Assembly (NCBI GenBank): GCA_023489335.1 | Contig: JAMDCP010000011.1 | Span: 199,057-263,056 of the forward strand | Direction of reading: 5' to 3' | Origin: Deltaproteobacteria bacterium | Lineage (GTDB): Bacteria; SZUA-79; Acidulodesulfobacterales; Acidulodesulfobacteraceae | DNA length: 64,000 nucleotides | Shown: piece by piece, positions 1-64,000 of the stretch | How the letters are laid out: every line of letters begins with the position of its first letter | Position numbering within the stretch: the first letter of the stretch is position 1 | Notes under the pieces: generated by a model | The model's input: only the letters and a program-made list of their open reading frames with translations | The model's database searches: none | Told to the model about the DNA's origin: nothing | Program-made: the position numbers and the translations under genes

Positions 1-118
1 TTCCGTGTTTTGGAGAATCCGACTTCCTTTCGATAAAAATTTCGGATAATTGACCGTTCTCTATCAGTGCGACGCGCGTTTCGTATTCATCTTTGTTAAT
101 TATAAGTTCTGTAGTCAA
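1..118 (-). CDS. rng: Ribonuclease G/E family, N-terminal fragment
   Basis: The gene runs off the left edge of the window; only about 39 N-terminal residues are visible. The reading from a TTG start at 118 gives TTELIIN followed by ETRVALIENGQLSEIFIER, which matches the conserved opening of RNase G/E proteins just before their S1 domain (T-E-L-x-I-N, then E-T-R-V-A-x-I-E-x-G). An AGAGGG Shine-Dalgarno lies about 5 bases before the TTG, which decides the start. Family members are single-strand-specific endoribonucleases that process 16S and 5S rRNA and start mRNA decay. Whether this is the short RNase G form or a long RNase E form cannot be seen. Confidence 0.8.
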   Translation of the reverse strand, partial: MTTELIINKDEYETRVALIENGQLSEIFIERKSDSPKHG

Positions 119-345
119 TCAAGCCCTCTTATTTAATATTATTCCTTCATTAATTATTTTTGGTTATTTTAACATATTAGACACTATAAAATAAATAATT
201 TAAGATTTTTATATACTTTTATTTTTTTTTAGTTATTAGTTATATGATATAATAGTATAAAAATTAATTGACAAGAATTAATTGCCGATTGATTTATATA
301 TTTTTTAGTTTTATAATAAATAAAAACAGAAGAGGTTAAAATATT
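119..345. other. Divergent AT-rich intergenic region
   Basis: This spacer separates rng (minus) from the plus-strand gene at 346 and must hold promoters for both. Visible signals are a TATAAT at 248-253 without a convincing -35 box and a TTGACA at 268-273 whose best -10 (GATTTA, 17 bases on) is poor. The TTGACA sits inside a loose inverted repeat of AATTAATT arms. I see no gene in it. Confidence 0.4.
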
Positions 346-531
346 ATGGATGAAAATGTGGTGCTTTGTGCGGTATGTGCATGGAGGGGCGTTTGTAATA
401 AAAAATATAATCTATCGGGGGCAGAGATTTTTAACTGTTCCGATTTTAGCAGGGATATTACATTGACAATATCGGGTTTTGAAGATTTATTGTATCTTAT
501 AAACGATAATAAAAATTATAGGGCAAACTGA
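346..531 (+). CDS. Small Cys-rich conserved hypothetical protein
   Basis: A 61-residue protein whose N-terminus holds Cys residues spaced C-x2-C-x6-C (CAVCAWRGVC), with a fourth Cys in NCSDFSRD about 14 residues later. The spacing suggests a small metal site (zinc or iron-sulfur), which is inference. It is preceded by AGAGG at a usable distance and is separated by one base from the SPOR-domain gene, so the two are probably co-transcribed and translationally coupled. I do not recognise a named family. The residues after the Cys motif look like a compact domain rather than a secreted peptide; there is no signal sequence or membrane segment. Confidence 0.55.
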   Translation: MDENVVLCAVCAWRGVCNKKYNLSGAEIFNCSDFSRDITLTISGFEDLLYLINDNKNYRAN

Positions 532-532
532 T

Positions 533-1210
533 TTGAAAAAGGATAAACTTTCAGCGGTTATTGTATTTTTAGTAATCCTGTTTATAGTATTCGCATTAGG
601 ATTATTCGTGGGAAAAAAATTATCTCCTCAAAAATCAAAAGAGGGCGTTATTAAAGAGTCTTCTTTAAAAACGGAGAGCAACCCCCCGGTTTCTCCTTTA
701 AACATAATCCCAAACCAAAAGGCTGAAGAAAAGACCCCTGTTTCAACGGATAATATAAAATTTGCCCCAATATCAAAGTTGGCCTCATTAAAAAATGGCA
801 ATGCCGCCAAAAAGCCTGTCGAAAAGCCAACCCCCCCTCCAGAACCAAAAACTAAGGTTAGAACCAAAATCGTGTATGTTAAAAAACCTATTTACATATA
901 TAAATATATTACAAAAAAACCTGCCGTAAAACAAAAAACCGCCGCTTCTCCTTTTGCTTCCAAAGTATATTACACGATTCAAGTAGCAGCCCTTTCAAAA
1001 TATAACGATGCAAAGAAGTTAGCCGATAAACTTAACTCTATGGGTTTTTTTGCCTATATCGTTCCGATAAGCATTTCCGGAAAAAAAGGAAAGGCTGTTT
1101 ACGAGCAGGTCAGGGTCGGAAAGTTTTCCACAAACGCCGGCGCCAAATCTGTGGAAAATATAATATCGAAGAAATTTAATCTAAAGCCATATATCATAAA
1201 AGTCGATTAA
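533..1210 (+). CDS. SPOR-domain membrane protein
   Basis: A 225-residue protein with a short cytoplasmic tail, one membrane helix (about residues 8-26), a long Pro/Lys-rich linker (about 30-140) and a C-terminal SPOR domain (about 145-225; YTIQVAALSKYNDAKKLADKL, then VRVGKFS). SPOR domains bind denuded peptidoglycan glycan strands at the division septum, so a role in cell division or wall remodelling in the periplasm is likely. The start used is a TTG one base after the upstream stop, with an AGGG about 10 bases before it. The linker is rich in PTPPPEPK-type sequence that would span the periplasm. FtsN-like function is possible but not shown. Confidence 0.8.
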   Translation: MKKDKLSAVIVFLVILFIVFALGLFVGKKLSPQKSKEGVIKESSLKTESNPPVSPLNIIPNQKAEEKTPVSTDNIKFAPISKLASLKNGNAAKKPVEKPTPPPEPKTKVRTKIVYVKKPIYIYKYITKKPAVKQKTAASPFASKVYYTIQVAALSKYNDAKKLADKLNSMGFFAYIVPISISGKKGKAVYEQVRVGKFSTNAGAKSVENIISKKFNLKPYIIKVD

Positions 1211-1224
1211 AGTAACCCGCTATA

Positions 1225-2034
1225 TTAGTAAAGATAAAAATTGGCTAACCTATAAATGAAGGTTCCTATTATGTTTAGCCTTTTTATGGTCCAGTAATGG
1301 GGAAAAGGATTATAACGCGCCGCATCGTATATCGCCTTAACAGCCGCCCTATCCAGCATTTTCTTTCCTGAACTTCTTAAAATTTTCACTCTATAAATAG
1401 ACCCGTTTCTGTTTATAGAAAATTCGATAACGAGCAACCCGGATATTCCCCTTTTTTGCGCCCTCGCAGGATATTCCCAGACATTTTCTATTTTATTTTT
1501 GACATGTAAAAGATACGATGCATACTTTATAGTCGTCGTATTCAGGTTTACGGTTGCCGATTTTACCCCATGGGAAGGATTTTTTATCCCCGATTTTTGA
1601 ACCGGCTGGTTTTGATTAAAAAACTGTTTTCCCATTGGATAAAGACTGCTTAACCTTTGATTTTGTTTTGGCTGAACCTCATGATTATTTGAAAAAATAT
1701 GAGAACTGCTCATAATCCTGCGGTTTTGAGCCTCCGCAGGCGGGGTATTGGAGGCCATAGACGCCGCATAAGAAGGATTTCTATAAGACGAAGGGGCTTT
1801 TAACCTTGTATTTTTAGAAGCGGAATGCGGCTTAATGCTGGCATATTTTGGGTTTTTTATTTTAAATTTTTCTAAGTTTTTGATAAATTTATAAGGTTCG
1901 ACTATGACAGGCTTTGTATATTTATGATATTTTTTGGTTTTCTTGTTGTTGTATCCCAATAAAAACAAGATTAAAGCCGAATGTATAATAAGAGATATAA
2001 TTAATGCATATACTAAGACCTTATTGTTTTTCAT
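1225..2034 (-). CDS. TonB family energy transducer
   Basis: A 269-residue protein with an N-terminal membrane anchor (about residues 8-27), a Pro/Ser/Lys-rich periplasmic stretch, and a C-terminal TonB domain (about 178-262) showing IENVWEYPARAQKRGISG, then LVIEFSINRNGSIYRVKILRSSG. This is the usual TonB_C layout, which passes proton-motive energy from ExbB/ExbD to outer-membrane receptors. No exbB or exbD is present in the window, so its partner complex must be encoded elsewhere. It is convergent with the SPOR gene with only 14 bases between the stops and no clear terminator. Confidence 0.82.
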   Translation of the reverse strand: MKNNKVLVYALIISLIIHSALILFLLGYNNKKTKKYHKYTKPVIVEPYKFIKNLEKFKIKNPKYASIKPHSASKNTRLKAPSSYRNPSYAASMASNTPPAEAQNRRIMSSSHIFSNNHEVQPKQNQRLSSLYPMGKQFFNQNQPVQKSGIKNPSHGVKSATVNLNTTTIKYASYLLHVKNKIENVWEYPARAQKRGISGLLVIEFSINRNGSIYRVKILRSSGKKMLDRAAVKAIYDAARYNPFPHYWTIKRLNIIGTFIYRLANFYLY

Positions 2035-2122
2035 AATATATAAAAGTTAAATAACTAAGACCTTCTCCTTTCTTCCAATTTTAAAAGCTGTTGCCGGTTC
2101 TTTTATTTTAACATTATTTAAA

Positions 2123-2151
2123 TTGATTTAAAATCGTTTTTGGATTAAAAT
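2123..2151 (+). promoter_or_regulatory. Sigma-70-type promoter for purC
   Basis: TTGATT at 2123-2128 and TAAAAT at 2146-2151 are separated by 17 bases. They lie about 50 bases before the purC ATG, which itself has a strong AAGGAGGGGG Shine-Dalgarno. The call is by eye. Confidence 0.5.
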
Positions 2152-2202
2152 ATAGGGCAGATTTGGTTTGTTTTTTAATTTATAAACTTAAGGAGGGGGT
2201 TT

Positions 2203-3027
2203 ATGAAAGTTTCGAAGGAACTTCATATATCTTCGCCCGCAAGTTCTGAAAAGCATGGCTTTTCAGCGGGCGAAGATGCCGAAGGCCGAAAGCGAAGCGG
2301 TCACAGTGTTGCGGAAGAAAAGGGCTTAAAAAAGATTTACGAGGGCAAAGCGAAAATACTTTATGAATATCCCGGGGATGAAAATAAGCTGGTAACTTAT
2401 TTTAAAGATGATGCAACGGCATTTAACGGGCAAAAAAAGGGAGTAATTATGAATAAAGGGGAATATAACAACGCTATATCCGCCTCTTTATTCAAACTTT
2501 TAAAAAAACACGGCATAGAAAGTCATTTCATCGAGAAATTATCCAATAGGGAAATGCTCGTAAATCATTTAAAAATGTTTCCCGTCGAGTTTGTGGTAAG
2601 AAACATCGCCGCAGGGAGCCTTGCAAAAAAGATGGGAGTGGAAGAGGGGGTTAAATTACTTTCCCCCGTGGTTGAATTATATTTTAAAAGCGACGAACTT
2701 GGCGACCCGATGATTAACGAGACTTATGTTAAGGCATTTGATTTAGGAGAGGTCAAGGATGTAGAAGAGGCTAAAATTATTGCTTTAAAGATAAATGAAA
2801 TTCTAAAAGATTTTTTTGATAAAAATGGACTTTTACTTGTGGACTACAAACTGGAATTCGGCACTTTAAACGGAAAAGTTCTTTTGGCAGATGAAATTAC
2901 TCCCGACACAATGAGGTTGTGGGATAAGATAACCCTTGAAAAAGTTGACAAAGATAGGTTCAGAAGAGACCTTGGCGGCGTTGAAGAGGCTTATAAGAGG
3001 GTTTACGATATAACCTCGAAAATATAA
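2203..3027 (+). CDS. purC: Phosphoribosylaminoimidazole-succinocarboxamide synthase
   Basis: SAICAR synthetase joins CAIR and aspartate with ATP in purine synthesis. The catalytic core starts at about residue 43 with KKIYEGKAKILYEYPGDEN, followed by TYFKDDATAFNG, EFVVRNIAAGS, LLVDYKLEFG and LADEITPDTMRLWD, all family hallmarks. The predicted protein is 274 residues because about 40 extra residues precede the usual start. That leader is not optional: the strong AAGGAGGGGG ribosome-binding site and ATG sit at its beginning, and there is no in-frame ATG, GTG or TTG close to the core. The leader is encoded by a long palindromic element (2229-2277 and flank), so the palindrome appears to have been inserted in frame and translated. 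The gene stands alone, transcribed from its own promoter and ending at a bidirectional terminator. Confidence 0.93.
   Translation: MKVSKELHISSPASSEKHGFSAGEDAEGRKRSGHSVAEEKGLKKIYEGKAKILYEYPGDENKLVTYFKDDATAFNGQKKGVIMNKGEYNNAISASLFKLLKKHGIESHFIEKLSNREMLVNHLKMFPVEFVVRNIAAGSLAKKMGVEEGVKLLSPVVELYFKSDELGDPMINETYVKAFDLGEVKDVEEAKIIALKINEILKDFFDKNGLLLVDYKLEFGTLNGKVLLADEITPDTMRLWDKITLEKVDKDRFRRDLGGVEEAYKRVYDITSKI
2229..2277. repeat. Palindromic element inside the purC reading frame
   Basis: The outer arms 2229-2239 (ATCTTCGCCCG) and 2267-2277 are perfect reverse complements, as are the inner arms 2246-2254 (CTGAAAAGC) and 2258-2266, around a three-base ATG loop with a six-base bulge on the left. The total stem is 20 bp. 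It encodes about 16 residues of the purC N-terminal extension. Just after it comes GCCGAAGGC. The outer arm sequence nearly matches the hairpin at 52881-52927, so this is probably a dispersed repeat family. Confidence 0.8.
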
Positions 3028-3081
3028 AGAATAAGATTGCGGACAGCTTAAAATAAAAATAAATTAAGGAATGCGGTATAG

Positions 3082-3126
3082 AAAATCGGCTATGAGAGGA
3101 GATATAACTCCACCATAGCCGATTTT
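3082..3126. terminator. Bidirectional terminator between purC and peroxiredoxin
   Basis: Arms AAAATCGGCTATG (3082-3094) and CATAGCCGATTTT (3114-3126) form a perfect 13-bp stem, with a further GGAG/CTCC pairing in the loop. The A and T ends give a T-run on either strand, which suits the convergent genes purC and the peroxiredoxin. Confidence 0.85.
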
Positions 3127-3144
3127 ATTAAAGGGCAATAAAAA

Positions 3145-3765
3145 TTATTTTAATGCCTCATAGACTTTGCCGACGACAGCCGGACCTGGTTTAATCGTTT
3201 TTCCGCCTTTATGCCATTTTGCCGGACAAACCTCATCGGGATGGGTTGAAACATAGATGTTTGCTTCAACCTTTCTGACAAGCTCGTCTGCATTTCTGCC
3301 GACATTGTAAAAATTGACTTCGGATGCAACCAGCGTGCCTTCGGGATTGATTATAAATGTGCCTCTTAAAGCAAGTCCCGAATCCTCGTCATAAACGCCG
3401 AATATTCTGGATACCTTTCCTGTGGGGTCTGCTCCCATTGCAAATTTTACCTTTTCCAATAATTTTTCATCCCTTTGCCATGCCATATGGACGAAATGGG
3501 TATCGGTGCTGATGGAAATTATTTGCGCGCCCATCTTTTCGAGTTCTTCCTGTTTTCCTGCATAGTCCTGCAGTTCGGTCGGGCAAACGAAAGTGTAATC
3601 GGCGGGATAAAATACGAGAACAGTCCATTTTTTGTTTTTCTTAGCCTCTTCTATGCTAAATTTTCCAAATCCGCCTGTTTTAGGATCGAAAGTATTAATT
3701 TCCCCAAATGACGGAACGGGTTTTCCGATAACTGCAATTTCATACTCTTCACAATATTCGTTCAT
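3145..3765 (-). CDS. Typical 2-Cys peroxiredoxin (AhpC/Prx1 class)
   Basis: A 206-residue thiol peroxidase that reduces hydrogen peroxide and organic peroxides. The peroxidatic Cys is in FYPADYTFVCPTEL (about residue 60), and the resolving Cys is in HPDEVCPAKWHKG (about residue 180), the arrangement of typical 2-Cys enzymes. The catalytic arginine region (ALRGTFIINPEG) is present. The ATG at 3765 is preceded by TAGGAGG. The gene is monocistronic, with its own near-consensus promoter upstream and a terminator downstream. No AhpF-type reductase is adjacent, so the electron donor is probably thioredoxin or a similar protein encoded elsewhere. It fits oxygen defence in an anaerobe. Confidence 0.92.
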   Translation of the reverse strand: MNEYCEEYEIAVIGKPVPSFGEINTFDPKTGGFGKFSIEEAKKNKKWTVLVFYPADYTFVCPTELQDYAGKQEELEKMGAQIISISTDTHFVHMAWQRDEKLLEKVKFAMGADPTGKVSRIFGVYDEDSGLALRGTFIINPEGTLVASEVNFYNVGRNADELVRKVEANIYVSTHPDEVCPAKWHKGGKTIKPGPAVVGKVYEALK

Positions 3766-3832
3766 AAAAAACCTCCTACGAATTTAATTTGTTAATTTTG
3801 TTATACCACCCACTTAATAATAATTACTGTTT

Positions 3833-3861
3833 AGTATATTTTATTATTTTATACAAGTCAA
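3833..3861 (-). promoter_or_regulatory. Promoter for the peroxiredoxin gene
   Basis: On the minus strand, TTGACT (3856-3861) and TATACT (3833-3838) are separated by exactly 17 bases. This is close to the sigma-70 consensus and lies about 70 bases upstream of the ATG. Confidence 0.7.
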
Positions 3862-3953
3862 GATGTTAATTAAAATTTTTAATTAAAATTAATTTAAGCC
3901 TTGAGAAGATTGGAGAAATCAAAGGAAATCGCAAAGAGTATTTAAGAATATTT

Positions 3954-3982
3954 TTGATTTTTTCTTAATATAAATGTACAAT
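3954..3982 (+). promoter_or_regulatory. Promoter for ugd-manC
   Basis: TTGATT (3954-3959) and TACAAT (3977-3982) have a 17-base spacer. The implied leader is about 135 bases. The rest of the 360-base divergent gap (3766-4125) is AT-rich with no gene visible. Confidence 0.55.
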
Positions 3983-4125
3983 TAAACTAATTTTATTTAT
4001 TATTTATATATATATCTATATCTTATTTTTCAAAGAAATCAACCCTTATATCGCATAATATAAAATAAACGGCATTTAACGATTTTTCTGCCTGCACCGT
4101 TAAAAGAAGGAGGATTATTTCATAG

Positions 4126-5430
4126 ATGAATATTTCGATTATAGGAACAGGATATGTCGGTCTTGTTACCGGCGTTTGTTTGGCCGACTCAGGAAACACC
4201 GTATATTGCGTCGATAACGATGCAAACAAAGTATCTTCGTTAAACAACGGCATAATACCCATCTACGAGCCGGGGCTTAAAGAACTGGTCGATAAAAATG
4301 TAAAAAATGAAAGGCTTATTTTTACGGAAGATTTGGATTTTGCCGTTAAAAAAACGGATGTTATTTTTATAGCCGTGGGAACCCCGCCCCAGGAAAACGG
4401 GGAGGCCGATTTGTCTAATGTTTTTGGGGTAGCCGAAAGCATCGCAAATTCTATCAACGGTTATAAGGCGGTGGTCGTAAAAAGCACCGTTCCTGTCGGA
4501 ACCTGCAAAAAGATAGATACTATAATAAGGAAAAAAACGGACGATTTTAGCATAGTTTCAAATCCGGAATTTTTAAAAGAGGGCGCCGCGATAGAAGATT
4601 TTCAGAGGCCCGATAGGATAATTATCGGGATAAATAGCGGCAAACGGTCGTCAAAAGCAAAAGAGATTATGGATGAGATTTACGAGCCGTTTGTCAGAAC
4701 GGGGGCGCCTATATATTTTATGGATACTAATTCTTCCGAACTTACAAAATATGCTGCCAATGCAATGCTTGCATTGAGAATAACATTTATGAACGAGCTT
4801 GCCAACATGTGTTCCCTGGCAGGGGCAAATGTGGATAATATAAGAATAGGAATAGGTTCCGACAAAAGAATCGGAAAGTCTTTTCTATTTCCGGGCATTG
4901 GGTATGGCGGAAGCTGTTTCCCTAAAGATGTTAAGGCCCTTTACCAAACCGCAAAAGCAAACGGATATGATTTTAAGCTGCTAAAGGCGGTCGATGAGGT
5001 TAATTATTATCAAAAAGAAGCCTTATTAAGCTATATTTTAAAATATTTCAAAGGGGATATTTCCGGCAAGACTTTTGCCTTATGGGGTTTATCGTTTAAG
5101 CCAAAAACCGACGATATAAGGGAGGCGCCGTCTTTGGTGATTATTTCGAAACTACTTTCATACGGCGCAAAGATTAAGGCTTACGATCCAATCGCGATGG
5201 ATAACGCAAAAAAAGTTTTTCCAGAAATAGAATATGCAAGCGATATGTACGAAACGCTGGAAGATTCCTGCGGGCTTATTATTGCAACGGAATGGAACGA
5301 TTTCAGGGTGCCCGATTTCAAAAAAATTAAAGATAATTTAAAAGACAATGTTATATTTGATGGAAGAAACATTTATGACCCCAAAAAGATGTCCGAAATA
5401 GGCATAAATTATTATTCGATCGGGAGGTAG
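4126..5430 (+). CDS. ugd: UDP-glucose 6-dehydrogenase
   Basis: A 434-residue enzyme that oxidises UDP-glucose twice to UDP-glucuronate using NAD, in the cytoplasm. The N-terminal Rossmann fold opens with IGTGYVGLVTG (residues 5-15), the central region contains SNPEFLKEGAAI, and the catalytic Cys is in PGIGYGGSCFPKD (about residue 265). The C-terminal UDP-binding domain has LWGLSFKPKTDDIREAPS. An AAGGAGG lies about 12 bases before the ATG. It sits six bases before manC, so the two form an operon for sugar-nucleotide precursors of surface polysaccharide. The exact substrate (UDP-glucose against a related UDP-hexose) cannot be settled from motifs alone. Confidence 0.92.
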   Translation: MNISIIGTGYVGLVTGVCLADSGNTVYCVDNDANKVSSLNNGIIPIYEPGLKELVDKNVKNERLIFTEDLDFAVKKTDVIFIAVGTPPQENGEADLSNVFGVAESIANSINGYKAVVVKSTVPVGTCKKIDTIIRKKTDDFSIVSNPEFLKEGAAIEDFQRPDRIIIGINSGKRSSKAKEIMDEIYEPFVRTGAPIYFMDTNSSELTKYAANAMLALRITFMNELANMCSLAGANVDNIRIGIGSDKRIGKSFLFPGIGYGGSCFPKDVKALYQTAKANGYDFKLLKAVDEVNYYQKEALLSYILKYFKGDISGKTFALWGLSFKPKTDDIREAPSLVIISKLLSYGAKIKAYDPIAMDNAKKVFPEIEYASDMYETLEDSCGLIIATEWNDFRVPDFKKIKDNLKDNVIFDGRNIYDPKKMSEIGINYYSIGR

Positions 5431-5436
5431 GCAGTT

Positions 5437-6927
5437 ATGACCAATGTTATTTTATGCGGGGGCAGCGGTACAAGGTTATGGCCGATTTCAAGAAAATTTT
5501 TTCCAAAGCAATTTTATAAGCTATTAGACAATATGTCTTTATTTCAAATGACGGTTTTGCGAAACAGGGACTTTTGCGGCGATTTTTTAATTGTTACGAA
5601 TAAAAACCAGTATTTTATTGCGCTTGACCAGCTTGAAGAAATCGGGGTAAAGAATTACAGGTTTATTCTTGAGCCTGCAGGTAGAAATACCGCTGCGGCA
5701 ATTGCCTTATCCTGTTTCGATGCCGTTAAAAATCAAAATAAAAATGATATACTTTTTATTACCCCGTCCGACCATTTAATAAAAAACCAAAATTCTTATA
5801 AAAGGGCTGTCGAAATTGCTCAAAAGTCGGCTAAAGACGGTAATATAGTTATGTTTGGCATAAAGCCGTCGTCACCGGAAACAGGATACGGATATATCGA
5901 GGTTATCTTAAATAAAAGTGAAAGCAATTTAATTAACGATAAACATGTACCGGATAAAAACATACTGTCGAATCTAAACACTTTAGACGATATAAATTTA
6001 CATGAAGATGTTTTTTCTATCGGTTTTTTTAAGGAGAAGCCCGATAAAGAAACGGCTTGCCGCTACCTTTCGAGCGGTAATTTTTATTGGAATAGCGGGA
6101 TGTTTATGTTTACGCCGGAAGTATTACTGAAAGAGCTTGGGGCAATATGTCCCGGTATTTATGAGTCTTCGAATATAGCTTATGAAAATGCCAAAAAAGA
6201 CGGTTCAATGCTAAGAATTTTGGAAAACGATATGCTTAATATCGAAGAGAATTCCATAGATTTTGCGCTTTTGGAAAAAACGCCCATGGTAAAAGCTATA
6301 CTTGCCGACATCGAATGGTCCGATTTAGGCAGCTTTGATTCGCTTTACGATGAGTTCAAAAAAGATGAAAACAATAATGCCGTATTAAAAGATGCTTTAA
6401 ATATTAATTCAAAGAATAATCTTATAATGTCGAGCAGCAGAATGGTTGCGACAATAGACATAGAGGATCTGATAGTTATCGATACGGATGACGCGCTTCT
6501 AATCGCAAAAAGGGGGTCATCACAAAATGTTAAAAAGGTTGTGGAGGAATTAAAGAAAAGTAATTCGGAACTCCATGCGCAACATATGACGGTGCATAGG
6601 CCATGGGGATCTTACACGGTTTTACTTGAATCAAGCCTTTATAAAATAAAAAAGATTGTTGTCAAACCCGGGGCCAAGTTATCGCTTCAAAAGCATTTTC
6701 ACAGGTCGGAACACTGGATTGTAACAAGCGGAACGGCCTTGATTACGGTTGACGATAAAACCGTACTTCTTAAAGCCAACGAATCGACATATATTCCCAT
6801 AGGTTCCATTCACAGGCTTGAAAACCCAGGTCTTATCCCCCTTGTTTTAATAGAGGCCCAGGTTGGGGAGTATCTCAAGGAAGACGATATAGTAAGATTA
6901 GAGGATGATTATCATAGGATGGATTAA
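5437..6927 (+). CDS. manC: Mannose-1-phosphate guanylyltransferase / mannose-6-phosphate isomerase
   Basis: A 496-residue bifunctional protein of the ManC/AlgA type. The N-terminal nucleotidyltransferase starts with ILCGGSGTRLWPISRKFFPKQF and has FILEPAGRNTAAAIAL; it makes GDP-mannose from mannose-1-phosphate and GTP. The C-terminal cupin (about 385-496) has RPWGSYTVL, KPGAKLSLQKHFHRSEHW and IPIGSIHRLENPG, the type II phosphomannose isomerase signature. It follows ugd by six bases and has a GGGAGG ribosome-binding site overlapping the ugd stop region. The pair suggests exopolysaccharide or O-antigen supply, although no glycosyltransferases follow. Confidence 0.92.
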   Translation: MTNVILCGGSGTRLWPISRKFFPKQFYKLLDNMSLFQMTVLRNRDFCGDFLIVTNKNQYFIALDQLEEIGVKNYRFILEPAGRNTAAAIALSCFDAVKNQNKNDILFITPSDHLIKNQNSYKRAVEIAQKSAKDGNIVMFGIKPSSPETGYGYIEVILNKSESNLINDKHVPDKNILSNLNTLDDINLHEDVFSIGFFKEKPDKETACRYLSSGNFYWNSGMFMFTPEVLLKELGAICPGIYESSNIAYENAKKDGSMLRILENDMLNIEENSIDFALLEKTPMVKAILADIEWSDLGSFDSLYDEFKKDENNNAVLKDALNINSKNNLIMSSSRMVATIDIEDLIVIDTDDALLIAKRGSSQNVKKVVEELKKSNSELHAQHMTVHRPWGSYTVLLESSLYKIKKIVVKPGAKLSLQKHFHRSEHWIVTSGTALITVDDKTVLLKANESTYIPIGSIHRLENPGLIPLVLIEAQVGEYLKEDDIVRLEDDYHRMD

Positions 6928-6992
6928 TGCCTTTTAATCTCTTCTTTGGCCAAAACAGATTTAGCCGATAAAAGTATTAGCAATAGATATAT

Positions 6993-7021
6993 TTGACATC
7001 ATCGTATAAATTATATACACT
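6993..7021 (+). promoter_or_regulatory. Promoter of the abiE-like operon
   Basis: TTGACA (6993-6998), a 17-base spacer and TACACT (7016-7021). The predicted transcription start (about 7028) falls after the first possible in-frame start (TTG 7024), so the mRNA may begin at or within a few bases of the true start codon. Confidence 0.6.
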
Positions 7022-7035
7022 TATTGACAAATGTA

Positions 7036-7662
7036 GTGAAATTATACGGTAATAATGTGATACAGAAAAAATCACAGGAACTTATAGACTTTTTCGAGAG
7101 CCGTAACGGGATAGTCAGGTTTTCCGATATTCTAAATGTCGGATTTCACCCCGATTCGTTAAATGCTCTTGTGAAAGAAGATAAGATAGAGAAGATTGCC
7201 AGGGGACTTTACAGGCTGACCGGTTATAATATCGGTTCATATCCCGACCTTATTATTGCATCCCTTCAGACCCCCAAGGGAGTTGTTTGCCTTATCTCAG
7301 CCCTTTCTTTTCACGAGGCAACCGTCGAAATTCCAAAGTACGTTGATATAGCCATCCCCAGAGGGACGCATTCCTATAAAATCAAATATCCTCCGGTGAG
7401 ATTTTACCGTTTTGATCCCAAAGCATGGGAGGCAGGGATTGAAGAGCATAAAATAAAGGATTATAAAATAAAAATTTACGGTCTTGCAAAAACTATCGCC
7501 GATTGTTTTAAATTTCGCAATAAAATCGGTATTAACATTGCGCGTGAAGCTCTTAAAACAGCCGTTGCCGAAAAGAATATAAAACCAAAAGAAATAATGC
7601 ACTATGCCAAAATTTGCCGTGTCGATAATATAATAAAACCGATATTGGAGACCCTGTTGTGA
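7036..7662 (+). CDS. AbiEi-family antitoxin
   Basis: About 208 residues with an N-terminal winged-helix segment (ELIDFFESRNGIVRFSDIL, then LVKEDKIEKIARGLYRL) and the AbiEi C-terminal region containing VCLISALSFHEATVEIPKYV, PVRFYRF and YGLAKTIADCFKFRNKIG. AbiEi proteins are transcriptional repressors and antitoxins of type IV systems. The longest reading starts at TTG 7024, but the promoter places transcription start at about 7028, so GTG 7036 is preferred; GTG 7057 is also possible. No Shine-Dalgarno is visible before any of them. The stop overlaps the next start as GTGA, tying it to the toxin gene. Confidence 0.82.
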   Translation: MKLYGNNVIQKKSQELIDFFESRNGIVRFSDILNVGFHPDSLNALVKEDKIEKIARGLYRLTGYNIGSYPDLIIASLQTPKGVVCLISALSFHEATVEIPKYVDIAIPRGTHSYKIKYPPVRFYRFDPKAWEAGIEEHKIKDYKIKIYGLAKTIADCFKFRNKIGINIAREALKTAVAEKNIKPKEIMHYAKICRVDNIIKPILETLL

Positions 7663-8576
7663 AGAACGATATCAAAAATTTACAAGCCTCTATAAAGGGC
7701 AGGCTTCAAAATAAAGCAAAAGAAGCCGGTCGTTCATTTTCCGAAGTCCTCCAGTATTACGGGATGGAAAGATTTCTTTACAGATTCAGCCGTTCAAAAT
7801 ATGCAGATAAATTTATTTTAAAGGGCGCGCTGATGTTTGCTGTATGGCAAATTTCGGAACGCAGGACGACACTTGATATAGATTTCTTAGCACATCACGA
7901 TAACCTGATAGCAGCTATCGAGAAAGTTATAGAGGATGTTTGTGACGAACCAGTAACGCCGGACGGGGTTGTGTTTGATTCAAAGACTATAAAAGGATAT
8001 AAGATAACGGAAGAGGCGGAATATGAAGGCGTGCGCGTAAAATTTACTGGATTTCTGGAACATTCACGGATACCTATGCAAATCGACATGGGATTTGGTG
8101 ATATTATTTATCCAAAACCGGAGATCATCAATTACCCAGTTATTTTAGATTTCCCTGAGCCGCATCTAAAGGGATATCCGGCAGAAAGCGTTGTTAGCGA
8201 AAAATTTGAAGCAATGGTCAAACTTGGGTCTCTTAACAGCCGGATGAAGGATTTTTATGATATATGGCTAATGTTGCGCCAATTTGATTTTAACGGAGCG
8301 CCTCTTACCGAAGCATTAAAAAGAACCTTTGAACATCGTAAAACTCCCTTGCCGCAGGAAAAACCTTTATTCGCCGAAGAGATTTATGATGAAAAACCAG
8401 ACCGCCAGACTCTCTGGAAGGCTTTTTTGAAAAAGGGGGACATTAAACATGTACCTGAAAAGTTGTCTGTTGCGGCCAGCGAAATAGAAGATTTCCTTAT
8501 TAAGCCACTTGATGCAATTAAAAAGGGGTATGCATTTAATCAAGTATGGAAAGTTCAGGGGCAATGGGAATTATAA
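7659..8576 (+). CDS. AbiEii/AbiGii nucleotidyltransferase toxin
   Basis: A 305-residue member of the AbiEii toxin family, a polymerase-beta-like nucleotidyltransferase. The active-site region reads FILKGALMFAVW, then TTLDIDFLA, with the D-x-D metal pair about 13 residues after the KG motif. A second conserved block is AESVVSEKFEAMVKLG, then NSRMKDFYDIWLM, which is typical of the family C-terminal half. Family toxins transfer nucleotides, in studied cases to tRNA, and arrest growth, giving abortive infection against phage. It starts at GTG overlapping the antitoxin stop by four bases. The length is normal for the family and the frame is intact, so the pair looks functional. Confidence 0.87.
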   Translation: MKNDIKNLQASIKGRLQNKAKEAGRSFSEVLQYYGMERFLYRFSRSKYADKFILKGALMFAVWQISERRTTLDIDFLAHHDNLIAAIEKVIEDVCDEPVTPDGVVFDSKTIKGYKITEEAEYEGVRVKFTGFLEHSRIPMQIDMGFGDIIYPKPEIINYPVILDFPEPHLKGYPAESVVSEKFEAMVKLGSLNSRMKDFYDIWLMLRQFDFNGAPLTEALKRTFEHRKTPLPQEKPLFAEEIYDEKPDRQTLWKAFLKKGDIKHVPEKLSVAASEIEDFLIKPLDAIKKGYAFNQVWKVQGQWEL

Positions 8577-8857
8577 TTTTTTATTTGAAATAAAAAAATA
8601 AATTGGACACCTTTCTGCGCATATTACATATTATATAAACAATATAAATAGATTAATTGCTGATTTTAGTGTTCGATTAAAATGGGATACGCAGCTTTTT
8701 GTTGATTTCAAATATTGAAAGATTAAATTTACACTATTCAAAAAAACGCATTTGAGGATTTTTTCCAAAAAAGTTTTAAAATTTTGTCCCGAGCTTATTA
8801 CTGGTGTTTTATTACTCCTTTTGGCAAAATCTGATATTTAGTGAAAAAATAAATTAT

Positions 8858-9730
8858 ATGATTATCAATACGGAAAAAGAATTTCTTGAATTTGTAAAAC
8901 AGCAAGAAAATAACTTTTCTTCGTCTTCGGTTTCAGGCGAATATGCTCAAATATTTGAAGCTGTGGCCCCTTACACGCTGATAAACGCGGAAATTAGCAC
9001 CAAAACATTTGCCAGTGGTGTTAGAAATTTGATAGCCGCAAGATTATTATATAAGAAAAATATAAGATCATTGGCTATCTATCATTTACAACAAGCTTTA
9101 GAGCTTTTAATTAAATGGAGAGCTTATTTTTTATTAGATAAGGAAAATGTCAGGAATTCCAGTCATAATATGAAAAGCTTAATTGGAAAGGTTTTTCAAA
9201 AGGAAGGCGAAATTAGAAATGATATTCTTAATAAAATAAATCCCCCATATAAATCAGAAAATAAATACAAATACGACGATTTTTTTAATATTATTTTTGA
9301 TAATCAATTTGAACAAATTAAGATTGCTAAGTATTCTAAGGAGGAGATTCTAAATAAAAGAGAAAAGGTAATCAAAAAAATACAAAAAGAAGTTCGTGGT
9401 TTACATAAAATAGTTCATGATTTGCATAAAGATTCTAATTTTATAAACCTAAAGAATGTTACTGAAGAAATTTTCCAAAAAAGGGGGAAAAATGATGTAT
9501 GTGAATTCGTGGATCCATTATTTACAACAGTTTTTAAGCTTTCATATGTGCCAACTTTTTACGGCTATATTACGTATCCGCATCAAAACTACACGAGATA
9601 TTCTGACAGAGAGATAAAGCCGATAGATTATGAAAATGGTTTTTTAGGTATTTCGCAACCTGAGGTTTTTAATAAAATTGTTGATGATATATATAGAGTT
9701 TTAATAGAATTTGTTAAAAATTTTCTTTAA
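8858..9730 (+). CDS. HEPN-domain protein, possible toxin or abortive-infection protein
   Basis: About 290 residues. The N-terminal third contains a HEPN-like helical bundle: ASGVRNLIAARLLYKKNIRSL, then AIYHLQQALELLIKWRAYFLL and a following SSHNMKSLIGK, the arrangement seen where HEPN proteins keep H-x-x-Q-A-x-E and a later His. Many HEPN proteins are RNases or partners of nucleotidyltransferases. The rest (about 110-290) is a Lys/Glu-rich helical region and an unrecognised C-terminal part. The longest reading starts at GTG 8804, but ATG 8858 is more natural. Codon use is AT-richer than the housekeeping genes. It is monocistronic, with a probable terminator right after it. The function is inferred only from the domain. 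Confidence 0.6.
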   Translation: MIINTEKEFLEFVKQQENNFSSSSVSGEYAQIFEAVAPYTLINAEISTKTFASGVRNLIAARLLYKKNIRSLAIYHLQQALELLIKWRAYFLLDKENVRNSSHNMKSLIGKVFQKEGEIRNDILNKINPPYKSENKYKYDDFFNIIFDNQFEQIKIAKYSKEEILNKREKVIKKIQKEVRGLHKIVHDLHKDSNFINLKNVTEEIFQKRGKNDVCEFVDPLFTTVFKLSYVPTFYGYITYPHQNYTRYSDREIKPIDYENGFLGISQPEVFNKIVDDIYRVLIEFVKNFL

Positions 9731-9765
9731 TTCAATATAGATGCCAATGAATATCGGCTAAATAA

Positions 9766-9817
9766 ATGTTGACTAAGTTTTATATTATACTGCACCCATA
9801 GTCAAGACATTTTTTTT
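9766..9817 (+). terminator. Probable terminator of the HEPN gene
   Basis: ATGTTGACTA (9766-9775) pairs with TAGTCAAGACAT (9799-9810) with one bulged G and a 23-base loop, followed by eight T bases. The long loop lowers confidence. Confidence 0.45.
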
Positions 9818-9854
9818 AAGTTTTCTTACTTTAAATTTTAACAGATTTCCGGGT

Positions 9855-10289
9855 TCATGGAATAAGAAACTTAAAAGTTCTGTTCGAATTTATGGGTTCA
9901 TTATACTCGGATGCCGATAAAATTTTAATTCCTTCGTATTCTTTCAGCGGCAATATGTGATGTTTATCTCCTGAAATTATATATCCGGCTTTTCCTTCAA
10001 GGGCACATTCGAGTATTCTATTATCGGGTTCATGTGATTTTATTGCGTTAACGGTTTTTGAAGGGGTAATTAAAATGGCATATTCTCTTATGCTTTCAAT
10101 TACATCGGATATAAGAAAATCGTCCCAGCCAAATTTTCTTTTTAATATTCCCGCTATTTCGGCTAAAATTTCTCCTGAAATTAAAGCCTGGATTTTTCCC
10201 GTTCTCGCAAGATTAACAATCTCTTCGGGTTTTTTGCCGAACAATATTGCGGATAGGTAAATATTGGTATCAAGAACAACTTTATGCAT
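9855..10289 (-). CDS. PIN-domain toxin, PIN family TA component
   Basis: A 144-residue PIN-domain protein of the COG1569-like toxin group. It opens with KVVLDTNIYLSAILFGKKPEEI (first acidic residue D at about 6), has an inner Glu in SGEILAEIAGIL, and the later acidic cluster EPDNRILECALEG then GYIISGDKHHILPL, which complete the metal site of PIN ribonucleases. The reading frame is intact. It lies downstream of and overlaps the RHH antitoxin gene by eight bases, the standard toxin-second order. The likely role is RNA cleavage held in check by the antitoxin. The target RNA is unknown. Confidence 0.83.
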   Translation of the reverse strand: MHKVVLDTNIYLSAILFGKKPEEIVNLARTGKIQALISGEILAEIAGILKRKFGWDDFLISDVIESIREYAILITPSKTVNAIKSHEPDNRILECALEGKAGYIISGDKHHILPLKEYEGIKILSASEYNEPINSNRTFKFLIP

Positions 10290-10530
10290 TGTTCTTTTCT
10301 TTCCAATATTCTTCCCTGATTTTTTCTACCCCGTTTTCATCCTTAATGCCGAGTTTCTTAGCCGTTTCGTTGCCGATTTTTCTTATATTCTGCCATCTTT
10401 TTTCTTCGGATATATAAATATTTAATGCTTCCTTAAGCACCCGGCTTCTTGAAACGCCTTTAATTTTTGCCATTTTAACCACTTCCGCATATAACGGTTC
10501 AGGCAATGACATATTGATTATTTTAGACAT
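10282..10530 (-). CDS. Ribbon-helix-helix antitoxin
   Basis: An 82-residue protein whose N-terminal half is a ribbon-helix-helix/CopG-type DNA-binding fold (MSKIINMSLPEPLYAEVVK, then GVSRSRVLKEALNIYI). The C-terminal half, with EKRWQNIRKIG and VEKIREEYWKE, would wrap the PIN toxin. A strong AGGAGG ribosome-binding site is immediately upstream, and a perfect 12-bp inverted repeat overlaps the presumed transcription start, fitting autoregulation by the antitoxin-toxin complex. Confidence 0.82.
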   Translation of the reverse strand: MSKIINMSLPEPLYAEVVKMAKIKGVSRSRVLKEALNIYISEEKRWQNIRKIGNETAKKLGIKDENGVEKIREEYWKEKNNA

Positions 10531-10539
10531 GCCGCCTCC

Positions 10540-10567
10540 TTTTATTAAAGAAATCTCTTTAATAAAA
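10540..10567 (-). promoter_or_regulatory. Operator of the PIN/RHH operon, abutting a -10 box
   Basis: TTTTATTAAAGA (10540-10551) and TCTTTAATAAAA (10556-10567) are a perfect 12-bp inverted repeat with a four-base gap. On the minus strand a TATAAT (10567-10572) directly abuts it, and the repeat lies between that -10 and the AGGAGG of the antitoxin gene, an ideal position for repressor binding. The -35 is weak. Confidence 0.65.
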
Positions 10568-10648
10568 TTATAGCATATAATATAAAAAAATTAAATTCAT
10601 TTTTATACATTTTTGCATATTATTATCAAGAGTGGAATTGAGAAAAAA

Positions 10649-10798
10649 TTAAAGGTGCCAGCCGGGTTTCATTTCCTTTCTTGCCGCCGAACCGAATATG
10701 CCTAAGTCTAAAAGCCCTAAATCTTTTTCGTGTTTATTTTTATAGGTTTTGAGCGTATTTATTATTTAATTTTGATCTAATTTATTTTCCGGCAGCAT
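10649..10798 (-). pseudogene. Remnant of an MNT-type nucleotidyltransferase antitoxin
   Basis: In the frame from an ATG at 10798 the translation is about ten residues, an in-frame TAA, then IINTLKTYKNKHEKD, LGLLDLGIFGSAARKEMKPG and a stop at 10649. The LGIFGSAAR-x-E-x-K-P-G block is the first motif of minimal nucleotidyltransferase (MNT) domains. Everything after that motif, including the catalytic Asp pair, is missing. The early stop and truncation make it a decayed gene. The remaining gap (10799-10934) is AT-rich, with no gene seen. Confidence 0.65.
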
Positions 10799-10934
10799 AA
10801 TTTCCTCTGATTTTTTATTAATTATAGCCTATATTTTTATTATAATTTTCAAAGAAAAAGTTATATGATTAATGTATAATATATTATAATAATAAAGGAA
10901 TTATAAATTAAAAACCTGATAAATTTATTATTGT

Positions 10935-11090
10935 ATGGCCGAAAGTAGCAAAAAACTTATTTATATAGATGTTTGCGCTTTATGCAGGCCGTTTGACGAC
11001 CAATCGTTATTAAGGATAAGGCTTGAAACGGAGACCGTCAAATGGTGCGGCAACCCGTTGAGTTTTTGCGAAATGGAGGATCTAAAATGA
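10935..11090 (+). pseudogene. Internally deleted PIN-domain toxin
   Basis: A 51-residue frame beginning with an ATG. Residues about 8-36 (LIYIDVCALCRPFDDQS, then LLRIRLETETV) match the start of a PIN-toxin group with a Y-x-D-V-C-x-L-x-R-P-F-D-D-Q opening. The tail NPLSFCEMEDLK resembles the end of such proteins, where an N-P-x-x-F/Y motif is followed by a few residues. About 90 central residues carrying the other metal ligands are absent, so the gene seems to have suffered an in-frame internal deletion and would be inactive. It overlaps the following antitoxin gene as ATGA, showing that the operon end stayed intact. Confidence 0.6.
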
Positions 11091-11284
11091 AAGCTGCAAA
11101 ATACATGGAAGAAGATATGCTGATTCAAAAATCTATCGAAGCCCTTGTTGAAAAAATGGGCCCCGTTGAGGCCGTCAGGTTTTTAAACATACCGAAGAAA
11201 AAAAGAATTGAAAGCGTTAAAAGACATTCGGAGTGGCAAAAGAGCCTTGATAAAAAACAGTTTTTTGACGAGGTTTTCAAATAA
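11087..11284 (+). CDS. Antitoxin-like small protein, orphaned
   Basis: A 65-residue acidic/basic protein with EEDMLIQKSIEALVEKMG, then PVEAVRFLNIPKKK. The block M-G-P-V-E-A-x-R-F-L is shared with small proteins found next to PIN toxins of the group represented by the deleted gene just upstream. The ATG overlaps the upstream stop (ATGA), and GGAGG precedes it. A longer reading from 11042 runs through the upstream gene and is less likely. It has probably lost its toxin partner. Confidence 0.6.
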   Translation: MKAAKYMEEDMLIQKSIEALVEKMGPVEAVRFLNIPKKKRIESVKRHSEWQKSLDKKQFFDEVFK

Positions 11285-11492
11285 AAGTTAGTGCGGCTTT
11301 TCCATCCCGAATTTTTTAGCAAGAAACTAAATTACTGCTTTGCAATCCCTACCGTTCTCGCCGCCTTTATAATAAACTATGGATAGAGGTTGTCACGGGA
11401 TTGAATTAACCGCTTTTCTAAAAAGGGAAAGATATTTATCCATAACTTGCTATCTTTTAACGGCGTAAAAAAGCCCTAATGAAAAAAATGAT

Positions 11493-12854
11493 ATGAATAA
11501 TCAAGAATTTACCGACCTAATTGCCAGACGAAAGAAATTAGCGGATAATTTCAGAGAGAATCAAGACGATATCAGATTTTTTGAGATTCTAGCAAAATTA
11601 TACAGTGATCCGTCACATTTCATTTACGAAATTTTACAAAATGCAGAAGATGCAAAAGCAACATGGGTAAGTTTTGAACTTAAATCCAATGGATTAATAG
11701 TTTATCATGATGGCCGGGATTTTGATTTTACAGATATTAAAAAAATAACGGGGGTTGGAAGCTCAAATAAAAAAGATGATTTAACTCAAATTGGAAAATT
11801 TGGCATAGGTTTTAAGTCCGTTTTTGCAATTACCAGAACACCCTATATTTTTTCGGGCGGCTATAGCATTGTTATTAAAGATTATATTGTTCCAGAGCCA
11901 GTTGATTCTGTAGAAAAGATTATAAAAACTTGTATAGAGCTACCCTTTAACAGCGATTTGAATAAGCCAAACCAAGTTTATAAATTAACTTATAATAGAT
12001 TAAGCAATCTTGGCGCAGAAACGCTGCTTTTTTTAAAAAGTATCAAGGAAGTCAGATGGAAAACAGCCGATAATGAAGGATATTATTCTAAAAATTCTGA
12101 AATTATAAATGAAATAGCCAAAAAAGTCATATTGAATTCGGATAAGGATAGTCCACTTGATTATCTTGTCATTTCAGATTCCGTCAAAATAGGCAAGCAA
12201 TATTCAAGCATTGAAGTGGCATATAAAATAGGAACAGATAAAAACAATAAAAAAATAATAACGCCACACCAATCCAAGTTATTCGTATTTTTTCCTACAG
12301 AAAAAGAAACTTTTTTAGATTTCATCATCCAGGGCCATTACAAAACAACTCCTAATAGAGAAAACATTCCCATAAAAGACAGTCAAAATTTGATAATACT
12401 TAAAGCAACCGGGGATTTAGTAGGAAAAAGTATCCCGATTGTGAAAAACACTGGATTACTTGATTTCAATTTCTTTGATATCTTGCCTGTTAACAGTGAA
12501 GCGGATAATGGTCCAATTTATGAGGAGGTTTACAAAAATGTTAAGCGCAAGCTGTTATCAGGTGAAAAATTATTGCCAACATTAAATGGGGAATACACAG
12601 ATTCTAATAGTGCCATAATAGCCGATTGCGAAGAAATAACGAGACTTTTAGATACAAATGACCTTAAAGAAATGTACGGTAAAAAAGACTGGCTTGATTT
12701 AAATATCACAAGAAAAGAAAAGTTAAGGAATTATTTTTTAAATGATTTAAAAATTCCGGAAATTAATTTAGATAATTTTTTGCCAAAACTAAGCAAGGAG
12801 TTTTTACAAAGAAAGTCTGACGAATGGCTTATTAATTTATATAAGTATTTTTAA
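11493..12854 (+). CDS. Sacsin/HSP90-like ATPase, N-terminal part of a frameshifted gene
   Basis: The first 453 residues of a roughly 1135-residue protein. A GHKL (HSP90/MutL/sacsin-type) ATP-binding domain is clear: FIYEILQNAEDAKATWV (N box Asn/Asp), VYHDGRDFDFTDI (D-x-G) and IGKFGIGFKSVF (G-x-G lid), about residues 45-115. A later IQGHYKTTPNRENIP is the conserved arm that contacts ATP in sacsin-like proteins. The frame ends at TAA 12852-12854, and the same protein continues in the -1 frame without a gap. Such ATPases joined to DUF3883 occur in bacterial defence loci. Whether the break is programmed, a real mutation or a sequencing error in the T5-A5 run is undecided. Confidence 0.8.
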   Translation: MNNQEFTDLIARRKKLADNFRENQDDIRFFEILAKLYSDPSHFIYEILQNAEDAKATWVSFELKSNGLIVYHDGRDFDFTDIKKITGVGSSNKKDDLTQIGKFGIGFKSVFAITRTPYIFSGGYSIVIKDYIVPEPVDSVEKIIKTCIELPFNSDLNKPNQVYKLTYNRLSNLGAETLLFLKSIKEVRWKTADNEGYYSKNSEIINEIAKKVILNSDKDSPLDYLVISDSVKIGKQYSSIEVAYKIGTDKNNKKIITPHQSKLFVFFPTEKETFLDFIIQGHYKTTPNRENIPIKDSQNLIILKATGDLVGKSIPIVKNTGLLDFNFFDILPVNSEADNGPIYEEVYKNVKRKLLSGEKLLPTLNGEYTDSNSAIIADCEEITRLLDTNDLKEMYGKKDWLDLNITRKEKLRNYFLNDLKIPEINLDNFLPKLSKEFLQRKSDEWLINLYKYF

Positions 12855-14899
12855 AAAGGAAAGAGCTTAAAGATTATTATTATAATGAATGGCTCTTAAA
12901 AGATATACCCATAATCAGGCTTGAAAATGGTGATAATATTGCGCCATTTGATAAAGATGGAAAACTACAAGTTTTTTTGAATTCGTCTGGTAATTTCAAT
13001 GGTTTATCCATAAAAGATGTTTTCTTGCAAAATGATGATTCCTTGAAATTTTTAAGAGATTTGGGTCTAAGGAAGCCGGATGAGGTTGATTTATGGAACA
13101 ATGAAAATAATAAAATTTCTGATAGAAATAATATTATAAAGTTTGAAGAATTCCTTGCAAAATATGAAAAACTTCGTAAAAAAGCCGTTAATAAAAAGGG
13201 TGAAAGTGATAATTTGCATTATGATAATTATAAAGATTATATAAACCGATTATCTGATACCCCGTTTATACCTTCTATCAATAATATCACAAAGGAACAT
13301 GTTCTTAAAAAACCCACCGAGGTTTATATAAGGAATGAAGATCTTAATTTATATTTTAATAATTTTGCGGTTTTTTTTGTTTCTGAAGAATTATTTGGAA
13401 AATTTGGGAGCGATCGATTAGGACTGTTTTTAGAGGAGATCGGAACAAGAGATCTACCAAGAAGAATTAGAGTAGAAGGAAATCTATCTGAAAAGGCTAA
13501 AAAAGAACTCAGAGAACAAGAGGATTATTATGATTATGCCAAAGATGAGATTACCCATGATTATAAATACGAAGGCCTGGAAAACTTTTTAAAAAATATA
13601 ACACAGGAAGGATCATTATTGTTATGGAGATTGATACTCAAAACGGTTGAAGAATTAGGCATTGCTCAAGAGCGAAAAGATAATGAATCAGAACATTACA
13701 ATGACCAGGAATATATATATGACTTGGATAAATATAGTTTTAGAGGAAGAATCACAAAAAAATATGATCTTCAAGAAGAATATGAAGTTGGGTTAGGGTC
13801 TATTGACGAGTCTTATATGGACAATTTTTTCCACGGATTTTATTTATGGTTGCCTAAAAACAAAAGGACTTGGTACAGTTATAATTTGTTTAAGGCGGAT
13901 TTTGTTAGAGTACTTGAAAAAGAACCTTGGCTTGTGGATAAAAATAATGATTTTAAAGAACCATCTGAAGTTTCTTTAGCTGACCTTATAGATGACTATA
14001 AAAATTGTGCAGAAGGTAAGTATTGGATATTGGATTTAATAGCTGAAAACCTTGGATTTAAAAAAGGAATAAATAGTTCAATTGGTTTAAATTATTATAA
14101 GGAGTCCGCAAGAAATTTAAAATCTTTTGAAAATATTAAACAATTATATGCGAACAAAAAGGGTTTATCGCCTAATGATGTAAGTAATGAAAGAATAGAA
14201 GAGTTTATAAAAGAGGCTTTAGAGAGAGATTTGAAAGAAAATATGCCACAAAAAATAAAAAATAGCAGATGGGCGCCGGATTGCAAGCCTGAAGAATCTA
14301 ATTATGATTTCTTAGAATTGGAACCAGAAAAGATTATCATAAGAGATCTAAATGGGCAAGAAAATAAAGAAAACGGATCAAACAAAAAAGTAAAATTTGA
14401 AAATGAAGAAGAATATGAAGAAAAATCAGAACTGCTTGGTTATACTGATAAAAAGAATATTGGTAGGTGGGGGGAGGAATATATTTATTATTTCTTTAAA
14501 AACCATAGGTTTAAAAATGAAGGTATTATTAAGGATGGAAAAGGTTTTAAAATATCCGGAAATAAAAATGATGGTATTGAAGTTATATGGTTAAATAAAA
14601 ACCCTGATAATGTGGGCATAGGATATGATTTTATAATAAAGAAAAATAATAATGATATAGAATTTATTGAAGTAAAATCAAAGATTCAGGGACCGGAACA
14701 CAAAACTGTTATTAAAATTAGCGGTATCCAGTGGGGGTTTGCAAGGGAATTATACGATAATGGTGAAGGAGATAAATATTTTATATATATAGTTTACAAT
14801 GTTGGTAAACTAAACCCATACATAAAAATATTGAAAAATCCGATTAAATTATGGATTAATGGCAGAATACACGCTGATCCAATAAATATAAAGGTTTAA
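12851..14899 (+). CDS. DUF3883-containing C-terminal part of the frameshifted ATPase
   Basis: In the -1 frame from 12851 the translation reads on smoothly (LKRKELKDYYYNEWLLKDIP and so on) for 682 residues; the first ATG is at 12977. Most is an all-helical, Lys/Glu/Asn-rich region. The last about 130 residues form a DUF3883-like domain: IGRWGEEYIYYFFKN, then GIGYDFIIKK and IEFIEVKSK, with a D...E-x-K pattern like PD-(D/E)xK nucleases, and IKISGIQWGFARELY after it. A nucleic-acid cleaving role is plausible. At the junction T-TTT-TAA the P-site Phe tRNA can re-pair perfectly one base back, giving TTA AAA next, and AGGAAAG follows. The last base of the stop overlaps an ATG that opens only a 25-codon frame. 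Confidence 0.75.
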   Translation, partial: LKRKELKDYYYNEWLLKDIPIIRLENGDNIAPFDKDGKLQVFLNSSGNFNGLSIKDVFLQNDDSLKFLRDLGLRKPDEVDLWNNENNKISDRNNIIKFEEFLAKYEKLRKKAVNKKGESDNLHYDNYKDYINRLSDTPFIPSINNITKEHVLKKPTEVYIRNEDLNLYFNNFAVFFVSEELFGKFGSDRLGLFLEEIGTRDLPRRIRVEGNLSEKAKKELREQEDYYDYAKDEITHDYKYEGLENFLKNITQEGSLLLWRLILKTVEELGIAQERKDNESEHYNDQEYIYDLDKYSFRGRITKKYDLQEEYEVGLGSIDESYMDNFFHGFYLWLPKNKRTWYSYNLFKADFVRVLEKEPWLVDKNNDFKEPSEVSLADLIDDYKNCAEGKYWILDLIAENLGFKKGINSSIGLNYYKESARNLKSFENIKQLYANKKGLSPNDVSNERIEEFIKEALERDLKENMPQKIKNSRWAPDCKPEESNYDFLELEPEKIIIRDLNGQENKENGSNKKVKFENEEEYEEKSELLGYTDKKNIGRWGEEYIYYFFKNHRFKNEGIIKDGKGFKISGNKNDGIEVIWLNKNPDNVGIGYDFIIKKNNNDIEFIEVKSKIQGPEHKTVIKISGIQWGFARELYDNGEGDKYFIYIVYNVGKLNPYIKILKNPIKLWINGRIHADPINIKV

Positions 14900-15217
14900 T
14901 GATGGTAAGACCTGCTACGAGATATAATGGGAGCAGAAATTATTGTGAACACGTAAAACTTGTCTCTATGAAATAAATATAATAAGAATGCCGCCTTCTC
15001 CGGTCAGTTTTTTGTCTTCGGTCCTACAGAAATATTGATAACGGTTGTATTAATGCTAAATGTCGTCCAACTGATTTTACCCCGTTTGTGTAGCATAAAA
15101 AGTGTAGTGTCAATTGTAGTATAGTAATGTAATATAGTAAATTTTACTAAATTTTTAGGATGATGTCTTAAAGGAGATAGGATATTGCTTTAAATCGCTT
15201 ATCTACTGGGTTTTAAG
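14900..15217. other. Intergenic region between the ATPase gene and tRNA-fMet
   Basis: About 318 bases without a supported gene. It contains a 25-codon frame opening at 14899-14901 (TAATG with the ATPase stop) that I do not recognise, an odd-length palindrome TAGTAAATTTTACTA near 15145, and an AAAGGAGA without a following frame. It lies directly 3' of the tRNA, where islands often integrate, but I find no integrase and no repeated tRNA end. Confidence 0.4.
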
Positions 15218-15294
<77 letters not shown>

Positions 15295-15307
15295 ATATAC
15301 TTTATTA

Positions 15308-15336
15308 ATTATATAATTTTATTTGTTCCATTGCAA
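15308..15336 (-). promoter_or_regulatory. Promoter of tRNA-fMet
   Basis: On the minus strand, TTGCAA (15331-15336), 17 bases and TATAAT (15308-15313) precede the tRNA by 13 bases. This spacing suits a short 5' leader removed by RNase P. Confidence 0.65.
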
Positions 15337-15445
15337 CATAAATTTAACGGCCAAAAAATCCGAACCTCAAAATACCCTTGATTTTTTATGTAAAATTTAT
15401 AATAATTAATCAAGCGAAAGTAAAAATAAATTTAATTTATTTATA

Positions 15446-16642
15446 ATGGGATTATTTTCAATGGAAACCGAGATTAACAAGAAAACCCCCCTTTACGACG
15501 AGCACATAAAATTAGGGGCCAAGATTGTCCCTTTTGCCGGATTTTTAATGCCGCTTTATTACAAAAGCATTATCGAAGAGCATTTAAATGTCAGGAATAA
15601 CTCGGGGCTTTTCGATATTAGCCACATGGGGGAGATAATTATCAAGGGAAAGGATGCAGGGGCTTTTGTAGATTATGTCTTTACCGCCGATGTTTCGAAA
15701 ATCGAGCCTGACGAGATAATATATTCGTTGATACTTAATGAAAAAGGCGGGATAATCGACGATGTAACCGTGTTTAAGTTTTCCGAAAACGAATTTATGG
15801 CGGTGGTAAATGCTGCCAATACCCAAAAGGATTTTTCATGGCTTCATTATCAACAATCCGAATTTCAAAAAAAGGGATACGATGTCGATGTATCCGATGT
15901 TAGTGAAAAGATAGGACTTATTTCGGTTCAGGGTCCTAAATCAAGGGATATAATATACCCTTTAGTAGATGAAGTCATTAAAATTGGAAGATGCGGGTTT
16001 TTTGATTTAAAATATAAACCTAAGCCTGTTACGGAATTAAAACATTTCGAGTTTAGCTGCGTACTGTTTAAAGATATTAATGTCGAGGCTTTAATTTCAA
16101 GGAGCGGATATACGGGGGAGTTTGGATTTGAAATATTTGCGCCGGCCAAAGAGACGAAAATTCTATGGGACTATCTTTTGAAGCATGGCTATCTTTCAAA
16201 TCTTATTCCGGTTGGTTTAGGCGCGAGGGATACTTTGAGGTTCGAGGCTGCTTTGCCACTTTACGGCCACGAGCTTGACGAAACTATCAATCCTTATGAC
16301 GCCGGCCTTGAAAAATATCTCTCCGGGACAAAAGATTTTATCGGAAAAGCGGCGCTAAAAAATGTTAAAAGTAAAGAGAAAAGACTTATTTTTTTTAAAC
16401 TTTCGGGCAAGCAAATACCCAGGCATGCGCAAAGGATTCTCGACGAAAATCTTAAGCCTATCGGATGTATTGCCAGCGGGACTTATAGCCCGTCAAACAA
16501 GTTTCCCATAGGAAGCGCATATATTTCAGATACCAATGTCAACCCTTCGTCTTTAAAAAACTTTTTTATCGACATAAGGGGAAATTTCGAAAAGGCTGAG
16601 GTTGTAAACCCGCCGTTTCACAAAAAGGGCAAATCAACATAA
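15446..16642 (+). CDS. gcvT: Aminomethyltransferase, glycine cleavage T protein
   Basis: T protein transfers the aminomethyl carbon from lipoyl-H protein to tetrahydrofolate, releasing ammonia and giving methylene-THF. The sequence shows TPLYDEHIKLGAKIVPFAGF, LFDISHMGEI, GGIIDDVTVFK, SVQGPKSRDI, SRSGYTGEFGFEIF, GLGARDTLRFEAALPLYGHE and the C-terminal barrel with PRHAQRIL. The length of 398 is slightly long. The start is uncertain: ATG 15446 has no Shine-Dalgarno, while ATG 15461, preceded by GGGA about ten bases upstream, would give 393 residues. It opens the gcvT-H-PA-PB operon. No glycine riboswitch is recognisable in the short leader between it and the divergent tRNA. Confidence 0.94.
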   Translation: MGLFSMETEINKKTPLYDEHIKLGAKIVPFAGFLMPLYYKSIIEEHLNVRNNSGLFDISHMGEIIIKGKDAGAFVDYVFTADVSKIEPDEIIYSLILNEKGGIIDDVTVFKFSENEFMAVVNAANTQKDFSWLHYQQSEFQKKGYDVDVSDVSEKIGLISVQGPKSRDIIYPLVDEVIKIGRCGFFDLKYKPKPVTELKHFEFSCVLFKDINVEALISRSGYTGEFGFEIFAPAKETKILWDYLLKHGYLSNLIPVGLGARDTLRFEAALPLYGHELDETINPYDAGLEKYLSGTKDFIGKAALKNVKSKEKRLIFFKLSGKQIPRHAQRILDENLKPIGCIASGTYSPSNKFPIGSAYISDTNVNPSSLKNFFIDIRGNFEKAEVVNPPFHKKGKST

Positions 16643-16667
16643 TTAAATTAAGCAAGGAGCGTTTAAA

Positions 16668-17060
16668 ATGACGGTTAACGGCCAATTTTATTTTTCGGAA
16701 TCCCACGAATGGATTTCGAAGGAGGCGGATAATATTTTTTATTTGGGGATTTCCGATTTTGCCCAATCCGAGCTTGGAGATATAATATATATCACCCTTC
16801 CCGATGTTGGAAAAACTTATCAAAAAGGGGAAAAGCTCGGGGAAATCGAGTCCGTAAAGTCGGTTTCAGAGATTTATGCGCCTGTCGCCCTTAAAATTAT
16901 TTCCGTTAATTCCAATTTAAATGATTCTTCCGAACTAATCAATACGGATCCATACGGGTCGGGTTATATTGCCAGGGTGGAAGCGCTTGTCCATCCGGAT
17001 GAATCAGGCTTAATGGACAAAAATACCTATGAATCTTTCGTGTCGTCCTCCCATGCCTAA
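16668..17060 (+). CDS. gcvH: Glycine cleavage system H protein
   Basis: A 130-residue lipoyl carrier that shuttles the aminomethyl group between the P, T and L proteins. The lipoylation Lys is residue 64 in GEIESVKSVSEIYAP, and the N-terminal FSESHEWI and middle GISDFAQSELGDIIYITLP are the family signature. AAGGAG lies eight bases before the ATG. It is 25 bases after gcvT and overlaps gcvPA by eight bases. No lipoate ligase or synthase gene is nearby, and the L protein (dihydrolipoyl dehydrogenase) is not in the window. Confidence 0.95.
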   Translation: MTVNGQFYFSESHEWISKEADNIFYLGISDFAQSELGDIIYITLPDVGKTYQKGEKLGEIESVKSVSEIYAPVALKIISVNSNLNDSSELINTDPYGSGYIARVEALVHPDESGLMDKNTYESFVSSSHA

Positions 17061-18507
17061 TTTTCGTTATTTTCCAAATTCCGAAACCGATATTAAAAGG
17101 CTTTATTCCATTCTTAATATAAAGGGTAAAAAGGAATTATTCGAGAAAATTATTGGAGACATTCCTTTAATAGACGCAAATAATTTAAAAACACTTTCCC
17201 GGGGAATGGACGAGTTATCTTTATACCGCTATTTTGAAGATATTGCCGTAAAACTTCCGGATAAAAACCTTTTTTCTATCTTTGCGGGCGGAGGGGTTTA
17301 TAATCATTTTGTTCCTGCGGCAATAGACAGCCTTATTTCCAGGTCGGAATTTTATACTCCGTACACGCCTTATCAACCGGAAGTGAGCCAGGGGACACTT
17401 TTTGCTTTATTTGAATTTCAATCTATGGTAGCAGAGATTTTGGGAATGGATGTCGTAAACGCATCTATGTATGACGGCGCAGAAAGCCTGGCAGAGGCGG
17501 TATTAATGTCTCTCAGGCTTTATTTAAACGCAAATCCTGAACAGGGTCCTCAAAGCGGACAACTCAGTAATAATTATTCAAAAAGTGAAACCAATCCCCG
17601 CCCCGGGCATTTAATTTTAATTTCCGAAGGGATTAATCCGAATTATTTTTCGGTTATTCAATCATTTATAGGCGATATAAAGGCAAAAATAGAAACGGTC
17701 AGGCTCAATAAAAAAACAGGTCAAACCGATTTAAGCGATTTAAAATTAAAACTTAAAAATAATGTTTCTACGGTGGTTATTCAGCAGCCAAACTATTATG
17801 GAGTCATAGAAGATTTAGAGGAATTAGAACCTCAGGTTCATAGCTTTAATCCAAAACCTTTTTTTGTGGTTTCTTCAACGGAACCGTTTAGTTTCGGCGT
17901 CATAAATCCCCCCGGTTTTTATAATGCCGATATATTTGCGGGAGAGGGAAATTCATTCGGGAATTATATGAATTTCGGCGGTCCGCTTCTCGGGCTTTTT
18001 GGCGCAAAGAAAGATTATATAAGGCAGATGCCTGGAAGGATTGTCGGAAAGACAAAAGACGCCAAAAACAAGGACGCTTACACATTTATTCTTGCGACAA
18101 GGGAGCAGCATATAAGACGGGGCGCCGCAACCTCGAACATTTGCACTAATAACTCTTTAAATGCCGTTAGGGCGGCTATTTATCTTTCTTTATGTTCAAA
18201 AAAAGGATTCGGGGAGTTATCGCTTTTAAATCTTAAACTTGCGCATATATTACACGAAAAACTTTTAAAAACCGGGTTTTTTGAGCCATGGTTTTCGGGA
18301 GATTTTTTTAACGAGTTTGCATTAAGAATTAAAAATGAAAAGATTACCGCACTTCAATTTATTAATAAAATGGCGGCTCAAGGTATTTTAGCAGGCATAC
18401 AAATCGACGGAAGCGGAATTTTGGTCTCTGCAACGGAAAATAACGGTATCGAAAGCATTGAAAGATATGTGGAAAATGCGAAAGATATAATAAAAACGGC
18501 GGTGTAA
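17053..18507 (+). CDS. gcvPA: Glycine dehydrogenase (decarboxylating) subunit 1
   Basis: The N-terminal half of the split P protein, the PLP enzyme that decarboxylates glycine onto H protein. The visible blocks are FAGGGVYNHFVPAAIDSLISR, FYTPYTPYQPEVSQGTLFAL, FEFQSMVAEILGMDVVNASMYDG, the late REQHIRRGAATSNICTN and IYLSLC. ATG 17053 was chosen because homologues start at MPNFRYFPN; the longer reading from 17029 adds eight residues inside gcvH. The protein is 484 residues, against about 440-450 usually. The excess comes largely from a Gln/Ser/Asn-rich insertion around residues 160-185 (NPEQGPQSGQLSN and onwards). It pairs with gcvPB three bases downstream. Confidence 0.93.
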   Translation: MPNFRYFPNSETDIKRLYSILNIKGKKELFEKIIGDIPLIDANNLKTLSRGMDELSLYRYFEDIAVKLPDKNLFSIFAGGGVYNHFVPAAIDSLISRSEFYTPYTPYQPEVSQGTLFALFEFQSMVAEILGMDVVNASMYDGAESLAEAVLMSLRLYLNANPEQGPQSGQLSNNYSKSETNPRPGHLILISEGINPNYFSVIQSFIGDIKAKIETVRLNKKTGQTDLSDLKLKLKNNVSTVVIQQPNYYGVIEDLEELEPQVHSFNPKPFFVVSSTEPFSFGVINPPGFYNADIFAGEGNSFGNYMNFGGPLLGLFGAKKDYIRQMPGRIVGKTKDAKNKDAYTFILATREQHIRRGAATSNICTNNSLNAVRAAIYLSLCSKKGFGELSLLNLKLAHILHEKLLKTGFFEPWFSGDFFNEFALRIKNEKITALQFINKMAAQGILAGIQIDGSGILVSATENNGIESIERYVENAKDIIKTAV

Positions 18508-18510
18508 AAG

Positions 18511-19998
18511 ATGGTGAATTTTCCGGGAATTTCAGGCCTTTTTTTTGATGAGGATTTATTGATTCGCCAGGGGTCTAAAGGGGTTTACGGCATAAGCATC
18601 CCCGATTGCGGATTAAAAGATTCGGAAATAGAGAAAACGCCGAAGGATTATATAAATAAAAAATTTATAAGGAAAAAGCCGCCAAGGCTGCCCGAGGTCT
18701 CAGAACCAACCGTGGTCAGGCATTTTGTCAGACTCTCAAGCTGGAATATGTGCGTAGATTCGGTTTTTTATCCGTTAGGGTCATGTACTATGAAATACAA
18801 TCCAAAGATAAACGAGTTAATAGCATCGCTTGATAATATAAAAAATTTACACCCTTTAACGCCCATCCACCTTGTTCAGCCGGTTTTAAAAATAATACAC
18901 GATTTTAATCTCATTCTTTGCGAACTTACCGGTTTAGATGAATTTAGTTTCTCGCCTCAAGCCGGTGCCGCCGGTGAATTTACAGGATTAAAGGTTATAA
19001 AAAAATATTATGACTTAAAGGGCGAGAAAAGAGACACTATACTTATACCCGACAGCGCCCATGGAACCAATCCAGCAAGTTCCGCCCTTGCAGGCTTTAC
19101 CCCGGTGGAAATTAAAACAGGCGCAAACGGGCATATCGAGGCAAAAGATGTAGAAAGATACCTCTCTGAAAATGTTGCGGCGATAATGCTTACAAACCCC
19201 AACACCCTTGGAATTTTTGAAAAAGATATTAAAAAGATAAGTGAAATCATCCATAAAAACGGTTCATTGGTTTATATGGACGGGGCTAATTTTAATGCCT
19301 TTCTCGGTAATGTTAAGGTTTCCGATATGGGAATAGATATAATCCAGCTTAATTTACATAAGACATTTTCCACTCCGCACGGCGGGGGCGGACCCGGGAG
19401 CGGAGCCGTTGGAGTCAGGGGGTTCCTAAAGGATTACCTGCCTGTACCCTATGTGAGTTTTAATGACGGTAATTATAATTTAAGCGAAGACAAAAGACAA
19501 ACCATCGGGAGAATCGCTCCATTTTTATGTAATTTCGGCGTCCTTTTAAAGGCTTACGTTTATATTCTTTCTCTTGGAAACGATAATATTTCGGCGGTTA
19601 GCGAAATTGCCATTCTTAACGCAAACTATATCAAAAAAAGGCTCGGTAAGGTATTGAACGGCGCAGACCCGTTTGAGGATAAATTATGCATGCACGAATG
19701 CGTTTTTACCGATAAGGCGCTCGAGGATAACGGAATATCGACCCTCGAACTTGCAAAGCTTTTAATAGATTACGGTTTTCATCCTCCAACGGTTTACTTT
19801 CCGAAAAATATACACGGCGCCATTATGATAGAACCGACAGAGACCGAGTCTATAAAGACAATGGATAGGTTTTTAAAGGCAATAGAAAAAATCGGGTTTA
19901 AAACCAAAAAGCCTGCCGCGCTTAAATCTCCCCGTAAAACAAAAGTTAAAAGGGTCAACGAGGTGCTGGCAAATAAACACCCCATATTTAAATATTAA
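18511..19998 (+). CDS. gcvPB: Glycine dehydrogenase (decarboxylating) subunit 2
   Basis: The C-terminal half of the P protein, carrying the PLP-binding Lys in QLNLHKTFSTPHGGGGPGSG. Other family blocks are SWNMCVDSVFYPLGSCTMKYNPK, FSFSPQAGAAGEFTGL, PDSAHGTNPASSALAGF, LTNPNTLGIFE and HECVFTDKAL. At 495 residues it is normal for the split form. With subunit 1 it makes the alpha2-beta2 enzyme. In an autotroph the complex can run in reverse to make glycine from methylene-THF, CO2 and ammonia; that direction is inference from the neighbouring C1 genes. The operon ends here, and a new promoter follows. Confidence 0.94.
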   Translation: MVNFPGISGLFFDEDLLIRQGSKGVYGISIPDCGLKDSEIEKTPKDYINKKFIRKKPPRLPEVSEPTVVRHFVRLSSWNMCVDSVFYPLGSCTMKYNPKINELIASLDNIKNLHPLTPIHLVQPVLKIIHDFNLILCELTGLDEFSFSPQAGAAGEFTGLKVIKKYYDLKGEKRDTILIPDSAHGTNPASSALAGFTPVEIKTGANGHIEAKDVERYLSENVAAIMLTNPNTLGIFEKDIKKISEIIHKNGSLVYMDGANFNAFLGNVKVSDMGIDIIQLNLHKTFSTPHGGGGPGSGAVGVRGFLKDYLPVPYVSFNDGNYNLSEDKRQTIGRIAPFLCNFGVLLKAYVYILSLGNDNISAVSEIAILNANYIKKRLGKVLNGADPFEDKLCMHECVFTDKALEDNGISTLELAKLLIDYGFHPPTVYFPKNIHGAIMIEPTETESIKTMDRFLKAIEKIGFKTKKPAALKSPRKTKVKRVNEVLANKHPIFKY

Positions 19999-20015
19999 TA
20001 ATTCACATCTTGTTG

Positions 20016-20043
20016 TTGAATTAATAGATTAATATGTTAAAAT
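20016..20043 (+). promoter_or_regulatory. Extended -10 promoter for the hydrolase-MFS pair
   Basis: TTGAAT (20016-20021), 16 bases and TAAAAT (20038-20043), with TGT immediately before the -10 (extended -10). It lies 32 bases before the hydrolase ATG. Confidence 0.5.
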
Positions 20044-20075
20044 ATTAATATAAAACGAAAATGGGGGGCATAGCC

Positions 20076-20687
20076 ATGAACTTTAAAGAAGTTCATTTTG
20101 AAGCCGCCGACGGCGGAAATATTTACGGTTCTTTATTCGGTTCATATCCCGATATCGCCATACTGGCGCATGGCAAGGTTTTTAACAAAGAAAGTTATTA
20201 CGACCTGTGCGAGGCTCTTCTAAAAAATAAAATATCATCCTTAGCCTTCGATTTTAGGGGTTACGGAAATTCAAAACAGGGAAGGGGGTCTCCTTTAGCG
20301 TACGGAGAGGATGTTATAGGAGCCATTAATTTTGCTAAGAGCCTGGATTTTGTAAAAGACATAACGCTCCTGGGCTCCAGTATGGGAGGCGCCGCTGTTT
20401 TGAACGCGTCTAAACTTTTTAAACCAACGGAGATAAAATCCGTTATTGCTTTATCTCCCGTCCATGTCGAAGGCGTCGATTTCATAGATGTCCCCGTTCA
20501 CTATTTAGGCTCCGAAGGGGAACAGTTTGCGGAAGGCATTAAAAAAATGTATGCCCAGACCAAGTCTCCAAAAACCATCCACTTTTTTAACGGCAATGCC
20601 CATGCCCAAAATATTTTTGCAACGGAATCAAAAGACGAGATTATTTCATTAATAGTTTCTTACATTAAAGAAGAAAAAAAGGCGTAA
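20076..20687 (+). CDS. Alpha/beta hydrolase
   Basis: About 203 residues, a small alpha/beta hydrolase. The nucleophile elbow is LLGSSMGGAAV (Ser in G-x-S-M-G), the oxyanion region is AILAHGKVF, and the likely acid and His come from late VHYLGSEGEQ and NGNAHAQNIF. FDFRGYGNSKQGRGSP is the block after strand 4 seen in such hydrolases. ATG 20076 is chosen over 20061 because GGGGGG sits eight bases before it. The substrate is unknown; similarity in layout is to dienelactone hydrolase-like and acyl-peptidase-like small hydrolases. It is followed ten bases later by an MFS transporter, so both may be transcribed together. Confidence 0.75.
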   Translation: MNFKEVHFEAADGGNIYGSLFGSYPDIAILAHGKVFNKESYYDLCEALLKNKISSLAFDFRGYGNSKQGRGSPLAYGEDVIGAINFAKSLDFVKDITLLGSSMGGAAVLNASKLFKPTEIKSVIALSPVHVEGVDFIDVPVHYLGSEGEQFAEGIKKMYAQTKSPKTIHFFNGNAHAQNIFATESKDEIISLIVSYIKEEKKA

Positions 20688-20697
20688 GCAATATAAT

Positions 20698-21948
20698 ATG
20701 CCTACTATTTTCTTCGTTTTTCTCGTCATACTCCTTCAAAGAGCCAATACAAATATGATCCAATCCATAAATCCGCTCTTTGTTAAGTATGTCCTCGATG
20801 TAAATCTTGTTTACATCGGCGTTACAACGGCTACCTACGCCGTCAGCACTCTTTTGGTCAGGTATCTTTTAAGCATCAGGGTAAAACCGCAATTAATTTC
20901 CAGATTTATTATAGCCGGATTAATTTTATTTAGTTTTGCAATTTTTGGGTATTTTATTTCGACATCCTTCCCCGAATTTTTAATTTTCGTAATTTTATCG
21001 GGCTTTGCAACAGCCATTATTATGCCGTTTCTATTATCCTTAGTCCATCTGGTTTCCGATAAGGCGGATGTCGAAAAAAATCTTACCGTATATTCCTTAA
21101 TGTTAAGCCTTGCACTTGTTTTTGGCCCCTTGTTAGGTTCGGCTTTGCTTTCCGTTTTGAGCATTCGCTATATCTATCTTATGCTTTGCGGGTTTGGAAT
21201 TACCGCTTTTTTCTTTGCGCTCAAAATAAACAAAACAGCCAAAAATATTTTAACGGAGCGAATAAAAAAAGAACAAATGGACACCGCCGCTAAAAATGAG
21301 GAAACTTTGGGAAACGATGAAAGCGGCAGCGGTAAGATTCAAAAGGGCGGCAGCATTGCAAGATTATTTAAAAATTATGGATTTTTGGAGGTTATCTTTT
21401 ACAATACGGCCTTTAGCATCTCCTTTGCTTCGATTGTGGCATTTGGGGGAGTTTATGCTAAAGATAATTTCCATATCGAATATTTCGAGATAACCCTTTT
21501 GTTTGCCCTGTTTTTTATATCCTCGTTAATTGTCAGGCTCGGCTTGTTATATTTTACAAAAAGGGGCGTTATAAAAAACAAGACCGAAATTTTAAATATT
21601 TCCATATTTTTAGCAAGCCTTTCTTTTATTTTTATGGTTTTATCGAAAGGCATATTCTTTTATGCCTTAAGTTTAATTTTGCTTGGTATTCCGCACGCGC
21701 TTATTTTTCCTATCGGGACAATGAAGATTTCGGAGGCGGTCGGCACAAACGATATAGTGGCGGCAAATACCATATATCAGTCCAATTTTGATTTGGGCGG
21801 AATAATAGGCCCGTTTTTTTTGGCATATCTCGGCGAGGCTTACGGAATAAGATTTGTTTTTATAATTATTGCCCTGTTTTTATTTCTTTCGTTTATTGCG
21901 GGCAGATTAATGCAAAGGAATAAAGCGAAGGCGGTAAAAGCCCTGTAA
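20698..21948 (+). CDS. MFS transporter
   Basis: A 416-residue integral membrane protein with about twelve hydrophobic helices and a charged central loop (about residues 185-220, TERIKKEQMDTAAKNEE and onwards), the standard 6+6 arrangement of the major facilitator superfamily. The first half ends in PLLGSALLSVLSIRYIYLML, and the second half has FDLGGIIGPFFLAYLGEAYGIRF, similar to the conserved end of multidrug and sugar efflux MFS members. The direction and substrate are unknown. It probably shares the promoter upstream of the hydrolase. Confidence 0.85.
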   Translation: MPTIFFVFLVILLQRANTNMIQSINPLFVKYVLDVNLVYIGVTTATYAVSTLLVRYLLSIRVKPQLISRFIIAGLILFSFAIFGYFISTSFPEFLIFVILSGFATAIIMPFLLSLVHLVSDKADVEKNLTVYSLMLSLALVFGPLLGSALLSVLSIRYIYLMLCGFGITAFFFALKINKTAKNILTERIKKEQMDTAAKNEETLGNDESGSGKIQKGGSIARLFKNYGFLEVIFYNTAFSISFASIVAFGGVYAKDNFHIEYFEITLLFALFFISSLIVRLGLLYFTKRGVIKNKTEILNISIFLASLSFIFMVLSKGIFFYALSLILLGIPHALIFPIGTMKISEAVGTNDIVAANTIYQSNFDLGGIIGPFFLAYLGEAYGIRFVFIIIALFLFLSFIAGRLMQRNKAKAVKAL

Positions 21949-22030
21949 GTTCCTTCAATCTTTGTTTTGCCTTTTTTTTAAAAATTATGTAAAATACCTT
22001 AAATTTTAAAATATTATTAAAATATTAAGG

Positions 22031-22054
22031 GATTATGATTATGATTATGATTAT
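22031..22054. repeat. GATTAT x4 tandem repeat before pheA
   Basis: Four perfect copies of the hexamer GATTAT, followed directly by AAGGAT and the pheA ATG at 22064. The tract ends one base before the ribosome-binding site. Confidence 0.95.
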
Positions 22055-22063
22055 AAGGATTAA

Positions 22064-23155
22064 ATGAATAAAAATACAGAAGAGCTTCAAGCCTTAAGAA
22101 AAGAAATAGACAAGATAGACGAAAAGCTTACCCTGCTCCTTAATAAACGGGGTGAAATTGCTTTAAATATCGGAAAAATAAAGTCTTCCAATAGTGAAAC
22201 ATATTATAATCCGGGCAGGGAAAGCGAGGTTTTTAGGAATATAAAGGGACATAATAAAGGTCCGTTAAAAGACGAGCATTTGCAAAATATATTCAGGGAA
22301 ATTATATCTGCCTGCATTGACCTCGAATCAAAAATAAGGGTCGGTTATTTCGGTCCGGAAGGAACTTATACCCATATTGCCGCCATAAAAAGATTCGGTT
22401 CGTCAAGAACTTTAATTCCGCTTAAAACTATTAGCGAGGTTTTTGATTCGGTTTCCAAGGGGCTTTCTAATTACGGCGTCGTTCCGGTGGAAAATACTAT
22501 CGAGGGCATGGTAAACGCTACATTTGATATGTTTGTCAATTCCGATGTTACAATAATAGGGGAAGAGATAATTCCTGTCAGCCATTTCCTTTTTTCAAAG
22601 GAAGAGGGCATTAAAAAGATTCACAAGATTTATTCTCATCCACAGGCTTTTGGCCAATGCAGAAATTTTTTGGAAGAAAATTTTAAAGATGCGGAACTTA
22701 TCGATGCTTTTTCAACGGCAGATGCCTGCATTATGGCGTCTAAAGAAGACGGCGCCGCCGCAATAGCATCAGAGGTTGCGGGAAGGATTTACGGGTTAAA
22801 TGTACTGCTCCCCCATATTGAGGATTACAGCAATAATTTTACGAGATTTTTAATTATTTCAAACGGGGAAAAGACTTCAAAAACAGGCAATGATAAGACA
22901 TCTATTTTATTTTCCATTAAAAATTCCGTCGGAGCGTTATATAAAATTTTAAAACCGTTTTATGAAAATAACATTAATATAACTAAAATAGAGTCGAGGC
23001 CGTCGAAGAAATTTAACTGGGATTACCTGTTTTTTATAGATGTAAGTTCTCATGAATCCGACGAAAGGCTTAAAAAAGCATTAAAAGGGATAGAAGAATA
23101 TACGATATTTATAAAAATACTCGGTTCTTACGAAGCTGCTGCAAACAATATTTAA
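22064..23155 (+). CDS. pheA: Bifunctional chorismate mutase / prephenate dehydratase
   Basis: A 363-residue P-protein. An N-terminal AroQ chorismate mutase (about 1-85; LRKEIDKIDEKLTLLLNKRGEIAL) is followed by prephenate dehydratase (about 92-275; VGYFGPEGTYTHIAA, VPVENTIEGMVNATFDMF, IYSHPQAFGQCRNFL, AAIASEVAGRIYGL, NFTRFLIIS) and an ACT regulatory domain (about 285-363; SILFSIKNSVGALYKILKPF, then ITKIESRPSKKFNWDYLFFIDV). The product is phenylpyruvate, and the ACT domain normally gives feedback inhibition by phenylalanine. The gene begins the aromatic/C1 gene block and has a hexamer repeat directly before its AAGGAT ribosome-binding site. Confidence 0.95.
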   Translation: MNKNTEELQALRKEIDKIDEKLTLLLNKRGEIALNIGKIKSSNSETYYNPGRESEVFRNIKGHNKGPLKDEHLQNIFREIISACIDLESKIRVGYFGPEGTYTHIAAIKRFGSSRTLIPLKTISEVFDSVSKGLSNYGVVPVENTIEGMVNATFDMFVNSDVTIIGEEIIPVSHFLFSKEEGIKKIHKIYSHPQAFGQCRNFLEENFKDAELIDAFSTADACIMASKEDGAAAIASEVAGRIYGLNVLLPHIEDYSNNFTRFLIISNGEKTSKTGNDKTSILFSIKNSVGALYKILKPFYENNINITKIESRPSKKFNWDYLFFIDVSSHESDERLKKALKGIEEYTIFIKILGSYEAAANNI

Positions 23156-23180
23156 CCGCTACCAATATTAAATTTATACA

Positions 23181-24071
23181 ATGAATTTTAAATCTGGTAA
23201 TAAATTGAAAGAAAGTTTAGCCGCCGGTGCATTTGTTTATACATCCGAAATATCTCCCGAAAGAGGGACGGATATTTCCAAAATGAAAAGCATATACGAG
23301 CTTTTAAAAAATCGTATAACCGCCTTTAACATTACCGACAATCAGGGGGCAAATATGAAAATGTCCTCCCTTGCCGGAGCAATTTATATAAAGCAGTCCG
23401 GCGGAGAGCCTATTTTTCAGCAAACATGCAGGGATAGAAACCGCATGGCGCTTGAATCAGACCTTCTGGGCGCTGCCGCTTTTCAAGTAAAGAATGTTTT
23501 AGCTCTTACGGGAGACCACATTTCTTTTGGCGACCATAAACATGCCAGAGCGGTTTATGACATAGATTCCGTTAACCTGATAGAAATAATAAAGGGATTA
23601 AACAGCGGGGTAGATATGAACGGAAATAAGCTTAACGGCGCTGCCGATTTTTATATAGGCGCCGCCGTTAATCCCGAGTCGGTTCCATTGGAGCCGCAGC
23701 TTATAAAATTCGAAAAAAAAATTGCGGCGGGATGCGGTTTTTTTCAGACTCAGGCGGTATTTTCCGTTGAAAAGTTTAATAAATTTTACGATTTTTATAA
23801 AAATTATAAAGATACAAAAATTATTGCCGGAATTTATATATTGAAATCCGGAAAGACTGCCCGTTTTATGAATAAGGCTATTCCGGGGATTTATATACCG
23901 GAAACGCTTATAGGCGAGCTTGAGAACGCCGTTGATCCGGCAAAAAAGGGAGTTGAAATTGCCGCAAGGATTGCAAGGGAATTGAAGCCGTTAGTACATG
24001 GCATTCACATAATGGCTTACGGCATAGAAGATAAAATTCCTTATTTTCTGGACGAATTCGAAAAAAAATAA
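23181..24071 (+). CDS. metF: Methylenetetrahydrofolate reductase (MetF catalytic subunit)
   Basis: A 296-residue flavoenzyme that reduces methylene-THF to methyl-THF. Family blocks are FVYTSEISPERGTDISKM (N-terminal strand with active-site Glu), FNITDNQGANMKMS, QQTCRDRNRMALESDLLGA, VLALTGDHISFGDH and a late CGFFQTQAVFSVEKF. It ends in HIMAYGIEDKI, where many homologues read GIHIMALG. It lacks the zinc domain that is encoded separately as metV about 4 kb downstream, the MetFV arrangement known from acetogens, where the complex may couple to other electron carriers. It lies 25 bases after pheA; the following por genes have their own promoter. Confidence 0.92.
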   Translation: MNFKSGNKLKESLAAGAFVYTSEISPERGTDISKMKSIYELLKNRITAFNITDNQGANMKMSSLAGAIYIKQSGGEPIFQQTCRDRNRMALESDLLGAAAFQVKNVLALTGDHISFGDHKHARAVYDIDSVNLIEIIKGLNSGVDMNGNKLNGAADFYIGAAVNPESVPLEPQLIKFEKKIAAGCGFFQTQAVFSVEKFNKFYDFYKNYKDTKIIAGIYILKSGKTARFMNKAIPGIYIPETLIGELENAVDPAKKGVEIAARIARELKPLVHGIHIMAYGIEDKIPYFLDEFEKK

Positions 24072-24090
24072 TATAAAAGTTCTGAAAATT

Positions 24091-24120
24091 CTTGACATTC
24101 AGGCTTTAAAAAGTGTATAA
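24091..24120 (+). promoter_or_regulatory. Consensus promoter for the por operon
   Basis: TTGACA (24091-24096), 18 bases and TATAAT (24115-24120), both boxes exact matches to the sigma-70 consensus. It implies a leader of about 108 bases before porC, AT-rich and without a recognised riboswitch. Confidence 0.8.
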
Positions 24121-24234
24121 TTTTTAAAACGCCGATATAAAAATCTTTAATTCATTTCATATATTCATATTATATTATTATAGTATAGTGTAAATTTTGC
24201 ATAAAAATATTTACTCAACTTAAGGAAAAATTTT

Positions 24235-24804
24235 ATGATGAAAGAAATCAGGATACACGGAAGGGGCGGCCAGGGGTCTGTGACTATGGCATCCATTCTT
24301 GCTTTAAGTTTCTTTGACGACGGAAATTATTGCCAGGCATTTCCATCTTTCGGGTCGGAAAGGACGGGCGCCCCGGTTCAGGCTTTCGCAAGGTTTTCCG
24401 ATAAGCCGATCAGGACAAGGCATCAAATATATGACCCAAACTACGTCATTGTTCAAGATATAACCCTCCTTAAGTCTGTTCCCGTTTATAAGGGGCTCAA
24501 GGAAGACGGAAAAATGTTAATAAATTCGGAAGCAGGTATAAAAGATGTTATCAATGAACTTGGCGGGATTAGCGAAGAAAATGTTGTCTTATTTCCGGCA
24601 TTAAAAATTGCCCTTAAGATTTTAAATAAACCGATTGCCAATACGACTTTACTTGGCGCTTTTTCCGCAATCAGCGGAGATGTCAGCATCGAATCGATTA
24701 AAAAAGAAATAGAAAATAGGTTCGGTTCAAAATTGGGCAAGCTCAATGCCGAAGCCGCTCAAGTTGCTTATAATTACATAAAAGGAGACAGGAGTGGATT
24801 TTAA
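24235..24804 (+). CDS. porC: Pyruvate:ferredoxin oxidoreductase gamma subunit
   Basis: A 189-residue subunit of the four-subunit 2-oxoacid:ferredoxin oxidoreductase type. It opens with IRIHGRGGQGSVTMASILAL and has FPSFGSERTGAPVQAFARFS, the conserved gamma-subunit signature for coenzyme A interaction, and a late NTTLLGAFSAISG. The order gamma-delta-alpha-beta matches archaeal and Thermotoga-type pyruvate synthases. The stop overlaps the porD start by 11 bases. The enzyme interconverts pyruvate plus CoA with acetyl-CoA, CO2 and reduced ferredoxin. A different 2-oxoacid is possible, but the alpha subunit looks pyruvate-type. Confidence 0.9.
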   Translation: MMKEIRIHGRGGQGSVTMASILALSFFDDGNYCQAFPSFGSERTGAPVQAFARFSDKPIRTRHQIYDPNYVIVQDITLLKSVPVYKGLKEDGKMLINSEAGIKDVINELGGISEENVVLFPALKIALKILNKPIANTTLLGAFSAISGDVSIESIKKEIENRFGSKLGKLNAEAAQVAYNYIKGDRSGF

Positions 24805-25057
24805 GATTGGAATTATCGCCCTTCCGGGAGCGGCGCTTGCGAACAAAACAGGGTCTTTTGCAAATGAAAATCCAGTGTTTAAACAGGAAAAATGCACAGG
24901 ATGCAATCTTTGTATCTATTTTTGCCCTGAAGGAGTTGTCTATGGCGATAAGAAAACAAAAATATACGATTATGACGCGGATTACTGTAAGGGGTGCGGC
25001 ATATGCGCCGAAGAATGTCCCGTTGACGATATTGATATGGTTCTGGTAGAAAAATAA
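24794..25057 (+). CDS. porD: Pyruvate:ferredoxin oxidoreductase delta subunit
   Basis: An 87-residue ferredoxin-like subunit with two [4Fe-4S] motifs, CTGCNLCIYFCP and CKGCGICAEECP. It carries electrons from the TPP-containing beta subunit to free ferredoxin. The start is GTG 24794 with GGAGACAG upstream, overlapping the end of porC by 11 bases, so translation is probably coupled. Confidence 0.9.
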   Translation: MDFKIGIIALPGAALANKTGSFANENPVFKQEKCTGCNLCIYFCPEGVVYGDKKTKIYDYDADYCKGCGICAEECPVDDIDMVLVEK

Positions 25058-25120
25058 TCAATTTTAGTTAATATTGGATTGATATTAATTTAAATAAATT
25101 TTTAATCCGGTGAATATATT

Positions 25121-26293
25121 ATGAAAAAGGTTCTTGAAGGTTCTATGGCTATTTCGGACGGGGTGAGGATGGCCGAGCCCCATGTTATTTCCGCTTATCC
25201 GATTACCCCGCAAACCCATATTGTGGAACATCTTTCTCAAATGGTTGCTGACGGTGATTTGAAAGCGGAATTTATTATGGTGGAAAGCGAACACTCGGCG
25301 GCTTCCGTCGTTTTAGGCGCCAGCGCTTGCGGCGCCAGAACTTATACCGCAACCGCTTCCCAGGGGCTTTTATATATGGAAGAGGTAATATACAATATTG
25401 CAGGCATGAGGCTTCCCGTTGTTTTGACTATTGCAAACAGAGCCGTTTCCGCGCCGATAAACATCTGGAACGATATGCAGGATGCAATGGCGATCAGAGA
25501 TACAGGCGCAATTATGCTTGTTGCGGAAAACAATCAGGAAGCGTACGACATGCACATTCAAGCATTTAAAATTGCCGAAAATCCGGATGTTATGCTTCCC
25601 GTCGTGGCCAATGTCGATGGTTTTGTTTTAACGCATACATTTGAGGTTGTCGAGACGATAGACAGCATCGAAAGGGTAAGGGAATATCTTCCGCCTTTAA
25701 ATATGGAATATAAGCTTGATGTAAATAATCCTTATTCCTTTGGAACATTGGGCGAACCTTCCGTTTATATGGAATCGAGGTATAATCTTTCCAACGCCGT
25801 CAATAATTCCAAACGGTATATAATACAGGCAGCCCAAGAGTACAGGGAAATGTTTGGCAAATTTCATGGCGCCTTAATAGATGCCTATAAAATAGACGAC
25901 GCAAAAACGGTTATTGTCGCAATGGGATCCGTACTTGGAACCATAAAAGATGTTGTCGATGAATTAAGGGAATCCGGAAAGAAGATTGGCGTTTTGAAGG
26001 TTCGTTCCTTTAGACCTTTTCCCGAAGACGAGATTGTGGACGCCCTTCGAAATGCGCAGAATGTTATAGTGATAGAAAAGGCAATATCGCTTGGCAAAGG
26101 CGGTATTCTTTCTATGGAAATAAGAGATGCTCTTTATAAGCATAAAATGACTTCCGTCAGCGTCAATGGATATACAATCGGACTCGGCGGCAGGGATATA
26201 ACGCCTAAAAATATACACGATTTAGTTTTGAGGGCGGAAAAGGAAGAAAATGTCGATGGAGAATTTATCGGCTTAACACAGCAGTTTCTGTAA
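25121..26293 (+). CDS. porA: Pyruvate:ferredoxin oxidoreductase alpha subunit
   Basis: A 390-residue alpha chain. Blocks are GVRMAEPHVISAYPITPQTH (substrate-side loop including Thr that contacts the 2-oxoacid), VESEHSAASVVLGASACGAR, TATASQGLLYMEEVIYNIAGM, ANRAVSAPINIWNDMQD and the C-terminal domain GVLKVRSFRPFPEDEIVDAL. These are typical of pyruvate synthases rather than 2-oxoglutarate enzymes. It is 63 bases after porD. In an anaerobe that fixes CO2, the reaction would run towards pyruvate from acetyl-CoA; in fermentation or oxidation it would run the other way. Confidence 0.92.
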   Translation: MKKVLEGSMAISDGVRMAEPHVISAYPITPQTHIVEHLSQMVADGDLKAEFIMVESEHSAASVVLGASACGARTYTATASQGLLYMEEVIYNIAGMRLPVVLTIANRAVSAPINIWNDMQDAMAIRDTGAIMLVAENNQEAYDMHIQAFKIAENPDVMLPVVANVDGFVLTHTFEVVETIDSIERVREYLPPLNMEYKLDVNNPYSFGTLGEPSVYMESRYNLSNAVNNSKRYIIQAAQEYREMFGKFHGALIDAYKIDDAKTVIVAMGSVLGTIKDVVDELRESGKKIGVLKVRSFRPFPEDEIVDALRNAQNVIVIEKAISLGKGGILSMEIRDALYKHKMTSVSVNGYTIGLGGRDITPKNIHDLVLRAEKEENVDGEFIGLTQQFL

Positions 26294-26397
26294 GCATGGC
26301 GGCGGTTAAAAAAATGGATTTCCGCTTACCGCAAGTAAGCCCTAAAAATTAAAATAAATAAAACATAAAATATAAAATAAAAATAGGAAAATAAATT

Positions 26398-27294
26398 ATG
26401 CTGACTAAAGAGGAAACGCATACCGAGCTTTTTACGATGGGGCATACAGGGTGCTCCGGCTGCGCTCAATCTATGGCTGTCAAGCTGATACTCGAAGTTC
26501 TTGGTAAAAATACCATAGCAACCGCTGCAACCGGATGTCTCGAGGTGTTTTCAACACGCTATCCAGAGTCCTCATGGAGAATTCCATGGATTCATTCGCT
26601 TTTCGAAAATTCTGCTGCGGTAGCCTCCGGCATTGAAGCTGCCCTTAAGGCTATGGGAAAAAAAGACGACATAACTGTAATGGCGCAAGGCGGAGACGGG
26701 GGGACGGCCGATATCGGGCTTCAGGCGCTTAGCGGCATGTTCGAAAGGAACCACGATGTCCTGTACATTTGTTATGACAACGGGGCATATATGAATACTG
26801 GTTATCAAAGAAGCGGCCTTACGCCTTTAGATGCTTACACCACTACAAGCCCTTCGGGAAAGAAGTCGTTCGGTAATTCCCGGCCTAAAAAATATATGCC
26901 GGAGATTGCCATGGCTCACAGAATTCCTTATGTTGCCGTTGCTTCGGCAGGTTATCCCGTCGATCTTCAAAAAAAGGTTAAAAAGGCCAAGTCCATAAAG
27001 GGCGCTAAATATTTACAAATAGATGTTCCCTGCGTTCCAGGGTGGAAATACGAACCGAGATATTCCGTCAAAATTGCGCAATTAGCTGTTCAAACAGGTC
27101 TTTATCCTTTATTTGAAGCCGAATATGACAGGATAATTTCCGTAAAAAAGATAAGCAAAAAGATTCCCGTCGAGGAATATCTTAAACTTCAAGGAAGATT
27201 TAAACATCTGTTTAAGGATGAGGCCGGCAGAACGGAAATAGAAAAGATACAAAAGATAGCCGACGAAAATATTGCCCGCTACGGTTTAATTTAA
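26398..27294 (+). CDS. porB: Pyruvate:ferredoxin oxidoreductase beta subunit
   Basis: A 298-residue TPP-binding subunit. Cluster ligands come from GHTGCSGCAQSMAV, and TPP and Mg binding from MAQGGDGGTADIGLQALSG then CYDNGAYMNTGYQRSG. WRIPWIHSLFENSAAVASGIEAA is a family block, and a further conserved Cys sits in QIDVPCVPGW. It completes the four-subunit set. The 104-base gap after porA contains a weak 6-bp hairpin with no T-run, so the same transcript probably covers both. Confidence 0.92.
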   Translation: MLTKEETHTELFTMGHTGCSGCAQSMAVKLILEVLGKNTIATAATGCLEVFSTRYPESSWRIPWIHSLFENSAAVASGIEAALKAMGKKDDITVMAQGGDGGTADIGLQALSGMFERNHDVLYICYDNGAYMNTGYQRSGLTPLDAYTTTSPSGKKSFGNSRPKKYMPEIAMAHRIPYVAVASAGYPVDLQKKVKKAKSIKGAKYLQIDVPCVPGWKYEPRYSVKIAQLAVQTGLYPLFEAEYDRIISVKKISKKIPVEEYLKLQGRFKHLFKDEAGRTEIEKIQKIADENIARYGLI

Positions 27295-27308
27295 TTAAAC
27301 TTAAATTA

Positions 27309-28202
27309 ATGACATCAAATAATTACATAAATAATAATAGTTGTTATGATAAATTTAAAGAAAAGATTATCGACGGCAGGTTAATAGCCAGAGAATTAGA
27401 ATCTTCCTTAGCGCTTAAAATCGGCGGGTTAAAAAAAGCGGGAATAGTGCCGTTAATCGCCGTCATTTTAGTTGGAGAAAACAAGGCTTCCGTTATATAT
27501 GTCAGGAATAAAGAACGCGCCGCTGAAAGGTGCGGGATATTGTCTCAAAAATTTATTTATCCTGCAAGGTTAACCGAAAAAGAGCTTTTGAACAAGATAG
27601 AGGAACTAAATAATGACCCTTTAGTCCACGGAATTTTAGTCCAGCTTCCCCTGCCGCTTCATATAAATGAAAAAGCCGTTACGGATGCAATCGCTCCCAA
27701 TAAGGATGTTGACGGTTTTCACCCCTTAAATGTAGGAAAGATTTTTACGGAAAATTCGTCTTTTTACCCCTGCACTCCGTATGGAATTATTAAAATGCTC
27801 GATTATTACGATATTTCGGTTAAGGGAAAAAATTGCGCTATAATAGGCCAGAGCAATATCGTAGGAAAGCCCCTTGCTATAATGCTTATGAATAGGCTTG
27901 CCACCGTCATCTCGCTTAATATTTTTACAAAAGATATTAAATGCTTTACAAATGAGGCGGATATTTTAATTTCGGCCGCAGGAAAGGCGAATCTTATCGA
28001 CGATAGCTATTTAAAAGACGATGCGGTTGTAATCGATGTCGGTATTTCAAGGCTTGATGGGCATATTTGCGGAGATGTAAATTTTGAAAAGGTTATAGGC
28101 AAGGTTTCCAAAATAACCCCTGTTCCCGGCGGCGTCGGACCGGTAACCGTTTCGGTTTTAATGGAAAACACCGTCAAGGCGGCAATGTTATCTAAAAGAT
28201 AG
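27309..28202 (+). CDS. folD: Methylene-THF dehydrogenase / methenyl-THF cyclohydrolase
   Basis: A 297-residue bifunctional enzyme interconverting methylene-, methenyl- and formyl-THF. The signature blocks are LVGENKASVIYVRNKERAAER (Tyr and Lys of the cyclohydrolase site), GILVQLPLPLHI, KDVDGFHPLNVGKIF, CAIIGQSNIVGKPLAIML (NAD(P) loop) and VIDVGISR, then TPVPGGVGPVTVSVL. The first about 15 residues (Asn/Tyr-rich) are outside the usual family start, but no later in-frame start fits. It lies 14 bases after porB and nine before metV, forming a C1-acetyl-CoA gene string. Confidence 0.94.
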   Translation: MTSNNYINNNSCYDKFKEKIIDGRLIARELESSLALKIGGLKKAGIVPLIAVILVGENKASVIYVRNKERAAERCGILSQKFIYPARLTEKELLNKIEELNNDPLVHGILVQLPLPLHINEKAVTDAIAPNKDVDGFHPLNVGKIFTENSSFYPCTPYGIIKMLDYYDISVKGKNCAIIGQSNIVGKPLAIMLMNRLATVISLNIFTKDIKCFTNEADILISAAGKANLIDDSYLKDDAVVIDVGISRLDGHICGDVNFEKVIGKVSKITPVPGGVGPVTVSVLMENTVKAAMLSKR

Positions 28203-28210
28203 GTCAATAT

Positions 28211-28867
28211 ATGATAGTAACTAAACAAAAGGAATTAGAAGATATAATTAAAAAAATCCGCGGCTCCGTTTTTATATTCGGGTGCGGGATATGTTCCGAT
28301 ACATCGAGGACGGGAGGGCCAAAAGAAGTTACGGCAATGAAGGAGATTCTGGAGGATAAAAATATCTCCGTAAACGGAACCTATGTGATAGATGCAATGT
28401 GCCACCTTCAAAAGGTTAGAAAGGCGGTCAGGGATAATAAAGAATATGTCGCCAAATCCGGTTCTATATTGGTTTTATCCTGCGGAAGCGGCGTGCAATC
28501 GGCCGTTAACGCGCTGGACGACTCAAAAATGGTAATTTCCGGCGTCGATACGATGTTTTTGGGCAATATCGAAAATCTCTCTTCTTTGAAGGAAATGTGT
28601 TCTCTGTGCGGGAAGTGCGTTTTAAACGAAACTGCCGGAATTTGTCCCGTAACATTATGCCCAAAGGGCCTTCTGAACGGTCCTTGCGGCGGGGTGAAAA
28701 ATTATAAATGCGAGGTTGACGAAAATTTGGATTGCGCATGGGTTAAGATTTACGAAAGGGCTGTTATTCAAAATACAGCATCCGACATAAAAAAGATAGC
28801 CAAGCCAAAAGACTATTCCGTTAAAAAACCTGCGGCTTCGGTAAAATTTACAGGTTCGCATAAGTAA
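28211..28867 (+). CDS. metV: MetV, zinc-binding partner of MetF
   Basis: A 218-residue protein corresponding to the methylene-THF reductase C-terminal zinc-binding family. The C-terminal half carries clustered Cys: CSLCGKCVLNETAGICPVTLCPKGLLNGPCGG, then YKCEVDENLDCAW. The N-terminal half has FGCGICSDTSRTGGPKEV and a conserved VLSCGSGVQ. In acetogens MetV forms a complex with MetF and contains iron-sulfur or zinc sites. Its position right after folD, in the same block as metF, supports a Wood-Ljungdahl methyl-branch role. No corrinoid protein or CO dehydrogenase gene is in the window. Quoted motif positions are about residues 130-180. Confidence 0.85.
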   Translation: MIVTKQKELEDIIKKIRGSVFIFGCGICSDTSRTGGPKEVTAMKEILEDKNISVNGTYVIDAMCHLQKVRKAVRDNKEYVAKSGSILVLSCGSGVQSAVNALDDSKMVISGVDTMFLGNIENLSSLKEMCSLCGKCVLNETAGICPVTLCPKGLLNGPCGGVKNYKCEVDENLDCAWVKIYERAVIQNTASDIKKIAKPKDYSVKKPAASVKFTGSHK

Positions 28868-28895
28868 GCGGTATAAAAAACAAGGTAAATTATAT

Positions 28896-30011
28896 ATGAA
28901 ATCTTTTAATGTAAAAGCTCCCGATTATATCTATAAAATAAACCCCTATATTCCCGGAAAACCCATAGAAGAGGTGGAAAGGGAAAAGGGTATTAAGAAT
29001 ATAGTAAAATTAGCCTCAAATGAAAATCCGTCGGGTCCTTCCCCCCAGGCGCTCAAATCCATTAAATCCTGTCTTAAAAATTTAAACAGATATCCGGACG
29101 GCTCCGGTTTTTACTTGAAAGAGGAACTGGTTCATTTTTTTAAGGCAGCCGGTATTAAATCGGGTAAGCTAAAATCCGAAAATTTTATTTTGGGAAACGG
29201 CTCTAACGAGTTAATAGATATAGCCGTCAGGACATTTTGCAACAGGAACGAAAATCTGATTGCCCCGTTTCCTTCGTTTGTCGCATATTACCTTGCAGGG
29301 GAACAATTAGGTTTAAAGTTAAAAATAAGCAAGCTTAAGGATTATTCCTTAGATTTGGACGATATGTATAAATTGATAGACGATAAAACTAAAGTTATTT
29401 TTCTTTCTAATCCTAACAATCCGACGGGAACATTCTTTCCGAACGGCAAGATTAAGGGTTTCATCGAAAAGGTCAGGGATAACATTCTGCTCATAATCGA
29501 TGAGGCTTACATAGAATACATGGGAAAATCGTTGATAGATGAAACCGATATTGCCGGTTTCCCAAATGTGCTTGTTTTAAGAACTTTTTCAAAGGTGTAC
29601 GGGTTAGCAGGACTGAGAGTTGGATACGGAATTGGACATGAGGATTTAATCTCGCTAATGGACAGGGTAAGGGAGCCGTTTAATGTAAATTCCCTGTCTT
29701 TAGCAGGTGCGCTGGCCGCATTAAGGGATAGGGAATATGTTAAAAATGTGGTTGAAACCAATGAGGTTGAAAAAAATTATCTTTATTCGGCTTTTAAAAG
29801 ATTAAATATAGAATTTGTCCCGACCGGCGCTAATTTTATATTGGTAAAACTAAAAGGACAAAAAGCGGCCGGCATATATGAAAAACTTTTAAATATGGGC
29901 ATCATCATAAGGCCAATGGATAGATTTGGATATGACGATATGGTCAGAATAACTATCGGTACGCATAGCGAAAATATTAAATTAGTTAAGGCGCTGAACA
30001 AAATTATGTAA
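28896..30011 (+). CDS. hisC: Histidinol-phosphate aminotransferase family
   Basis: A 371-residue PLP class I/II aminotransferase. Blocks are KLASNENPSGPSPQALKSI, RYPDGSGFYLKEELVHFF, ILGNGSNELIDIAVRTFC, FLSNPNNPTGTFFP, IIDEAYIEYM and LRTFSKVYGLAGLRVGYGI with the Schiff-base Lys. It could act on histidinol phosphate or, given its place between pheA, aroF and tyrA, on phenylpyruvate and hydroxyphenylpyruvate; many bacteria use one HisC for both. The assignment to the aromatic pathway is inference from context. GTG or other starts are not needed; the ATG at 28896 fits the family. Confidence 0.88.
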   Translation: MKSFNVKAPDYIYKINPYIPGKPIEEVEREKGIKNIVKLASNENPSGPSPQALKSIKSCLKNLNRYPDGSGFYLKEELVHFFKAAGIKSGKLKSENFILGNGSNELIDIAVRTFCNRNENLIAPFPSFVAYYLAGEQLGLKLKISKLKDYSLDLDDMYKLIDDKTKVIFLSNPNNPTGTFFPNGKIKGFIEKVRDNILLIIDEAYIEYMGKSLIDETDIAGFPNVLVLRTFSKVYGLAGLRVGYGIGHEDLISLMDRVREPFNVNSLSLAGALAALRDREYVKNVVETNEVEKNYLYSAFKRLNIEFVPTGANFILVKLKGQKAAGIYEKLLNMGIIIRPMDRFGYDDMVRITIGTHSENIKLVKALNKIM

Positions 30012-30013
30012 TT

Positions 30014-30043
30014 TTACTAAAAGTTTTTTTACTAAAAGTTTTT
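30014..30043. repeat. 15-bp tandem duplication after hisC
   Basis: Two perfect adjacent copies of TTACTAAAAGTTTTT, immediately after the hisC stop. A 9-bp inverted repeat GCCAAATTT/AAATTTGGC follows (30044-30052 and 30085-30093) without a T-run. The rest of the 158-base gap to aroF is AT-rich. Confidence 0.9.
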
Positions 30044-30169
30044 GCCAAATTTAATTTAATAGAGTAAAATAATTCGGTAAACAAAAATTTGGCTAAGTAC
30101 ATTAAAGCTAATGAAAAACAATTAAAATAATAAATAATATAAGAATAAAATAGCACGGGGAGATAATAA

Positions 30170-31189
30170 ATGATTTTGGTGTTGAAAAAAGGAGCTACGG
30201 AACAGCAGGTTAAATATATTTTAGATAAAATAGACCAGGCAGGCTTAAAGCCGCATATATCCGAAGGAGCCGATGTTACGATTATAGGATGCATCGGACA
30301 CGATGATGCCGTTAAGGCATTTTTTGAAGAGGCGGAGGCGCTTCCCGGAGTCGATAAAGCTATAAGAATATCGAAACCCTATAAACTGGCTTCAAAAGAA
30401 ATAGGAAAAGAAAGGACGGTTATTAAAGTCGGGAACATTGAAATAGGCGGCAATAAGATTGTCGTAATTGCCGGACCTTGCGCCGTCGAAACGCTTGAAA
30501 ATGTTACGGAAATTGCCGAAAATATTAAGGCGGCTGGAGCAACGGTGCTCAGGGGAGGAGCATTTAAACCGAGGACAAGCCCTTATACCTTTCAGGGTTT
30601 GGGGGAGGAAGGATTAAAATATCTAAGCGAGGCAAGGAGAAAAACAGGGCTTTTAGTTGCAACGGAGGTTATGGATCCAAGGGATTTGGATCTAGTATGC
30701 TCTTATGCCGATATTATACAGATAGGTGCAAGAAATATGCAAAATTTCAGGCTTCTTCAAGAGGTCGGAAAGGTTAAAAAACCTGTTATATTAAAAAGGG
30801 GGCTTTGTTCGACCATACAGGAATTTTTAATGTCCGCAGAGTATATTATGTCAAACGGCAATCTTGATGTTATTCTTTGTGAAAGAGGGATAAGAACATA
30901 CGAAACATCCACGAGAAATACCCTTGATTTAAGCGCAGTTCCTGTTTTAAAAAGGCTTTCGCATCTTCCCGTTATCGTTGATCCGTCGCATGCCGCCGGC
31001 GTCTGGTACTATGTGGAACCGCTTTCTCTTGCCGCTATCGCCGTAGGAGCCGACGGACTTATGATAGAAGTTCACCCCGCACCCGAAAAGGCGTTTTCCG
31101 ACGGCGCCCAATCCTTAAAATACGATACCTTTAGCGAACTGCTCGGCAAGGGGAGATTGGTTGCCGGAGCCGTTAACAGAAGCATATAA
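30170..31189 (+). CDS. aroF: 3-deoxy-7-phosphoheptulonate synthase
   Basis: A 339-residue type I-beta DAHP synthase that condenses PEP and erythrose-4-phosphate, the entry to the shikimate pathway. An N-terminal ferredoxin-like regulatory domain (about 1-70; [18 protein letters not shown]) is followed by the barrel with [90 protein letters not shown] and [10 protein letters not shown]. The N-terminal domain usually gives feedback control by tyrosine or phenylalanine. ACGGGGAG lies before the ATG. Older naming would call it aroG/aroA(Q)-like. Confidence 0.95.
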
Positions 31190-31234
31190 ACCATTTGTCC
31201 GGAAATTTTAAATTTTCCGCAGAAAAAATAAAAA

Positions 31235-31285
31235 CCACCTTCTTTTAAGGAGGGAAATCAGCCGAAGGCTATAGCGGAGTGATTT
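31235..31285 (+). promoter_or_regulatory. Structured tyrA leader hiding a Shine-Dalgarno
   Basis: CCACCTT (31235-31241) can pair with AAGGAGG (31247-31253) with one A:A mismatch and a five-base loop, masking a perfect AAGGAGG. The next 31 bases are bounded by AAATCA (31255-31260) and TGATTT (31280-31285), inverted repeats enclosing GCCGAAGGC, and the ATG follows only at 31290. If the second hairpin forms, the AAGGAGG and ATG come within about five bases. The GC-rich piece resembles other repeats in the window. Confidence 0.5.
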
Positions 31286-31289
31286 ACCG

Positions 31290-32192
31290 ATGTTTAAAGA
31301 AATATCCATCATTGGACTTGGCTTCATGGGGGCATCCATTGCCGGGGCGGTAAAAACCGCAAACCCGGAAATAAAAATAAGCGGATATGATATAATTCAA
31401 AAAAAAATAGATTACTGCCTTTCTAACGGGATTATCGATTATACTATAGATTTAAAGGCGGATGTTCATAAAAATCCGTATTACGGCAGCTCTTCGGAAG
31501 ATTTAACCTCCTTAGTAATATTATGCACCACTCCCAAAGCAATATTAACGCTTTTTGACCGCTATAAAACCTTCTTTGAAAATGCACCGTTTATTACCGA
31601 CATCGGAAGCGTTAAAAGCATAATTACGCATAATGCCGAAATCAAAAATTTTAAAAATTTTGTAGGATCTCACCCGATATGCGGTTCCGATAAGTCGGGT
31701 CCGGAAAATGCCGATTTCAATTTATTTAAAGATAAAAATTGCGTTGTTATCAGGGAAGACAGTGATTTAGCCGACAAAACCCGTACCGATAAAATTTCGG
31801 CCATTGCTGAATTTTGGAATATGCTTAAGATGAATGTCGTTTATTCGACCGCAGATTTTCACGACAAGAGCGTTGCATACACAAGCCATTTGCCCCATCT
31901 GATTGCCTTTGTCTTATCCGATACGGTTTTATCTTTTATTCAAAAGGAAAAAGAAAACGGGGATGGCGCATTCAGCCTCATAGGAAGCGGTTTTAGGGAT
32001 TCGACAAGAATCGCCTCTTCTTCGCCGGATATTTGGACCGATATATTTTTAATGAACAACGAAAATATAATCGCCTCTTTAGAGGATTTTATCGTGTCTG
32101 CGAATATCTTAAAAGGATTTCTGGAAACGGGCGACGAGGAAGGCGTAAGAAACATAATCACAAAAACAGCCGACATGAGAAGAAAAATATAA
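31290..32192 (+). CDS. tyrA: Prephenate dehydrogenase
   Basis: A 300-residue NAD(P)-dependent enzyme converting prephenate (or arogenate) to the tyrosine precursor. The Rossmann motif IIGLGFMGASIAGAVK is at the N-terminus; ITDIGSVKSII and FVGSHPICGSDKSGPENAD are the family active-site blocks, and TSHLPHLIAFVLSD and FRDSTRIASSSPDIWTDIF mark the C-terminal dimer domain. No ACT domain is present. The nearest good Shine-Dalgarno is 35 bases upstream, across a possible hairpin, which is unusual. It is followed by aroA after 18 bases. Confidence 0.92.
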   Translation: MFKEISIIGLGFMGASIAGAVKTANPEIKISGYDIIQKKIDYCLSNGIIDYTIDLKADVHKNPYYGSSSEDLTSLVILCTTPKAILTLFDRYKTFFENAPFITDIGSVKSIITHNAEIKNFKNFVGSHPICGSDKSGPENADFNLFKDKNCVVIREDSDLADKTRTDKISAIAEFWNMLKMNVVYSTADFHDKSVAYTSHLPHLIAFVLSDTVLSFIQKEKENGDGAFSLIGSGFRDSTRIASSSPDIWTDIFLMNNENIIASLEDFIVSANILKGFLETGDEEGVRNIITKTADMRRKI

Positions 32193-32210
32193 ATCCCGGC
32201 GGGAGGGTTT

Positions 32211-33608
32211 TTGATTAAATTTAAATCCGGCAGAGTGTTAGTTACCGGTATTTCAAAAGAACTTAATGCTACCTTAGAGGTTCCCGGCGACAAATCCATA
32301 TCCCACAGAGCCGTTATGTTAGGAAGCCTTGCCTCCGGAATTTCGAAGGTTTATAATTTATCGCTTTCGCGGGATAATCTGGCAACTATTGCGGCATTTA
32401 GAAAGCTTGGGGTAGTAATAACCGCCGCTCCGCCCGCTCAAAACAATAAAAACTCAAAAGATTTTGTAATTAACGGCGTTGGCCTTCATGGATTAAAAGA
32501 GCCGAAGACAATTATTAACACCGCTAATTCAGGGACGCTTACGCGCCTTATAGCCGGAATACTTGCCGGAAACGAATTTTTTTCCGTGTTATCGGGCGAT
32601 AAATATTTAAATTCCAGGCCTATGGGGCGCATAACGGAACCGTTAAGCCTCATGGGAGCAAAGATAACCGGGCGGGAAAACGGAAATTATCCTCCGATTG
32701 CCATTAAAGGAGGAAAACTAAAATCGATTTATTATGAAATGCCTGTTCCAAGCGCTCAGGTTAAATCCTGCATTATGCTTGCCGCTCTTTTTGCGGAAGG
32801 GGTTACCGTAATATATGAAAAAAAGGCGACAAGAGACCACACGGAAAACTTTTTAAAGCTTCAAGGCTGCCGTATTACCGTTGAAAATCCAAATGACGGG
32901 AACCTTATAACCGTGGAAGGCGGCGGCGAGCTTAAGCCTTTTGAGATTACCGTTCCCGGAGACTTTAGCAGTGCCGCTTTTTTTATTGCGCTGGGCATTT
33001 TGCATAAAAATTCCGAAATTATCATTAAAAATGTCCTGTTAAACGAGAAAAGAACAGGACTTTTAAAGGTTTTGGAGATGATGGGCGCTAATATAGAAAT
33101 AACCCTTGAAGACGAAAAATTGGAAAAGGTTGGAACTATCAAGGCAAAATATTCGAATCTGAAAGGGGTTGCCGTGCCGTCCGAATTAGTTTCCGATATG
33201 ATAGATGAGTTTCCTATTTTTGCGGTAATAGCATCATTTGCAGCCGGTATTACTAAAGTAACCGGAGCCAAGGAATTAAGAGTAAAAGAAAGCGACAGGA
33301 TTAAAACCATTGTTTCTAATTTAAGTCTTTTTGGGGTTAAAATTAAAGAATTGGAAGACGGATTCGAGCTTACCGGAAATCCGGGTTTAATTTTTGGCGG
33401 AAATGGTGTAAAATTAAACAATAAGGGTTTTGTGGCCGTGGATTCTTTCGGCGACCACAGGATTGCGATGTCAATGGTAATTCTGGGATTATTGCTTAAA
33501 AACATAGAGACCGAGGTTCGCGATGTAAGATGCATCGGCACTTCTTTTCCCGGGTTTTTCGACATCCTTTCTAAATTAATAAAGGAGAAGGGGAACAATA
33601 TGAAATAA
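32211..33608 (+). CDS. aroA: 5-enolpyruvylshikimate-3-phosphate synthase
   Basis: A 465-residue EPSP synthase. Blocks are VPGDKSISHRAVMLGSLASG, NTANSGTLTRLIAGIL, SRPMGRITEPLSLMGA, MPVPSAQVKSCIMLAALFA, VPGDFSSAAFFIALG, VSDMIDEFPIFAVIASFA, RVKESDRI and VDSFGDHRIAMSMVIL. The length is a little above the usual 430-450. It starts at TTG 32211 with GGGAGGG immediately before, giving MIKFKSGRVLV. The last five codons and the stop lie within the left arm of a long inverted repeat (33591-33644). It follows tyrA and precedes ispH; cmk, often between aroA and ispH in related genomes, is missing. Confidence 0.95.
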   Translation: MIKFKSGRVLVTGISKELNATLEVPGDKSISHRAVMLGSLASGISKVYNLSLSRDNLATIAAFRKLGVVITAAPPAQNNKNSKDFVINGVGLHGLKEPKTIINTANSGTLTRLIAGILAGNEFFSVLSGDKYLNSRPMGRITEPLSLMGAKITGRENGNYPPIAIKGGKLKSIYYEMPVPSAQVKSCIMLAALFAEGVTVIYEKKATRDHTENFLKLQGCRITVENPNDGNLITVEGGGELKPFEITVPGDFSSAAFFIALGILHKNSEIIIKNVLLNEKRTGLLKVLEMMGANIEITLEDEKLEKVGTIKAKYSNLKGVAVPSELVSDMIDEFPIFAVIASFAAGITKVTGAKELRVKESDRIKTIVSNLSLFGVKIKELEDGFELTGNPGLIFGGNGVKLNNKGFVAVDSFGDHRIAMSMVILGLLLKNIETEVRDVRCIGTSFPGFFDILSKLIKEKGNNMK

Positions 33609-33644
33609 CATGCAATTAATTGCCGGTTATTTCATATTGTTCCC
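33591..33644. repeat. 19-bp perfect inverted repeat across the aroA stop
   Basis: GGGAACAATATGAAATAAC (33591-33609) is exactly complementary to 33626-33644, around a 16-base loop that itself contains the palindrome GCAATTAATTGC. The left arm encodes the last residues and stop of aroA. No T-run follows, so it is a weak candidate for intrinsic termination; mRNA end stabilisation or a palindromic insertion are alternatives. Confidence 0.9.
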
Positions 33645-33655
33645 GCACTTAGGCT

Positions 33656-34525
33656 ATGAATATAATTGTTGCGCCATCCGCGGGATTTTGTTTCGGCGTA
33701 AAAAGGGCGGTCAAGATGGCAGTCGATGCGTCAAAGACCCGCAAATTATCCGAAAAATTAAATACTCTCGGACCGATTATTCATAATCCGCAGGTGGTTA
33801 AATCTTTGGAAGAAAAAGGGGTTTATCCTGTAGATACTATTGAAGACAACGGCCATAATACCATCATAATCCGCTCCCATGGCGTTAAATCAGATATTAT
33901 GGAAAGCCTTAAATCAAAAGGGTTAAAGATAATCGACGCCACCTGCCCGTTTGTAAAACAGGCGCAGAACTATATAACCATGGCCGCATCAGACGGATAT
34001 TTTATAATAATGGTCGGGGATAAAAACCACCCCGAGGTTCAAAGCGTAATTAGTTTTGCCGATAAAAACAGGTTTTTAATAATAAACGGCCTGGATGATT
34101 TTAAAAATATCCCCGTTTCCGAAAAATTGGCTTTAATTTCCCAGACTACGCAGGATGTTAATTTTTATGGCTCCGTGATTAACGAGATATTTAAAATTGC
34201 TAAAAAGGAAATAGTTGTTTTCAATACCATTTGCGATGCGACAAAATTGAAACAGGATGAATCTAAGGTCCTTGCTTCTAAGGTCGATGTGATGATAGTC
34301 GTCGGAGGGTATAACAGCGCAAACACGAATAAACTTAAAAATATCTGTGCGGCTATCCAAAAGAATACCTATCACATAGAAACCGAAAAAGAAGTTAATC
34401 CTGAATGGTTTATAGATGCCGATATGGTTGGGATTACGGCGGGAGCCTCCACTCCCGATTGGATTATAGAAAAGGTGGTTAATACAATACGGCAATTAGA
34501 CGGCAATCAAAAAATAGCTATGTAA
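33656..34525 (+). CDS. ispH: 4-hydroxy-3-methylbut-2-enyl diphosphate reductase
   Basis: A 289-residue iron-sulfur enzyme of the MEP pathway giving IPP and DMAPP. The three cluster Cys lie in PSAGFCFGVKRAV (residue 12 region), DATCPFVKQAQNY and FNTICDATKLKQDE. Other blocks are LGPIIHNPQVVKSLEEKGV, IRSHGV, GDKNHPEVQS and the end ITAGASTPDWIIEKV. It connects with ispD and ispF at the right edge of the window, so isoprenoids come from the MEP route. The Shine-Dalgarno is poor. Confidence 0.95.
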   Translation: MNIIVAPSAGFCFGVKRAVKMAVDASKTRKLSEKLNTLGPIIHNPQVVKSLEEKGVYPVDTIEDNGHNTIIIRSHGVKSDIMESLKSKGLKIIDATCPFVKQAQNYITMAASDGYFIIMVGDKNHPEVQSVISFADKNRFLIINGLDDFKNIPVSEKLALISQTTQDVNFYGSVINEIFKIAKKEIVVFNTICDATKLKQDESKVLASKVDVMIVVGGYNSANTNKLKNICAAIQKNTYHIETEKEVNPEWFIDADMVGITAGASTPDWIIEKVVNTIRQLDGNQKIAM

Positions 34526-34556
34526 TTTTAAACTTAATTAAAAACAAACAAAAGAT

Positions 34557-34585
34557 TTGCTTAATTTGTTTAAATGTGGTAGATT
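34557..34585 (+). promoter_or_regulatory. Promoter of rpsA
   Basis: TTGCTT (34557-34562), 17 bases and TAGATT (34580-34585). The GGAGGG ribosome-binding site follows about 20 bases later. Confidence 0.5.
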
Positions 34586-34621
34586 AGTTTTATCAATTTT
34601 TAGGAGGGAGTATCAATATTT

Positions 34622-36232
34622 ATGGCAAAACAAAATTTTAACCACGGTAAATCTTTAGAAAATCCCACGGAGTTCGAGCTTTTACTCAGTTCTTATGAAA
34701 ATATGAATAGCAAAGGGCTTGTGAGGCAGGGAAAGATTTTAAATATCGATGAAAATTATATTTATGTCGATGTCGGAGATAAATCCGACGGAATAATCAC
34801 AATTGAGGAGTTTTCTTCGGGCGGCAATGTGGATATTACTACTATTTCAACAGGCGACAGCATAGAGGTTTTTGTCGGGCATTACGACGACAAGGCCGGA
34901 TATTTAATATGTTCAAGGGAAAAAGCCAAAAATGTTTACGCATTGGATGATATCGAAAGAGCTTGCGAGAGTGACGAAATAGTCAACGGGACTGTCGTGG
35001 CGAAGACAAGGGGCGGGTTAATTATAGATTTGAACGGCGTTACCGCATTTTTACCAGGTTCCCAAATCGATGTTAAGCTTACAAAGGATTTTGATGCTTT
35101 TCTGGGAAGGAATCTTGAATTAAAGGTTATAAGCGTAAACAAAAAAAATTGCAATGTTATAGTTTCCCGGCGCAAGGTTATAGAAGATGCAATTAAAAAA
35201 TTAAAAGAAAATGTTTTAACCGATATAAAAGAAGGCGATGTGCTCGAGGGCATAGTTAAAAATATCACGGATTACGGCGTTTTCGTCGATTTAGGCGGCA
35301 TGGATGGACTTATCTATATTACCGATATTTCATGGAAAAGAATATCCCACCCTTCGGAGGTGTTAAGCCTTGGACAAAAAATCAATGTAAAGGTTATCAA
35401 GTACGATGAAGAAAAACACAGGGTTTCCCTCGGTTATAAACAACTTTTTAAGGACCCGTGGGAGGATATACTTGAAAGGCATAAGCAGGGTGATGTAGTT
35501 GAAGGCGTTATAATAAATATTACGGATTACGGCGCATTTGTGGAGCTTGACGACGATGTCGAGGGACTCATACATATGTCCGAGATGAGTTGGGACAAAA
35601 AGTCGGTCGATCTAAAAACCTTTCTGACAAAAGGGCAGAGGGTTAAAACCGTAATTTTGAGCATCGAGCCTGAAACTAAGAAACTCTCTTTGAGTATAAA
35701 AAGGCTTACCGAAAGCCCGTGGAATAAGTTAAAAGATAAGTATCCCGTCGGCGCCGTTGTTGAAGGCACCGTTAAAAATATATACGAATTCGGAATATCC
35801 GTTGAGTTAGATAAAAATTTTGACGCATACATTAAACAAAGCGATTTTTCCTGGTCAAAAAGAACAAAACACCCTCAGGAGCTCTTCAAAATCGGGGAAA
35901 GCGTCAAGTGCGTAGTTTTAAACATCGACGAAGAAAGGCAAAAGATATATCTGGGCATAAAACAGCTCACAGAAAGCCCATGGAAAAATATTAAAGATAG
36001 ATATTCGGTTGGAATGGCGGTCTCGGGCGTCATATCCAATATTACGGAATTTGGGATATTTGTTTACCTCGAGGACGGCATCGAGGGATTAATCCATAAT
36101 TCAAAGATTCCCGAAAACTTTATTGCAAAAAATGATATTTCCGTGGGTTCCAATATCAATGCGGAGATAATTATGGTGGATTCTAACGAACAAAAAATCG
36201 GATTATCGCTTCTTAATTCAGAGCAAAGTTAA
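34622..36232 (+). CDS. rpsA: 30S ribosomal protein S1
   Basis: A 536-residue protein made of repeated S1 (OB-fold) domains. Repeats can be seen at about 35-105 (GKILNIDENYIYVDVGDKSDGII), 120-185 (GTVVAKTRGGLIIDLNGVTAFLPGSQ), 205-275 (EGIVKNITDYGVFVDLGGMDGLI), 290-360 (EGVIINITDYGAFVELDDDVEGLIH), 378-447 and 463-533 (SGVISNITEFGIFVYLEDGIEGLIH). Six domains is the usual number; S1 recruits mRNA to the 30S subunit. It follows ispH with its own promoter, and sppA follows 37 bases later. Confidence 0.94.
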   Translation: MAKQNFNHGKSLENPTEFELLLSSYENMNSKGLVRQGKILNIDENYIYVDVGDKSDGIITIEEFSSGGNVDITTISTGDSIEVFVGHYDDKAGYLICSREKAKNVYALDDIERACESDEIVNGTVVAKTRGGLIIDLNGVTAFLPGSQIDVKLTKDFDAFLGRNLELKVISVNKKNCNVIVSRRKVIEDAIKKLKENVLTDIKEGDVLEGIVKNITDYGVFVDLGGMDGLIYITDISWKRISHPSEVLSLGQKINVKVIKYDEEKHRVSLGYKQLFKDPWEDILERHKQGDVVEGVIINITDYGAFVELDDDVEGLIHMSEMSWDKKSVDLKTFLTKGQRVKTVILSIEPETKKLSLSIKRLTESPWNKLKDKYPVGAVVEGTVKNIYEFGISVELDKNFDAYIKQSDFSWSKRTKHPQELFKIGESVKCVVLNIDEERQKIYLGIKQLTESPWKNIKDRYSVGMAVSGVISNITEFGIFVYLEDGIEGLIHNSKIPENFIAKNDISVGSNINAEIIMVDSNEQKIGLSLLNSEQS

Positions 36233-36269
36233 GTAAAATCAATAAATCTAATAAGGCAAATATAAACAT

Positions 36270-37196
36270 ATGAGCGCAGGCAAACATCCATTTTTAAGCG
36301 GCTTGTTATTTTTAATCGTATTTATCGGAATTTTTGGACTGGGCATCTACCTGATTTTATTTAAATTTCAAATAAAGTCTAATTATAATGTCGTGCCTGG
36401 TTCTTCTCCCTATGCGATTGGAATAATAAACCTCACAGGCACAATAACCAGCTCGTCAAGTTTTATATCCCTTCTCAATCATTACAAACATGAACCATAT
36501 GTTAAAGCCGTCGTAATAAGGGTGAATTCACCCGGCGGTGAAGTTGCCCCGTCCCAGGCTATGTATGAACAATTGACTAAGTTTAAGAAATACAAGAAGG
36601 TTGTGGTTTCAATGAGTTCTGTTGCCGCATCGGGGGCTTATTATGTGTCTTCCGCGGCGAACGAAATAGTGGCAGAGCCTGGAACATTAACAGGTTCGAT
36701 TGGCGTCATAATGGAAATGCCCAATGTATATAAACTAATGAAAAAGGTGGGCGTATCTTATAATTACATTGTGAGCGGTCCATATAAGGACATCGGTACC
36801 CCCTTTAAAGAAATGACCCCGCAGCAAAGAGAAAAGCTTCAAGGCGTTGTTATGGATGTATATAGCCAGTTTGTAGATGCCGTTGCAAAAGGAAGGAACC
36901 TTAAAATAGAATATGTTAAAAAGCTTGCCAATGGTATGGTTTATTCGGGACAGCAGGCGCTTAAATATCATCTTGTGGATAAACTCGGCGATTTTGAGGA
37001 TGCGATTGATGCGGCAAAGGTATTAGCCGGCATAAAAGGCAAGCCAACCATTATTTATCCTGTCAGAAAGCAACCCAATTTATTCCAATCCGTTATAAAA
37101 AGGGCGGTGGAGTCTTTTATAGATTATGTGGGCGGCAAAACCTTTTTAAAAGGTGCAGGGCTTATAGCATATAATAATGCAGGGTTAAATTTTTAA
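36270..37196 (+). CDS. sppA: Signal peptide peptidase SppA, short form
   Basis: A 308-residue S49 protease. One N-terminal membrane helix (about 10-32; LLFLIVFIGIFGLGIYLIL) anchors a periplasmic domain. The catalytic Ser is in SSVAASGAYYVSSAANEI, and the Lys of the dyad is in SGPYKDIGTPFKEMTPQQ; AVVIRVNSPGGEVAPSQAMYEQL is the conserved block ahead of them. The short single-domain form normally makes an octameric ring and degrades leftover signal peptides. It is three bases before the HIT gene. Confidence 0.92.
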   Translation: MSAGKHPFLSGLLFLIVFIGIFGLGIYLILFKFQIKSNYNVVPGSSPYAIGIINLTGTITSSSSFISLLNHYKHEPYVKAVVIRVNSPGGEVAPSQAMYEQLTKFKKYKKVVVSMSSVAASGAYYVSSAANEIVAEPGTLTGSIGVIMEMPNVYKLMKKVGVSYNYIVSGPYKDIGTPFKEMTPQQREKLQGVVMDVYSQFVDAVAKGRNLKIEYVKKLANGMVYSGQQALKYHLVDKLGDFEDAIDAAKVLAGIKGKPTIIYPVRKQPNLFQSVIKRAVESFIDYVGGKTFLKGAGLIAYNNAGLNF

Positions 37197-37199
37197 TTT

Positions 37200-37685
37200 A
37201 TGGAAATTATTTATGCCCCGTGGCGTATGGATTATTTAGTCAGAGACAAGTCAAAAGATGAATGTGTTTTTTGCGAAGATAACACATGCTTTGAGGATAA
37301 GTATGTTCTTTTTAAAGGAAAATATGCATATGTAAAATTGAACACATTTCCTTATAATTGCGGACATCTGCTTGTTATTCCCGCTACCCATGCTAAAGAG
37401 CTTAACGGACTTTCATGGGAAGCCGGCGCCGAAGTTATGAAACTTTTATCCATAAGCTGCGATATATTGAAAAAGGTTTACCGTTGCGATGCTATTAATG
37501 TCGGCTTGAATTTGGGCAAGGCCGCCGGAGCGGGCATTGAACAACATTTACATTTCCACATAATTCCGAGGTGGGAAGGGGATGTCAGTTTCTATACCGT
37601 ATGTTCGGAACTGAGAGTTGTTTCCGAAATATTAGACGACACATATAATAAATTGATAGGCGAGTTTCAAAAGATTAAACTTTAG
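37200..37685 (+). CDS. HIT family hydrolase
   Basis: A 161-residue histidine-triad protein. The triad is EQHLHFHIIPRW (H-x-H-x-H), preceded by NVGLNLGKAAGAG, and an N-terminal C-x-x-C (CVFCEDNTC) probably binds zinc. FPYNCGHLLVIPATHAKEL is the conserved middle block. Members hydrolyse nucleotide-phosphate bonds such as AMP-lysine or diadenosine polyphosphates (Ap4A phosphorylase-like group). The precise substrate is unknown. It lies between sppA and a lapA-like gene, in what looks like one operon. Confidence 0.87.
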   Translation: MEIIYAPWRMDYLVRDKSKDECVFCEDNTCFEDKYVLFKGKYAYVKLNTFPYNCGHLLVIPATHAKELNGLSWEAGAEVMKLLSISCDILKKVYRCDAINVGLNLGKAAGAGIEQHLHFHIIPRWEGDVSFYTVCSELRVVSEILDDTYNKLIGEFQKIKL

Positions 37686-37721
37686 TTCGAAAAGATTTGA
37701 AATTACACAATAGGTAAACAA

Positions 37722-37982
37722 ATGATTAAGATTATAAATCTGATACTTTTCATTATTTTTGTTGCCGTCGTATTAGTCTTTACGGCAGAGAATCCGGAGC
37801 GTGTAAGCGTAAAATTTTTGGGTTTCGAATCTATAAAACTTCCTATCTCCGTAATAGTATTTTCCTCCATTATAGCGGGAATTTTAATTGCTCTCATATA
37901 CCATTTTTATGCCGTGTATAAGATTAAAAAGGAGCAAAAAGGCGAAAACAGCGAGAAAAAGATAAATAGTAGCGGTAATTAG
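37722..37982 (+). CDS. LapA-domain small membrane protein
   Basis: An 86-residue protein with two hydrophobic helices (about 2-20 and 42-62), the first ending in FTAENPERVSVKFLGFE and the second followed by a Lys/Glu-rich cytoplasmic tail. The N-x-x-x-V-x-V-x-F/L pattern and the two-helix hairpin match the LapA (YciS-like) domain, which in enterobacteria helps control lipopolysaccharide assembly with LapB. No lapB is adjacent. It is placed 36 bases after the HIT gene. Confidence 0.75.
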   Translation: MIKIINLILFIIFVAVVLVFTAENPERVSVKFLGFESIKLPISVIVFSSIIAGILIALIYHFYAVYKIKKEQKGENSEKKINSSGN

Positions 37983-38016
37983 GCTGTTGTTTTTGATTCG
38001 GGATTTTATTCTGCCC

Positions 38017-38970
38017 ATGTCAAATCTTCAAAAAATAGTTATCATCGGAGGGATAACCTGCGCGGGGAAAACGGAAACTTCTCTCAAGTTAGCGGAACGC
38101 TCCCCCTTTAAATTCGAAATAGTTAATTTTGATTCTTTATGCTTTTATAAGTATTTTGATATCGGGACGGCAAAACCTTATGAAAGCGCCAAAAAAAGTG
38201 TCAAACACCACCTTTTTGATATAAAATGTCCCAATGAAGAGTATAATGCCCACAGTTTTGCGGAGGATGCAAGGCGCACAATTAACGGCATAACAAAAAA
38301 AGGGAAGATACCGCTTTTTGTGGGCGGCACAGCCCTTTATATGAAATCGTTAATCTATGGTTTTTCTCCTATTCCGGAATTAAGCAAATCTAAATACAGG
38401 CAAAAGACGGTTGAATTAATCGATAAATTGGGAGCGCCTGCCGTTTACGAAAAACTTAAAGAAATCGATCCGCCGTATGCTAAAAAAATATCGCCTAACG
38501 ATAAACAAAGAATTGCCCGGGCTTACGAGGTTTACGAAGCTACGGGCAAGCCTTTTTCGTCCTATCTCTCCGAAAATCCATTTGGAAAACTCCTTTATGA
38601 TTACCTGTATTTTATTTTAATCCCTTCCAAAGATTATCTGTCATCATGTATAATAAAAAGGACGGAAGCTATTTTAAAAGCAGGTTTAATAGACGAAATT
38701 AAAGGTATAATTAACAAAGGTTACACTGAAGATTTAAAGCCGTTTAAAAGCATTGGTTATAAAGAAGGGATTATGTATTTAAACAAAGAGATTAATACGG
38801 ATGAGGAATTATTTCAAAGGATTGCGGCAGCGACAAGACAGTACGCAAAAAGGCAGGCCACCTATTTTAAAAAGGTGGAAAACGGGATAATAATAACGCA
38901 GACCGATATAGAAGAAAGGCTGGAAATTATGGAAAAGCATTTGAAAAATTTTTTTAATCAAAGGGATTAA
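38017..38970 (+). CDS. miaA: tRNA dimethylallyltransferase
   Basis: About 317 residues; adds dimethylallyl to A37 of tRNAs reading UNN codons. The P-loop is GGITCAGKTETSLKLAE, where most homologues read GPTASGKT, followed by FDSLCFYKYFDIGTAKP, HHLFDIKCPNEEYNAHSF and VGGTALYMKSLIYG, then NDKQRIARAYEVYEATGKPFS. The C-terminal ATRQYAKRQATYFKK is the tRNA-binding block. The longest reading begins at TTG 37987; ATG 38017 fits the family better and follows lapA by 34 bases. No hfq is next to it, unlike in many proteobacteria. Confidence 0.92.
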   Translation: MSNLQKIVIIGGITCAGKTETSLKLAERSPFKFEIVNFDSLCFYKYFDIGTAKPYESAKKSVKHHLFDIKCPNEEYNAHSFAEDARRTINGITKKGKIPLFVGGTALYMKSLIYGFSPIPELSKSKYRQKTVELIDKLGAPAVYEKLKEIDPPYAKKISPNDKQRIARAYEVYEATGKPFSSYLSENPFGKLLYDYLYFILIPSKDYLSSCIIKRTEAILKAGLIDEIKGIINKGYTEDLKPFKSIGYKEGIMYLNKEINTDEELFQRIAAATRQYAKRQATYFKKVENGIIITQTDIEERLEIMEKHLKNFFNQRD

Positions 38971-38995
38971 CCGTAAATAATAACCTACGAATGCA

Positions 38996-40549
38996 ATGGC
39001 TTTAAACAAAAATTTAATTAAACGCTCTTTGCTTGAAGTTTTCAATAAATATGGCTACGGCAGGGACGGACTCGAATTAATTAAAAGGCTCGGTATTTTG
39101 GCCGGAAGTATCGGATATAACTCCTTTTTAATAGGAGGATTTGTCAGGGATATTATAATATACAGCATGAAAATAAACCCTGAAACCTCTTCCCGTTTTG
39201 CATCCTCAAAGGTTTTTAACATTTCTAAAAAAGAAATTGAGCAAGATACCCGTCTCGATATAGATATCGTATTAGAGGGAAACGCCGAACGATTTGCGGA
39301 ATCAATAAGGGAAAGAAACGATATCGGTTTCGCAATAAATTCTATAAAAATTCATAAAAGATTTAGAACGGCATCCGTTGAATTTTTAATTAATAAGAAA
39401 CCTTTAAAAGTTGATTTGGCTTCCGCAAGAACCGAAACATACCTCAATCACGGCGCTCTGCCTGCCGTCAGCATAGGCGGCGCAAGCCTTAAAGACGATG
39501 TCTCCAGGAGGGATTTTACTATAAATACGATAGCTTTTAGCCTTAATACGGATGGTTCTTCGAACGGCTCCGGCCTGCCCGGCGGAGTACATATCGGCGC
39601 GCGCCGTCTTCGGGCGTTTCTTGCCGTGAAAGATTATGCAGGGGGTTTGTCCGATATATTAAACAAAAAAATTAGAGTATTGCACGATTTAAGTTTTAAA
39701 GAAGACCCCACCAGAATATTTAGGGCTGTCAGATTTGAGAAAAGGCTTGGATTCAGCATCGAAAGGCATACGGGAACCCTTATTAAAAATGCTCTCGATG
39801 CCAGGGTTTTGGATAATATTTCGGGAAAGAGAATAACGGCGGAATTAAACCTTCTGTTAAAGGAAAAAAATCCGGAAATATATCTTGCAAGGCTTGAGGC
39901 TTTGGGCGTTCTTAAGGGAATTTATTCTAAACTGGGGTTTAACGAAAGCAACGAAAGGGTTTTTAGAAAAATTGCAAAAAGCTGCAAAACCAGTAAGAAT
40001 ACCCATATATTTTATATTGCCGAACTTTTGCATCATTTAAATAAGGCCGAATTTAATGCGGCAATAGAAAGATTGGCCCTGGGCGAAAAGATTAAACAAA
40101 CAATCTCATCGATGTATCTGGAAGCAAAAAGCTTGGCTTCGCTGTTCTCCGAATTGGATGAAGTTAAAAAAAAATGTGCGGATAAATTATGTGAAGATAA
40201 GTTATTAAAATTAAAAAATAGCGAAATATATCTTATGTTTAAAGGGTTTAGCGAGGGGGGGATTTTATTTTATTTTTTTAAAAATAATAATAAAGGCGAG
40301 TTAGCTTTGAATTTCGCAAAGTGGGCGGAAAAATTTATAAATAAAATAAGATTTATAAAGCCTGCAATTAGCGGAAACGACATTAAATCCTTCGGCATAT
40401 GCGAAGGCCCCGTATGCGGCTCTATATTGGAAGAGATTAAACTTTTAAAGATGGACGGCAAACTTAAATCAAAGGATGCCGAAGTACTTTATGTTAAAAA
40501 TAAGTACATCGTTAAAAAAATGGAGGGGTTAAAAAATGATAGAGTTTAG
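38996..40549 (+). CDS. CCA-adding / poly(A) polymerase family nucleotidyltransferase
   Basis: A 517-residue class II nucleotidyltransferase. The active site has FLIGGFVRDIIIY, then TRLDIDIVLEG with the D-x-D pair, and the downstream DDVSRRDFTINTIAFSLN and EDPTRIFRAVRFEKRLGF blocks (motifs for sugar selection and the neck). It adds CCA to tRNA ends or poly(A) to RNA; the two cannot be separated by motifs here. Around residues 183-215 there is an extra Gly/Ser/Arg-rich GC-rich stretch (NTDGSSNGSGLPGG and on) that homologues usually lack. The end overlaps pgi by 14 bases. Confidence 0.87.
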   Translation: MALNKNLIKRSLLEVFNKYGYGRDGLELIKRLGILAGSIGYNSFLIGGFVRDIIIYSMKINPETSSRFASSKVFNISKKEIEQDTRLDIDIVLEGNAERFAESIRERNDIGFAINSIKIHKRFRTASVEFLINKKPLKVDLASARTETYLNHGALPAVSIGGASLKDDVSRRDFTINTIAFSLNTDGSSNGSGLPGGVHIGARRLRAFLAVKDYAGGLSDILNKKIRVLHDLSFKEDPTRIFRAVRFEKRLGFSIERHTGTLIKNALDARVLDNISGKRITAELNLLLKEKNPEIYLARLEALGVLKGIYSKLGFNESNERVFRKIAKSCKTSKNTHIFYIAELLHHLNKAEFNAAIERLALGEKIKQTISSMYLEAKSLASLFSELDEVKKKCADKLCEDKLLKLKNSEIYLMFKGFSEGGILFYFFKNNNKGELALNFAKWAEKFINKIRFIKPAISGNDIKSFGICEGPVCGSILEEIKLLKMDGKLKSKDAEVLYVKNKYIVKKMEGLKNDRV

Positions 40550-41939
40550 CTTTAAGTACGCCTTAAAGTCGGCAATCGGGGAAAATGGCCTGGAAGAAAT
40601 GGAAATTCGTTCTTTAGAAAACGATCTGGTTCAGGCAAGAAGAAATCTTAATGAACTAAGAAGAAACGGGGATATCGGTTTTTATAACGAGATAGGCGAC
40701 GCAGGAATGGTTGCATCCGTGAAGGAAACCGCGGATAGGCTGTTTTCAAAAGATTTTAACACTCTGTATGTTTTTGGAATGGGGGGGTCGTCACTTGGCG
40801 CAATATTTTTAAAAGAGGCATCAGGCGGAATATTTCGCGAAAGTTATAATAATGAAAATATAAACGAAAAGGCAGGGGAAAACGGCGGGGGTTTTCATAA
40901 AAAGGTAAATGTTATTTTTTCCGAAAATATCGACCCGTGTTATATCCATAAAAATATGCAAAACATCGATATAAAAAAGACCCTGTTTTGCTTTGTTTCG
41001 AAATCCGCGGATACCATCGAGGTTGTATCCCAGTTTTTTATTGTTAAAGAGATGCTTGAAAATGCGGTAAAAAATTATAAGGACAATCTTTTGTTTATAA
41101 CCGATAAAAAAAGCGGATTCTTAAGGCAATATGCCGATGAAAACGGCATAGCCACTTTAGATATTGCAAAAAATGTCGGCGGAAGATATTCCATTGTAAC
41201 GGCAGGAACCCTTTTTCCCGCTTATGTGATGGGGCTTAATATCGACAAGTTTTTACATGGAGCAATCTCTTACAGGGATAATATATTAAATAAAGGCGTT
41301 TTTGAAAACAACCCCGTCTATTCCTTAGCCGCTATCATTTATCTTTACTACAAGCAGAAAAAAAGAAATATATTTATAATTAATGCTTACAGCGATTATT
41401 TAAGGGAGTACTCAAGATGGTTCAGGCAGCTTTTCGCCGAAAGCCTCGGAAAGGATTTGACATCGCCGACCCCCGTTCCCGCGGCAGGCGCTACCGACCA
41501 GCATTCACAGCTTCAGCTTTATATGCAGGGTCCGCAGGATAAGCTGATAGGCTTTTTTTGCTTAAAGAATTTTTGTAAAGATTATATAATAAACCCATCG
41601 GGGTTTGAAGAATATGGTTATTTAAAAGGCAAAAAGTTATCCGAACTTCTTCTTAATGAACTTACGGGCGTAGAACTTGCGCTTGCAACTCTGGGGAGGC
41701 CGTCATTCAGGGTTACGATAGATAAAATAGACGAGTTTACGCTTGGAGAGTTGTCCTTTATGTCTATGGAAATGGTTCCCATTTTAGGCATGCTTCTTAA
41801 GATTAATCCGTTCGACCAGCCGGGCGTCGAGAAAGGAAAAAAATTTGCTTACCTGTTAATGGGCAGAAAGGATGAATCTATGTCAAAGGAATTAGAAGAG
41901 TTAAACAGATTAAATAATATACCGGATTTAACATATTGA
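40536..41939 (+). CDS. pgi: Glucose-6-phosphate isomerase
   Basis: A 467-residue enzyme interconverting glucose-6- and fructose-6-phosphate. VFGMGGSSLGAIFLKEAS is the phosphate-binding block; LFCFVSKSADTIEVVSQFFI, NVGGRYSIVTAGTLFPAYVMG, WFRQLFAESLGKD and TDQHSQLQLYMQGPQDKL are further family marks, with the catalytic Glu and His in the last two. It starts inside the end of the nucleotidyltransferase gene, with GGAGGGG upstream. The size fits the shorter bacterial Pgi group. It links to ugd/manC through sugar phosphates. Confidence 0.93.
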   Translation: MIEFSFKYALKSAIGENGLEEMEIRSLENDLVQARRNLNELRRNGDIGFYNEIGDAGMVASVKETADRLFSKDFNTLYVFGMGGSSLGAIFLKEASGGIFRESYNNENINEKAGENGGGFHKKVNVIFSENIDPCYIHKNMQNIDIKKTLFCFVSKSADTIEVVSQFFIVKEMLENAVKNYKDNLLFITDKKSGFLRQYADENGIATLDIAKNVGGRYSIVTAGTLFPAYVMGLNIDKFLHGAISYRDNILNKGVFENNPVYSLAAIIYLYYKQKKRNIFIINAYSDYLREYSRWFRQLFAESLGKDLTSPTPVPAAGATDQHSQLQLYMQGPQDKLIGFFCLKNFCKDYIINPSGFEEYGYLKGKKLSELLLNELTGVELALATLGRPSFRVTIDKIDEFTLGELSFMSMEMVPILGMLLKINPFDQPGVEKGKKFAYLLMGRKDESMSKELEELNRLNNIPDLTY

Positions 41940-41979
41940 TGACGGAAAAAAATAGATAACAAAATAATTTAATTAATAG

Positions 41980-43068
41980 ATGGTTCAAAGGGCGATACTT
42001 ATCGGGATTAATAGAGCCGGTGCAGAGAGAGAAAAAAGCGACGATTTACTGGAAGAGCTTGCTTTGCTTTCAGAAACCGCCGGCGCAGTGAATGTAGGCA
42101 GGGTCCTAAAAACGGTTAAAAGGATTGACCCTGCTTACTATTTATCAAAGGGAATGCTTGAAGATATTAAAGGGCTGATACTTCAAGATGCGGCGGATTT
42201 GGCGATAATAGATGTCAATCTAAGCCCCGCCCAGGAAAGAAATATGTCCGAATATGTGGGCGTAAATGTTATCGATAGAACAAGGCTTATTTTAGACATA
42301 TTTGCAACGCGCGCAAGAACAGCCGAGAGCAAATATCAGGTTGAGCTTGCAATGTTAAATTACATTTTGCCAAGGCTTAAGGGAAGTGGTATAATGCTTT
42401 CAAGGACAGGCGCAGGCATCGGAACAAGGGGTCCCGGGGAAACCAAATTAGAAACCGATAGGAGAAAAGTAAGGCAAAGGATTACTTATATAAAAGATAA
42501 GCTTAAGCTGGACGAAAAGACGAGGGGTTTGCACAGGTCCACAAGAAAAAAACAGGGCTTGCCTATGGCAACCCTTGTAGGCTACACTAACTCCGGAAAA
42601 ACGACGATGCTTTCCGCTTTAACGAAAAGGGGCGGTGACGGAGAAAATAAGCTTTTTGCCACACTGGGAACAAAGATGGCGGGGATTTACGATGAAGCTC
42701 GCAAAAGGAAAGTTATAATATCCGATACGGTTGGATTTATCCAGAACCTGCCGCTGTTTTTAGTGGAATCGTTTAAATCAACGCTTGAAGAAGCGGTTCA
42801 TTCGGATGTTTTAATACATGTTATAGACCCGACCCAAAAAGACGCTTTGCGCAAGTCTGAGGAAGTCATAAAGATATTAGATTCTATCGGCGCAGGTGAA
42901 AAAAAGACGATAGTGGTTTTAAATAAGATTGATCTTTTAACTCCCCCGCGGGTGAGATTTTTGCAAACAAAACTGGAACAATTAACGGGGAATGCCGTAA
43001 TACCCGTTTCTGCAAAAACAGGGGATAACATCGGCATGTTAAAAGAAAAAATATTTAACAATGTATAG
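41980..43068 (+). CDS. hflX: GTPase HflX
   Basis: A 362-residue ribosome-associated GTPase. The N-terminal HflX domain has NVGRVLKTVKRIDPAYYLSKG, LSPAQERNMSEYVGVNVIDRTRLILDIFA and the loop SRTGAGIGTRGPGETKLETDRRKV; the G domain has VGYTNSGKTTMLSALTK (P-loop), DTVGFIQNLP (G3), VVLNKID (G4) and VSAKTG (G5). HflX splits or rescues stalled 70S ribosomes under stress such as heat. The start at 41980 is without a strong Shine-Dalgarno. It is followed after 12 bases by two exported proteins. Confidence 0.93.
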   Translation: MVQRAILIGINRAGAEREKSDDLLEELALLSETAGAVNVGRVLKTVKRIDPAYYLSKGMLEDIKGLILQDAADLAIIDVNLSPAQERNMSEYVGVNVIDRTRLILDIFATRARTAESKYQVELAMLNYILPRLKGSGIMLSRTGAGIGTRGPGETKLETDRRKVRQRITYIKDKLKLDEKTRGLHRSTRKKQGLPMATLVGYTNSGKTTMLSALTKRGGDGENKLFATLGTKMAGIYDEARKRKVIISDTVGFIQNLPLFLVESFKSTLEEAVHSDVLIHVIDPTQKDALRKSEEVIKILDSIGAGEKKTIVVLNKIDLLTPPRVRFLQTKLEQLTGNAVIPVSAKTGDNIGMLKEKIFNNV

Positions 43069-43080
43069 TTCATAGTTCTT

Positions 43081-43701
43081 ATGATTAAGGCTAAGGGGAA
43101 AAGAGATAGGATTTTCTGGGCTATCCCGCCCGCGAAGGCGGCAGTGGTTTTTTTACTTTTTGTTTTGCCTGTTTTTGCCTCCGGATGCGCTTATAACCCT
43201 GCAAAAAACAGCGTGGCTATCAAAGAACCGCTCACAAGCCTTAAATATAAAATGCTCGGGATAAATAGGCTCATAAAAGATAATAACCTTGATATCGCTA
43301 AGGTTTACCTTAAGGAAATGATTAACGGCGGCATTCACCCCTTTTTCGCCGATTTGCATTTGGCGATAATTTATGCAATGCAGGGCAAAAGAGAAAAATG
43401 CGTTAAATATCTAAAGGCCTCTAAGAGCCTCGCTAATTCAAAACAAGATAAAGCGGAATATCTTTTCTATAAAATAAAAATCAATTTGATAAATAGGCAA
43501 AAGGGGTATTTTGATTCATCGATGGAAATTATTTCAAAATTAAAAAGGGAAGGCGCAAATAGGGAGAGGCTTTATTATTACAAAGGTTTGTTGTTTTTTT
43601 ATCACGGGGACTCGTTAAATGCGTTAAGATGTTTTAAAATAGTGGCAAAACTAAATTCAAGCTATAAGAGGCGCGCTGAAGATGCGATTAACAAGATTTA
43701 A
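43081..43701 (+). CDS. Putative lipoprotein with TPR-like repeats
   Basis: A 206-residue protein beginning with a long basic n-region and a hydrophobic core (about 18-34; AAVVFLLFVLPVFASGC); FASGC is a plausible lipobox with Cys at about 36. The mature part is helical and repeat-like, such as LAIIYAMQGKREKCVKYLKAS and YYKGLLFFYHGDSLNALRCFK, consistent with tetratricopeptide repeats. The role is unknown. A CCCGCC...GGCGG hairpin-like segment (about 43127-43145) lies within the signal peptide coding region. It overlaps the next gene by 20 bases. Confidence 0.65.
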   Translation: MIKAKGKRDRIFWAIPPAKAAVVFLLFVLPVFASGCAYNPAKNSVAIKEPLTSLKYKMLGINRLIKDNNLDIAKVYLKEMINGGIHPFFADLHLAIIYAMQGKREKCVKYLKASKSLANSKQDKAEYLFYKIKINLINRQKGYFDSSMEIISKLKREGANRERLYYYKGLLFFYHGDSLNALRCFKIVAKLNSSYKRRAEDAINKI

Positions 43702-44398
43702 TAAATTTTTACCTATTCTATTTTTATTTGTTTTTTTATGCGGATTTTTGAGCTTTTTTTTAAAAAGCGCTTACGGACTGAATATAAATGTAGAAACTTA
43801 TGTCGTCGTTTCAAAAGATAACGCCGGCGCTTTGCAGTCCCGGGCCGTAAAAAAGGCCATCGGGTTATCTTTAAGAAAGGCCATAGAGAAATTAACAGGC
43901 AAAAAATTTAGTTTAAAGAAAAATAGTAATAGTAAGAATGATAAAATATTAAATAAAAATATTTATTCAAACGAAATGAAATATATATATTCATTTAAAG
44001 TTATTAAAGCAAAAAGCTATCTTAACCTTTATTATATTAAAATGAATGTTTCGATTAGGGAAAAGGAGTTAAGGAATAAGCTTAAAAGTTTAGGGTTTAT
44101 GGTTGTTAAAAATGTCGGGGTTTCTCCAAAAGTAAAATACCATGTTTATTATATCAGGTTTATCGGCAAGTATAGTTATGCCGAACCGAATAAATTACAA
44201 AAATTGATGATAAAATATTCAAAACATTTAAAAAACCTCTATGTATCGTCTTTTTCGATTAATTTTGTGGAAATCAAAGTTTTATATTACGGGAGCATCA
44301 TAAGGCTGTTAAAAAGCGTGAAAGGCAGGGTCAAAACATATTTAGATGCTAAGGTATATCCTATAAAAGGCGATACGATTATAGTCGATGTCAAATAA
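43682..44398 (+). CDS. Exported protein of unknown function
   Basis: A 238-residue protein with a signal sequence (hydrophobic about 10-32; LPILFLFVFLCGFLSFFLKS, then AYG). The mature N-terminus VETYVVVSKDNAGALQSRAVKKAIGLSLRKAIEKLTG resembles the start of FlgT-like or DUF2066-like periplasmic proteins, where a strand is followed by a helix of A/R repeats. The rest is Lys/Tyr-rich with VSIREKELRNKLKSLGF. No motif gives a function. It overlaps the lipoprotein gene by 20 bases, so the two were probably selected together and may act in the same envelope process. Confidence 0.6.
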   Translation: MRLTRFNKFLPILFLFVFLCGFLSFFLKSAYGLNINVETYVVVSKDNAGALQSRAVKKAIGLSLRKAIEKLTGKKFSLKKNSNSKNDKILNKNIYSNEMKYIYSFKVIKAKSYLNLYYIKMNVSIREKELRNKLKSLGFMVVKNVGVSPKVKYHVYYIRFIGKYSYAEPNKLQKLMIKYSKHLKNLYVSSFSINFVEIKVLYYGSIIRLLKSVKGRVKTYLDAKVYPIKGDTIIVDVK

Positions 44399-44423
44399 GT
44401 TTTGGCTGTTTTTGGCTAAAAAT

Positions 44424-44918
44424 TTAAAGAGTATGGAATATGTTTTTTAAAGAGACAATTGCCATAGTATTTAAATAGAGATTAAAAATGGTATAAAGAA
44501 ATATACTGATAAAAAGCGGAAGGAAGAAAAATAAAAATACATTCTTAACCCTTCCGCCTTCGCTGTTCCTCTTCTCATATATAAGACCAAGCGCAAGCGC
44601 AATAGGCGGCGCTCCGATAAACATCTGACCTACAAAAAGACCGATAACGGGGCCGTATTTTACGACATAGTTATGTGCTTTTTTAGTCTTTTTAGCGGCA
44701 AATAATTTACTTAATGATTTTAACGATCTCAGTTTTATCCCGATGTAGAATAAGAGCGAACACAACAGCGTCTCGGATACCGTTATTAGCGCTATGCTTA
44801 TATATGGATTTAATTTATTATACGCTGCATATGCCGTCGAGACATATTTCCCGCCGATTAAAGGGGTTACATTTATTACAACCATTATGAGATACTTGTA
44901 AAAAACGGGTTTTAACAT
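44424..44918 (-). CDS. Small integral membrane protein, possible small multidrug export family
   Basis: A 164-residue membrane protein with about four to five helices: residues 8-30, 40-62, a reentrant GPVIGLFVGQMFIGAPPIALALG (about 89-111) and 120-145. The Gly/Pro-rich G-x-x-x-G-Q-x-x-x-G-A-P-P-I block is like the half-helix of small multidrug export (PF06695) or DedA-like proteins; this is a guess from layout. It is convergent with the exported protein gene and stands alone. Confidence 0.5.
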   Translation of the reverse strand: MLKPVFYKYLIMVVINVTPLIGGKYVSTAYAAYNKLNPYISIALITVSETLLCSLLFYIGIKLRSLKSLSKLFAAKKTKKAHNYVVKYGPVIGLFVGQMFIGAPPIALALGLIYEKRNSEGGRVKNVFLFFFLPLFISIFLYTIFNLYLNTMAIVSLKNIFHTL

Positions 44919-44972
44919 AGGTTTTAAAACAGCGCCTAAAAGAATTTAGATTTAATTGTTTTAGAATGTGTT

Positions 44973-45000
44973 TTGTTTTTAAAATTTATTTTGATATAAT
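44973..45000 (+). promoter_or_regulatory. Extended -10 promoter of hsp20
   Basis: TTGTTT (44973-44978), 16 bases and TATAAT (44995-45000), with TGA before the -10 (extended -10). There is no CIRCE element visible. Confidence 0.55.
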
Positions 45001-45064
45001 TATAAATATAAATCATATATTTATTAAAGCATAAAAGAAACTAAAATTTTTGGGATTGTTAAAA

Positions 45065-45403
45065 ATGTATTGTTTTACTCCGATTTCCGATATGTTTGAA
45101 ACAACCGACTCCATTGTTATACAGATGGAGCTTGCGGGAGTTAGAAAGGAAGATATTAATATAGAGTTTACGCATAACTACATTGAAGTCAGCGGAATAA
45201 AAAGACACGAAGGGCTTTCGGGGGAAGAAAGTTTTCAAAGGATGGAAAGGCCGTTCGGCGTTTTTAAAAGGACTTTTAATTTGCCGAAGGATATAAGCAG
45301 GGATTCCATATCCGCTTCGTTTAACGAAGGACTGCTCGAGATAGTTATCCTTAAAAAAGAGAAGGCAGGCAGTTTTACATTGACAAGCATTGATATTGAA
45401 TAA
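45065..45403 (+). CDS. Hsp20/alpha-crystallin small heat-shock protein
   Basis: About 112 residues, mostly the alpha-crystallin domain: DSIVIQMELAGVRKEDINIEF, YIEVSGIKRHEG, ERPFGVFKRTFNLPKDI and DSISASFNEGLLEIVILKK. Small heat-shock proteins hold unfolding proteins for later refolding. Both flanking extensions are very short, so large oligomers are less certain. ATG 45065 is preferred over the TTG at 45050 because homologues start close to FTPISDMFET. It stands before clpA-like and clpB, giving a chaperone-disaggregase block. Confidence 0.88.
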   Translation: MYCFTPISDMFETTDSIVIQMELAGVRKEDINIEFTHNYIEVSGIKRHEGLSGEESFQRMERPFGVFKRTFNLPKDISRDSISASFNEGLLEIVILKKEKAGSFTLTSIDIE

Positions 45404-45442
45404 CAATATAACCAGATAAACGAACGGAATTTTAAAATTACG

Positions 45443-45464
45443 AATTATATAATAATTATATAAT
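45443..45464. repeat. 11-bp tandem duplication before clpA-like gene
   Basis: Two adjacent perfect copies of AATTATATAAT, about 70 bases before the ATG of the clpA-like gene. Confidence 0.85.
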
Positions 45465-45531
45465 GTAATAATATATATAATATGGCCAAAAATGGAGAAT
45501 AAAATAATTTTATGGAAGGTAAAAACTTATT

Positions 45532-47862
45532 ATGTTTAATTTAGATAATTACGAAGACAAGTTATCGGAAAGCGGATACAGGGTTCTTACTATATCGATA
45601 GAAGAGTCTAAGCGGAGAAAACATTACTATTTGGGGCTTGAACATGTGCTTTACGCCTTAACCGTGGTGGACGAAGAACTCCTAAACGAGATATTTGCCG
45701 ATTTAAAAATCGATAAGAGAAAGGTTTTAAAGCTGTTGAACGATTTTATGATGTCGTCGGAGCAGTATGTCGGAGAAGGCCTGAAAATACCCATTCAAAC
45801 AAGAAATTTATTTAAAAGCGCTTATGATTATGCGCAAAGTTCGGGCAGAAGCTTGATAGATTCGACCGATTTTTTAATGGTTATGTTTCAGGAGCCTAAC
45901 TCTATTCCCGTTAAGGTTTTTAAAAGCCTTAACATCGATTCCGTGATAATTGCGGACAAGATTTTTCAAAAAATAAGGGAAAGAAAAAATAGGAGCGACG
46001 AGAATAAAAGGAAATACGATCTGCCATACACATTAAGGCAGCATGCCATAAACCTCAGTAAACTTGCCATAATGGATAAGTTATCCTTAGTTTTTGGGAG
46101 AGAGGAAGAAATTACGAGAGTTATGGAGATACTCTGTCATGTTGACAGGCCAAATTCCGTTATTATCGTCGGCGAACCCGGCGTGGGTAAAACTGCGATA
46201 GTAGAAGGTCTTGCAAGAAAGATAGAGCTTGAACCCTACAATGTTCCTCCAAGGCTCAGAAATAAAATTATCGTAAATCTTCAAATGAATTCTTTAGTTG
46301 CAGGTACGGTATTCAGGGGTATGTTTGAAGATAGAATGGAAAAAATTATCAACGAGTTAAAGTCTAGAAAAAATATAATAATTTTTGTCGACGAGGTTCA
46401 CTCTATTATAGGAGCAGGCTCCGCTATTGCCGTTCCAAGCGATGCCGCCAACATATTAAAGTCTTCTTTAGCAAGGGGAGAGGTGCAGATAATCGGAGCG
46501 ACGACGCTGTCGGAATATAAAGAGTTTATTGCGGAGGATGAAGCATTGGCGCGCCGTTTTCGGCTTGTCAATGTCAAAGAACCCTCGATTGACGATACCA
46601 AAAGGATACTGTACGGGTTAAAAAGAAGGTTTGAGGATACTTATGATGTGGAAATAGAGGAATCGGCAATAGAGGAATCGTTGTCGTTGTCCGCCCGCTA
46701 TTCAAGATCCTTGAGGCTGCCCGATAAAGTTATCGGGTGGATAGATTCGGGGTGCGTTAAAGCCGAGATTTACAACGAAGACAGGATCGTTAAAAAGGAA
46801 AATATTTATCAGGTTATTTCCCAGGAAGCGAATATGCCCATAGATTTAATTAAAAGAGACGTGCTTGAAAGGTTTCAAGATATGGAGAGCTTTTTCTCAA
46901 AACGGATTGTCGGCCAAAAAGAAGCCATAGATTCCCTTGCAAAGCACATAAGGCTTAATAAAGGACCGCTCAAAGGAAACTTTGACAAGCCGGATGCCGT
47001 GCTCCTTTTTCTCGGTCCTACCGGGGTCGGTAAAACAGAGACGGCAAAAGCGATGGCAGAATATTTATTCGGTTCCCCCAAGAATATTGTCAGAGTTGAT
47101 ATGTCCGAATATAAGGACGGCTCTATCGCGGTGGACAAATTAATAGGCATGCCCCGCGGCATTGTCGGGTCGCCAAGGGGAGGGATTTTAACAAACCAGG
47201 TTAAGGATAACCCTTATTCCGTTATTTTGCTTGACGAAATAGAAAAGGCGAGCGATCAGGTTTTTAATCTTTTCCTTCAAGTTTTTGACGAGGGTTTCCT
47301 CACGGACGGCAGGGGAAGAAGGGTTTATTTTTCCGATTCGGTCATTATCATGACTTCGAATTTAGGTTCCCATGAATTTTCAAGGTTTACGAAGCCGTTA
47401 GGGTTCATAGAATCACATGATGTCGTTAAATCTATAAGGACGACCATAAACAAGGAAATCGAAAATTTCTTTTCGCCGGAGTTCATAAACAGGATTGACG
47501 ATATTGTCATATTTTCGCCTCTTACAAAGGAGGAAGTTAAGCTAATAGCCAAAATGCATATAGATTCGATTAATAAGACTATGTCGGAGCACGGGAAAGA
47601 TTTAACCGTTACGGATGAAGCGTTAGACAGGCTTGTTGAGAAGGGTTATAGCTCAAAATTTGGGGCAAGATTTTTAAAACGCTCCATAGACGACATCGTT
47701 AAAGTTCCCCTGACGCTTAAATGGAAAGACGGCGATAGTTTTATAGCCGATTTGATAGACGGCGAGGTAAGCGTCGCCGTCCAGGGCAAATATAAAACGA
47801 TGACGACAAAAAATAATAAGAATAATAAAGAAGAATATGGAGAAGAACCCGACTATGTTTGA
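45532..47862 (+). CDS. ClpA/ClpC-like AAA+ unfoldase
   Basis: A 776-residue Clp ATPase with an N-terminal Clp repeat domain (about 1-145; HYYLGLEHVLYALT) and two AAA+ modules: Walker A GEPGVGKT (about 213) and Walker B IIIFVDEVH; then Walker [13 protein letters not shown] (about 494) and Walker B VILLDEIEKA. There is little sequence between the modules, so the ClpB-type coiled-coil M domain is absent. In module 2, the loop KPLGFIESHD before INKEIENFFSPEFINRID matches the place where ClpA carries its ClpP-binding I-G-L/F tripeptide, so it likely feeds ClpP. clpP and clpS are not in the window. The end overlaps the DUF1844 gene. Confidence 0.85.
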   Translation: MFNLDNYEDKLSESGYRVLTISIEESKRRKHYYLGLEHVLYALTVVDEELLNEIFADLKIDKRKVLKLLNDFMMSSEQYVGEGLKIPIQTRNLFKSAYDYAQSSGRSLIDSTDFLMVMFQEPNSIPVKVFKSLNIDSVIIADKIFQKIRERKNRSDENKRKYDLPYTLRQHAINLSKLAIMDKLSLVFGREEEITRVMEILCHVDRPNSVIIVGEPGVGKTAIVEGLARKIELEPYNVPPRLRNKIIVNLQMNSLVAGTVFRGMFEDRMEKIINELKSRKNIIIFVDEVHSIIGAGSAIAVPSDAANILKSSLARGEVQIIGATTLSEYKEFIAEDEALARRFRLVNVKEPSIDDTKRILYGLKRRFEDTYDVEIEESAIEESLSLSARYSRSLRLPDKVIGWIDSGCVKAEIYNEDRIVKKENIYQVISQEANMPIDLIKRDVLERFQDMESFFSKRIVGQKEAIDSLAKHIRLNKGPLKGNFDKPDAVLLFLGPTGVGKTETAKAMAEYLFGSPKNIVRVDMSEYKDGSIAVDKLIGMPRGIVGSPRGGILTNQVKDNPYSVILLDEIEKASDQVFNLFLQVFDEGFLTDGRGRRVYFSDSVIIMTSNLGSHEFSRFTKPLGFIESHDVVKSIRTTINKEIENFFSPEFINRIDDIVIFSPLTKEEVKLIAKMHIDSINKTMSEHGKDLTVTDEALDRLVEKGYSSKFGARFLKRSIDDIVKVPLTLKWKDGDSFIADLIDGEVSVAVQGKYKTMTTKNNKNNKEEYGEEPDYV

Positions 47863-48346
47863 GGATAAGGACGGTATTGACCTGAATGAAAAACAGGAAA
47901 AGCAGTTTAAGTTCATTGACAAAAGAAAATTTTCGGAAGATTCCGGGGATGGCGGGAATAACGCCCCGACAGAAGACAAAGCAGTAAATACCGCAGGCAC
48001 AAACGACCCAAACTTAGGTAAAACGGGAGATGCGGTTAGCGAAACCTCCGGTAATGCCGTAGATACGGAGAAGCCTTCGGAGATGCCGCAGTTTGAAACT
48101 AATTTTGAAGCTGATTTTGCCACCTTTGTTTATTCATTAAATACGCAGGCTTTACTTTTTTTGGGGAAAATACCGAATCCTATGACGGGCAAATATGAAA
48201 AGGATGTCAATATGGCAAAATATCTTATCGATACCATAGATATGCTTTCAAAAAAGACCGAAGGAAATCTCGATGAAAACGAAAAAAAGCTTGTCGAAAA
48301 TATATTATATGATTTAAGAATGGCGTATATTTCCGAGAAAAAATAA
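47855..48346 (+). CDS. DUF1844 family protein
   Basis: About 163 residues; a Lys/Asp/Gly-rich unstructured N-terminal half and a C-terminal DUF1844 domain with FATFVYSLNTQALLFLGKIPNP, KYEKDVNMAKYLIDTIDML and LDENEKKLVENILYDLRMAY. Its biochemical role is unknown. ATG 47855 was chosen (GGAGAA at a good distance) over 47837; it overlaps the clpA-like stop by eight bases, and clpB follows 22 bases later. This suggests a role linked to proteolysis or stress, which is inference. Confidence 0.85.
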   Translation: MFEDKDGIDLNEKQEKQFKFIDKRKFSEDSGDGGNNAPTEDKAVNTAGTNDPNLGKTGDAVSETSGNAVDTEKPSEMPQFETNFEADFATFVYSLNTQALLFLGKIPNPMTGKYEKDVNMAKYLIDTIDMLSKKTEGNLDENEKKLVENILYDLRMAYISEKK

Positions 48347-48368
48347 TCAGCTTAAGAGAGGTATATTT

Positions 48369-50984
48369 GTGGATTTGAATAATTTTACGATAAAATCACA
48401 GGAAGTTATAGAACTGACCGTTAACGCGGCAAAGGAGGCTAAAAACCCGGAGGTAACGGATTTACATCTCCTTTACGCTCTTTTAACCTACGATGAAAAC
48501 AGCATTGCCGTTTCTTTATTAAAAAGGGTAGGAGTCGATTTAAATGCTTTTTCAGGCGAGGTTGAAAATGCCCTTTCTAAACTTGCAACGGTTGAAGGAG
48601 GACTGGAGCCAGGTTTTTCTACATCTTTAAAGAAGGTGTTCGATGCCGCCGAAAAGAATAGAACGGCTATGAAAGACGACTTCGTTTCGGTCGAACATTT
48701 TATACTGGCGCTTTTGGATGTAAAAGATACAAAATCTTATGTAATTTTTGCAAAATTCGGCTTAAACAAAGAAATAGTTTTAAAAGCGCTTATGGAAATA
48801 AGAGGAAGCGCAAGGGTTACGGATCAAAATCCCGAAGACAAGTATCAGGCATTGGAAAAATATACCGTCAATTTAACGCAGCTTGCGAGATCGGGGAAGA
48901 TTGACCCCGTTATCGGAAGGGATAGCGAGATTAGACGAATAATGGAAGTTTTGTCGAGGAGAACCAAAAATAATCCCGTTCTTATAGGAGACCCCGGGGT
49001 CGGCAAGACGGCAATTGTGGAAGGATTGGCTAAAAGAATTGCCGACGGCGATGTTCCCGAAATTTTAAAGGATAAATCCGTTTTGTCGCTCGATTTGGGT
49101 TCCCTTATTGCGGGGGCGAAATACAGGGGTGAATTTGAAGACAGGCTTAAAGCCGTTGTAAAAGAGATAAAATCCGCCGAGGGAAAAATTATAATATTTA
49201 TAGACGAACTTCATAATCTTGTCGGGGCAGGCAAATCGGAAGGGGCGATGGATGCTTCCAATCTATTAAAGCCCGCTCTTGCAAGAGGCGAGCTCAGGGC
49301 TATCGGCGCCACGACAGTCGATGAATACAGAAAATATATAGAAAAGGATGCCGCTCTCGAAAGGAGATTTCAGCCTATATTTGTAGATGAGCCGTCCGTT
49401 GAGGATACAGTATCCATTTTAAGGGGATTAAAAGAAAGGTATGAGGCTTATCACGGCATAAGAATAAAAGACTCGGCGTTAATTGCAGCGGCAACGCTCT
49501 CCCATCGCTATATTACCGACAGGTTTTTGCCGGACAAGGCTATCGATTTAATAGATGAAGCATCCGCAAAATTAAGAATCGAAATAGATTCCTTACCGAC
49601 CGTTCTCGATGAAATCCAGAGAAAGATTATAAGGATTAAAATCGAGCAGGAGGCATTAAAAAAGGAAAAAGATGCGGAATCAAAAAAGAGGTTAAAGGAG
49701 ATTGACGAAGAACTTGCCAATTTAGAAGAGGATTTTAACCAGAAAAAGGCAAAGTGGCAAAATGAAAAGGATGTAATTAAAAAAATAGGGGAAATAAAAA
49801 AGGAAATAGACTCCTTAAGGGTTGAAGAGCAAAGGTTTGAAAGGGAAGGAAAATATGACAAGGTTGCAGAGATTAGGTACGGCAAACTGGGCGAGCTCGA
49901 AAAAATATTAGAGGACTCAAACAAGAAGATAACCCAAATGCAAAAAGGGGGTGGTTTTTTAAAAGAAGAGGTCGATTCCGACGATATTGCAAGGGTTGTT
50001 GCAAAGTGGACGGGAATTCCCGTTACGAAACTGATGGAAGGCGAGAAGGAAAAGCTTTTGCTAATAGAGGAACATCTGCATAATCGCGTCATATCGCAAA
50101 ATGAAGCAATAAGCAGTGTTGCCAATACCATCAGGCGTTCAAGGGCAGGCTTGTCCGATCAAAACAAGCCTATGGGTTCTTTTATGTTTTTGGGTCCGAC
50201 AGGGGTGGGAAAAACGGAACTTGCTAAAGCGCTTGCCGAGTTTTTGTTTGACGACGAAAACAACATAGTAAGAATAGATATGTCGGAGTATATGGAAAAA
50301 CATACCGTTTCCAGGCTGATAGGCGCTCCCCCCGGCTATGTAGGTTACGAAGAAGGCGGGCAATTAACCGAGGCGGTTAGAAGGCGGCCGTACAGCGTTG
50401 TACTTTTTGACGAAATAGAAAAGGCGCATCAAGATGTGTTTAATGTCCTGCTTCAGCTTCTTGACGACGGCCGCTTAACCGATGGGCAGGGAAGGACGGT
50501 GGATTTTAAAAATACCATCGTCATTATGACTTCAAATATCGGCTCCGATATTATACAGGGTTATGCCGGAGAATACTATGAAGAGATGAAAAACAGCGTT
50601 ACAGGGCTTTTAAAAAATTACTTTAGGCCCGAATTTCTTAACAGGCTTGACGACATAATTATATTTCATGCCCTTACCGAGGATGATATATTAAAAATAG
50701 TGGAGATTCAACTAAACAGGCTTAAAAAAATATTGGAAGAAAAAGGGATTGGGGTTCGCTATACGGATTCGTTAGTCAAGTTTATAGCCATGGAGGGTTA
50801 TGATCCTATTTATGGGGCAAGGCCGTTAAAAAGGGCTATAAAAACCTTTTTGCAGGACAAAATAGCCACGGATTTACTTTCGGGCGGAATCATAACCGGC
50901 GATTCCATTGTTCTGGATTATAACGAGGGGTTAAACGATGTTATAATCGAAAAGGCCGTAACGGTTTCAGCCGAAGATGTATAA
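48369..50984 (+). CDS. clpB: Chaperone ClpB disaggregase
   Basis: An 871-residue AAA+ disaggregase. There is an N-terminal double Clp domain (about 1-145), NBD1 with [15 protein letters not shown] (about 206) and [15 protein letters not shown], a coiled-coil M domain (about 410-520; [20 protein letters not shown] and the Lys/Glu-rich follow-on), and NBD2 with [20 protein letters not shown] (about 607) and [17 protein letters not shown]. The long M domain and lack of a ClpP-binding loop before [13 protein letters not shown] separate it from the clpA-like gene. It cooperates with DnaK to recover aggregates. The start is GTG 48369 with GAGAGG upstream. Confidence 0.95.
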
Positions 50985-50995
50985 AAAATATGATT

Positions 50996-51055
50996 ATTTG
51001 TCATAATGACAAATATTAATATAAAAAATTAATTATTATTGTCATTATGACAAAT
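50996..51055. promoter_or_regulatory. Twin TTGTCATwATGACAA palindromes upstream of htrA
   Basis: Palindrome 1 is ATTTGTCATAATGACAAAT (50996-51014), and palindrome 2 is TTGTCATTATGACAA (51039-51053). The shared 15-bp core differs only in the central base, and the centres are 41 bp apart, about four helical turns. Being palindromic each, they also form a 17-bp inverted repeat (50996-51012 with 51039-51055). No T-run follows. They look like operators for a dimeric regulator rather than a terminator. Confidence 0.65.
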
Positions 51056-51219
51056 TAAAGATAATCGAAAATATAATTCCTTAGATGTTAAATTTTTATT
51101 TGGGCAAGGAAACATGGGTTATTAAACCGATTATTAAAAATAAAATATATTCTGGCATAATTATTGCTATCTACATATATAAATAACTTAAGATATAACT
51201 GAGCGGAGGTTTTAAAGTT

Positions 51220-52704
51220 ATGGGTTTTAAATCTGATTCTAAAATAATCGGCGCCGGCGTAGCCGTATTAATAGGTATAGTTGCAGGAGTTATAATTACG
51301 GCAAATTTGCATTTATTTAAAAAGTCCGCTGCCGAGACGGTTTCGCCGGTAATTCATACGACGACAAATTCGGAAATGCCTGCCCAAAACGGCCCCAGTA
51401 ATTTTATTGCGTTGATAAAACAGGATAAGCCGTTTGTAGTAAACATCAGAACAACCCAAAAGGTAAAGGGAGGACCGTTCCAGATGTACCAAAATCCGTT
51501 TGGCAACGAACAAAACCCTTTCGGCAACTTTTTTAACAATTTCTTTCATAATGTGCCTCAAAGCACATATACCGAAGAAAGCCTCGGTTCAGGCGTAATT
51601 ATCAGCAAAAGCGGTTATATAATTACAAACAATCATGTTATAAAGGGAGCAACCAAAATATATGTCAAGCTTTACAACGGCAAAACTTTCAAGGCAAAGG
51701 TCATAGGCAAAGATCCGCAGGTTGACCTTGCCCTTTTAAAGATAAACGACGGCAACAATCTTCCCGTCGCGGTCCTTGGAGACTCGGCCAAATCACAGAT
51801 AGGGGAATGGGTTTTAGCTATAGGAAACCCCTTCGGGTTGGGTTGGACGGTTACTAACGGCATTATAAGCGCTAAAGGCAGAGCTATCGGCGGACCGTAT
51901 GAAGATTTTATACAGACCAACGCCGCAATTAATCCTGGAAATAGCGGCGGACCCCTTATTAATATGAAAGGCCAGGTTATAGGAATAAATACGGCAATCA
52001 TTAAAGGCGCCCAGGGAATAGGGTTTTCGATACCGGTAAATGTTGTCAAACAGGTTCTTCCACAGCTTGAGACCGGCAAAATCACGAGGGGCTGGCTTGG
52101 AATAGAAATTCAAAAGATAACGCCGGCGCTTAAGAAAGCATTTAATCTTCAAACTTCGCAAGGCGCGCTTGTTTCTTCGGTGCTTCCAAACGGTCCGGCG
52201 GCGCATGCCGGATTAAAAAGCGGGGATGTTATAATAAAATTTAACGGCGAAAAGATTAAAGAAATGTCCCAGCTTCCATGGTTAGTGGGAAATATGAAGC
52301 CTGGAAAAACTGTTCCGATGGAGATTATAAGGCACGGCAAGAAAGAAACTATTATGATTACGGTCGGCAATTGGAAAAGCCCTCAAAATACTTTTAACGA
52401 AAAAGCTCAAAAGGTTTCCGCTAAAAAGTTAGGGATTGTCGTTGAGCCATTAACAGGTTCCAATATGCAGGAATATGGCATACAGAATGTTCATCACGGC
52501 GTTATAGTCTCAAAGGTTATACCCGGCGGAATAGGCCAGAGAATCGGGATAATGCCCGGTGATGTAATACAGGAGATAAATCATCAACCCGTTAATAATA
52601 TAAAGGAGTATGTTAACCTTGTAAATCAGGCTGAAAAATCCAAGCAGTTCCTTTTCTTTGTGAGAAGGGGAAATATGAAATTGTATCTTGCATACTCGGA
52701 ATAA
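51220..52704 (+). CDS. Do/HtrA family periplasmic serine protease
   Basis: A 494-residue protease-chaperone for misfolded envelope proteins. An N-terminal hydrophobic segment (about 10-30) is a signal anchor. The catalytic triad lies at IITNNHVIKG (His about 138), VDLALLKI (Asp about 170) and INPGNSGGPLI (Ser about 245). Two PDZ domains follow (about 280-375 with RGWLGIEIQKI; about 400-490 with LGIVVEPLTGSN and GVIVSKVIPGGIGQRIG). This is the DegP/DegQ layout. GCGGAGG lies before the ATG. It follows clpB by 235 bases with its own regulatory region, and ends at a GC-rich hairpin terminator. Confidence 0.93.
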   Translation: MGFKSDSKIIGAGVAVLIGIVAGVIITANLHLFKKSAAETVSPVIHTTTNSEMPAQNGPSNFIALIKQDKPFVVNIRTTQKVKGGPFQMYQNPFGNEQNPFGNFFNNFFHNVPQSTYTEESLGSGVIISKSGYIITNNHVIKGATKIYVKLYNGKTFKAKVIGKDPQVDLALLKINDGNNLPVAVLGDSAKSQIGEWVLAIGNPFGLGWTVTNGIISAKGRAIGGPYEDFIQTNAAINPGNSGGPLINMKGQVIGINTAIIKGAQGIGFSIPVNVVKQVLPQLETGKITRGWLGIEIQKITPALKKAFNLQTSQGALVSSVLPNGPAAHAGLKSGDVIIKFNGEKIKEMSQLPWLVGNMKPGKTVPMEIIRHGKKETIMITVGNWKSPQNTFNEKAQKVSAKKLGIVVEPLTGSNMQEYGIQNVHHGVIVSKVIPGGIGQRIGIMPGDVIQEINHQPVNNIKEYVNLVNQAEKSKQFLFFVRRGNMKLYLAYSE

Positions 52705-52782
52705 TGAATCTTTAAGTTAAAAATTAAATAATTAAATATATAAAGTTTATAAAGTTTTCCTAAACCAAGACAAACTGTAAGC

Positions 52783-52806
52783 TTTCCATCACTCCTCCTA
52801 AAGGTG
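52783..52806 (-). repeat. Short copy of the GC-rich repeat after htrA
   Basis: On the minus strand this reads CCACCTTTAGGAGGAGTGAT, resembling the tyrA leader (CCACCTT, then AGGAGG and, after an extra segment, CGGAGTGATT). The tyrA version has about 25 extra bases in between. The relation is by eye. Confidence 0.45.
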
Positions 52807-52844
52807 GCCCGGTTCCGTAAAAAGGACCGGGCTATTTATTTTAT
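52807..52844 (+). terminator. Terminator of htrA
   Basis: GCCCGG-T-TCC (52807-52816) pairs with GGACCGGGC (52824-52832) with one bulged T, followed by TATTTATTTTAT. The stem is GC-rich and the tail moderately T-rich. Confidence 0.65.
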
Positions 52845-52994
52845 AAAAGGTATCCGATTTATTTTTTAAATACCCCGTCCATCTTTGCCTGCATAAAACC
52901 GTTGGTTTTATAAACGCAGGCAAAGATACAGCCTAAAGGCGGACCGCCACCCCTTTTAAAAAAGGGGAATTAAAAAATAAATCGGATACCTTTT
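52845..52994. mobile_element. 150-bp MITE-like element with 25-bp terminal inverted repeats
   Basis: The termini 52845-52869 (starting AAAAGGTATCCGATTT) and 52970-52994 are perfect 25-base inverted repeats. Inside, ATCTTTGCCTGC (52881-52892) pairs perfectly with 52916-52927, and ATAAAACC (52893-52900) with GGTTTTAT (52904-52911), making a 20-bp bulged hairpin with a three-base GTT loop. GCCTAAAGGC and CCCCTTTT/AAAAGGGG follow. No ORF is inside. The hairpin arms nearly equal those inside purC. A TTAT occurs near both ends, but a clean target duplication is not evident. Confidence 0.65.
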
Positions 52995-53021
52995 TCTTAT
53001 CCCGTAAACCCATTTTTGTTG

Positions 53022-53027
53022 TATAAT
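53022..53027 (+). promoter_or_regulatory. -10 box close to the selB start
   Basis: TATAAT at 53022-53027 predicts a transcription start about 53034, only a few bases before the selB ATG at 53038. No good -35 is present at 16-18 bases, and no Shine-Dalgarno precedes the ATG, so the transcript may be leaderless. Confidence 0.4.
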
Positions 53028-53037
53028 ATTACGGCAT

Positions 53038-54987
53038 ATGGAAAATTTTATATTGGGAACGGCGGGTCATATAGACCATGGAAAATCATCGCTGATAAAA
53101 GCCTTAACCGGCGTAGAAACAGATAGATTAGAGGAAGAAAAAAGGCGCGGGATTAGTATTGTGCTCGGTTATGCCAATATAACCCTTCCTTCTGGAATAT
53201 CCGTCGGAATTGTCGATGTTCCGGGGCATGCGAAATTTATCAAAACTATGGTTTCCGGTTCTACGGGAATGGATGGAGTTCTGCTTGTAATTGCCGCAGA
53301 CGACGGCATAATGGCTCAAACCAAGGAGCATCTTCTTATTTTAAAACTGTTGGGCATAGGTTTAGTCATACCTGTTTTAACCAAAATAGACACCGTAAAC
53401 GACGAAATCATTTCGAAAAGGGAAACCCTGATAAAAGATTTCTTGAAATCTTACGGTTACGATAAGGCATCCCAAAATATTATTAAGGTATCGATTAAAT
53501 CAGGCAGGGGCATTTTCGAATTAAAGAATGCGATAGAAAAGGCTATAAATGCCCGGCATGCGAAAGATGCAGCGGTACCCGCATCTACAAAGGTCTTTTT
53601 GCCGATAGACAGGGTTATTTCTTCGAAGGGTTTTGGAACAATTCTGGCAGGAACTTTAAAATACGGCAGTTTTTCGGTTGGAGACGAAATACAGGTAATG
53701 CCGTCCGGTTTAACCGCAAAGATAAAAAATATGGAATCGCACAATAAAAAAGTAACCGGGGCGCATAAATCTATGAGAATATCGCTCAATGTTCCCTCCA
53801 TAAAAAAGGAAAGCGTAAAATACGGGGATATAATATCTTCAAAAGACAGCCTTTTGGCAACCGACTCCGTTTTTACAAAGTTTTATTATGATTTTGACAA
53901 TAAAAAAGAGCTAAAGAGCCATCTAACATTAATATTTATGACCGGAAGCACCAGTATTAGCTCAAAGGTAATTATTCTAAATGAAAATAAAAAAATAAGT
54001 CCAGGAAATTATTCATATGCCATATTCAAATTGCAAAATAAAATATCCACAATGTCTAAGGAAAGATTTGTCGTAAGGGATGCAGGAGCGGGAAGAACGA
54101 TAGGCGGAGGAATTATAATAGACCCTTTTATAGATTATCGTTATGACGAACCCTCGGAAGGCGTTTACAAAGGAATGGCTTCGGATGACCCGCAAGAGGC
54201 TGTTTATAGCTTTATTAGGCTGGCAGGCGGCGCTGACCTGGAAGAGATTTATAAAAAATTAAATTTTAGCTATCCCGACTTTACGGCATTTATAGATAAA
54301 TTAAAAGGGGACGGAAGGATAATAGCGGATGATAAAAGAAAATTTGCGATTTTAAAGGAAGATTTTGATATAAGCAGGCATATATTGGTTAAGACAATTA
54401 AGGAAAATCTCGAAAATGAAAAAAGCGCCCTAAAAAGCGGGATCGGCAAACTGGAGTTATATCATCTGTTCGAGAATAATATTAATAAACATTATAAACA
54501 TTCCGAAGTTCTGTTCGATATTATTTTAGACGATTTGTTGTCGAAAAAAGAGATTTTGAACGATAACGGATATATAACTATTAAGAGTGCGGGCAACGAG
54601 CCTGCCGCATTTAAAATACCTGAGGAATGCCTTGAGGTCATTAAAAACATCGAAAATTTATTAAAGTCAAGCGGCAACAGCGTTCCCACTCTGGACGAAC
54701 TCGAAAAGAAAATTAAAATAAATAAAAAGATGTTGAATTACGCAATTACCGTAATGGCAAAGCAGGGAGAGTTAGTTAAGGTAAAACACGATATTTATTA
54801 TTTAAAAGAACAAATCGATAATATTAAAAAAGGCCTGGATTTATTTTTCCAATCTTCGGAAAGACTCGAGCCGAAGGATATGAAAGAAATCGCAGCGGTT
54901 TCGAGAAAATATGCCATACCTCTGTTAGAATATTTTGACTATGCCGGATATACGGTCAAAACAGGCGATTATAGAATCAAAAAGTAA
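53038..54987 (+). CDS. selB: Selenocysteine-specific elongation factor
   Basis: A 649-residue translation factor that brings Sec-tRNA to UGA codons with SECIS elements. An EF-Tu-like G domain has [42 protein letters not shown] and LTKID; domains 2-3 follow ([22 protein letters not shown], about 185-260). The C-terminal about 280 residues are a run of winged helices ending in [26 protein letters not shown], the SelB RNA-binding end. The protein is normal in length. selA, selD and the tRNA-Sec gene are not in the window, and I see no broken frame here that needs a Sec. The mRNA may be leaderless. Confidence 0.93.
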
Positions 54988-54995
54988 TTTTATCA

Positions 54996-55024
54996 TTTTA
55001 TTTTTTTAATTAATTTGATATAAT
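54996..55024 (+). promoter_or_regulatory. Extended -10 promoter of the ubiD-like operon
   Basis: TATAAT at 55019-55024 with TGA directly before it (extended -10) and a weak TTTTAT (54996-55001) 17 bases upstream. It lies 55 bases before the ubiD-like ATG. Confidence 0.5.
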
Positions 55025-55078
55025 ATAAGCATTACGGATAACAAGCAGTAATAAATAATAAATACCATAAAATTCATA

Positions 55079-56527
55079 ATGCCCTATAAAGACCTGCATG
55101 AGTTTGTCAAATTTTTAGAAGAAAACAAAGATTTACACAGGGTTAGCGCCCCTGTCGATAGGTTTTTAGAAATAGCCGAAATAGCGGATAGGATGGTAAA
55201 GCAAGAGGGACCGGCGCTTTTATTCGAAAATGTCAAAGGTTATAATTTTCCGGTTTTAATAAATATGTTCGGCTCAAATAAACGGATTTTACAGGCCTTT
55301 GAGGTTGAAAGCCTTGACGATGTCGCAAAAAGGGTATCGGAGATAATAGACCCGGAGATACCGACAAATTTTTTCGAGAAAATAAAATCCCTCTCAAAAC
55401 TTAAAAAACTTGCCGATTACATGCCAAAGATTGTCAAAACAGGGAAATGTAAGGATGTTATTATTGACAAACCGCCCCTGCTTGATATTTTACCGGTTTT
55501 AAAGACATGGCCCGATGACGGCGGACCGTTTATAACCCTGCCGCTTGTTTTTACAAAAGATCCCGAAAAAGGCTCCACTAATGTAGGAATGTACAGGATG
55601 CAGGTTTACGACGATACATCGTGCGGTATGCACTGGCATATACATAAAGACGGGGCAAGGCATTTTAGAAAATATAAAGAATTAGGCAAAAAAATACCCG
55701 TATCCGTTGTTATAGGTTCAGACCCGGCGGTGATTTATTCCGCCACCGCGCCGCTTCCTCCAGATATAGAAGAGATGATGTTTGCAGGGTTCTTAAGAGA
55801 GGATGCCGTAGAGCTTGTAAAATGCGAAACAAACGATTTGCTTGTTCCGGCAAATGCGGAGTTTGTGCTGGAAGGCTATATAGATCCGGCTGAAGATTTC
55901 AGGCTCGAAGGCCCTTTCGGCGACCATACGGGGTATTATTCGCTTGAAGATTTTTATCCGGTATTTCATGTAACCCTCATAACGCACAGAAAAGATGCGA
56001 TATATCCGGCTACCATCGTCGGTAAGCCGCCCATGGAAGACTGCTATATAGGAAAGGCTACGGAAAGGTTTTTTCTGCCTGCCATAAAAAAGATATTCCC
56101 TGAAATTGTGGATATGAATTTACCCTTTGAAGGAATATTTCATGATCTAATTTTTATAAGCATTAAAAAAAGCTATCCCGGGCATGCAAAAAAGATTATG
56201 CACGGAATATGGGGCCTTGGACTTATGATGTTTACAAAAATAATCGTCATACTCGACGAAGATGTCAATGTTCAGGATAAAAGCGAGGTTATCTGGAGAA
56301 TATGCAATAACATAGACCCAAAACGAGATACAACATTTGTGGATGGGCCTATCGATGTATTAGAGCATGCGTCCGATATTCCGAACTATGGTTCCAAAAT
56401 GGGAATCGACGCCACAAAAAAATGGGCATCGGAGGGCTATAAAAGGAGATGGCCGAACGACATCGTTATGTCTGCCGAAATAAAAAAATTGGTTAACGAT
56501 AGATGGAAGGAATATGGTTTAAGTTAA
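55079..56527 (+). CDS. UbiD-family decarboxylase, probable menaquinone pathway MqnL type
   Basis: A 482-residue UbiD-like prFMN-dependent decarboxylase. Blocks are PALLFENVKGYNFPVLINMFGS, TNVGMYRMQVYDDTSCGMHWHIHKDGARHF, VVIGSDPAVIYSATAPLPPDIEEMMFAGFLR, and RLEGPFGDHTGYYSLEDFYPVF with the catalytic E-x-x-F-G-D/E-H arrangement (Glu before the proposed active loop). It probably decarboxylates 1,4-dihydroxy-6-naphthoate derivatives after prenylation in the futalosine route, because ubiA-like, ubiX-like and mqnE genes follow in the same operon. Substrate assignment is inference from context. Confidence 0.88.
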   Translation: MPYKDLHEFVKFLEENKDLHRVSAPVDRFLEIAEIADRMVKQEGPALLFENVKGYNFPVLINMFGSNKRILQAFEVESLDDVAKRVSEIIDPEIPTNFFEKIKSLSKLKKLADYMPKIVKTGKCKDVIIDKPPLLDILPVLKTWPDDGGPFITLPLVFTKDPEKGSTNVGMYRMQVYDDTSCGMHWHIHKDGARHFRKYKELGKKIPVSVVIGSDPAVIYSATAPLPPDIEEMMFAGFLREDAVELVKCETNDLLVPANAEFVLEGYIDPAEDFRLEGPFGDHTGYYSLEDFYPVFHVTLITHRKDAIYPATIVGKPPMEDCYIGKATERFFLPAIKKIFPEIVDMNLPFEGIFHDLIFISIKKSYPGHAKKIMHGIWGLGLMMFTKIIVILDEDVNVQDKSEVIWRICNNIDPKRDTTFVDGPIDVLEHASDIPNYGSKMGIDATKKWASEGYKRRWPNDIVMSAEIKKLVNDRWKEYGLS

Positions 56528-56528
56528 A

Positions 56529-57428
56529 ATGCTTAAAAAAATAAAAAATACATTAGAGTTAGTCAAATTTTCCCATACGATATTCGTTTTGCCGTTTGCC
56601 CTTAGCGCTTTTTTGCTTGCCTTTTACGATAAGTATCCCGCGGATTTCGGCGCCCCTTTTTTTTATTATAAAATAATATGGATTATTATTGCCATGGCAG
56701 CGGGGAGAAGCGGGGCAATGGCTTTTAACAGGGTAATCGACAGAAAAATAGACGCAAAAAATAAAAGGACTATGGGCAGGACGCTTCCCAAGGGCGACCT
56801 TACCGCTCTATATAGCATTGTTTTTGGCGTCATTTCATACTCGGTTCTCGTTATCGCCGCATATGAGTTAAATTTTATATGTTTTGTGTTATCCCCGTTT
56901 GTGATTGCCTTTATTACATTTTATTCATACACAAAAAGGTTTACCTTTTTTTCCCATCTGGTCCTGGGAATAAGCATGGCCTTAGGACCGGTCGGGACAT
57001 GGCTTGCGGTAACGGGAAACCTTGATTATAAAATTTTAATTCTGGGTCTTGCGGTAGTTTTTTGGGGAACGGGGTTTGACATTTTATATGCCGTAATGGA
57101 TTATGATTTTGATGTCGCAAACGGATTATTTTCTATTCCCGCAAAATTTGGAATAAAAAACGGGGTAATTATCTCAAGGATATTTCATTTATTAGCCTTG
57201 GGCTGCTTAATATCCTTATATTTCATCTTTAATCTTAACTTTTTATATATTATAGGGATAATTTTAGTAGCCGGGTTTTTTGCTTATGAACATTATCTCG
57301 TCTATAAAAGTTTAGACAATATAGATATGGCATTTTTTACCATGAACGGTTATATTTCTGTGACATTTTTTGTTTTTATTTTTATAAGCGTGATGTACGG
57401 CAATTTTTACTCAGGTCATAATTTGTAA
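56529..57428 (+). CDS. UbiA-family prenyltransferase, probable MqnP
   Basis: A 299-residue membrane prenyltransferase with about eight to nine helices. The first Asp-rich motif is FNRVIDRKIDAKNKRT (N-x-x-x-D-x-x-x-D), and the second is DILYAVMDYDFDVANGLFS, both needed to bind prenyl diphosphate with Mg. FSHTIFVLPFALSAFLLAF is the conserved N-terminal helix. In this context it would prenylate the naphthoate precursor of menaquinone. It starts one base after the ubiD-like stop. Confidence 0.9.
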   Translation: MLKKIKNTLELVKFSHTIFVLPFALSAFLLAFYDKYPADFGAPFFYYKIIWIIIAMAAGRSGAMAFNRVIDRKIDAKNKRTMGRTLPKGDLTALYSIVFGVISYSVLVIAAYELNFICFVLSPFVIAFITFYSYTKRFTFFSHLVLGISMALGPVGTWLAVTGNLDYKILILGLAVVFWGTGFDILYAVMDYDFDVANGLFSIPAKFGIKNGVIISRIFHLLALGCLISLYFIFNLNFLYIIGIILVAGFFAYEHYLVYKSLDNIDMAFFTMNGYISVTFFVFIFISVMYGNFYSGHNL

Positions 57429-57457
57429 TTATTAGAATATGAAAAGTTAAAAGGAAA

Positions 57458-58120
57458 ATGAAAGAAAATTTAGAGTCCGAAACCGAAAGGCCGTCCTATG
57501 TTGTCGCTATAACCGGCGCATCCGGAGCGATATTTGGATTCAGCCTTCTTAAGGCCTTAGTTGACCATTCCTATTTTGTCTATCTTATAATTTCCAAACC
57601 GGGTTTTAAAGTAATTAAAGACGAATTAGGAATGTTTGCGAATCTCGATACGGACGGAAATTTAATAAGCCTTACAGGTAAAATCAAAGATGAAATCATG
57701 AGTAAATTTGAGCTTCATGATGACGGGTTTGCTTTTTTGGATGACATGTTTCTGGAGGCAAAGATTGCGAGCGGGTCGGCAAAGCAGGTTAAAGGTATGG
57801 CGGTTATTCCCTGTTCCATGGGAAGCCTCTCGAGAATTGCCTGCGGAAATTCGGGAAATTTAATCGAGCGCGCAAGCGATGTTATGCTTAAAGAAAGAAA
57901 GAAACTTATTGTTTGTCCGAGAGAAACCCCGTTTAACGATATTCACCTTAAAAATATGCTCTCATTAAATAATTCGGGGGCCGTCATACTTCCCCCAATT
58001 CCAGCTTTTTATAATAAACCGCAAAGCGTAGGCGATATGATTAGTTTTATAACCGGTAAAATATTGGATAGTTTGGGGATAGATAATGATATGTATGTGA
58101 GATGGAAGGGTTATGATTAA
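57458..58120 (+). CDS. ubiX: UbiX-family flavin prenyltransferase
   Basis: A 220-residue enzyme that makes prenylated FMN for UbiD. Blocks are VVAITGASGAIFGFSLLKAL (FMN-binding), IASGSAKQVKGMAVIPCSMGSLSRIACGNSGNLIERASDVMLKER and KLIVCPRETPFNDIHLKNMLSL, all in the expected order. It lies in the same operon as the UbiD-like gene it serves. The end overlaps mqnE by eight bases. The N-terminal about 13 residues are a short extra tail. Confidence 0.93.
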   Translation: MKENLESETERPSYVVAITGASGAIFGFSLLKALVDHSYFVYLIISKPGFKVIKDELGMFANLDTDGNLISLTGKIKDEIMSKFELHDDGFAFLDDMFLEAKIASGSAKQVKGMAVIPCSMGSLSRIACGNSGNLIERASDVMLKERKKLIVCPRETPFNDIHLKNMLSLNNSGAVILPPIPAFYNKPQSVGDMISFITGKILDSLGIDNDMYVRWKGYD

Positions 58121-59222
58121 TCAAAATATGAATAAGGCAATAGAAAATAAAAATTTTGATTTAATAAGAGAAAAAGTTTATAATAATAAAAGGCTTCAGG
58201 TAGAAGATGCTTTATTTCTATTTAAATATAACGATTTGATTTCCATAGGGGAACTGGCAAATTTTAAAAACTCTCAGGTCAATGGGAACAGAGTATATTA
58301 TATCGTCAATATTCATGTAAATTACACCAATATATGCGTGAATCAGTGTGCCTTTTGCGCATTTTACAGAAAGGGAAAAGAAATAGATGCATATACTATG
58401 AACACCCGCGAAATAATTGAGTATATTAAAACCAATTATAAAGCCAATAACTTTAGGGAAGTTCACATCGTCGGCGGCCTCCACCCCTCGCTTCCTTACA
58501 GTTTTTATATTGATATGATTTGCGGCATTAAAAAAGAATTCCCCAATCTTCTTATTCAGGCTTTTACCGCTGTAGAAATAGATTATTTATCTAAAATTTC
58601 GGGATTGTCGGTTGGCGAAGTGCTACTGGATTTAAAAAATAGCGGTTTAGACAGCCTTCCCGGGGGCGGGGCGGAAATATTCAATCCCGTCATAAGGAGA
58701 AGGTTATGTCCGCAAAAAATCAGCGGAGAAAGATGGATTCAAATACATAAAATAGCGCATGAACTCGGCATACCCTCCAATGCCTCGATGCTGTATGGAG
58801 TGAAAGAAAGCTATGAAGACAGGGTAAGCCATTTAGAGGCAATAAGAAACGCCCAGGATGAACTTGCAGGTTTTAAATCTTTTATTCCGTTTGCCTTCCA
58901 ACCTAAAAACACGGCAGTTAAAAATTCTAATTTAACCTCAGGATACGATGATTTAAAGGTGATAGCTATATCCAGGCTTTTTCTGGATAATTTTAAACAT
59001 ATTAAAACCTTCTTTGTCAATTTAGGTATCAATCTTGCCCAGGTGTCCCTCTCTTTTGGAGCCGATGATTTTGACGGGACATTAGTGGAAGAAAAAATAT
59101 CTCATAACGCAGGTTCTACAAATCCGGCTGGGCTTAGCGTTAAAAAGGTAAAGAAGATTATTGAAGAGACTGGTAATATCCCAACCGAAAGGGATACTCT
59201 ATATAATGCAGTGTTTAGCTAA
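58113..59222 (+). CDS. mqnE: Aminodeoxyfutalosine synthase
   Basis: A 369-residue radical SAM enzyme of the futalosine menaquinone pathway, acting on 3-(1-carboxyvinyloxy)benzoate and SAM. The cluster motif is CVNQCAFCAFYRKG (C-x3-C-x2-C), preceded by NIHVNYTNI. EVHIVGGLHPSLPYSFYIDMI, IQAFTAVEIDYLSKISGLSV, LDSLPGGGAEIFNPVIRRRLCP and SNASMLYGV are MqnE-type rather than MqnC-type. Starts overlap ubiX by eight bases. mqnA, mqnB, mqnC and mqnD are not in the window. The presence of futalosine genes fits an anaerobic menaquinone-using bacterium. Confidence 0.92.
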   Translation: MINQNMNKAIENKNFDLIREKVYNNKRLQVEDALFLFKYNDLISIGELANFKNSQVNGNRVYYIVNIHVNYTNICVNQCAFCAFYRKGKEIDAYTMNTREIIEYIKTNYKANNFREVHIVGGLHPSLPYSFYIDMICGIKKEFPNLLIQAFTAVEIDYLSKISGLSVGEVLLDLKNSGLDSLPGGGAEIFNPVIRRRLCPQKISGERWIQIHKIAHELGIPSNASMLYGVKESYEDRVSHLEAIRNAQDELAGFKSFIPFAFQPKNTAVKNSNLTSGYDDLKVIAISRLFLDNFKHIKTFFVNLGINLAQVSLSFGADDFDGTLVEEKISHNAGSTNPAGLSVKKVKKIIEETGNIPTERDTLYNAVFS

Positions 59223-59269
59223 AACATCTATTAAATTTAAAAAATCTAAAAGTTTTAGGAGGTTAAATT

Positions 59270-59782
59270 ATGCTTAACTTAAACGCAACGGAATTTAGCG
59301 TCAGATCATTTGTTTTTTATCCCAGCTACGGGGTTGGTATTATTGAATGTATTTCCGTGCAAAAAATCGGCTCGGCGGACATTTCTTTTTACAATGTTAA
59401 GATTTTAGAAAACAATGCTAAAATTATGGTTCCCGTGAAAAATGCGCATGAGGTTGGACTTCGCAGCTTGATTAAGGAGAATGAAATACAAAAGGTTTTT
59501 GATGTACTGGAAGCCAGAAGCATTAAAAATCCTTTTGCAAGAAAAGAATCCTGGAATAAGCGGTTTAACGGCTATAATGTAAAACTGTGTTCGTCATGCC
59601 TTTTTGAGGTTGCCGAGGTTTTAAGAGACCTTTATATATTAAAGGCGGAAAAGGAACTATCTTTTGCGGAAAAAAAGATGTTCGAAAAGGCAAAACATTT
59701 AATAATAAAAGAATTATCCACCGTTATGCACAGGCCGGAGACATTCGTAGAAGACAAAATAAAAAGGATATTCGTTCAGTGA
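59270..59782 (+). CDS. carD: CarD-family transcriptional regulator
   Basis: A 170-residue CarD/CdnL-like RNA polymerase binding protein. The N-terminal RNAP-interaction domain opens FSVRSFVFYPSYGVGIIECIS and includes FYNVKILENNAKIMVPVKNAHEVGLR (about 8-70); the C-terminal helical domain follows (LRDLYILKAEKELSFAEKKMFEKAKHL). CarD proteins stabilise open promoter complexes, above all at rRNA and stress promoters. GGAGG lies eight bases before the ATG. The PIN/TRAM gene follows, an association common in Desulfobacterota-like genomes. Confidence 0.92.
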   Translation: MLNLNATEFSVRSFVFYPSYGVGIIECISVQKIGSADISFYNVKILENNAKIMVPVKNAHEVGLRSLIKENEIQKVFDVLEARSIKNPFARKESWNKRFNGYNVKLCSSCLFEVAEVLRDLYILKAEKELSFAEKKMFEKAKHLIIKELSTVMHRPETFVEDKIKRIFVQ

Positions 59783-59893
59783 TAAATGATAAAAAATAAA
59801 AACCCGAAATCCTGGGTAGTAAGCAATCAGCCTTATATATAAAATAAATTAAAACGAATTTTAAAAAATGATTTAATTCAATGGTGAATTTTA

Positions 59894-60958
59894 ATGAAAA
59901 TTTTTAATAAAGAGCCGATTCTTTTTGTAAGAGTATCTCTTGTTTTGATTTCGGCAATTTTAGGTTATTTAATCGGTAAGGAGTACTGGCACAACGACCT
60001 TCTATCCTATGTCGGGCTTTTATTTGGTTTTACGATAGGTTTTATTGTCGTAACCGTTGAAAAAAGCATGGAATCCATATCCACCAAAAAGATATTAGCG
60101 GGTGGAATAGGGCTTTTTATAGCTCTTTTTATAATTAATTATATAACATATCAACTGTTTAAAGGATTTTTTACCGGTAATCTTTTAGGCTATATAACCT
60201 ATGCTTTTGTCAATTTTGTCGCCGGTTATCTCGGTCTTATCATCGGGTTAAGGGTAAGCAACGAGGTGAATATCGGGGGGTTTGCCAATAAGGCCCGCCA
60301 TTTGAATCCAAAAGATATAGAGGGCAAGCAGGTTCAATCCGAGCCTTGCCGCAATTATAAAGTAATCGATACAAGTTCGCTGATTGACGGCCGCATACTC
60401 GATGTCGCGAAAACAGGCTTTATCGACGGAACTCTTGTAATACCGACATTTGTTCTTCATGAACTTCAACATATTGCCGATTCACAGGACCCTCTTAAAA
60501 GGGTGAAGGGAAGAAGGGGTCTCGATATATTAAAAGAACTGAGGGAAGATAAAAATATAAATATCGAATTTACCGACATCGATTACCCTAATATTAAAGA
60601 GGTTGATGCAAAACTAATTGCATTTGCAAAAGAAAAAAACGGAAAAATTATCACAACCGACTTTAATTTAAACAAGGTGGCGCAGGTCAGAAATATTAAT
60701 GTCTTAAACATTAACGACCTTGTTAAAGCCCTTCGGCCAATTTTGCTTCCCGGCGAGGCAATAACTGTTTTAATTGCCAAAGAGGGAAGGGAAAAGAACC
60801 AGGGTATTGCCTATATGGATGACGGAACCATGGTGGTGGTCGAAGATGCAATGAAACTCGTCGGTTCGGAACTCGATGTTATGGTTACAAGCGTTCTTCA
60901 AACATCGAGCGGCAGAATGATATTTGCAAAAATAAATTACGATAAAGAGCAGGTTTAG
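59894..60958 (+). CDS. PIN/TRAM-domain membrane protein
   Basis: A 354-residue protein of the YacL/PIN-TRAM group. Four hydrophobic helices (about 10-120) are followed by a PIN domain (about 155-270; VIDTSSLIDGRILDVAKTGF, FVLHELQHIADSQDPLKRVKGRRGLDIL, TTDFNLNKVAQV) and a C-terminal TRAM domain (about 285-345; ALRPILLPGEAITVLIAKEGREKNQGIAYMDDGTMVVVEDA). The Asp residues needed for PIN nuclease activity are present. The role is unknown; RNA binding or cleavage at the membrane is likely. It is convergent with gltX, 32 bases away. Confidence 0.9.
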   Translation: MKIFNKEPILFVRVSLVLISAILGYLIGKEYWHNDLLSYVGLLFGFTIGFIVVTVEKSMESISTKKILAGGIGLFIALFIINYITYQLFKGFFTGNLLGYITYAFVNFVAGYLGLIIGLRVSNEVNIGGFANKARHLNPKDIEGKQVQSEPCRNYKVIDTSSLIDGRILDVAKTGFIDGTLVIPTFVLHELQHIADSQDPLKRVKGRRGLDILKELREDKNINIEFTDIDYPNIKEVDAKLIAFAKEKNGKIITTDFNLNKVAQVRNINVLNINDLVKALRPILLPGEAITVLIAKEGREKNQGIAYMDDGTMVVVEDAMKLVGSELDVMVTSVLQTSSGRMIFAKINYDKEQV

Positions 60959-60990
60959 TCAGGCTTTAGACGGCGGGTTATGGACGGGCG

Positions 60991-62508
60991 TTACGACAGT
61001 CTTGCCATGACCCTTTGTTTGCCTAAGATGACGGCAATTTTAATAATGGAAGGCCCGTCTAATTTACCAGTGAGGAAAAACCTTAAGGTTTCATAACAAT
61101 CCTTAACGGTTTTATTGCCGCGGGCGGCAGTTTCTTTTATTGCATTTTTAATTGAAATTTCGTTAAACTCTGCCGCATTTTTAAGATTTTCCCGCAGGAT
61201 TGTTTTTAAAGTTTCCAATTCCTCAAGTTTAAGCCCATTATATTTAATGTTATCCATGTTTATTTTAAAATCGTCAAAGAATATTTTTAATTCTTCTAAT
61301 ATCTCCTTTACGGTTTTAAATTCCTGTTTTAAAAAATCTATTATCTTTAAAAATGTTTCTGCCTGATATACCTCTTTAAGCCCGGCTATGATTGACTTGG
61401 GGCTTTCCGAAGGGCCTGCCGGCGCGGCGTCAAGATGGCTGAATTTTTCTGCAATAATATTGACCAGTTCGTAGGCCGGGGTATTAACGAGCCATTTTTC
61501 ATTGACGAATTTTAATTTTTCTTCGTTAAAGATAGCGCTTGAACTCCTTGTCCTTGCTATGTCAAAGGCGGATGCCATTTCGGATACGCTCGAAAATATC
61601 TCTTTTTCCGTTGTGCCCGTAATTATGCCTGTTTTACCATTATGTTCCATGAAGGTGTTGCCGGTAATAGCGAGATAGTTTAATATGGCGCCCGGAAGAT
61701 AGCCCGCGTTTTTATAGTAATCTATATTGGAAACAAGGTCCCTTTTTGACATCATTTTGCCGTCTTTTCCATATAAGAGCGAGATATGGGCAAAAGACGG
61801 TATGCTTTTCCCTAAAGCCTTAAGGAGTAAAATCTGCTTCGGGGTGTTAGGGATATGGTCTTCGCCCCTTATGATATGGGTTATATTAAGGTCGCTGTCG
61901 TCTATTATGGATGCAAAGTTGTAAGTGAACCTATCGCCTTCGGTCTTAAGGATAAAATCGCCGAACAGTTTAGGATTAAAAGATATGCGTCCATGAACCA
62001 TATCGTTAAATTCTACAAAGTTTAATCCAATTTTGAGAATATTTATGCGGATTGAGGGTTCAAGCCCTTTTTCTTTAAGTTTGGAGCGAAATTCTTCTTT
62101 TTCGGTGGGCGAAAGATGCAGGCATCTGCCGTCATAAATGTAAGGTTTTTTTGACCTTATCGCTAATTCTTTGGATTTTAAAATATCTTCCTCGTTGCAA
62201 AAGCATTCGTAAACCAACCCCTTTTCCTTAAGAATATTGAGGTAATTTTCATAAACGGCCGTTCTTTCCGATTGCCTGTAAAATTCATCCCGCTTAATAT
62301 CGAACCATTCCAAATCGCTTACGATAGAATCCTCATATTCCTTTTTGCTCCTGAGCTTATCCGTGTCATCTATCCTTAAAATAAACTTGCCTTTGTTTTT
62401 TAGGGCAAAAAGATAATTAAACAGAGCGGTTCTTACCCCGCCTATGTGGAGGTTTCCCGTGGGGCTTGGGGCAAAGCGGACGCGAACCGGGGAGGAATAT
62501 TTATCCAT
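60991..62508 (-). CDS. gltX: Glutamyl-tRNA synthetase
   Basis: A 505-residue class I synthetase. The HIGH motif is FAPSPTGNLHIGGVRTALFNYL, and KMSKS appears as GKMMSKRDLV; IIRGEDHIPNTPKQILLLKALG and RIDDTDKLRSKKEYEDSI are further marks. The C-terminal anticodon-binding region is helical and Lys/Glu-rich. The enzyme may be discriminating or non-discriminating; that cannot be decided here, and no gatCAB is in the window. It is transcribed with the downstream minus-strand direction, after the cytochrome and ispD. Confidence 0.95.
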   Translation of the reverse strand: MDKYSSPVRVRFAPSPTGNLHIGGVRTALFNYLFALKNKGKFILRIDDTDKLRSKKEYEDSIVSDLEWFDIKRDEFYRQSERTAVYENYLNILKEKGLVYECFCNEEDILKSKELAIRSKKPYIYDGRCLHLSPTEKEEFRSKLKEKGLEPSIRINILKIGLNFVEFNDMVHGRISFNPKLFGDFILKTEGDRFTYNFASIIDDSDLNITHIIRGEDHIPNTPKQILLLKALGKSIPSFAHISLLYGKDGKMMSKRDLVSNIDYYKNAGYLPGAILNYLAITGNTFMEHNGKTGIITGTTEKEIFSSVSEMASAFDIARTRSSSAIFNEEKLKFVNEKWLVNTPAYELVNIIAEKFSHLDAAPAGPSESPKSIIAGLKEVYQAETFLKIIDFLKQEFKTVKEILEELKIFFDDFKINMDNIKYNGLKLEELETLKTILRENLKNAAEFNEISIKNAIKETAARGNKTVKDCYETLRFFLTGKLDGPSIIKIAVILGKQRVMARLS

Positions 62509-62527
62509 ATATAACCTTTAGAATTGT

Positions 62528-62830
62528 TTATTGTTTGATATTGAGTTTATTAATAACTTCCCTTAAATCTTTTATTCCCCTGAACCATTTTAACCGTTGT
62601 TTCTTGTTCATTTTGGAGACTAAATTAACCATATAGTGGCAGTCCATACAGTTATTTTTAATGCTGTCTTTACTTTTGGTTTTAAGTACGGAGCCGGCTT
62701 TTTGCTTATCCTGCTTGGTAAGCACCTGTTTTGGCGAAGGCATTCCGCCGCAATAACCGAAACCATAAGCGGCTTGCGGAACTTGGGGAAGGAATAAAAT
62801 TATAATGATTAACGCCAATAATTTTTTCAT
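62528..62830 (-). CDS. Small monoheme c-type cytochrome
   Basis: A 100-residue exported protein. A signal sequence (about 1-22; LLALIIIILFLPQVPQAAYG) is followed by a short mature part with one haem-binding CMDCH (about residue 61), embedded in IKNNCMDCHYMVNLVSKM. The distal ligand is not obvious; a Met or His near 65-75 could serve. The partners are unknown. It lies 19 bases before gltX on the same strand, an odd neighbour. A tandem 9-bp repeat lies in its upstream region. Confidence 0.75.
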   Translation of the reverse strand: MKKLLALIIIILFLPQVPQAAYGFGYCGGMPSPKQVLTKQDKQKAGSVLKTKSKDSIKNNCMDCHYMVNLVSKMNKKQRLKWFRGIKDLREVINKLNIKQ

Positions 62831-62842
62831 AATGAAATACCG

Positions 62843-62868
62843 CTTTGTTATCTTTGTTATTTTGTTAT
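62843..62868. repeat. 9-bp tandem repeat upstream of the cytochrome gene
   Basis: CTTTGTTAT, CTTTGTTAT and TTTGTTAT follow each other perfectly (plus strand), that is ATAACAAA(G) three times on the coding strand, about 12 bases before the cytochrome ATG. Confidence 0.9.
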
Positions 62869-62919
62869 ATCGACAATTATTGCATTGTTTTAAAAAAAAG
62901 TAAATAACGAGGGTGAGGT

Positions 62920-63678
62920 TTACGGCTTAAACTTATCGTAAAGCAATTCCGCAATTTCAATATCTAAGGCAGAGGTTATTTTTATATTGAAGTCTGTCGA
63001 TAGTACCGGCACGACCGGCAAGCCTAAATTTTCCACTAAAGATATGTCGTCGGTCGATACAAAGTTTGTTCTGGCGGCGGCGTCAAAAGCCTTTTTTATG
63101 ATGTTAAACTTAAATGCTTGAGGAGTTTTTGCTGATATTAAGTTATCCCTTTTAAGTGTTTTAAGTTTAAGGGGATTTGACAATATTAGTTTGTCAAAAT
63201 TTACTTCTTTACTTACTTCTTTAATAGTTTCCGAAGCCAACGAACATAAAAAGGCGGCTCCGTGGGCTGCGGTTAGGGCCAGCAGCGAACTTAACTCTTC
63301 ATCTTTTACAAACGGCCTTGCGGAGTCATGAATAAAGACGATAGCGGTTTCCGTCTCCGAGGCGGGCAGGATACTTTCTAAATATTTTATGGAATTACCC
63401 ACGGAATCCTGCCTTGCCCTGCCCCCTGTTATTATGTGCAGTTTTTTTAGAGTGCCTCCGGCAATATTTTTTTTAAAAAATTCGCCCCAGTTAAAATCGA
63501 AAACAGAGGAAGGCGGGGTTGCTATAATGACGGCGTCGAAATTGATAGTCGATTTTGTAAATATTTCAAGGCTGTGGAGTATAATTTCTTTATCTTTGAT
63601 TTTTGCAAGCTGTTTCGGAATAGAAAGACCCGTTCTTAAACCTGTTCCCGCGGCAAGAAGTATTGCGTATGATTTCAT
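62920..63678 (-). CDS. ispD: 2-C-methyl-D-erythritol 4-phosphate cytidylyltransferase
   Basis: A 252-residue MEP-pathway enzyme joining CTP to MEP. It opens with ILLAAGTGLRTGLSIPKQLAKI (G-x-G-x-R and the PKQ motif), then GGRARQDSVGNSI, VFIHDSARPFV, AAFLCSLASETIKEV and AKTPQAFKFNIIKKAFDAA and TDDISLVENLGLPV. All the usual blocks are in order. It directly follows ispF on the minus strand, an expected pair. The start is ATG 63678. Confidence 0.93.
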   Translation of the reverse strand: MKSYAILLAAGTGLRTGLSIPKQLAKIKDKEIILHSLEIFTKSTINFDAVIIATPPSSVFDFNWGEFFKKNIAGGTLKKLHIITGGRARQDSVGNSIKYLESILPASETETAIVFIHDSARPFVKDEELSSLLALTAAHGAAFLCSLASETIKEVSKEVNFDKLILSNPLKLKTLKRDNLISAKTPQAFKFNIIKKAFDAAARTNFVSTDDISLVENLGLPVVPVLSTDFNIKITSALDIEIAELLYDKFKP

Positions 63679-63691
63679 TTTTATTAATTTA

Positions 63692-63715
63692 TTTTATATT
63701 CAATTTTATATTCAA
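63692..63715. repeat. 12-bp tandem duplication across the ispF stop
   Basis: TTTTATATTCAA occurs twice in direct contact (63692-63703 and 63704-63715). The right copy contains the ispF stop codon (minus strand TGA, 63712-63714). Confidence 0.9.
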
Positions 63716-64000
63716 TCCGAAGACAGGAGGCAGACGCTAAAGCATTCTATCGCTTTTTGTTTTCCGACGGAGTCAAGACCTTCTTTGGTTTTTCCTTTAA
63801 TGTTGATACGGGATTTGTCAACACCAAGCGCGGCGGACACCGATTCGACCATTTGCTCTTTATAGGCGGATATTTTAGGCGTCTGGGTTATAATCGTAAT
63901 ATCGGCGTTTACTAATCCATATCCCTTTTCCCGAACCAATTTATAGGCATATTTTATAATTTCGATACTGCTGACCCCTTTTGTCGATTTAAGGTTGTCG
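63712..64000 (-). CDS. ispF: 2-C-methyl-D-erythritol 2,4-cyclodiphosphate synthase, C-terminal part
   Basis: About 96 C-terminal residues are visible; the start lies beyond the right edge. The stretch begins DNLKSTKGVSSIEIIKYAY and contains VNADITIITQTPKISAYKEQMVESVSAALG (with a typical I-x-Q-x-P-K), then INIKGKTKEGLDSVGKQKAIE (T-T-E-G-L-G-like), all standard IspF positions. It makes MEcPP in the MEP pathway. The frame is open to the window end. The short ORF starting inside at 63939 is part of this gene. Confidence 0.9.
   Translation of the reverse strand, partial: DNLKSTKGVSSIEIIKYAYKLVREKGYGLVNADITIITQTPKISAYKEQMVESVSAALGVDKSRINIKGKTKEGLDSVGKQKAIECFSVCLLSSD

Follow-up and report, generated by a model that had tools for sequence, protein, structure and literature searches.

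Palindromic repeats inserted in frame into protein genes are best known from Rickettsia and Wolbachia. The Rickettsia palindromic elements (RPE; Ogata et al. 2000, 2002), whose features are taken here from two reviews (PMC2229807, PMC10969869), are many-copy palindromes that occur in intergenic regions as well as in frame within unrelated conserved protein genes, and the RPE-bearing enzyme Gmk is translated and active. They are 105–146 bp in length (PMC2229807), and their ends, which carry 12-bp terminal inverted repeats, close a long stem. The protein-coding palindromic repeats of Wolbachia (Ogata et al. 2005, cited in PMC2229807) likewise lie in frame in protein genes. The enterobacterial ERIC and YPAL elements, single long stem-loops of 127 and 168 bp, are small, palindromic and MITE-like; their frames are open and become fused in frame to genes, and both empty and filled YPAL sites are known in relatives (PMC2229807). 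The dRS3 repeats of Neisseria follow the published pattern ATTCCC(N8)GGGAAT and belong, with NIME, to repeat-within-repeat mosaics (PMC3898611), REP sequences associated with RAYT carry a GTAG or CGTC tag at one end (PMC3733652), and in nematomorph mitochondria the same DNA encodes a strong palindrome and a protein (PMC6649704). Here we describe the start of a purC gene that very probably consists of two nested, non-autonomous mobile palindromic elements, nearly neutral in the proteins that carry them. The gene lies in a window of 64,000 nucleotides, which is the whole stretch of DNA analysed, from the metagenome-assembled genome (MAG) of an uncultured acid-mine bacterium (G000). It was compared with the congeners G001, G002 and G003 and with a set of 30 genomes of the family. 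The parts of the locus, including the two elements named AB and C, are as follows.

2190–2199, plus strand: Shine-Dalgarno sequence of purC (aaggaggggg), read in the sequence
2203–3027, plus strand: purC (SAICAR synthetase), open reading frame of 274 aa, with the element in codons 2–35
2205–2226, plus strand: 5' half of AB, hairpin AAGTTTC-GAA-GGAACTT, identical to G002 purC (the match to the AB covariance model R1 spans 2205–2303)
2227–2277, plus strand: C, a long hairpin nested in AB (match to the C covariance model R2 at 2225–2280, E = 7.2e-18)
2278–2303, plus strand: 3' half of AB, GCCGAAGGCC hairpin and CGAAAGCGAAGCGGTCA, identical to G002 purC over 26 nt

The initial annotation had placed a palindrome in frame inside purC, behind a strong Shine-Dalgarno sequence and an ATG, and this is borne out: the arms lie at 2229–2239/2267–2277 and 2246–2254/2258–2266, with the loop ATG at 2255–2257 and an unpaired bulge on the 5' side, and the frame is open from the ATG at 2203 through the element into PurC. 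A GGAGG precedes the ATG at the matching place in the relatives. The hairpin itself stands as described, yet the element is larger than had been thought, because the AB halves flank C and codons 2–35 (2205–2303) are made up of both. Similarly, the N-terminal extension is real and its proposed range, residues 1–42, is too wide; the added residues are about 3–35, the rest of the tail (SVAEEKG) being present also in the empty G001. Pfam SAICAR_synt matches PurC residues 44–268 only (E = 1.7e-80), and AlphaFold2 gives residues 1–32 a pLDDT below 50 and most of the core above 90, so that the insert is predicted to give the enzyme a flexible additional tail of about 31 residues, supplied by mobile DNA. 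The element is free of stops in the frame used and encodes the hydrophilic peptide KVSKELHISSPASSEKHGFSAGEDAEGRKRSG; tryptic peptides expected from it are ELHISSPASSEK and HGFSAGEDAEGR in PurC of G000 (and in its OtsA, see below) and ELHGAEGR in PurC of G002. Between codon 2 and the core there is no in-frame ATG, GTG, TTG or CTG, so a functional PurC must contain the element, barring initiation at a rare start. The element should thus be translated, and it is presumably transcribed.

An alignment of PurC from the relatives resolves the locus into layers, in which two empty congeners lack the extra residues and a third has the outer layer, AB, only. The distance from the ATG to the core is 33 nt in G001 (MKKSVAEERG) and G003, which represent the empty site, 78 nt in G002 (MKVSKELHGAEGRKRSGQRVAEGKS), which has AB only, and 126 nt in G000 (MKVSKELHISSPASSEKHGFSAGEDAEGRKRSGHSVAEEKG), which has AB and C; two measured genomes of another genus have 27 and 3 nt, and the N-terminal tails of PurC vary across the family. 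The net gain is +45 nt with AB and then +48 nt with C, the frame being kept in every state, and C in G000 can be counted as 51 nt replacing GGG of G002 or as 52 nt replacing TGGG. In the scenario that we favour, AB would have been inserted just after the purC start codon in an ancestor common to G000 and G002, and C would then have been inserted into AB without loss of frame at either step, the elements having spread by transposition-like copying. The cell would make a PurC with a disordered N-terminal tail that does little harm to the enzyme. AB followed by C would be the simpler order; loss of C from G002, if exact, would leave an identical pattern. As a separate observation, the AB halves of purC are more conserved between G000 and G002 than the enzyme around them: they are identical at 48/48 positions, against differences at 18 of 71 fourfold sites in the core, while the codon differences of the core (38 synonymous versus 10 nonsynonymous) indicate that purC is under constraint.

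AB is about 51 nt long and consists of two short covarying hairpins and an unpaired tail, in which GAAAGTTyC-GAA-GGAACTTCAyGAG is followed by a second short hairpin, variable in sequence and length, and then by CGARAGCGAAGCGG; a GAA triloop with C-G as its closing pair is common in these hairpins. Most AB copies are of 51 or 54 nt and the AB+C composite is of 98–99 nt. Lengths of 52, 53 and 55 also occur in genomes other than G002, and the finding that AB lengths in G002 are mostly multiples of three, which reflects two subfamilies, was dropped as evidence. C, of about 52 nt, has an arm of about 12 nt, then an unpaired bulge of 4–7 nt that is confined to the 5' side, followed by an 8-nt arm and a 3-nt loop, from which the arms run back. 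Eight chosen AB copies pair in 88/88 cells, with double changes in five pairs (15 double-change cells vs 4.9 in shuffles). Among 34 distinct C matches, 95.4% of cells pair and compensatory changes are found in 17 of 20 pairs (117 double-change cells vs 31 in shuffles); this alignment was fitted to the R2 model, so that the pairing count leans towards the model (slid controls pair in 36–48%), and in a few of its rows the palindrome is read in reverse. AB has no terminal inverted repeats of the whole unit, C itself being one palindrome, and a clear target-site duplication was not found for AB or C, the purC and otsA flanks differing between species. The AB consensus is open in four of six frames, and the composite in two to three of six, depending on how the terminal stop is counted. 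The C palindrome is phased: its forward peptide is ISSPASSEKHGFSAGEDA and its backward peptide ASSPAEKPCFSELAGEDI, so that nearly the same hydrophilic peptide (SSPA...AGED) is encoded in either orientation.

Both elements are multi-copy families. R1 matches occur in 25 of the 30 family genomes (10 in G000, 40 in G002, 63 in G009 and 35 in G011), and this covariance search of the 30 genomes gave none in G004, G013, G010, G006 and G005. R2 matches occur in 27 of the 30 (30 in G000, 24 in G002 and 56 in G022), the purC copy of C being the best in G000. Most AB copies are intergenic, about 8 of 35 in G002 lying within genes when counted by reading, and by the same means about 4 of the 30 C copies in G000 are genic and the rest mostly intergenic; such an excess fits selection that purges most genic insertions, and an insertion bias would look alike. 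Beyond the family, a scan of 84,980 species genomes with the AB core returned 19 stretches, the pattern being exact so that distant versions could be missed, and all of them are in Candidatus Acididesulfobacter diazotrophicus or other bacterial MAGs. Ca. Acididesulfobacter is presumably a member of Ca. Acidulodesulfobacterales. The main text of the description of that order (PMC6776010) mentions no palindromes, repeats or transposition. Searches of phages, plasmids and viral contigs for the element gave no match, and an Rfam search around purC gave zero matches above the gathering scores.

A search of the genome with 2203–2340 returned a match in another gene (93% over 101 nt) together with shorter pieces elsewhere, from which the two units were resolved, and several copies are found in frame in unrelated genes; the AB 3'-half unit of purC is also among the pieces present in other genes. 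The otsA gene of G000 carries an AB+C composite in frame at a junction that is empty in G002 (IIEEI-EGSNSGANG in G002 vs IIEEI-KVQKELHISSPASSEKHGFSAGEDAEGREQSGQ-GLNSGANG in G000); this part of the sequence differs in length among relatives. The AlphaFold model of OtsA is weak (mean pLDDT 63), and the bearing of its low-confidence 158–196 loop on the insert is only suggestive. In ruvB, G002 has an AB remnant (NKELHGSEAEG) and G000 has C inside this remnant at the same CTTC site (KKLRVSSPARPFSHAENAGEDAEAA), which repeats the step from AB to AB+C ahead of the Pfam domain. The ruvA of G002 has AB with a dRS3-like part in the linker after the HHH domain, absent from ruvA of G000. In PurC, RuvB and OtsA the insert falls outside the Pfam domains or is flanked by them, and genic copies in general sit mainly where additional residues are tolerated, in N-terminal tails, linkers and C-terminal ends. 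Candidate open insertions also lie in a methyltransferase, as antisense C, in a glycosyltransferase 9, as antisense AB joined to a dRS3-like part, and in the N-terminus of a secretin, and in G002 in the N-termini of a CusB-like adaptor and RapZ, the C-terminus of a CCG-domain protein, an L,D-transpeptidase and a nucleotidyltransferase. Open-frame AB copies upstream of glgA, atpH, a gspF-like gene and a GIY-YIG gene were rejected as translated copies: each either has a plausible start downstream of it or is part of an intergenic dRS3-like unit. In addition, a short ORF carries AB with a C-like hairpin in two genera (G000 C9:1876, L038; G011 C25, L194). Read by eye, the element brings an in-frame TGA in both, and the insertion seems to disrupt the ORF and to be common by descent or transfer.

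With these features the purC element works like an RPE and is not a member of that family on the features tested, so that the analogy drawn in the initial annotation holds for behaviour (in frame, palindromic, repeated and, given a usual start codon for the enzyme, translated) and not for membership. The likeness lies in open, in-frame insertion into conserved genes (purC, otsA, ruvB and ruvA) with empty or partial sites in congeners. Unlike RPE, the element is found in a host other than Rickettsia, its exact core having matched only Ca. Acididesulfobacter and bacterial MAGs; AB (51 nt) and AB+C (99 nt) are shorter than 105–146 bp; they form several separate hairpins with no end-to-end pairing instead of one long stem, the ends of the purC composite being unpaired in the predicted fold; and in purC two elements are nested. 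The exact AB-core scan, the only sequence comparison made with the Wolbachia repeats, named no Wolbachia among its matches. A nested second element is not reported for ERIC and YPAL in PMC2229807. In the nematomorph case the arms encode conserved protein regions, whereas the palindrome in purC was inserted as a repeat and lies outside that core. The purC case is apparently an independent instance in an uncultured acid-mine group, in which the steps of growth, empty, one element and two nested elements, are preserved at one gene. It offers a natural series in which to ask how proteins can take up selfish DNA and survive, and purC, otsA, ruvA and ruvB provide ready enzyme pairs with and without the insert.

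The rival that survives best, and which we still consider unlikely, is that the hairpin is maintained because, as an RNA or DNA structure, it controls purC through initiation or attenuation, with the added peptide as a by-product. It draws on the strong fold directly after the start codon (−36.9 kcal/mol vs a shuffled mean of −23.6; z = −4.4), on the compensatory changes in AB and C, and on the unusual conservation of the AB halves in purC, which exceeds what a purely neutral passenger should show and counts against our preferred explanation. However, the elements also lie at many intergenic places and in the middle of otsA and ruvA, in either orientation, which does not tie the structure to purC, and the congeners manage without it. 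When −60 to +140 was folded, predicted accessibility of the Shine-Dalgarno sequence and AUG was 0.72/0.20 in G000, 0.83/0.16 in G001 and 0.45/0.05 in G003, not below the empty relatives, and occlusion of the start site by the element is unsupported.

Movement as REP-type repeats by a Y1 transposase (RAYT/TnpA_REP) is disfavoured and a little less probable again. The hairpins do have one-sided bulges and Y1_Tnp is found in 19 of the 30 family genomes, including G000, yet G002 (97% completeness) has no Y1_Tnp match despite its 40 AB and 24 C matches, G004 and G013 have Y1_Tnp and no AB, and no fixed GTAG or CGTC tag stands at the aligned ends of AB or C. Misplacement of a repeat into purC during metagenome assembly is very improbable: repeats in a MAG are prone to misassembly and the otsA copy is on a 9.8-kb contig, but the separate genome G002 has AB at the same purC position, the purC and otsA flanks continue orthologous genes on both sides, and the two composites differ at 6/98 sites. 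An ordinary N-terminal extension with a chance hairpin, to which the variable PurC tails of the family might point, is refuted by the recurrence of the same 98 nt in otsA (92/98 identity, same frame), by tens of copies of each unit in relatives and by 0/200 shuffles folding as well.

Returning to nested mobile elements as the preferred reading, the site taken by C may bear on how such palindromes grow. The dRS3-like pattern ATTCCC(N8)GGGAAT, likened to the Neisseria repeats by pattern alone, surrounds many intergenic AB copies and some C copies, and in G002, TCCAG or TCCGG of such a unit lies just downstream of AB in 22 of 35 copies; the pattern is absent around the purC copy, which differs from dRS3/NIME in this respect. 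Among the dRS3-like hairpins in the loci examined, the loop is of 4 nt in 78, and in three a C hairpin of 50–52 nt stands exactly in its place, the outer arms being intact, as in the dRS3-like units L136, L140 and L147 of G000. As C stands in purC where G002 has TGGG and elsewhere in place of a dRS3-like tetraloop, it seems to take the place of four loop or junction bases, which is a pattern and not a demonstrated mechanism. One tentative, rather doubtful possibility is that C is a distinct class of mobile hairpin targeting palindromes (dRS3-like tetraloops and CAYGAG-type AB sites), in which case palindromes would grow by nesting and proteins would gain disordered segments in layers.

A further C-type hairpin lies within the window, in an element that resembles a MITE in its inverted ends.

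52845–52994, no strand assigned: MITE-like element between genes, its 31-nt terminal inverted repeats (I4) being 94% complementary
52878–52931, minus strand: C-type hairpin in this element, of opposite polarity to the purC copy (R2 match, G000:C1:251934-251987, E = 1.2e-6)

The resemblance first noted between this hairpin and that of purC is upheld, as a C-type match on the minus strand, and the GCC..A(A/T)A..GGC block said to follow both is not evidence of homology: the hairpins have opposite polarity, and the plus-strand 3' flank here corresponds to the 5' flank of the purC hairpin. The MITE-like elements of G000 form an intergenic family of about ten copies that share long terminal inverted repeats (AAAGGTATCCGATTTATTTT...), namely the window copy, L001, L002, L005–L007 and L009–L012, each holding a C-type hairpin of opposite polarity, and L012 holds a second one. 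Strong inverted repeats with little or no spacer are also seen in the window at 33591–33644 (27 nt, 93%) and 50996–51055 (26 nt, 85%).

Follow-up and report, generated by a model that had tools for sequence, protein, structure and literature searches.

A frame break in a TmtA-like putative defence gene of a deltaproteobacterium is probably a recent mutation

The defence proteins that most resemble the one described here are represented by PADLOC profile PDLC03972 (TmtA), which we take to be the Tiamat defence system and which spans 1302 positions from an N-terminal GHKL/Hsp90-like ATPase to its C-terminal end. Within the window, the 64,000-nucleotide stretch of deltaproteobacterial contig JAMDCP010000011.1 that we analyzed, a gene at positions 11493–14899 of the forward strand matched both ends of this profile with its two halves. 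The gene differed from TmtA in that its frame was broken and in that the protein obtained by joining the two halves, at 1135 residues, was shorter than the profile. Because the frame is interrupted at 12845–12854, we refer to the gene as a broken relative of TmtA/Tiamat and not as a working member. The intact family is already known from TmtA/Tiamat profiles, and nothing sets this gene apart as a new kind of system. Among the papers listed by literature searches on Tiamat, DUF3883, sacsin, and frameshifting, none describes a frameshifted TmtA gene in its title or the opening part of its abstract.

A further point of comparison is provided by two-gene operons of a DrmD-like SNF2 helicase gene and a TmtA-like gene, in which the second gene is homologous to the window gene; by contrast, the window gene stands without a helicase neighbour. 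Of 71 homologue loci that were full-length, 30 had a gene encoding 900 or more residues directly upstream, often with an overlap of a few bases (e.g., L087, L094, L131, L122). Among five such upstream genes tested, four encoded SNF2 helicases, two of them with an N-terminal HEPN_Swt1 domain, and the fifth (L057) encoded an AAA_11/12 protein; DrmD was the best match for the three of the four helicases that were scanned with PADLOC. The helicase and TmtA-like pair, as a recurrent operon, may deserve its own study. Two other TmtA-like loci had unusual surroundings: a 164-residue fragment in a Nitrospirae MAG (L126:8001–8570) ran straight into CRISPR-like direct repeats, and in a Ferroglobus MAG (L055:1622–2764) a DruA (Druantia) gene preceded the TmtA-like gene by 5 bp.

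The first reading frame of the window gene (ORF1) extended from an ATG at 11493 to a TAA at 12852–12854 and encoded 453 residues. The −1 frame was preceded by a stop at 12842–12844, opened at 12845, and continued for 684 residues to a stop ending at 14899 (ORF2). Only positions 12845–12851 were shared by the two frames, and the break is therefore confined to this short stretch of the 12845–12854 zone, which contains a T5 run (12848–12852). ORF2 is clearly coding: no in-frame stop was observed, compared with a mean of 66.6 and a minimum of 44 in 2000 mononucleotide shuffles and with 48 and 117 stops in the other two frames over the same region, and G+C by codon position was coding-like in each half (0.38/0.28/0.27 and 0.40/0.24/0.23). 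Translation of the halves as two separate proteins, with the second made alone by re-initiation, is extremely improbable. A GGAAAG-like stretch after the ORF1 stop would suit this arrangement, but ORF2 had no start near its beginning and no ATG or GTG was close by; the first eight candidates were all TTG, the earliest of these (12977) would cost about 40 residues, and none of 103 homologue rows was split at the corresponding position.

Profile matches assigned a domain to each half. ORF1 (11493–12854) matched Pfam SACS (E 4.4e-21), the NCBIfam sacsin N-terminal ATP-binding domain (7.4e-27), and TmtA profile positions 32–481 (1.1e-58); it comprises a predicted sacsin/Hsp90-type (GHKL) ATPase and a transducer-like part and ends in the helical region that follows. 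ORF2 (12845–14899) contains the rest of this middle region and a C-terminal DUF3883/NOV_C domain with a D...ExK-like motif, and it matched Pfam NOV_C (DUF3883; E 3.1e-10, residues 575–656 of 684) and TmtA profile positions 1111–1302 (2.6e-29). Residues of the conserved ATPase motifs (E, QNAxD, and IGxFGxGFK) and of the GYD..EVK segment of the DUF3883 end agreed with the family consensus. By these sequence criteria the halves are one gene, with a sacsin/Hsp90-type ATPase in front and DUF3883/NOV_C at the end, as the preliminary description had proposed; its further proposal, that a single −1 shift would restore one ATPase-helical-DUF3883 protein of about 1135 residues, was borne out by the frames, by the domain matches, and by the joined protein's retention of the residue spacing of its relatives. 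The ATPase domain also matched sacsin SR1 by sequence (PDB 5v44–5v47; E 1e-9 to 2.5e-9), and a sequence search of solved structures with ORF2 gave no match at E up to 0.1. Unlike sacsin, the window protein is prokaryotic, has a single ATPase module, and carries DUF3883 in place of sacsin's DnaJ/HEPN end; DUF3883 has been described as a novel REase domain (PMC3710099), and the C-terminal end of the window protein is accordingly a predicted nuclease-like domain. The gene is probably an anti-phage gene.

A structure model of a full-length relative, L052 (mean pLDDT 84), suggested where the break would fall in the folded protein. The model resembled Hsp90 overall and also matched sacsin SR1 by fold; in comparisons with the ATPase-transducer parts of GyrB, MutL, and Hsp90, which covered mainly the ATPase part of L052, the best match had Z 16.5 and rmsd 4.7 over 276 aligned residues. 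Residue 453 of the window protein, placed by aligned conserved Trp and Tyr residues, corresponds approximately to L052 residue 452, which is the end of a helix (442–452) in a confidently folded stretch and lies outside the low-confidence linker (approximately 826–889) that precedes the DUF3883 domain. The 453-residue product would thus end within a folded region and not at an evident linker.

Homologues were collected from 386 genomes, relative and domain-wide, of which 18 gave a match, from plasmids and phages, and from collections of genome contigs (80 loci kept) and viral contigs (15 loci). A single-protein query found no relative in the genome and viral contigs, but an alignment query did; the nearest full-length relatives found had 34–39% identity along some 1130 residues. 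In 103 of 103 homologue rows covering the site, a count that includes the near-duplicates L009/L094, L058/L132, and L140/L141, the equivalent of residue 453 was located inside one open frame, and no row was broken at the site. These rows leave out six of the 95 contig-derived loci (five with frames shorter than 500 residues and one without a match) as well as 11 of 25 earlier rows, one of which duplicated L052. Two additional phylum searches with the alignment query gave matches in 4 of 77 and 6 of 68 genomes, and all of the better matches were free of internal stops; one weak partial match had two. The preliminary description had held that homologues with an undisrupted frame and no slip site would mark an assembly error or a simple mutation, and this is largely what the 103 rows display. 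It had also suggested looking for the same T run in homologues: TTTTT did occur within 24 nt of the site in 11 of 103 rows, mostly in Phe/Leu codons, but always in an unbroken frame.

Three homologues (L060, L072, and L090) were frame-broken elsewhere, at model positions of approximately 513–535, and we count these isolated breaks of similar kind as favouring mutation in the window gene; a break in L105 coincided with an assembly gap (NN) and was excluded from the count. Recurrent splitting of the family by a shared mechanism was considered and rejected, because the three breaks differ in direction, have no common motif that we could see, and fall 60–80 positions after the window site, near a conserved FLxxLGLxEPD stretch. 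Their clustering within about 22 model positions may reflect chance or a fragile spot.

At the site itself, U_UUU stands directly before UAA, and the preliminary description had proposed a programmed −1 frameshift here, in which, with the stop codon in the A site, tRNA-Phe would slip back by one base and pair again, and the gene would yield an ATPase in a short form and an ATPase-nuclease in a long one. Such re-pairing is possible, and the stop directly after the slip codon and the homologue spacing of the joined reading fit the proposal; a programmed site is very unlikely nonetheless, given its absence from all 103 homologue rows and the following features of the sequence. First, the known bacterial SD elements that stimulate −1 shifting lie upstream of the slip site, and the 30 nt leading to the slip codon contained no SD-like core. 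The AGGAAAG that had been noted just after the stop is present (12857–12863) but on the wrong side, and to our knowledge a downstream element of this kind is not a known −1 stimulator. Second, a possible RNA hairpin at 12861–12897 (forward strand; −10.4 kcal/mol) starts 9 nt past the slip codon. Programming has no better evidence in its favour, yet this evidence is weak: the fold was equalled by 12 of 200 shuffles and at 82 of 3276 overlapping positions in the gene, or at 2 of 163 positions spaced 20 nt apart. Third, U_UU.U, although a genuine −1 motif, is a weak one. In E. coli, where it works with a pseudoknot, it is one of the more effective Z_ZZ.N tetramers, and it occurs in IS elements, but Z_ZZ.N motifs without a stimulator barely exceed background (0.147% versus 0.112%; PMC4066793). 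The window gene shares with the IS3-family transposases, which use programmed −1 frameshifting, a U_UU.U tetramer and a possible hairpin after it, and differs from them in that the site is unconserved, no transposon was found beside the gene, and no SD lies upstream. Finally, TTTT or AAAA is present in 26% of the 10-nt windows of the gene, which has 16 T runs and 41 A runs of five or more; with runs so abundant in an AT-rich gene, it is no surprise that a randomly placed break should fall on a slippery one. Even so, the T5, the adjacent stop, and the hairpin 9 nt downstream are parts expected of a −1 site, and we count them against mutation. The lineage-specific form of the proposal, in which a hairpin-aided shift at U_UUU_UAA would give mostly the ATPase-only form with few ATPase-nuclease molecules and would damp a costly effector, seems at least as unlikely.

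Assembly or sequencing error ranks next after mutation as an explanation. If the break were an error, the true gene would be undisrupted and the 1135-residue protein would be made normally; the openness and good conservation of the remainder of the gene agree with this idea, and singleton frame breaks validated by BLASTp are expected to be mostly sequencing errors (PMC3711429). To gauge the quality of the assembly, scans for split genes covered 441,663 bases (24.5% of the organism's own genome). A codon-score scan missed the window gene because of its atypical codon use, and a looser scan was added, which returned 18 pairs including the window gene. Of four other pairs that were read completely, three appear to be adjacent genes with ordinary starts; the fourth, a Uma2-family gene on the reverse strand (L041:3024–3645), was truly split, its frame being broken at an A8G5 run and both halves matching PF05685. 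At least one further frame-split gene with both halves confirmed by Pfam is thus present in the sample, and the resulting total of two is a minimum, with 5 of the 18 pairs examined individually. The sampled assembly nevertheless looks clean. That both split genes are accessory points to relaxed selection more than to random error; that both also sit at homopolymers, as sequencing errors would, we count against mutation. Within the window gene, 10 T runs and 14 A runs of six or more leave the frame open, and a miscall of the T5 alone would be odd. On balance, an error is possible but rather unlikely.

The setting of the gene indicates that it is accessory. Positions 1–6928 and 15218 onward were 81–92% identical to two sister genomes, G002 and G003, in which the same flanks are separated by just ~85 bp and ~750 bp; the near-adjacency of these flanks identifies 6929–15217 as a variable cassette that is absent from both. 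This 8.3-kb segment lies between a manC-like gene and a tRNA-Met gene (15218–15294, reverse strand), which forms its right-hand edge, and it carries AbiEi, AbiEii, HEPN, and PIN genes together with the window gene, a defence setting that agrees with the defence effector supposed in the preliminary description. A search for direct repeats at the cassette ends found none. The window gene was carried by 1 of 30 genomes of the phylum, and its third-position G+C was 0.23–0.27, compared with 0.34–0.45 in five sampled neighbours; with such AT-rich third positions and so narrow a distribution, the gene looks imported and dispensable.

Taken with the homologue and split-gene results, these observations make a recent, real frameshift mutation in an accessory, solo TmtA-like defence gene the probable cause of the break. 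That the break is mutation and not noise is supported by the finding of just one other confirmed split gene in 441,663 bases and by the longer A/T runs that leave the frame open. Recency is supported by the lack of a stop in the 684 codons of ORF2, by its coding-like composition, and by the agreement of ATPase- and EVK-motif residues with the family consensus, and dispensability by the 1 of 30 phylum genomes that carry the gene and by the lack of the cassette in G002 and G003. The authors of GeneTack likewise took singleton frame breaks with database homologues to be errors or indels (PMC3711429). A costly effector might also be kept mostly off by reversible phase variation, or by a break that leaky slippage rescues at a low level, but this appears more improbable than programming; compensatory low-level frameshifting is known elsewhere (PMC5009743) and a T run is present, though a short one, but T5 is much shorter than the poly-A/T stretch of seven or more nucleotides tabulated in PMC3711429, and the longer runs of the gene are not located at the break.

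Under the mutational explanation, the ancestral state would have been one solo TmtA-like (Tiamat-type) defence gene, which would have arrived with the 8.3-kb cassette at the tRNA-Met site. The gene would then have been broken recently by an indel that shifted the frame at a single position within or next to the short T run. In intact members of the family, an Hsp90-like clamp driven by ATP is presumably coupled to the nuclease-like end. From the present sequence, ribosomes would yield a product of 453 residues that contains the ATPase and transducer-like part but lacks the C-terminal nuclease-like domain, the long form would be made at most through rare leaky slippage, and defence activity would probably have been lost.

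If the break were programmed, the dose of an immune effector would here be set by ribosomal frameshifting, which would be unusual. If, as seems probable, the gene is broken, it provides another example of the rapid loss or switch-off of accessory defence genes and a caution against taking frame breaks in single genomes for recoding.

Follow-up and report, generated by a model that had tools for sequence, protein, structure and literature searches.

A young composite repeat element with nested mobile parts between htrA and selB in a genome of the Acidulodesulfobacterales

The intergenic region between htrA and selB in a genome of the Acidulodesulfobacterales carries a 150-base element (positions 52845-52994) that is young, multi-copy, non-coding, and mobile. 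Positions are those of the window, the whole 64,000-nucleotide stretch of DNA that was analyzed, which comes from a genome (G000) of 1.80 Mb in 21 contigs that is 92% complete. The element is nested: an inverted pair of ends encloses a second repeat, which in turn encloses an independently mobile hairpin. It is real, mobile, and recent, and in its workings it comes closest to a REPIN or TIR element carrying mobile repeats as cargo. Probably a composite and non-autonomous element, with a RAYT-type outer layer and two self-spreading inner repeats, inserted here recently. The observations behind this reading are dispersed copies, nesting with intermediate forms, empty sites in relatives, an association of the end motif with RAYT genes, and covariation of base pairs.

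Structure and copies of the element

Layer 1 is formed by the left terminal inverted repeat (52845-52869, plus strand, AAAAGGTATCCGATTTATTTTTTAA) and its exact reverse complement on the right (52970-52994, minus strand). The preliminary description had read these as perfect 25-bp inverted repeats, which they are, and the pairing extends to 31 nt at 94%. The end sequence had 0 matches within 3 mismatches in 100 shuffles and so is not a product of chance. As written AAAAGGTATCCGATTTATTT, the end has neither a GTAG nor an internal stem. Layer 2 is a repeat with a left part (52870-52879, plus strand, ATACCCCGTC) and a right part (52929-52969, plus strand) that includes GGCGGACCGCCACCCCTTTTAAAAAAGGGGAATT and a hairpin of its own at 52949-52967. 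Between the two parts lies layer 3, an independently mobile 49-nt bulged hairpin (52880-52928, plus strand; model R1, 77.4 bits) composed of a 12-bp outer stem, a 4-nt bulge, an 8-bp inner stem, and a 3-nt loop. The entire element folds as a single cruciform, with a DNA folding energy of -48.4 kcal/mol versus -14.9 for shuffled sequence (z = -12). An Rfam scan returned weak, unrelated matches far under threshold, and the phage and plasmid records searched held no match to the 150-bp element.

The genome contains about 10 near-full copies of the element (at least 90% identity) and dozens of partial ones, a census that combines searches with the reading of local stretches and may have missed some copies. 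Within 2 mismatches, the end motif occurs at 63 genome sites, compared with 7 for a reversed control pattern. The proposed search for inverted termini about 150 bp apart yielded 16 pairs, 47-195 bp long. Together with the empty selB site in relatives described below, these counts bear out the earlier view of a dispersed, non-coding inverted-repeat element.

Each of the three layers is also present in this genome without the next one. Layer 1 stands alone as end-pair palindromes of 47-55 bp (C3:216599, C8:21398, C18:4845, and C1:282900). Ends plus the CCCCGTC...GGGGAATT repeat make up elements of 104-105 bp (C8:109037, C8:110973, C8:93209, C9:56084, and C16:44481). Ends, repeat, and one hairpin give about 150 bp in the window element, at C9:67428, and at C19:68592, and two further 150-bp elements carry a different hairpin (C8:154699 and C9:115890), so that this class holds two hairpin types, ATCTTTGCCTGC and ATATTCACCTG. 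Both hairpins occur in one element of 195 bp (C20:107458-107652). Layer 2 is found without layer 1 at about 10 other places (e.g., C1:110062, C1:304269, and C12:31222), some of which have a hairpin inside the end-less repeat (C1:289504, C9:19233, and C12:19911). An outer AGCAACTGTATTGTTTG palindrome was considered as a fourth layer and rejected, since 7 of its 7 sites flank the element family; it marks a longer-ended subfamily.

The htrA-selB site

The element starts just 3' of the htrA-side intrinsic terminator (52802-52837, plus strand), which is the conserved left neighbor of the insertion site. To the right, selB (53038-54987, plus strand) encodes 649 amino acids and is preceded by a -10-like TATAAT (53022-53027, plus strand) that is also present in the element-free sister species. 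The preliminary description placed the element between htrA and selB, as confirmed here, and immediately before the selB -10 box, which is not the case: 27 nt separate the element from the TATAAT. The element therefore ends 5' of where a -35 would be expected and does not touch the -10 or its spacer. No sigma-70 consensus pair scored before selB. From its position, an influence of the element on selB expression is possible.

In the proposed comparison with relatives, the same htrA-selB spacer was located in two same-genus genomes (G002 and G003); both retain the terminator and the -10, and in both the site is empty. Among the other syntenic relatives examined, no htrA-selB spacer held a copy of the element. 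The insertion is thus recent, as the empty spacers of G002 and G003 indicate. Rather than the single copy kept in all relatives that had been named as the contrary outcome, we find a multi-copy element at a site that is empty in these two genomes. The expected target duplication did not appear: none is visible when the filled site is compared with G002 and G003. The relatives of this SelB are from Candidatus Acididesulfobacter-type metagenome-assembled genomes, which would place the organism in the order Candidatus Acidulodesulfobacterales of acid mine drainage (PMC6776010).

The strong hairpin, the T-rich end, and the location between a terminator and the selB promoter would also suit a selected regulatory or terminator structure of htrA or selB that is not a mobile element. 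We consider this very improbable, as the same spacer is element-free in all relatives read, copies are dispersed at unrelated loci, and the selB -10 is unaltered.

The bulged hairpin family and its copies in genes

The hairpin of layer 3 belongs to a family of its own. Among 21 hairpin variants, compensatory changes affect 10 of the 20 base pairs, a number reached by 0 of 500 shuffles, which argues that the hairpin structure is maintained and not the sequence alone. A covariance model places the hairpin at 28 positions in this genome (E ≤ 1.3e-4), most further matches being on the reverse strand; at E ≤ 0.001, 26 of 30 family genomes have a match, as against 0 of 31 outside genomes. By reading of flanks, at least 20 of the 25 hairpins of this genome sit inside another repeat, including the repeats GTCATTGCGAG..CAATCTC and GTCATTCCCGC..GCGGGAATCC. 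The preliminary description treated the hairpin as part of a simple MITE; it is instead a separate mobile module.

Bulged hairpins are also inserted in the left ends of three IS605-type elements (L062, L134, and L139), and at L134 an additional hairpin disrupts the tnpA frame. A PATE-like origin of the hairpin from IS605 left ends was rejected, because it is present as an insertion in these three ends and absent from the other IS605 copies read. A rule of centered insertion into perfect palindromes was likewise dropped: flank complementarity is in weak excess (6.00 against 5.53, permutation standard deviation 0.20), and clear cases, such as L254, are few.

The link to a hairpin in purC, proposed from the window alone, is real and reaches further than was suggested. 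The purC hairpin (2228-2278, minus strand) is an in-frame insertion that supplies the residues ISSPASSEKHGFSAGED. It shares its geometry with the window hairpin and has the opposite orientation. The reported near-identity of the arms holds for the outer stems, ATCTTTGCCTGC against ATCTTCGCCCGC, which are alike at 10 of 12 positions, and does not extend to the inner stems, which differ in sequence. The purC N-terminal segment (residues 1-36; 2203-2310, plus strand) is composed of repeat plus hairpin and reads KELH-ISSPASSEKHGFSAGED-AEGRKRSG here and KELH-G-AEGRKRSG in G002. The purC of G002 has the repeat without the hairpin, and those of G001 and G003 lack both. On the simplest reading, the repeat inserted first and a 51-nt hairpin insertion then replaced 3 nt. 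The segment is near-identical to one in an otsA-like trehalose-phosphate synthase gene (L236, G000:C10:1885-1992), where the same repeat and hairpin lie in frame; this gene has about 46 residues extra relative to 5JIJ. At L259 (G000:C8:181284-181337), a bulged hairpin lies in frame in a SAM-methyltransferase gene beside a nifB-like gene and is a candidate third in-frame insertion.

Could such hairpins have formed locally, through template switching at quasi-palindromes, with no insertion of a mobile unit? Many different stems do share one geometry, and sites lie within other palindromes. However, an identical 49-nt sequence occurs at five unlinked places in this genome and also in G020 and G022, and the purC copy is a discrete 51-nt insertion relative to G002. 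Local formation is accordingly an improbable account.

The copy number of the hairpin tracks no Y1 gene: G012, G018, and G002 have 17-25 hairpins and 0 Y1 matches. A possible, if rather doubtful, reading is that the hairpin represents a new kind of mobile DNA that is defined not by sequence but by its geometry (a 12-bp stem, a 3'-side bulge of 4-6 nt, an 8-bp stem, and a loop of 3-4 nt). It would insert into other hairpins and palindromes and in frame in genes, without any of the Y1 transposases found here, and build composite repeats layer by layer. The composite element with a RAYT-type outer layer remains the reading that we prefer.

RAYT-type transposases and comparison with known systems

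The end motif was found in 30 of the 30 family genomes searched, as single, tandem, and inverted copies, with as many as about 120 sites in one genome. Around 11 RAYT loci it has 32 sites in 35 kb, a density of 0.91 per kb, compared with 0.05 per kb around 13 IS605 tnpA loci (2 in 40 kb) and 0.06 per kb around 27 purC loci (6 in 99 kb). The motif is thus about 15-fold denser at RAYT-type Y1 genes than at IS605 tnpA or purC, and this concentration points to mobilization of the REPIN/TIRtron type. The RAYT protein tested scored 71.9 bits against NF047646 (REP_Tyr_transpos), which is under the NCBIfam cut-off of 80, and 48 bits against PF01797. RAYT genes or long remnants are present in 10 of the 30 family genomes. 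Where there is a RAYT gene, the number of ends across the family is weakly higher (p = 0.08 for long genes and 0.03 including remnants), and RAYT presence was rejected as the sole predictor of end copy number on account of this weak association.

Neither the 92%-complete genome of the window nor G002 yielded a RAYT gene, and G003 yielded only a fragment. A full transposase with the same ends, which the preliminary description had proposed to look for, was likewise not found in this genome, and the genome-wide search with the end motif revealed no parent IS. Given the missing RAYT gene, these copies may have been left behind by an enzyme that was lost or is unassembled.

The ends also vary in sequence. 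Some RAYT-side copies (L176/L177) read TAAAGGGGACAGATTTATTT, which fits GGGGWSAS, the published consensus for TIRs that flank RAYT genes without GTAG REPs, termed TIRtrons (PMC3733652). The window ends read GGTATCCG, three positions off this consensus, and intermediate forms between the two occur in the family (GGTGTCAG and GGTATCAG).

Several further arrangements of the ends were seen. Stacked, truncated ends, in which a few nucleotides of flank and AAAAGGTRTC are present in an additional copy just outside, were found at 29 of 149 element ends and at 0 in shuffles (L034, L017, L021, L004, L023, and L037, plus 22 ends in relatives, e.g., L166, L189, and L150). The extra copies are mostly broken directly after GGTRTC, and this break may mark a point of enzyme processing. 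In several genomes (L099, L102, L105, L154, L166, and L168), one end motif immediately precedes the start codon of a PhzF-like gene and is perhaps a conserved or co-opted site. In G009 (L189-L193), end motifs in the same orientation (AAAAGTTATCCGATTTATTT and the like) alternate with small ORFs in what resembles a cassette-like array. A different genus of the family has, shared among its genomes, palindromes of about 85 bp (L194, L195, and L147) whose ends are the same and whose interior differs.

The MITE label given in the preliminary description holds in the broad sense; a MITE of the DDE-transposase kind is unsupported. A classical MITE would derive by internal deletion from a DDE-transposase IS, whose transposase would move it in trans, and the element resembles one in its perfect inverted ends, small size, lack of an ORF, many copies, and empty site in the sister species. 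Against this origin, which we judge unlikely, stand the filled and empty selB sites without target duplication, the lack of a parent IS in the end-motif search, and an interior of separate repeats found elsewhere and not of transposase-gene remnants. Moreover, the ends cluster in relatives at RAYT-type Y1 genes, and RAYTs are not the parents of classical MITEs.

In the favored composite element, the outer layer is an inverted end pair like those found around RAYT-type (HUH/Y1) transposase genes in the family. The paired ends most likely form a hairpin in single-stranded DNA, which would serve as the intermediate, and we infer that layer 1 was formerly moved by an enzyme of the RAYT type that this genome has lost or lacks. 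The CCCCGTC repeat inside the ends spreads as a unit of its own, and the 49-nt hairpin inside that repeat represents a palindromic mobile family that occurs across the bacterial family and also enters other repeats, IS605 ends, and genes in frame (purC and otsA-like). Layers 2 and 3 would move by a structure-guided process.

Among known systems, REPINs and their RAYTs (RAYT/TnpA-REP; PMC3116915, PMC8266576) are similar in that two short inverted end motifs form one large hairpin that is dispersed. As in REPINs, the element is intergenic, shows no target duplication, and has its motif around the Y1 gene of relatives. Unlike REPINs, its end is not a GTAG-tagged REP with a small palindrome of its own, its interior is made of other mobile repeats, and RAYT was not found in this genome. 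We therefore do not assign the element to the REPIN family, in view of the missing GTAG REP and RAYT, or to the classical MITEs, in view of the missing target duplication and parent.

TIRtrons or TIRYTs (Di Nocera et al. 2013, PMC3733652; subclass 2.1 of Quentin et al. 2018, PMC6006769) have terminal repeats around RAYT-like genes, a likeness seen here in relatives only, with the 32 motif sites around 11 RAYT loci. The variant GGGGACAG fits GGGGWSAS, and both dispersed singles and inverted pairs occur, but the window ends read differently and ends are also solitary in many places.

The two length classes of the element, set apart by about 50 bp of internal sequence, and its inverted ends of about 25 bp recall the Correia elements (CREE/nemis) of Neisseria. 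The main lengths of those elements are near 104 and 154 bp. The element here has another sequence and no TA target duplication. Its segment of about 50 bp is a hairpin that is mobile in its own right, a point in favor of insertion over internal deletion; a small repeat can thus come in two length classes through the insertion of a mobile hairpin.

Rickettsia palindromic elements, of about 150 bp (review PMC10969869), are likewise palindromic DNA in frame in unrelated protein genes that stay readable. The in-frame hairpins here behave like them, but the hairpin is 49-54 nt long, has another geometry, and is nested in repeats. RAYT-linked repeats and in-frame gene palindromes, which have been studied separately, are joined here in one free-living uncultured lineage, and what moves such palindromes becomes a testable question outside Rickettsia. 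The BOX, RUP, and SPRITE clusters of pneumococci (review PMC10969869) are also small repeats that insert into each other. Their sequences are different, and the nesting here is ordered, with intermediates present: a rare, near-complete series of ends, ends with repeat, the addition of one hairpin, and the addition of two, alongside sister species with empty sites.
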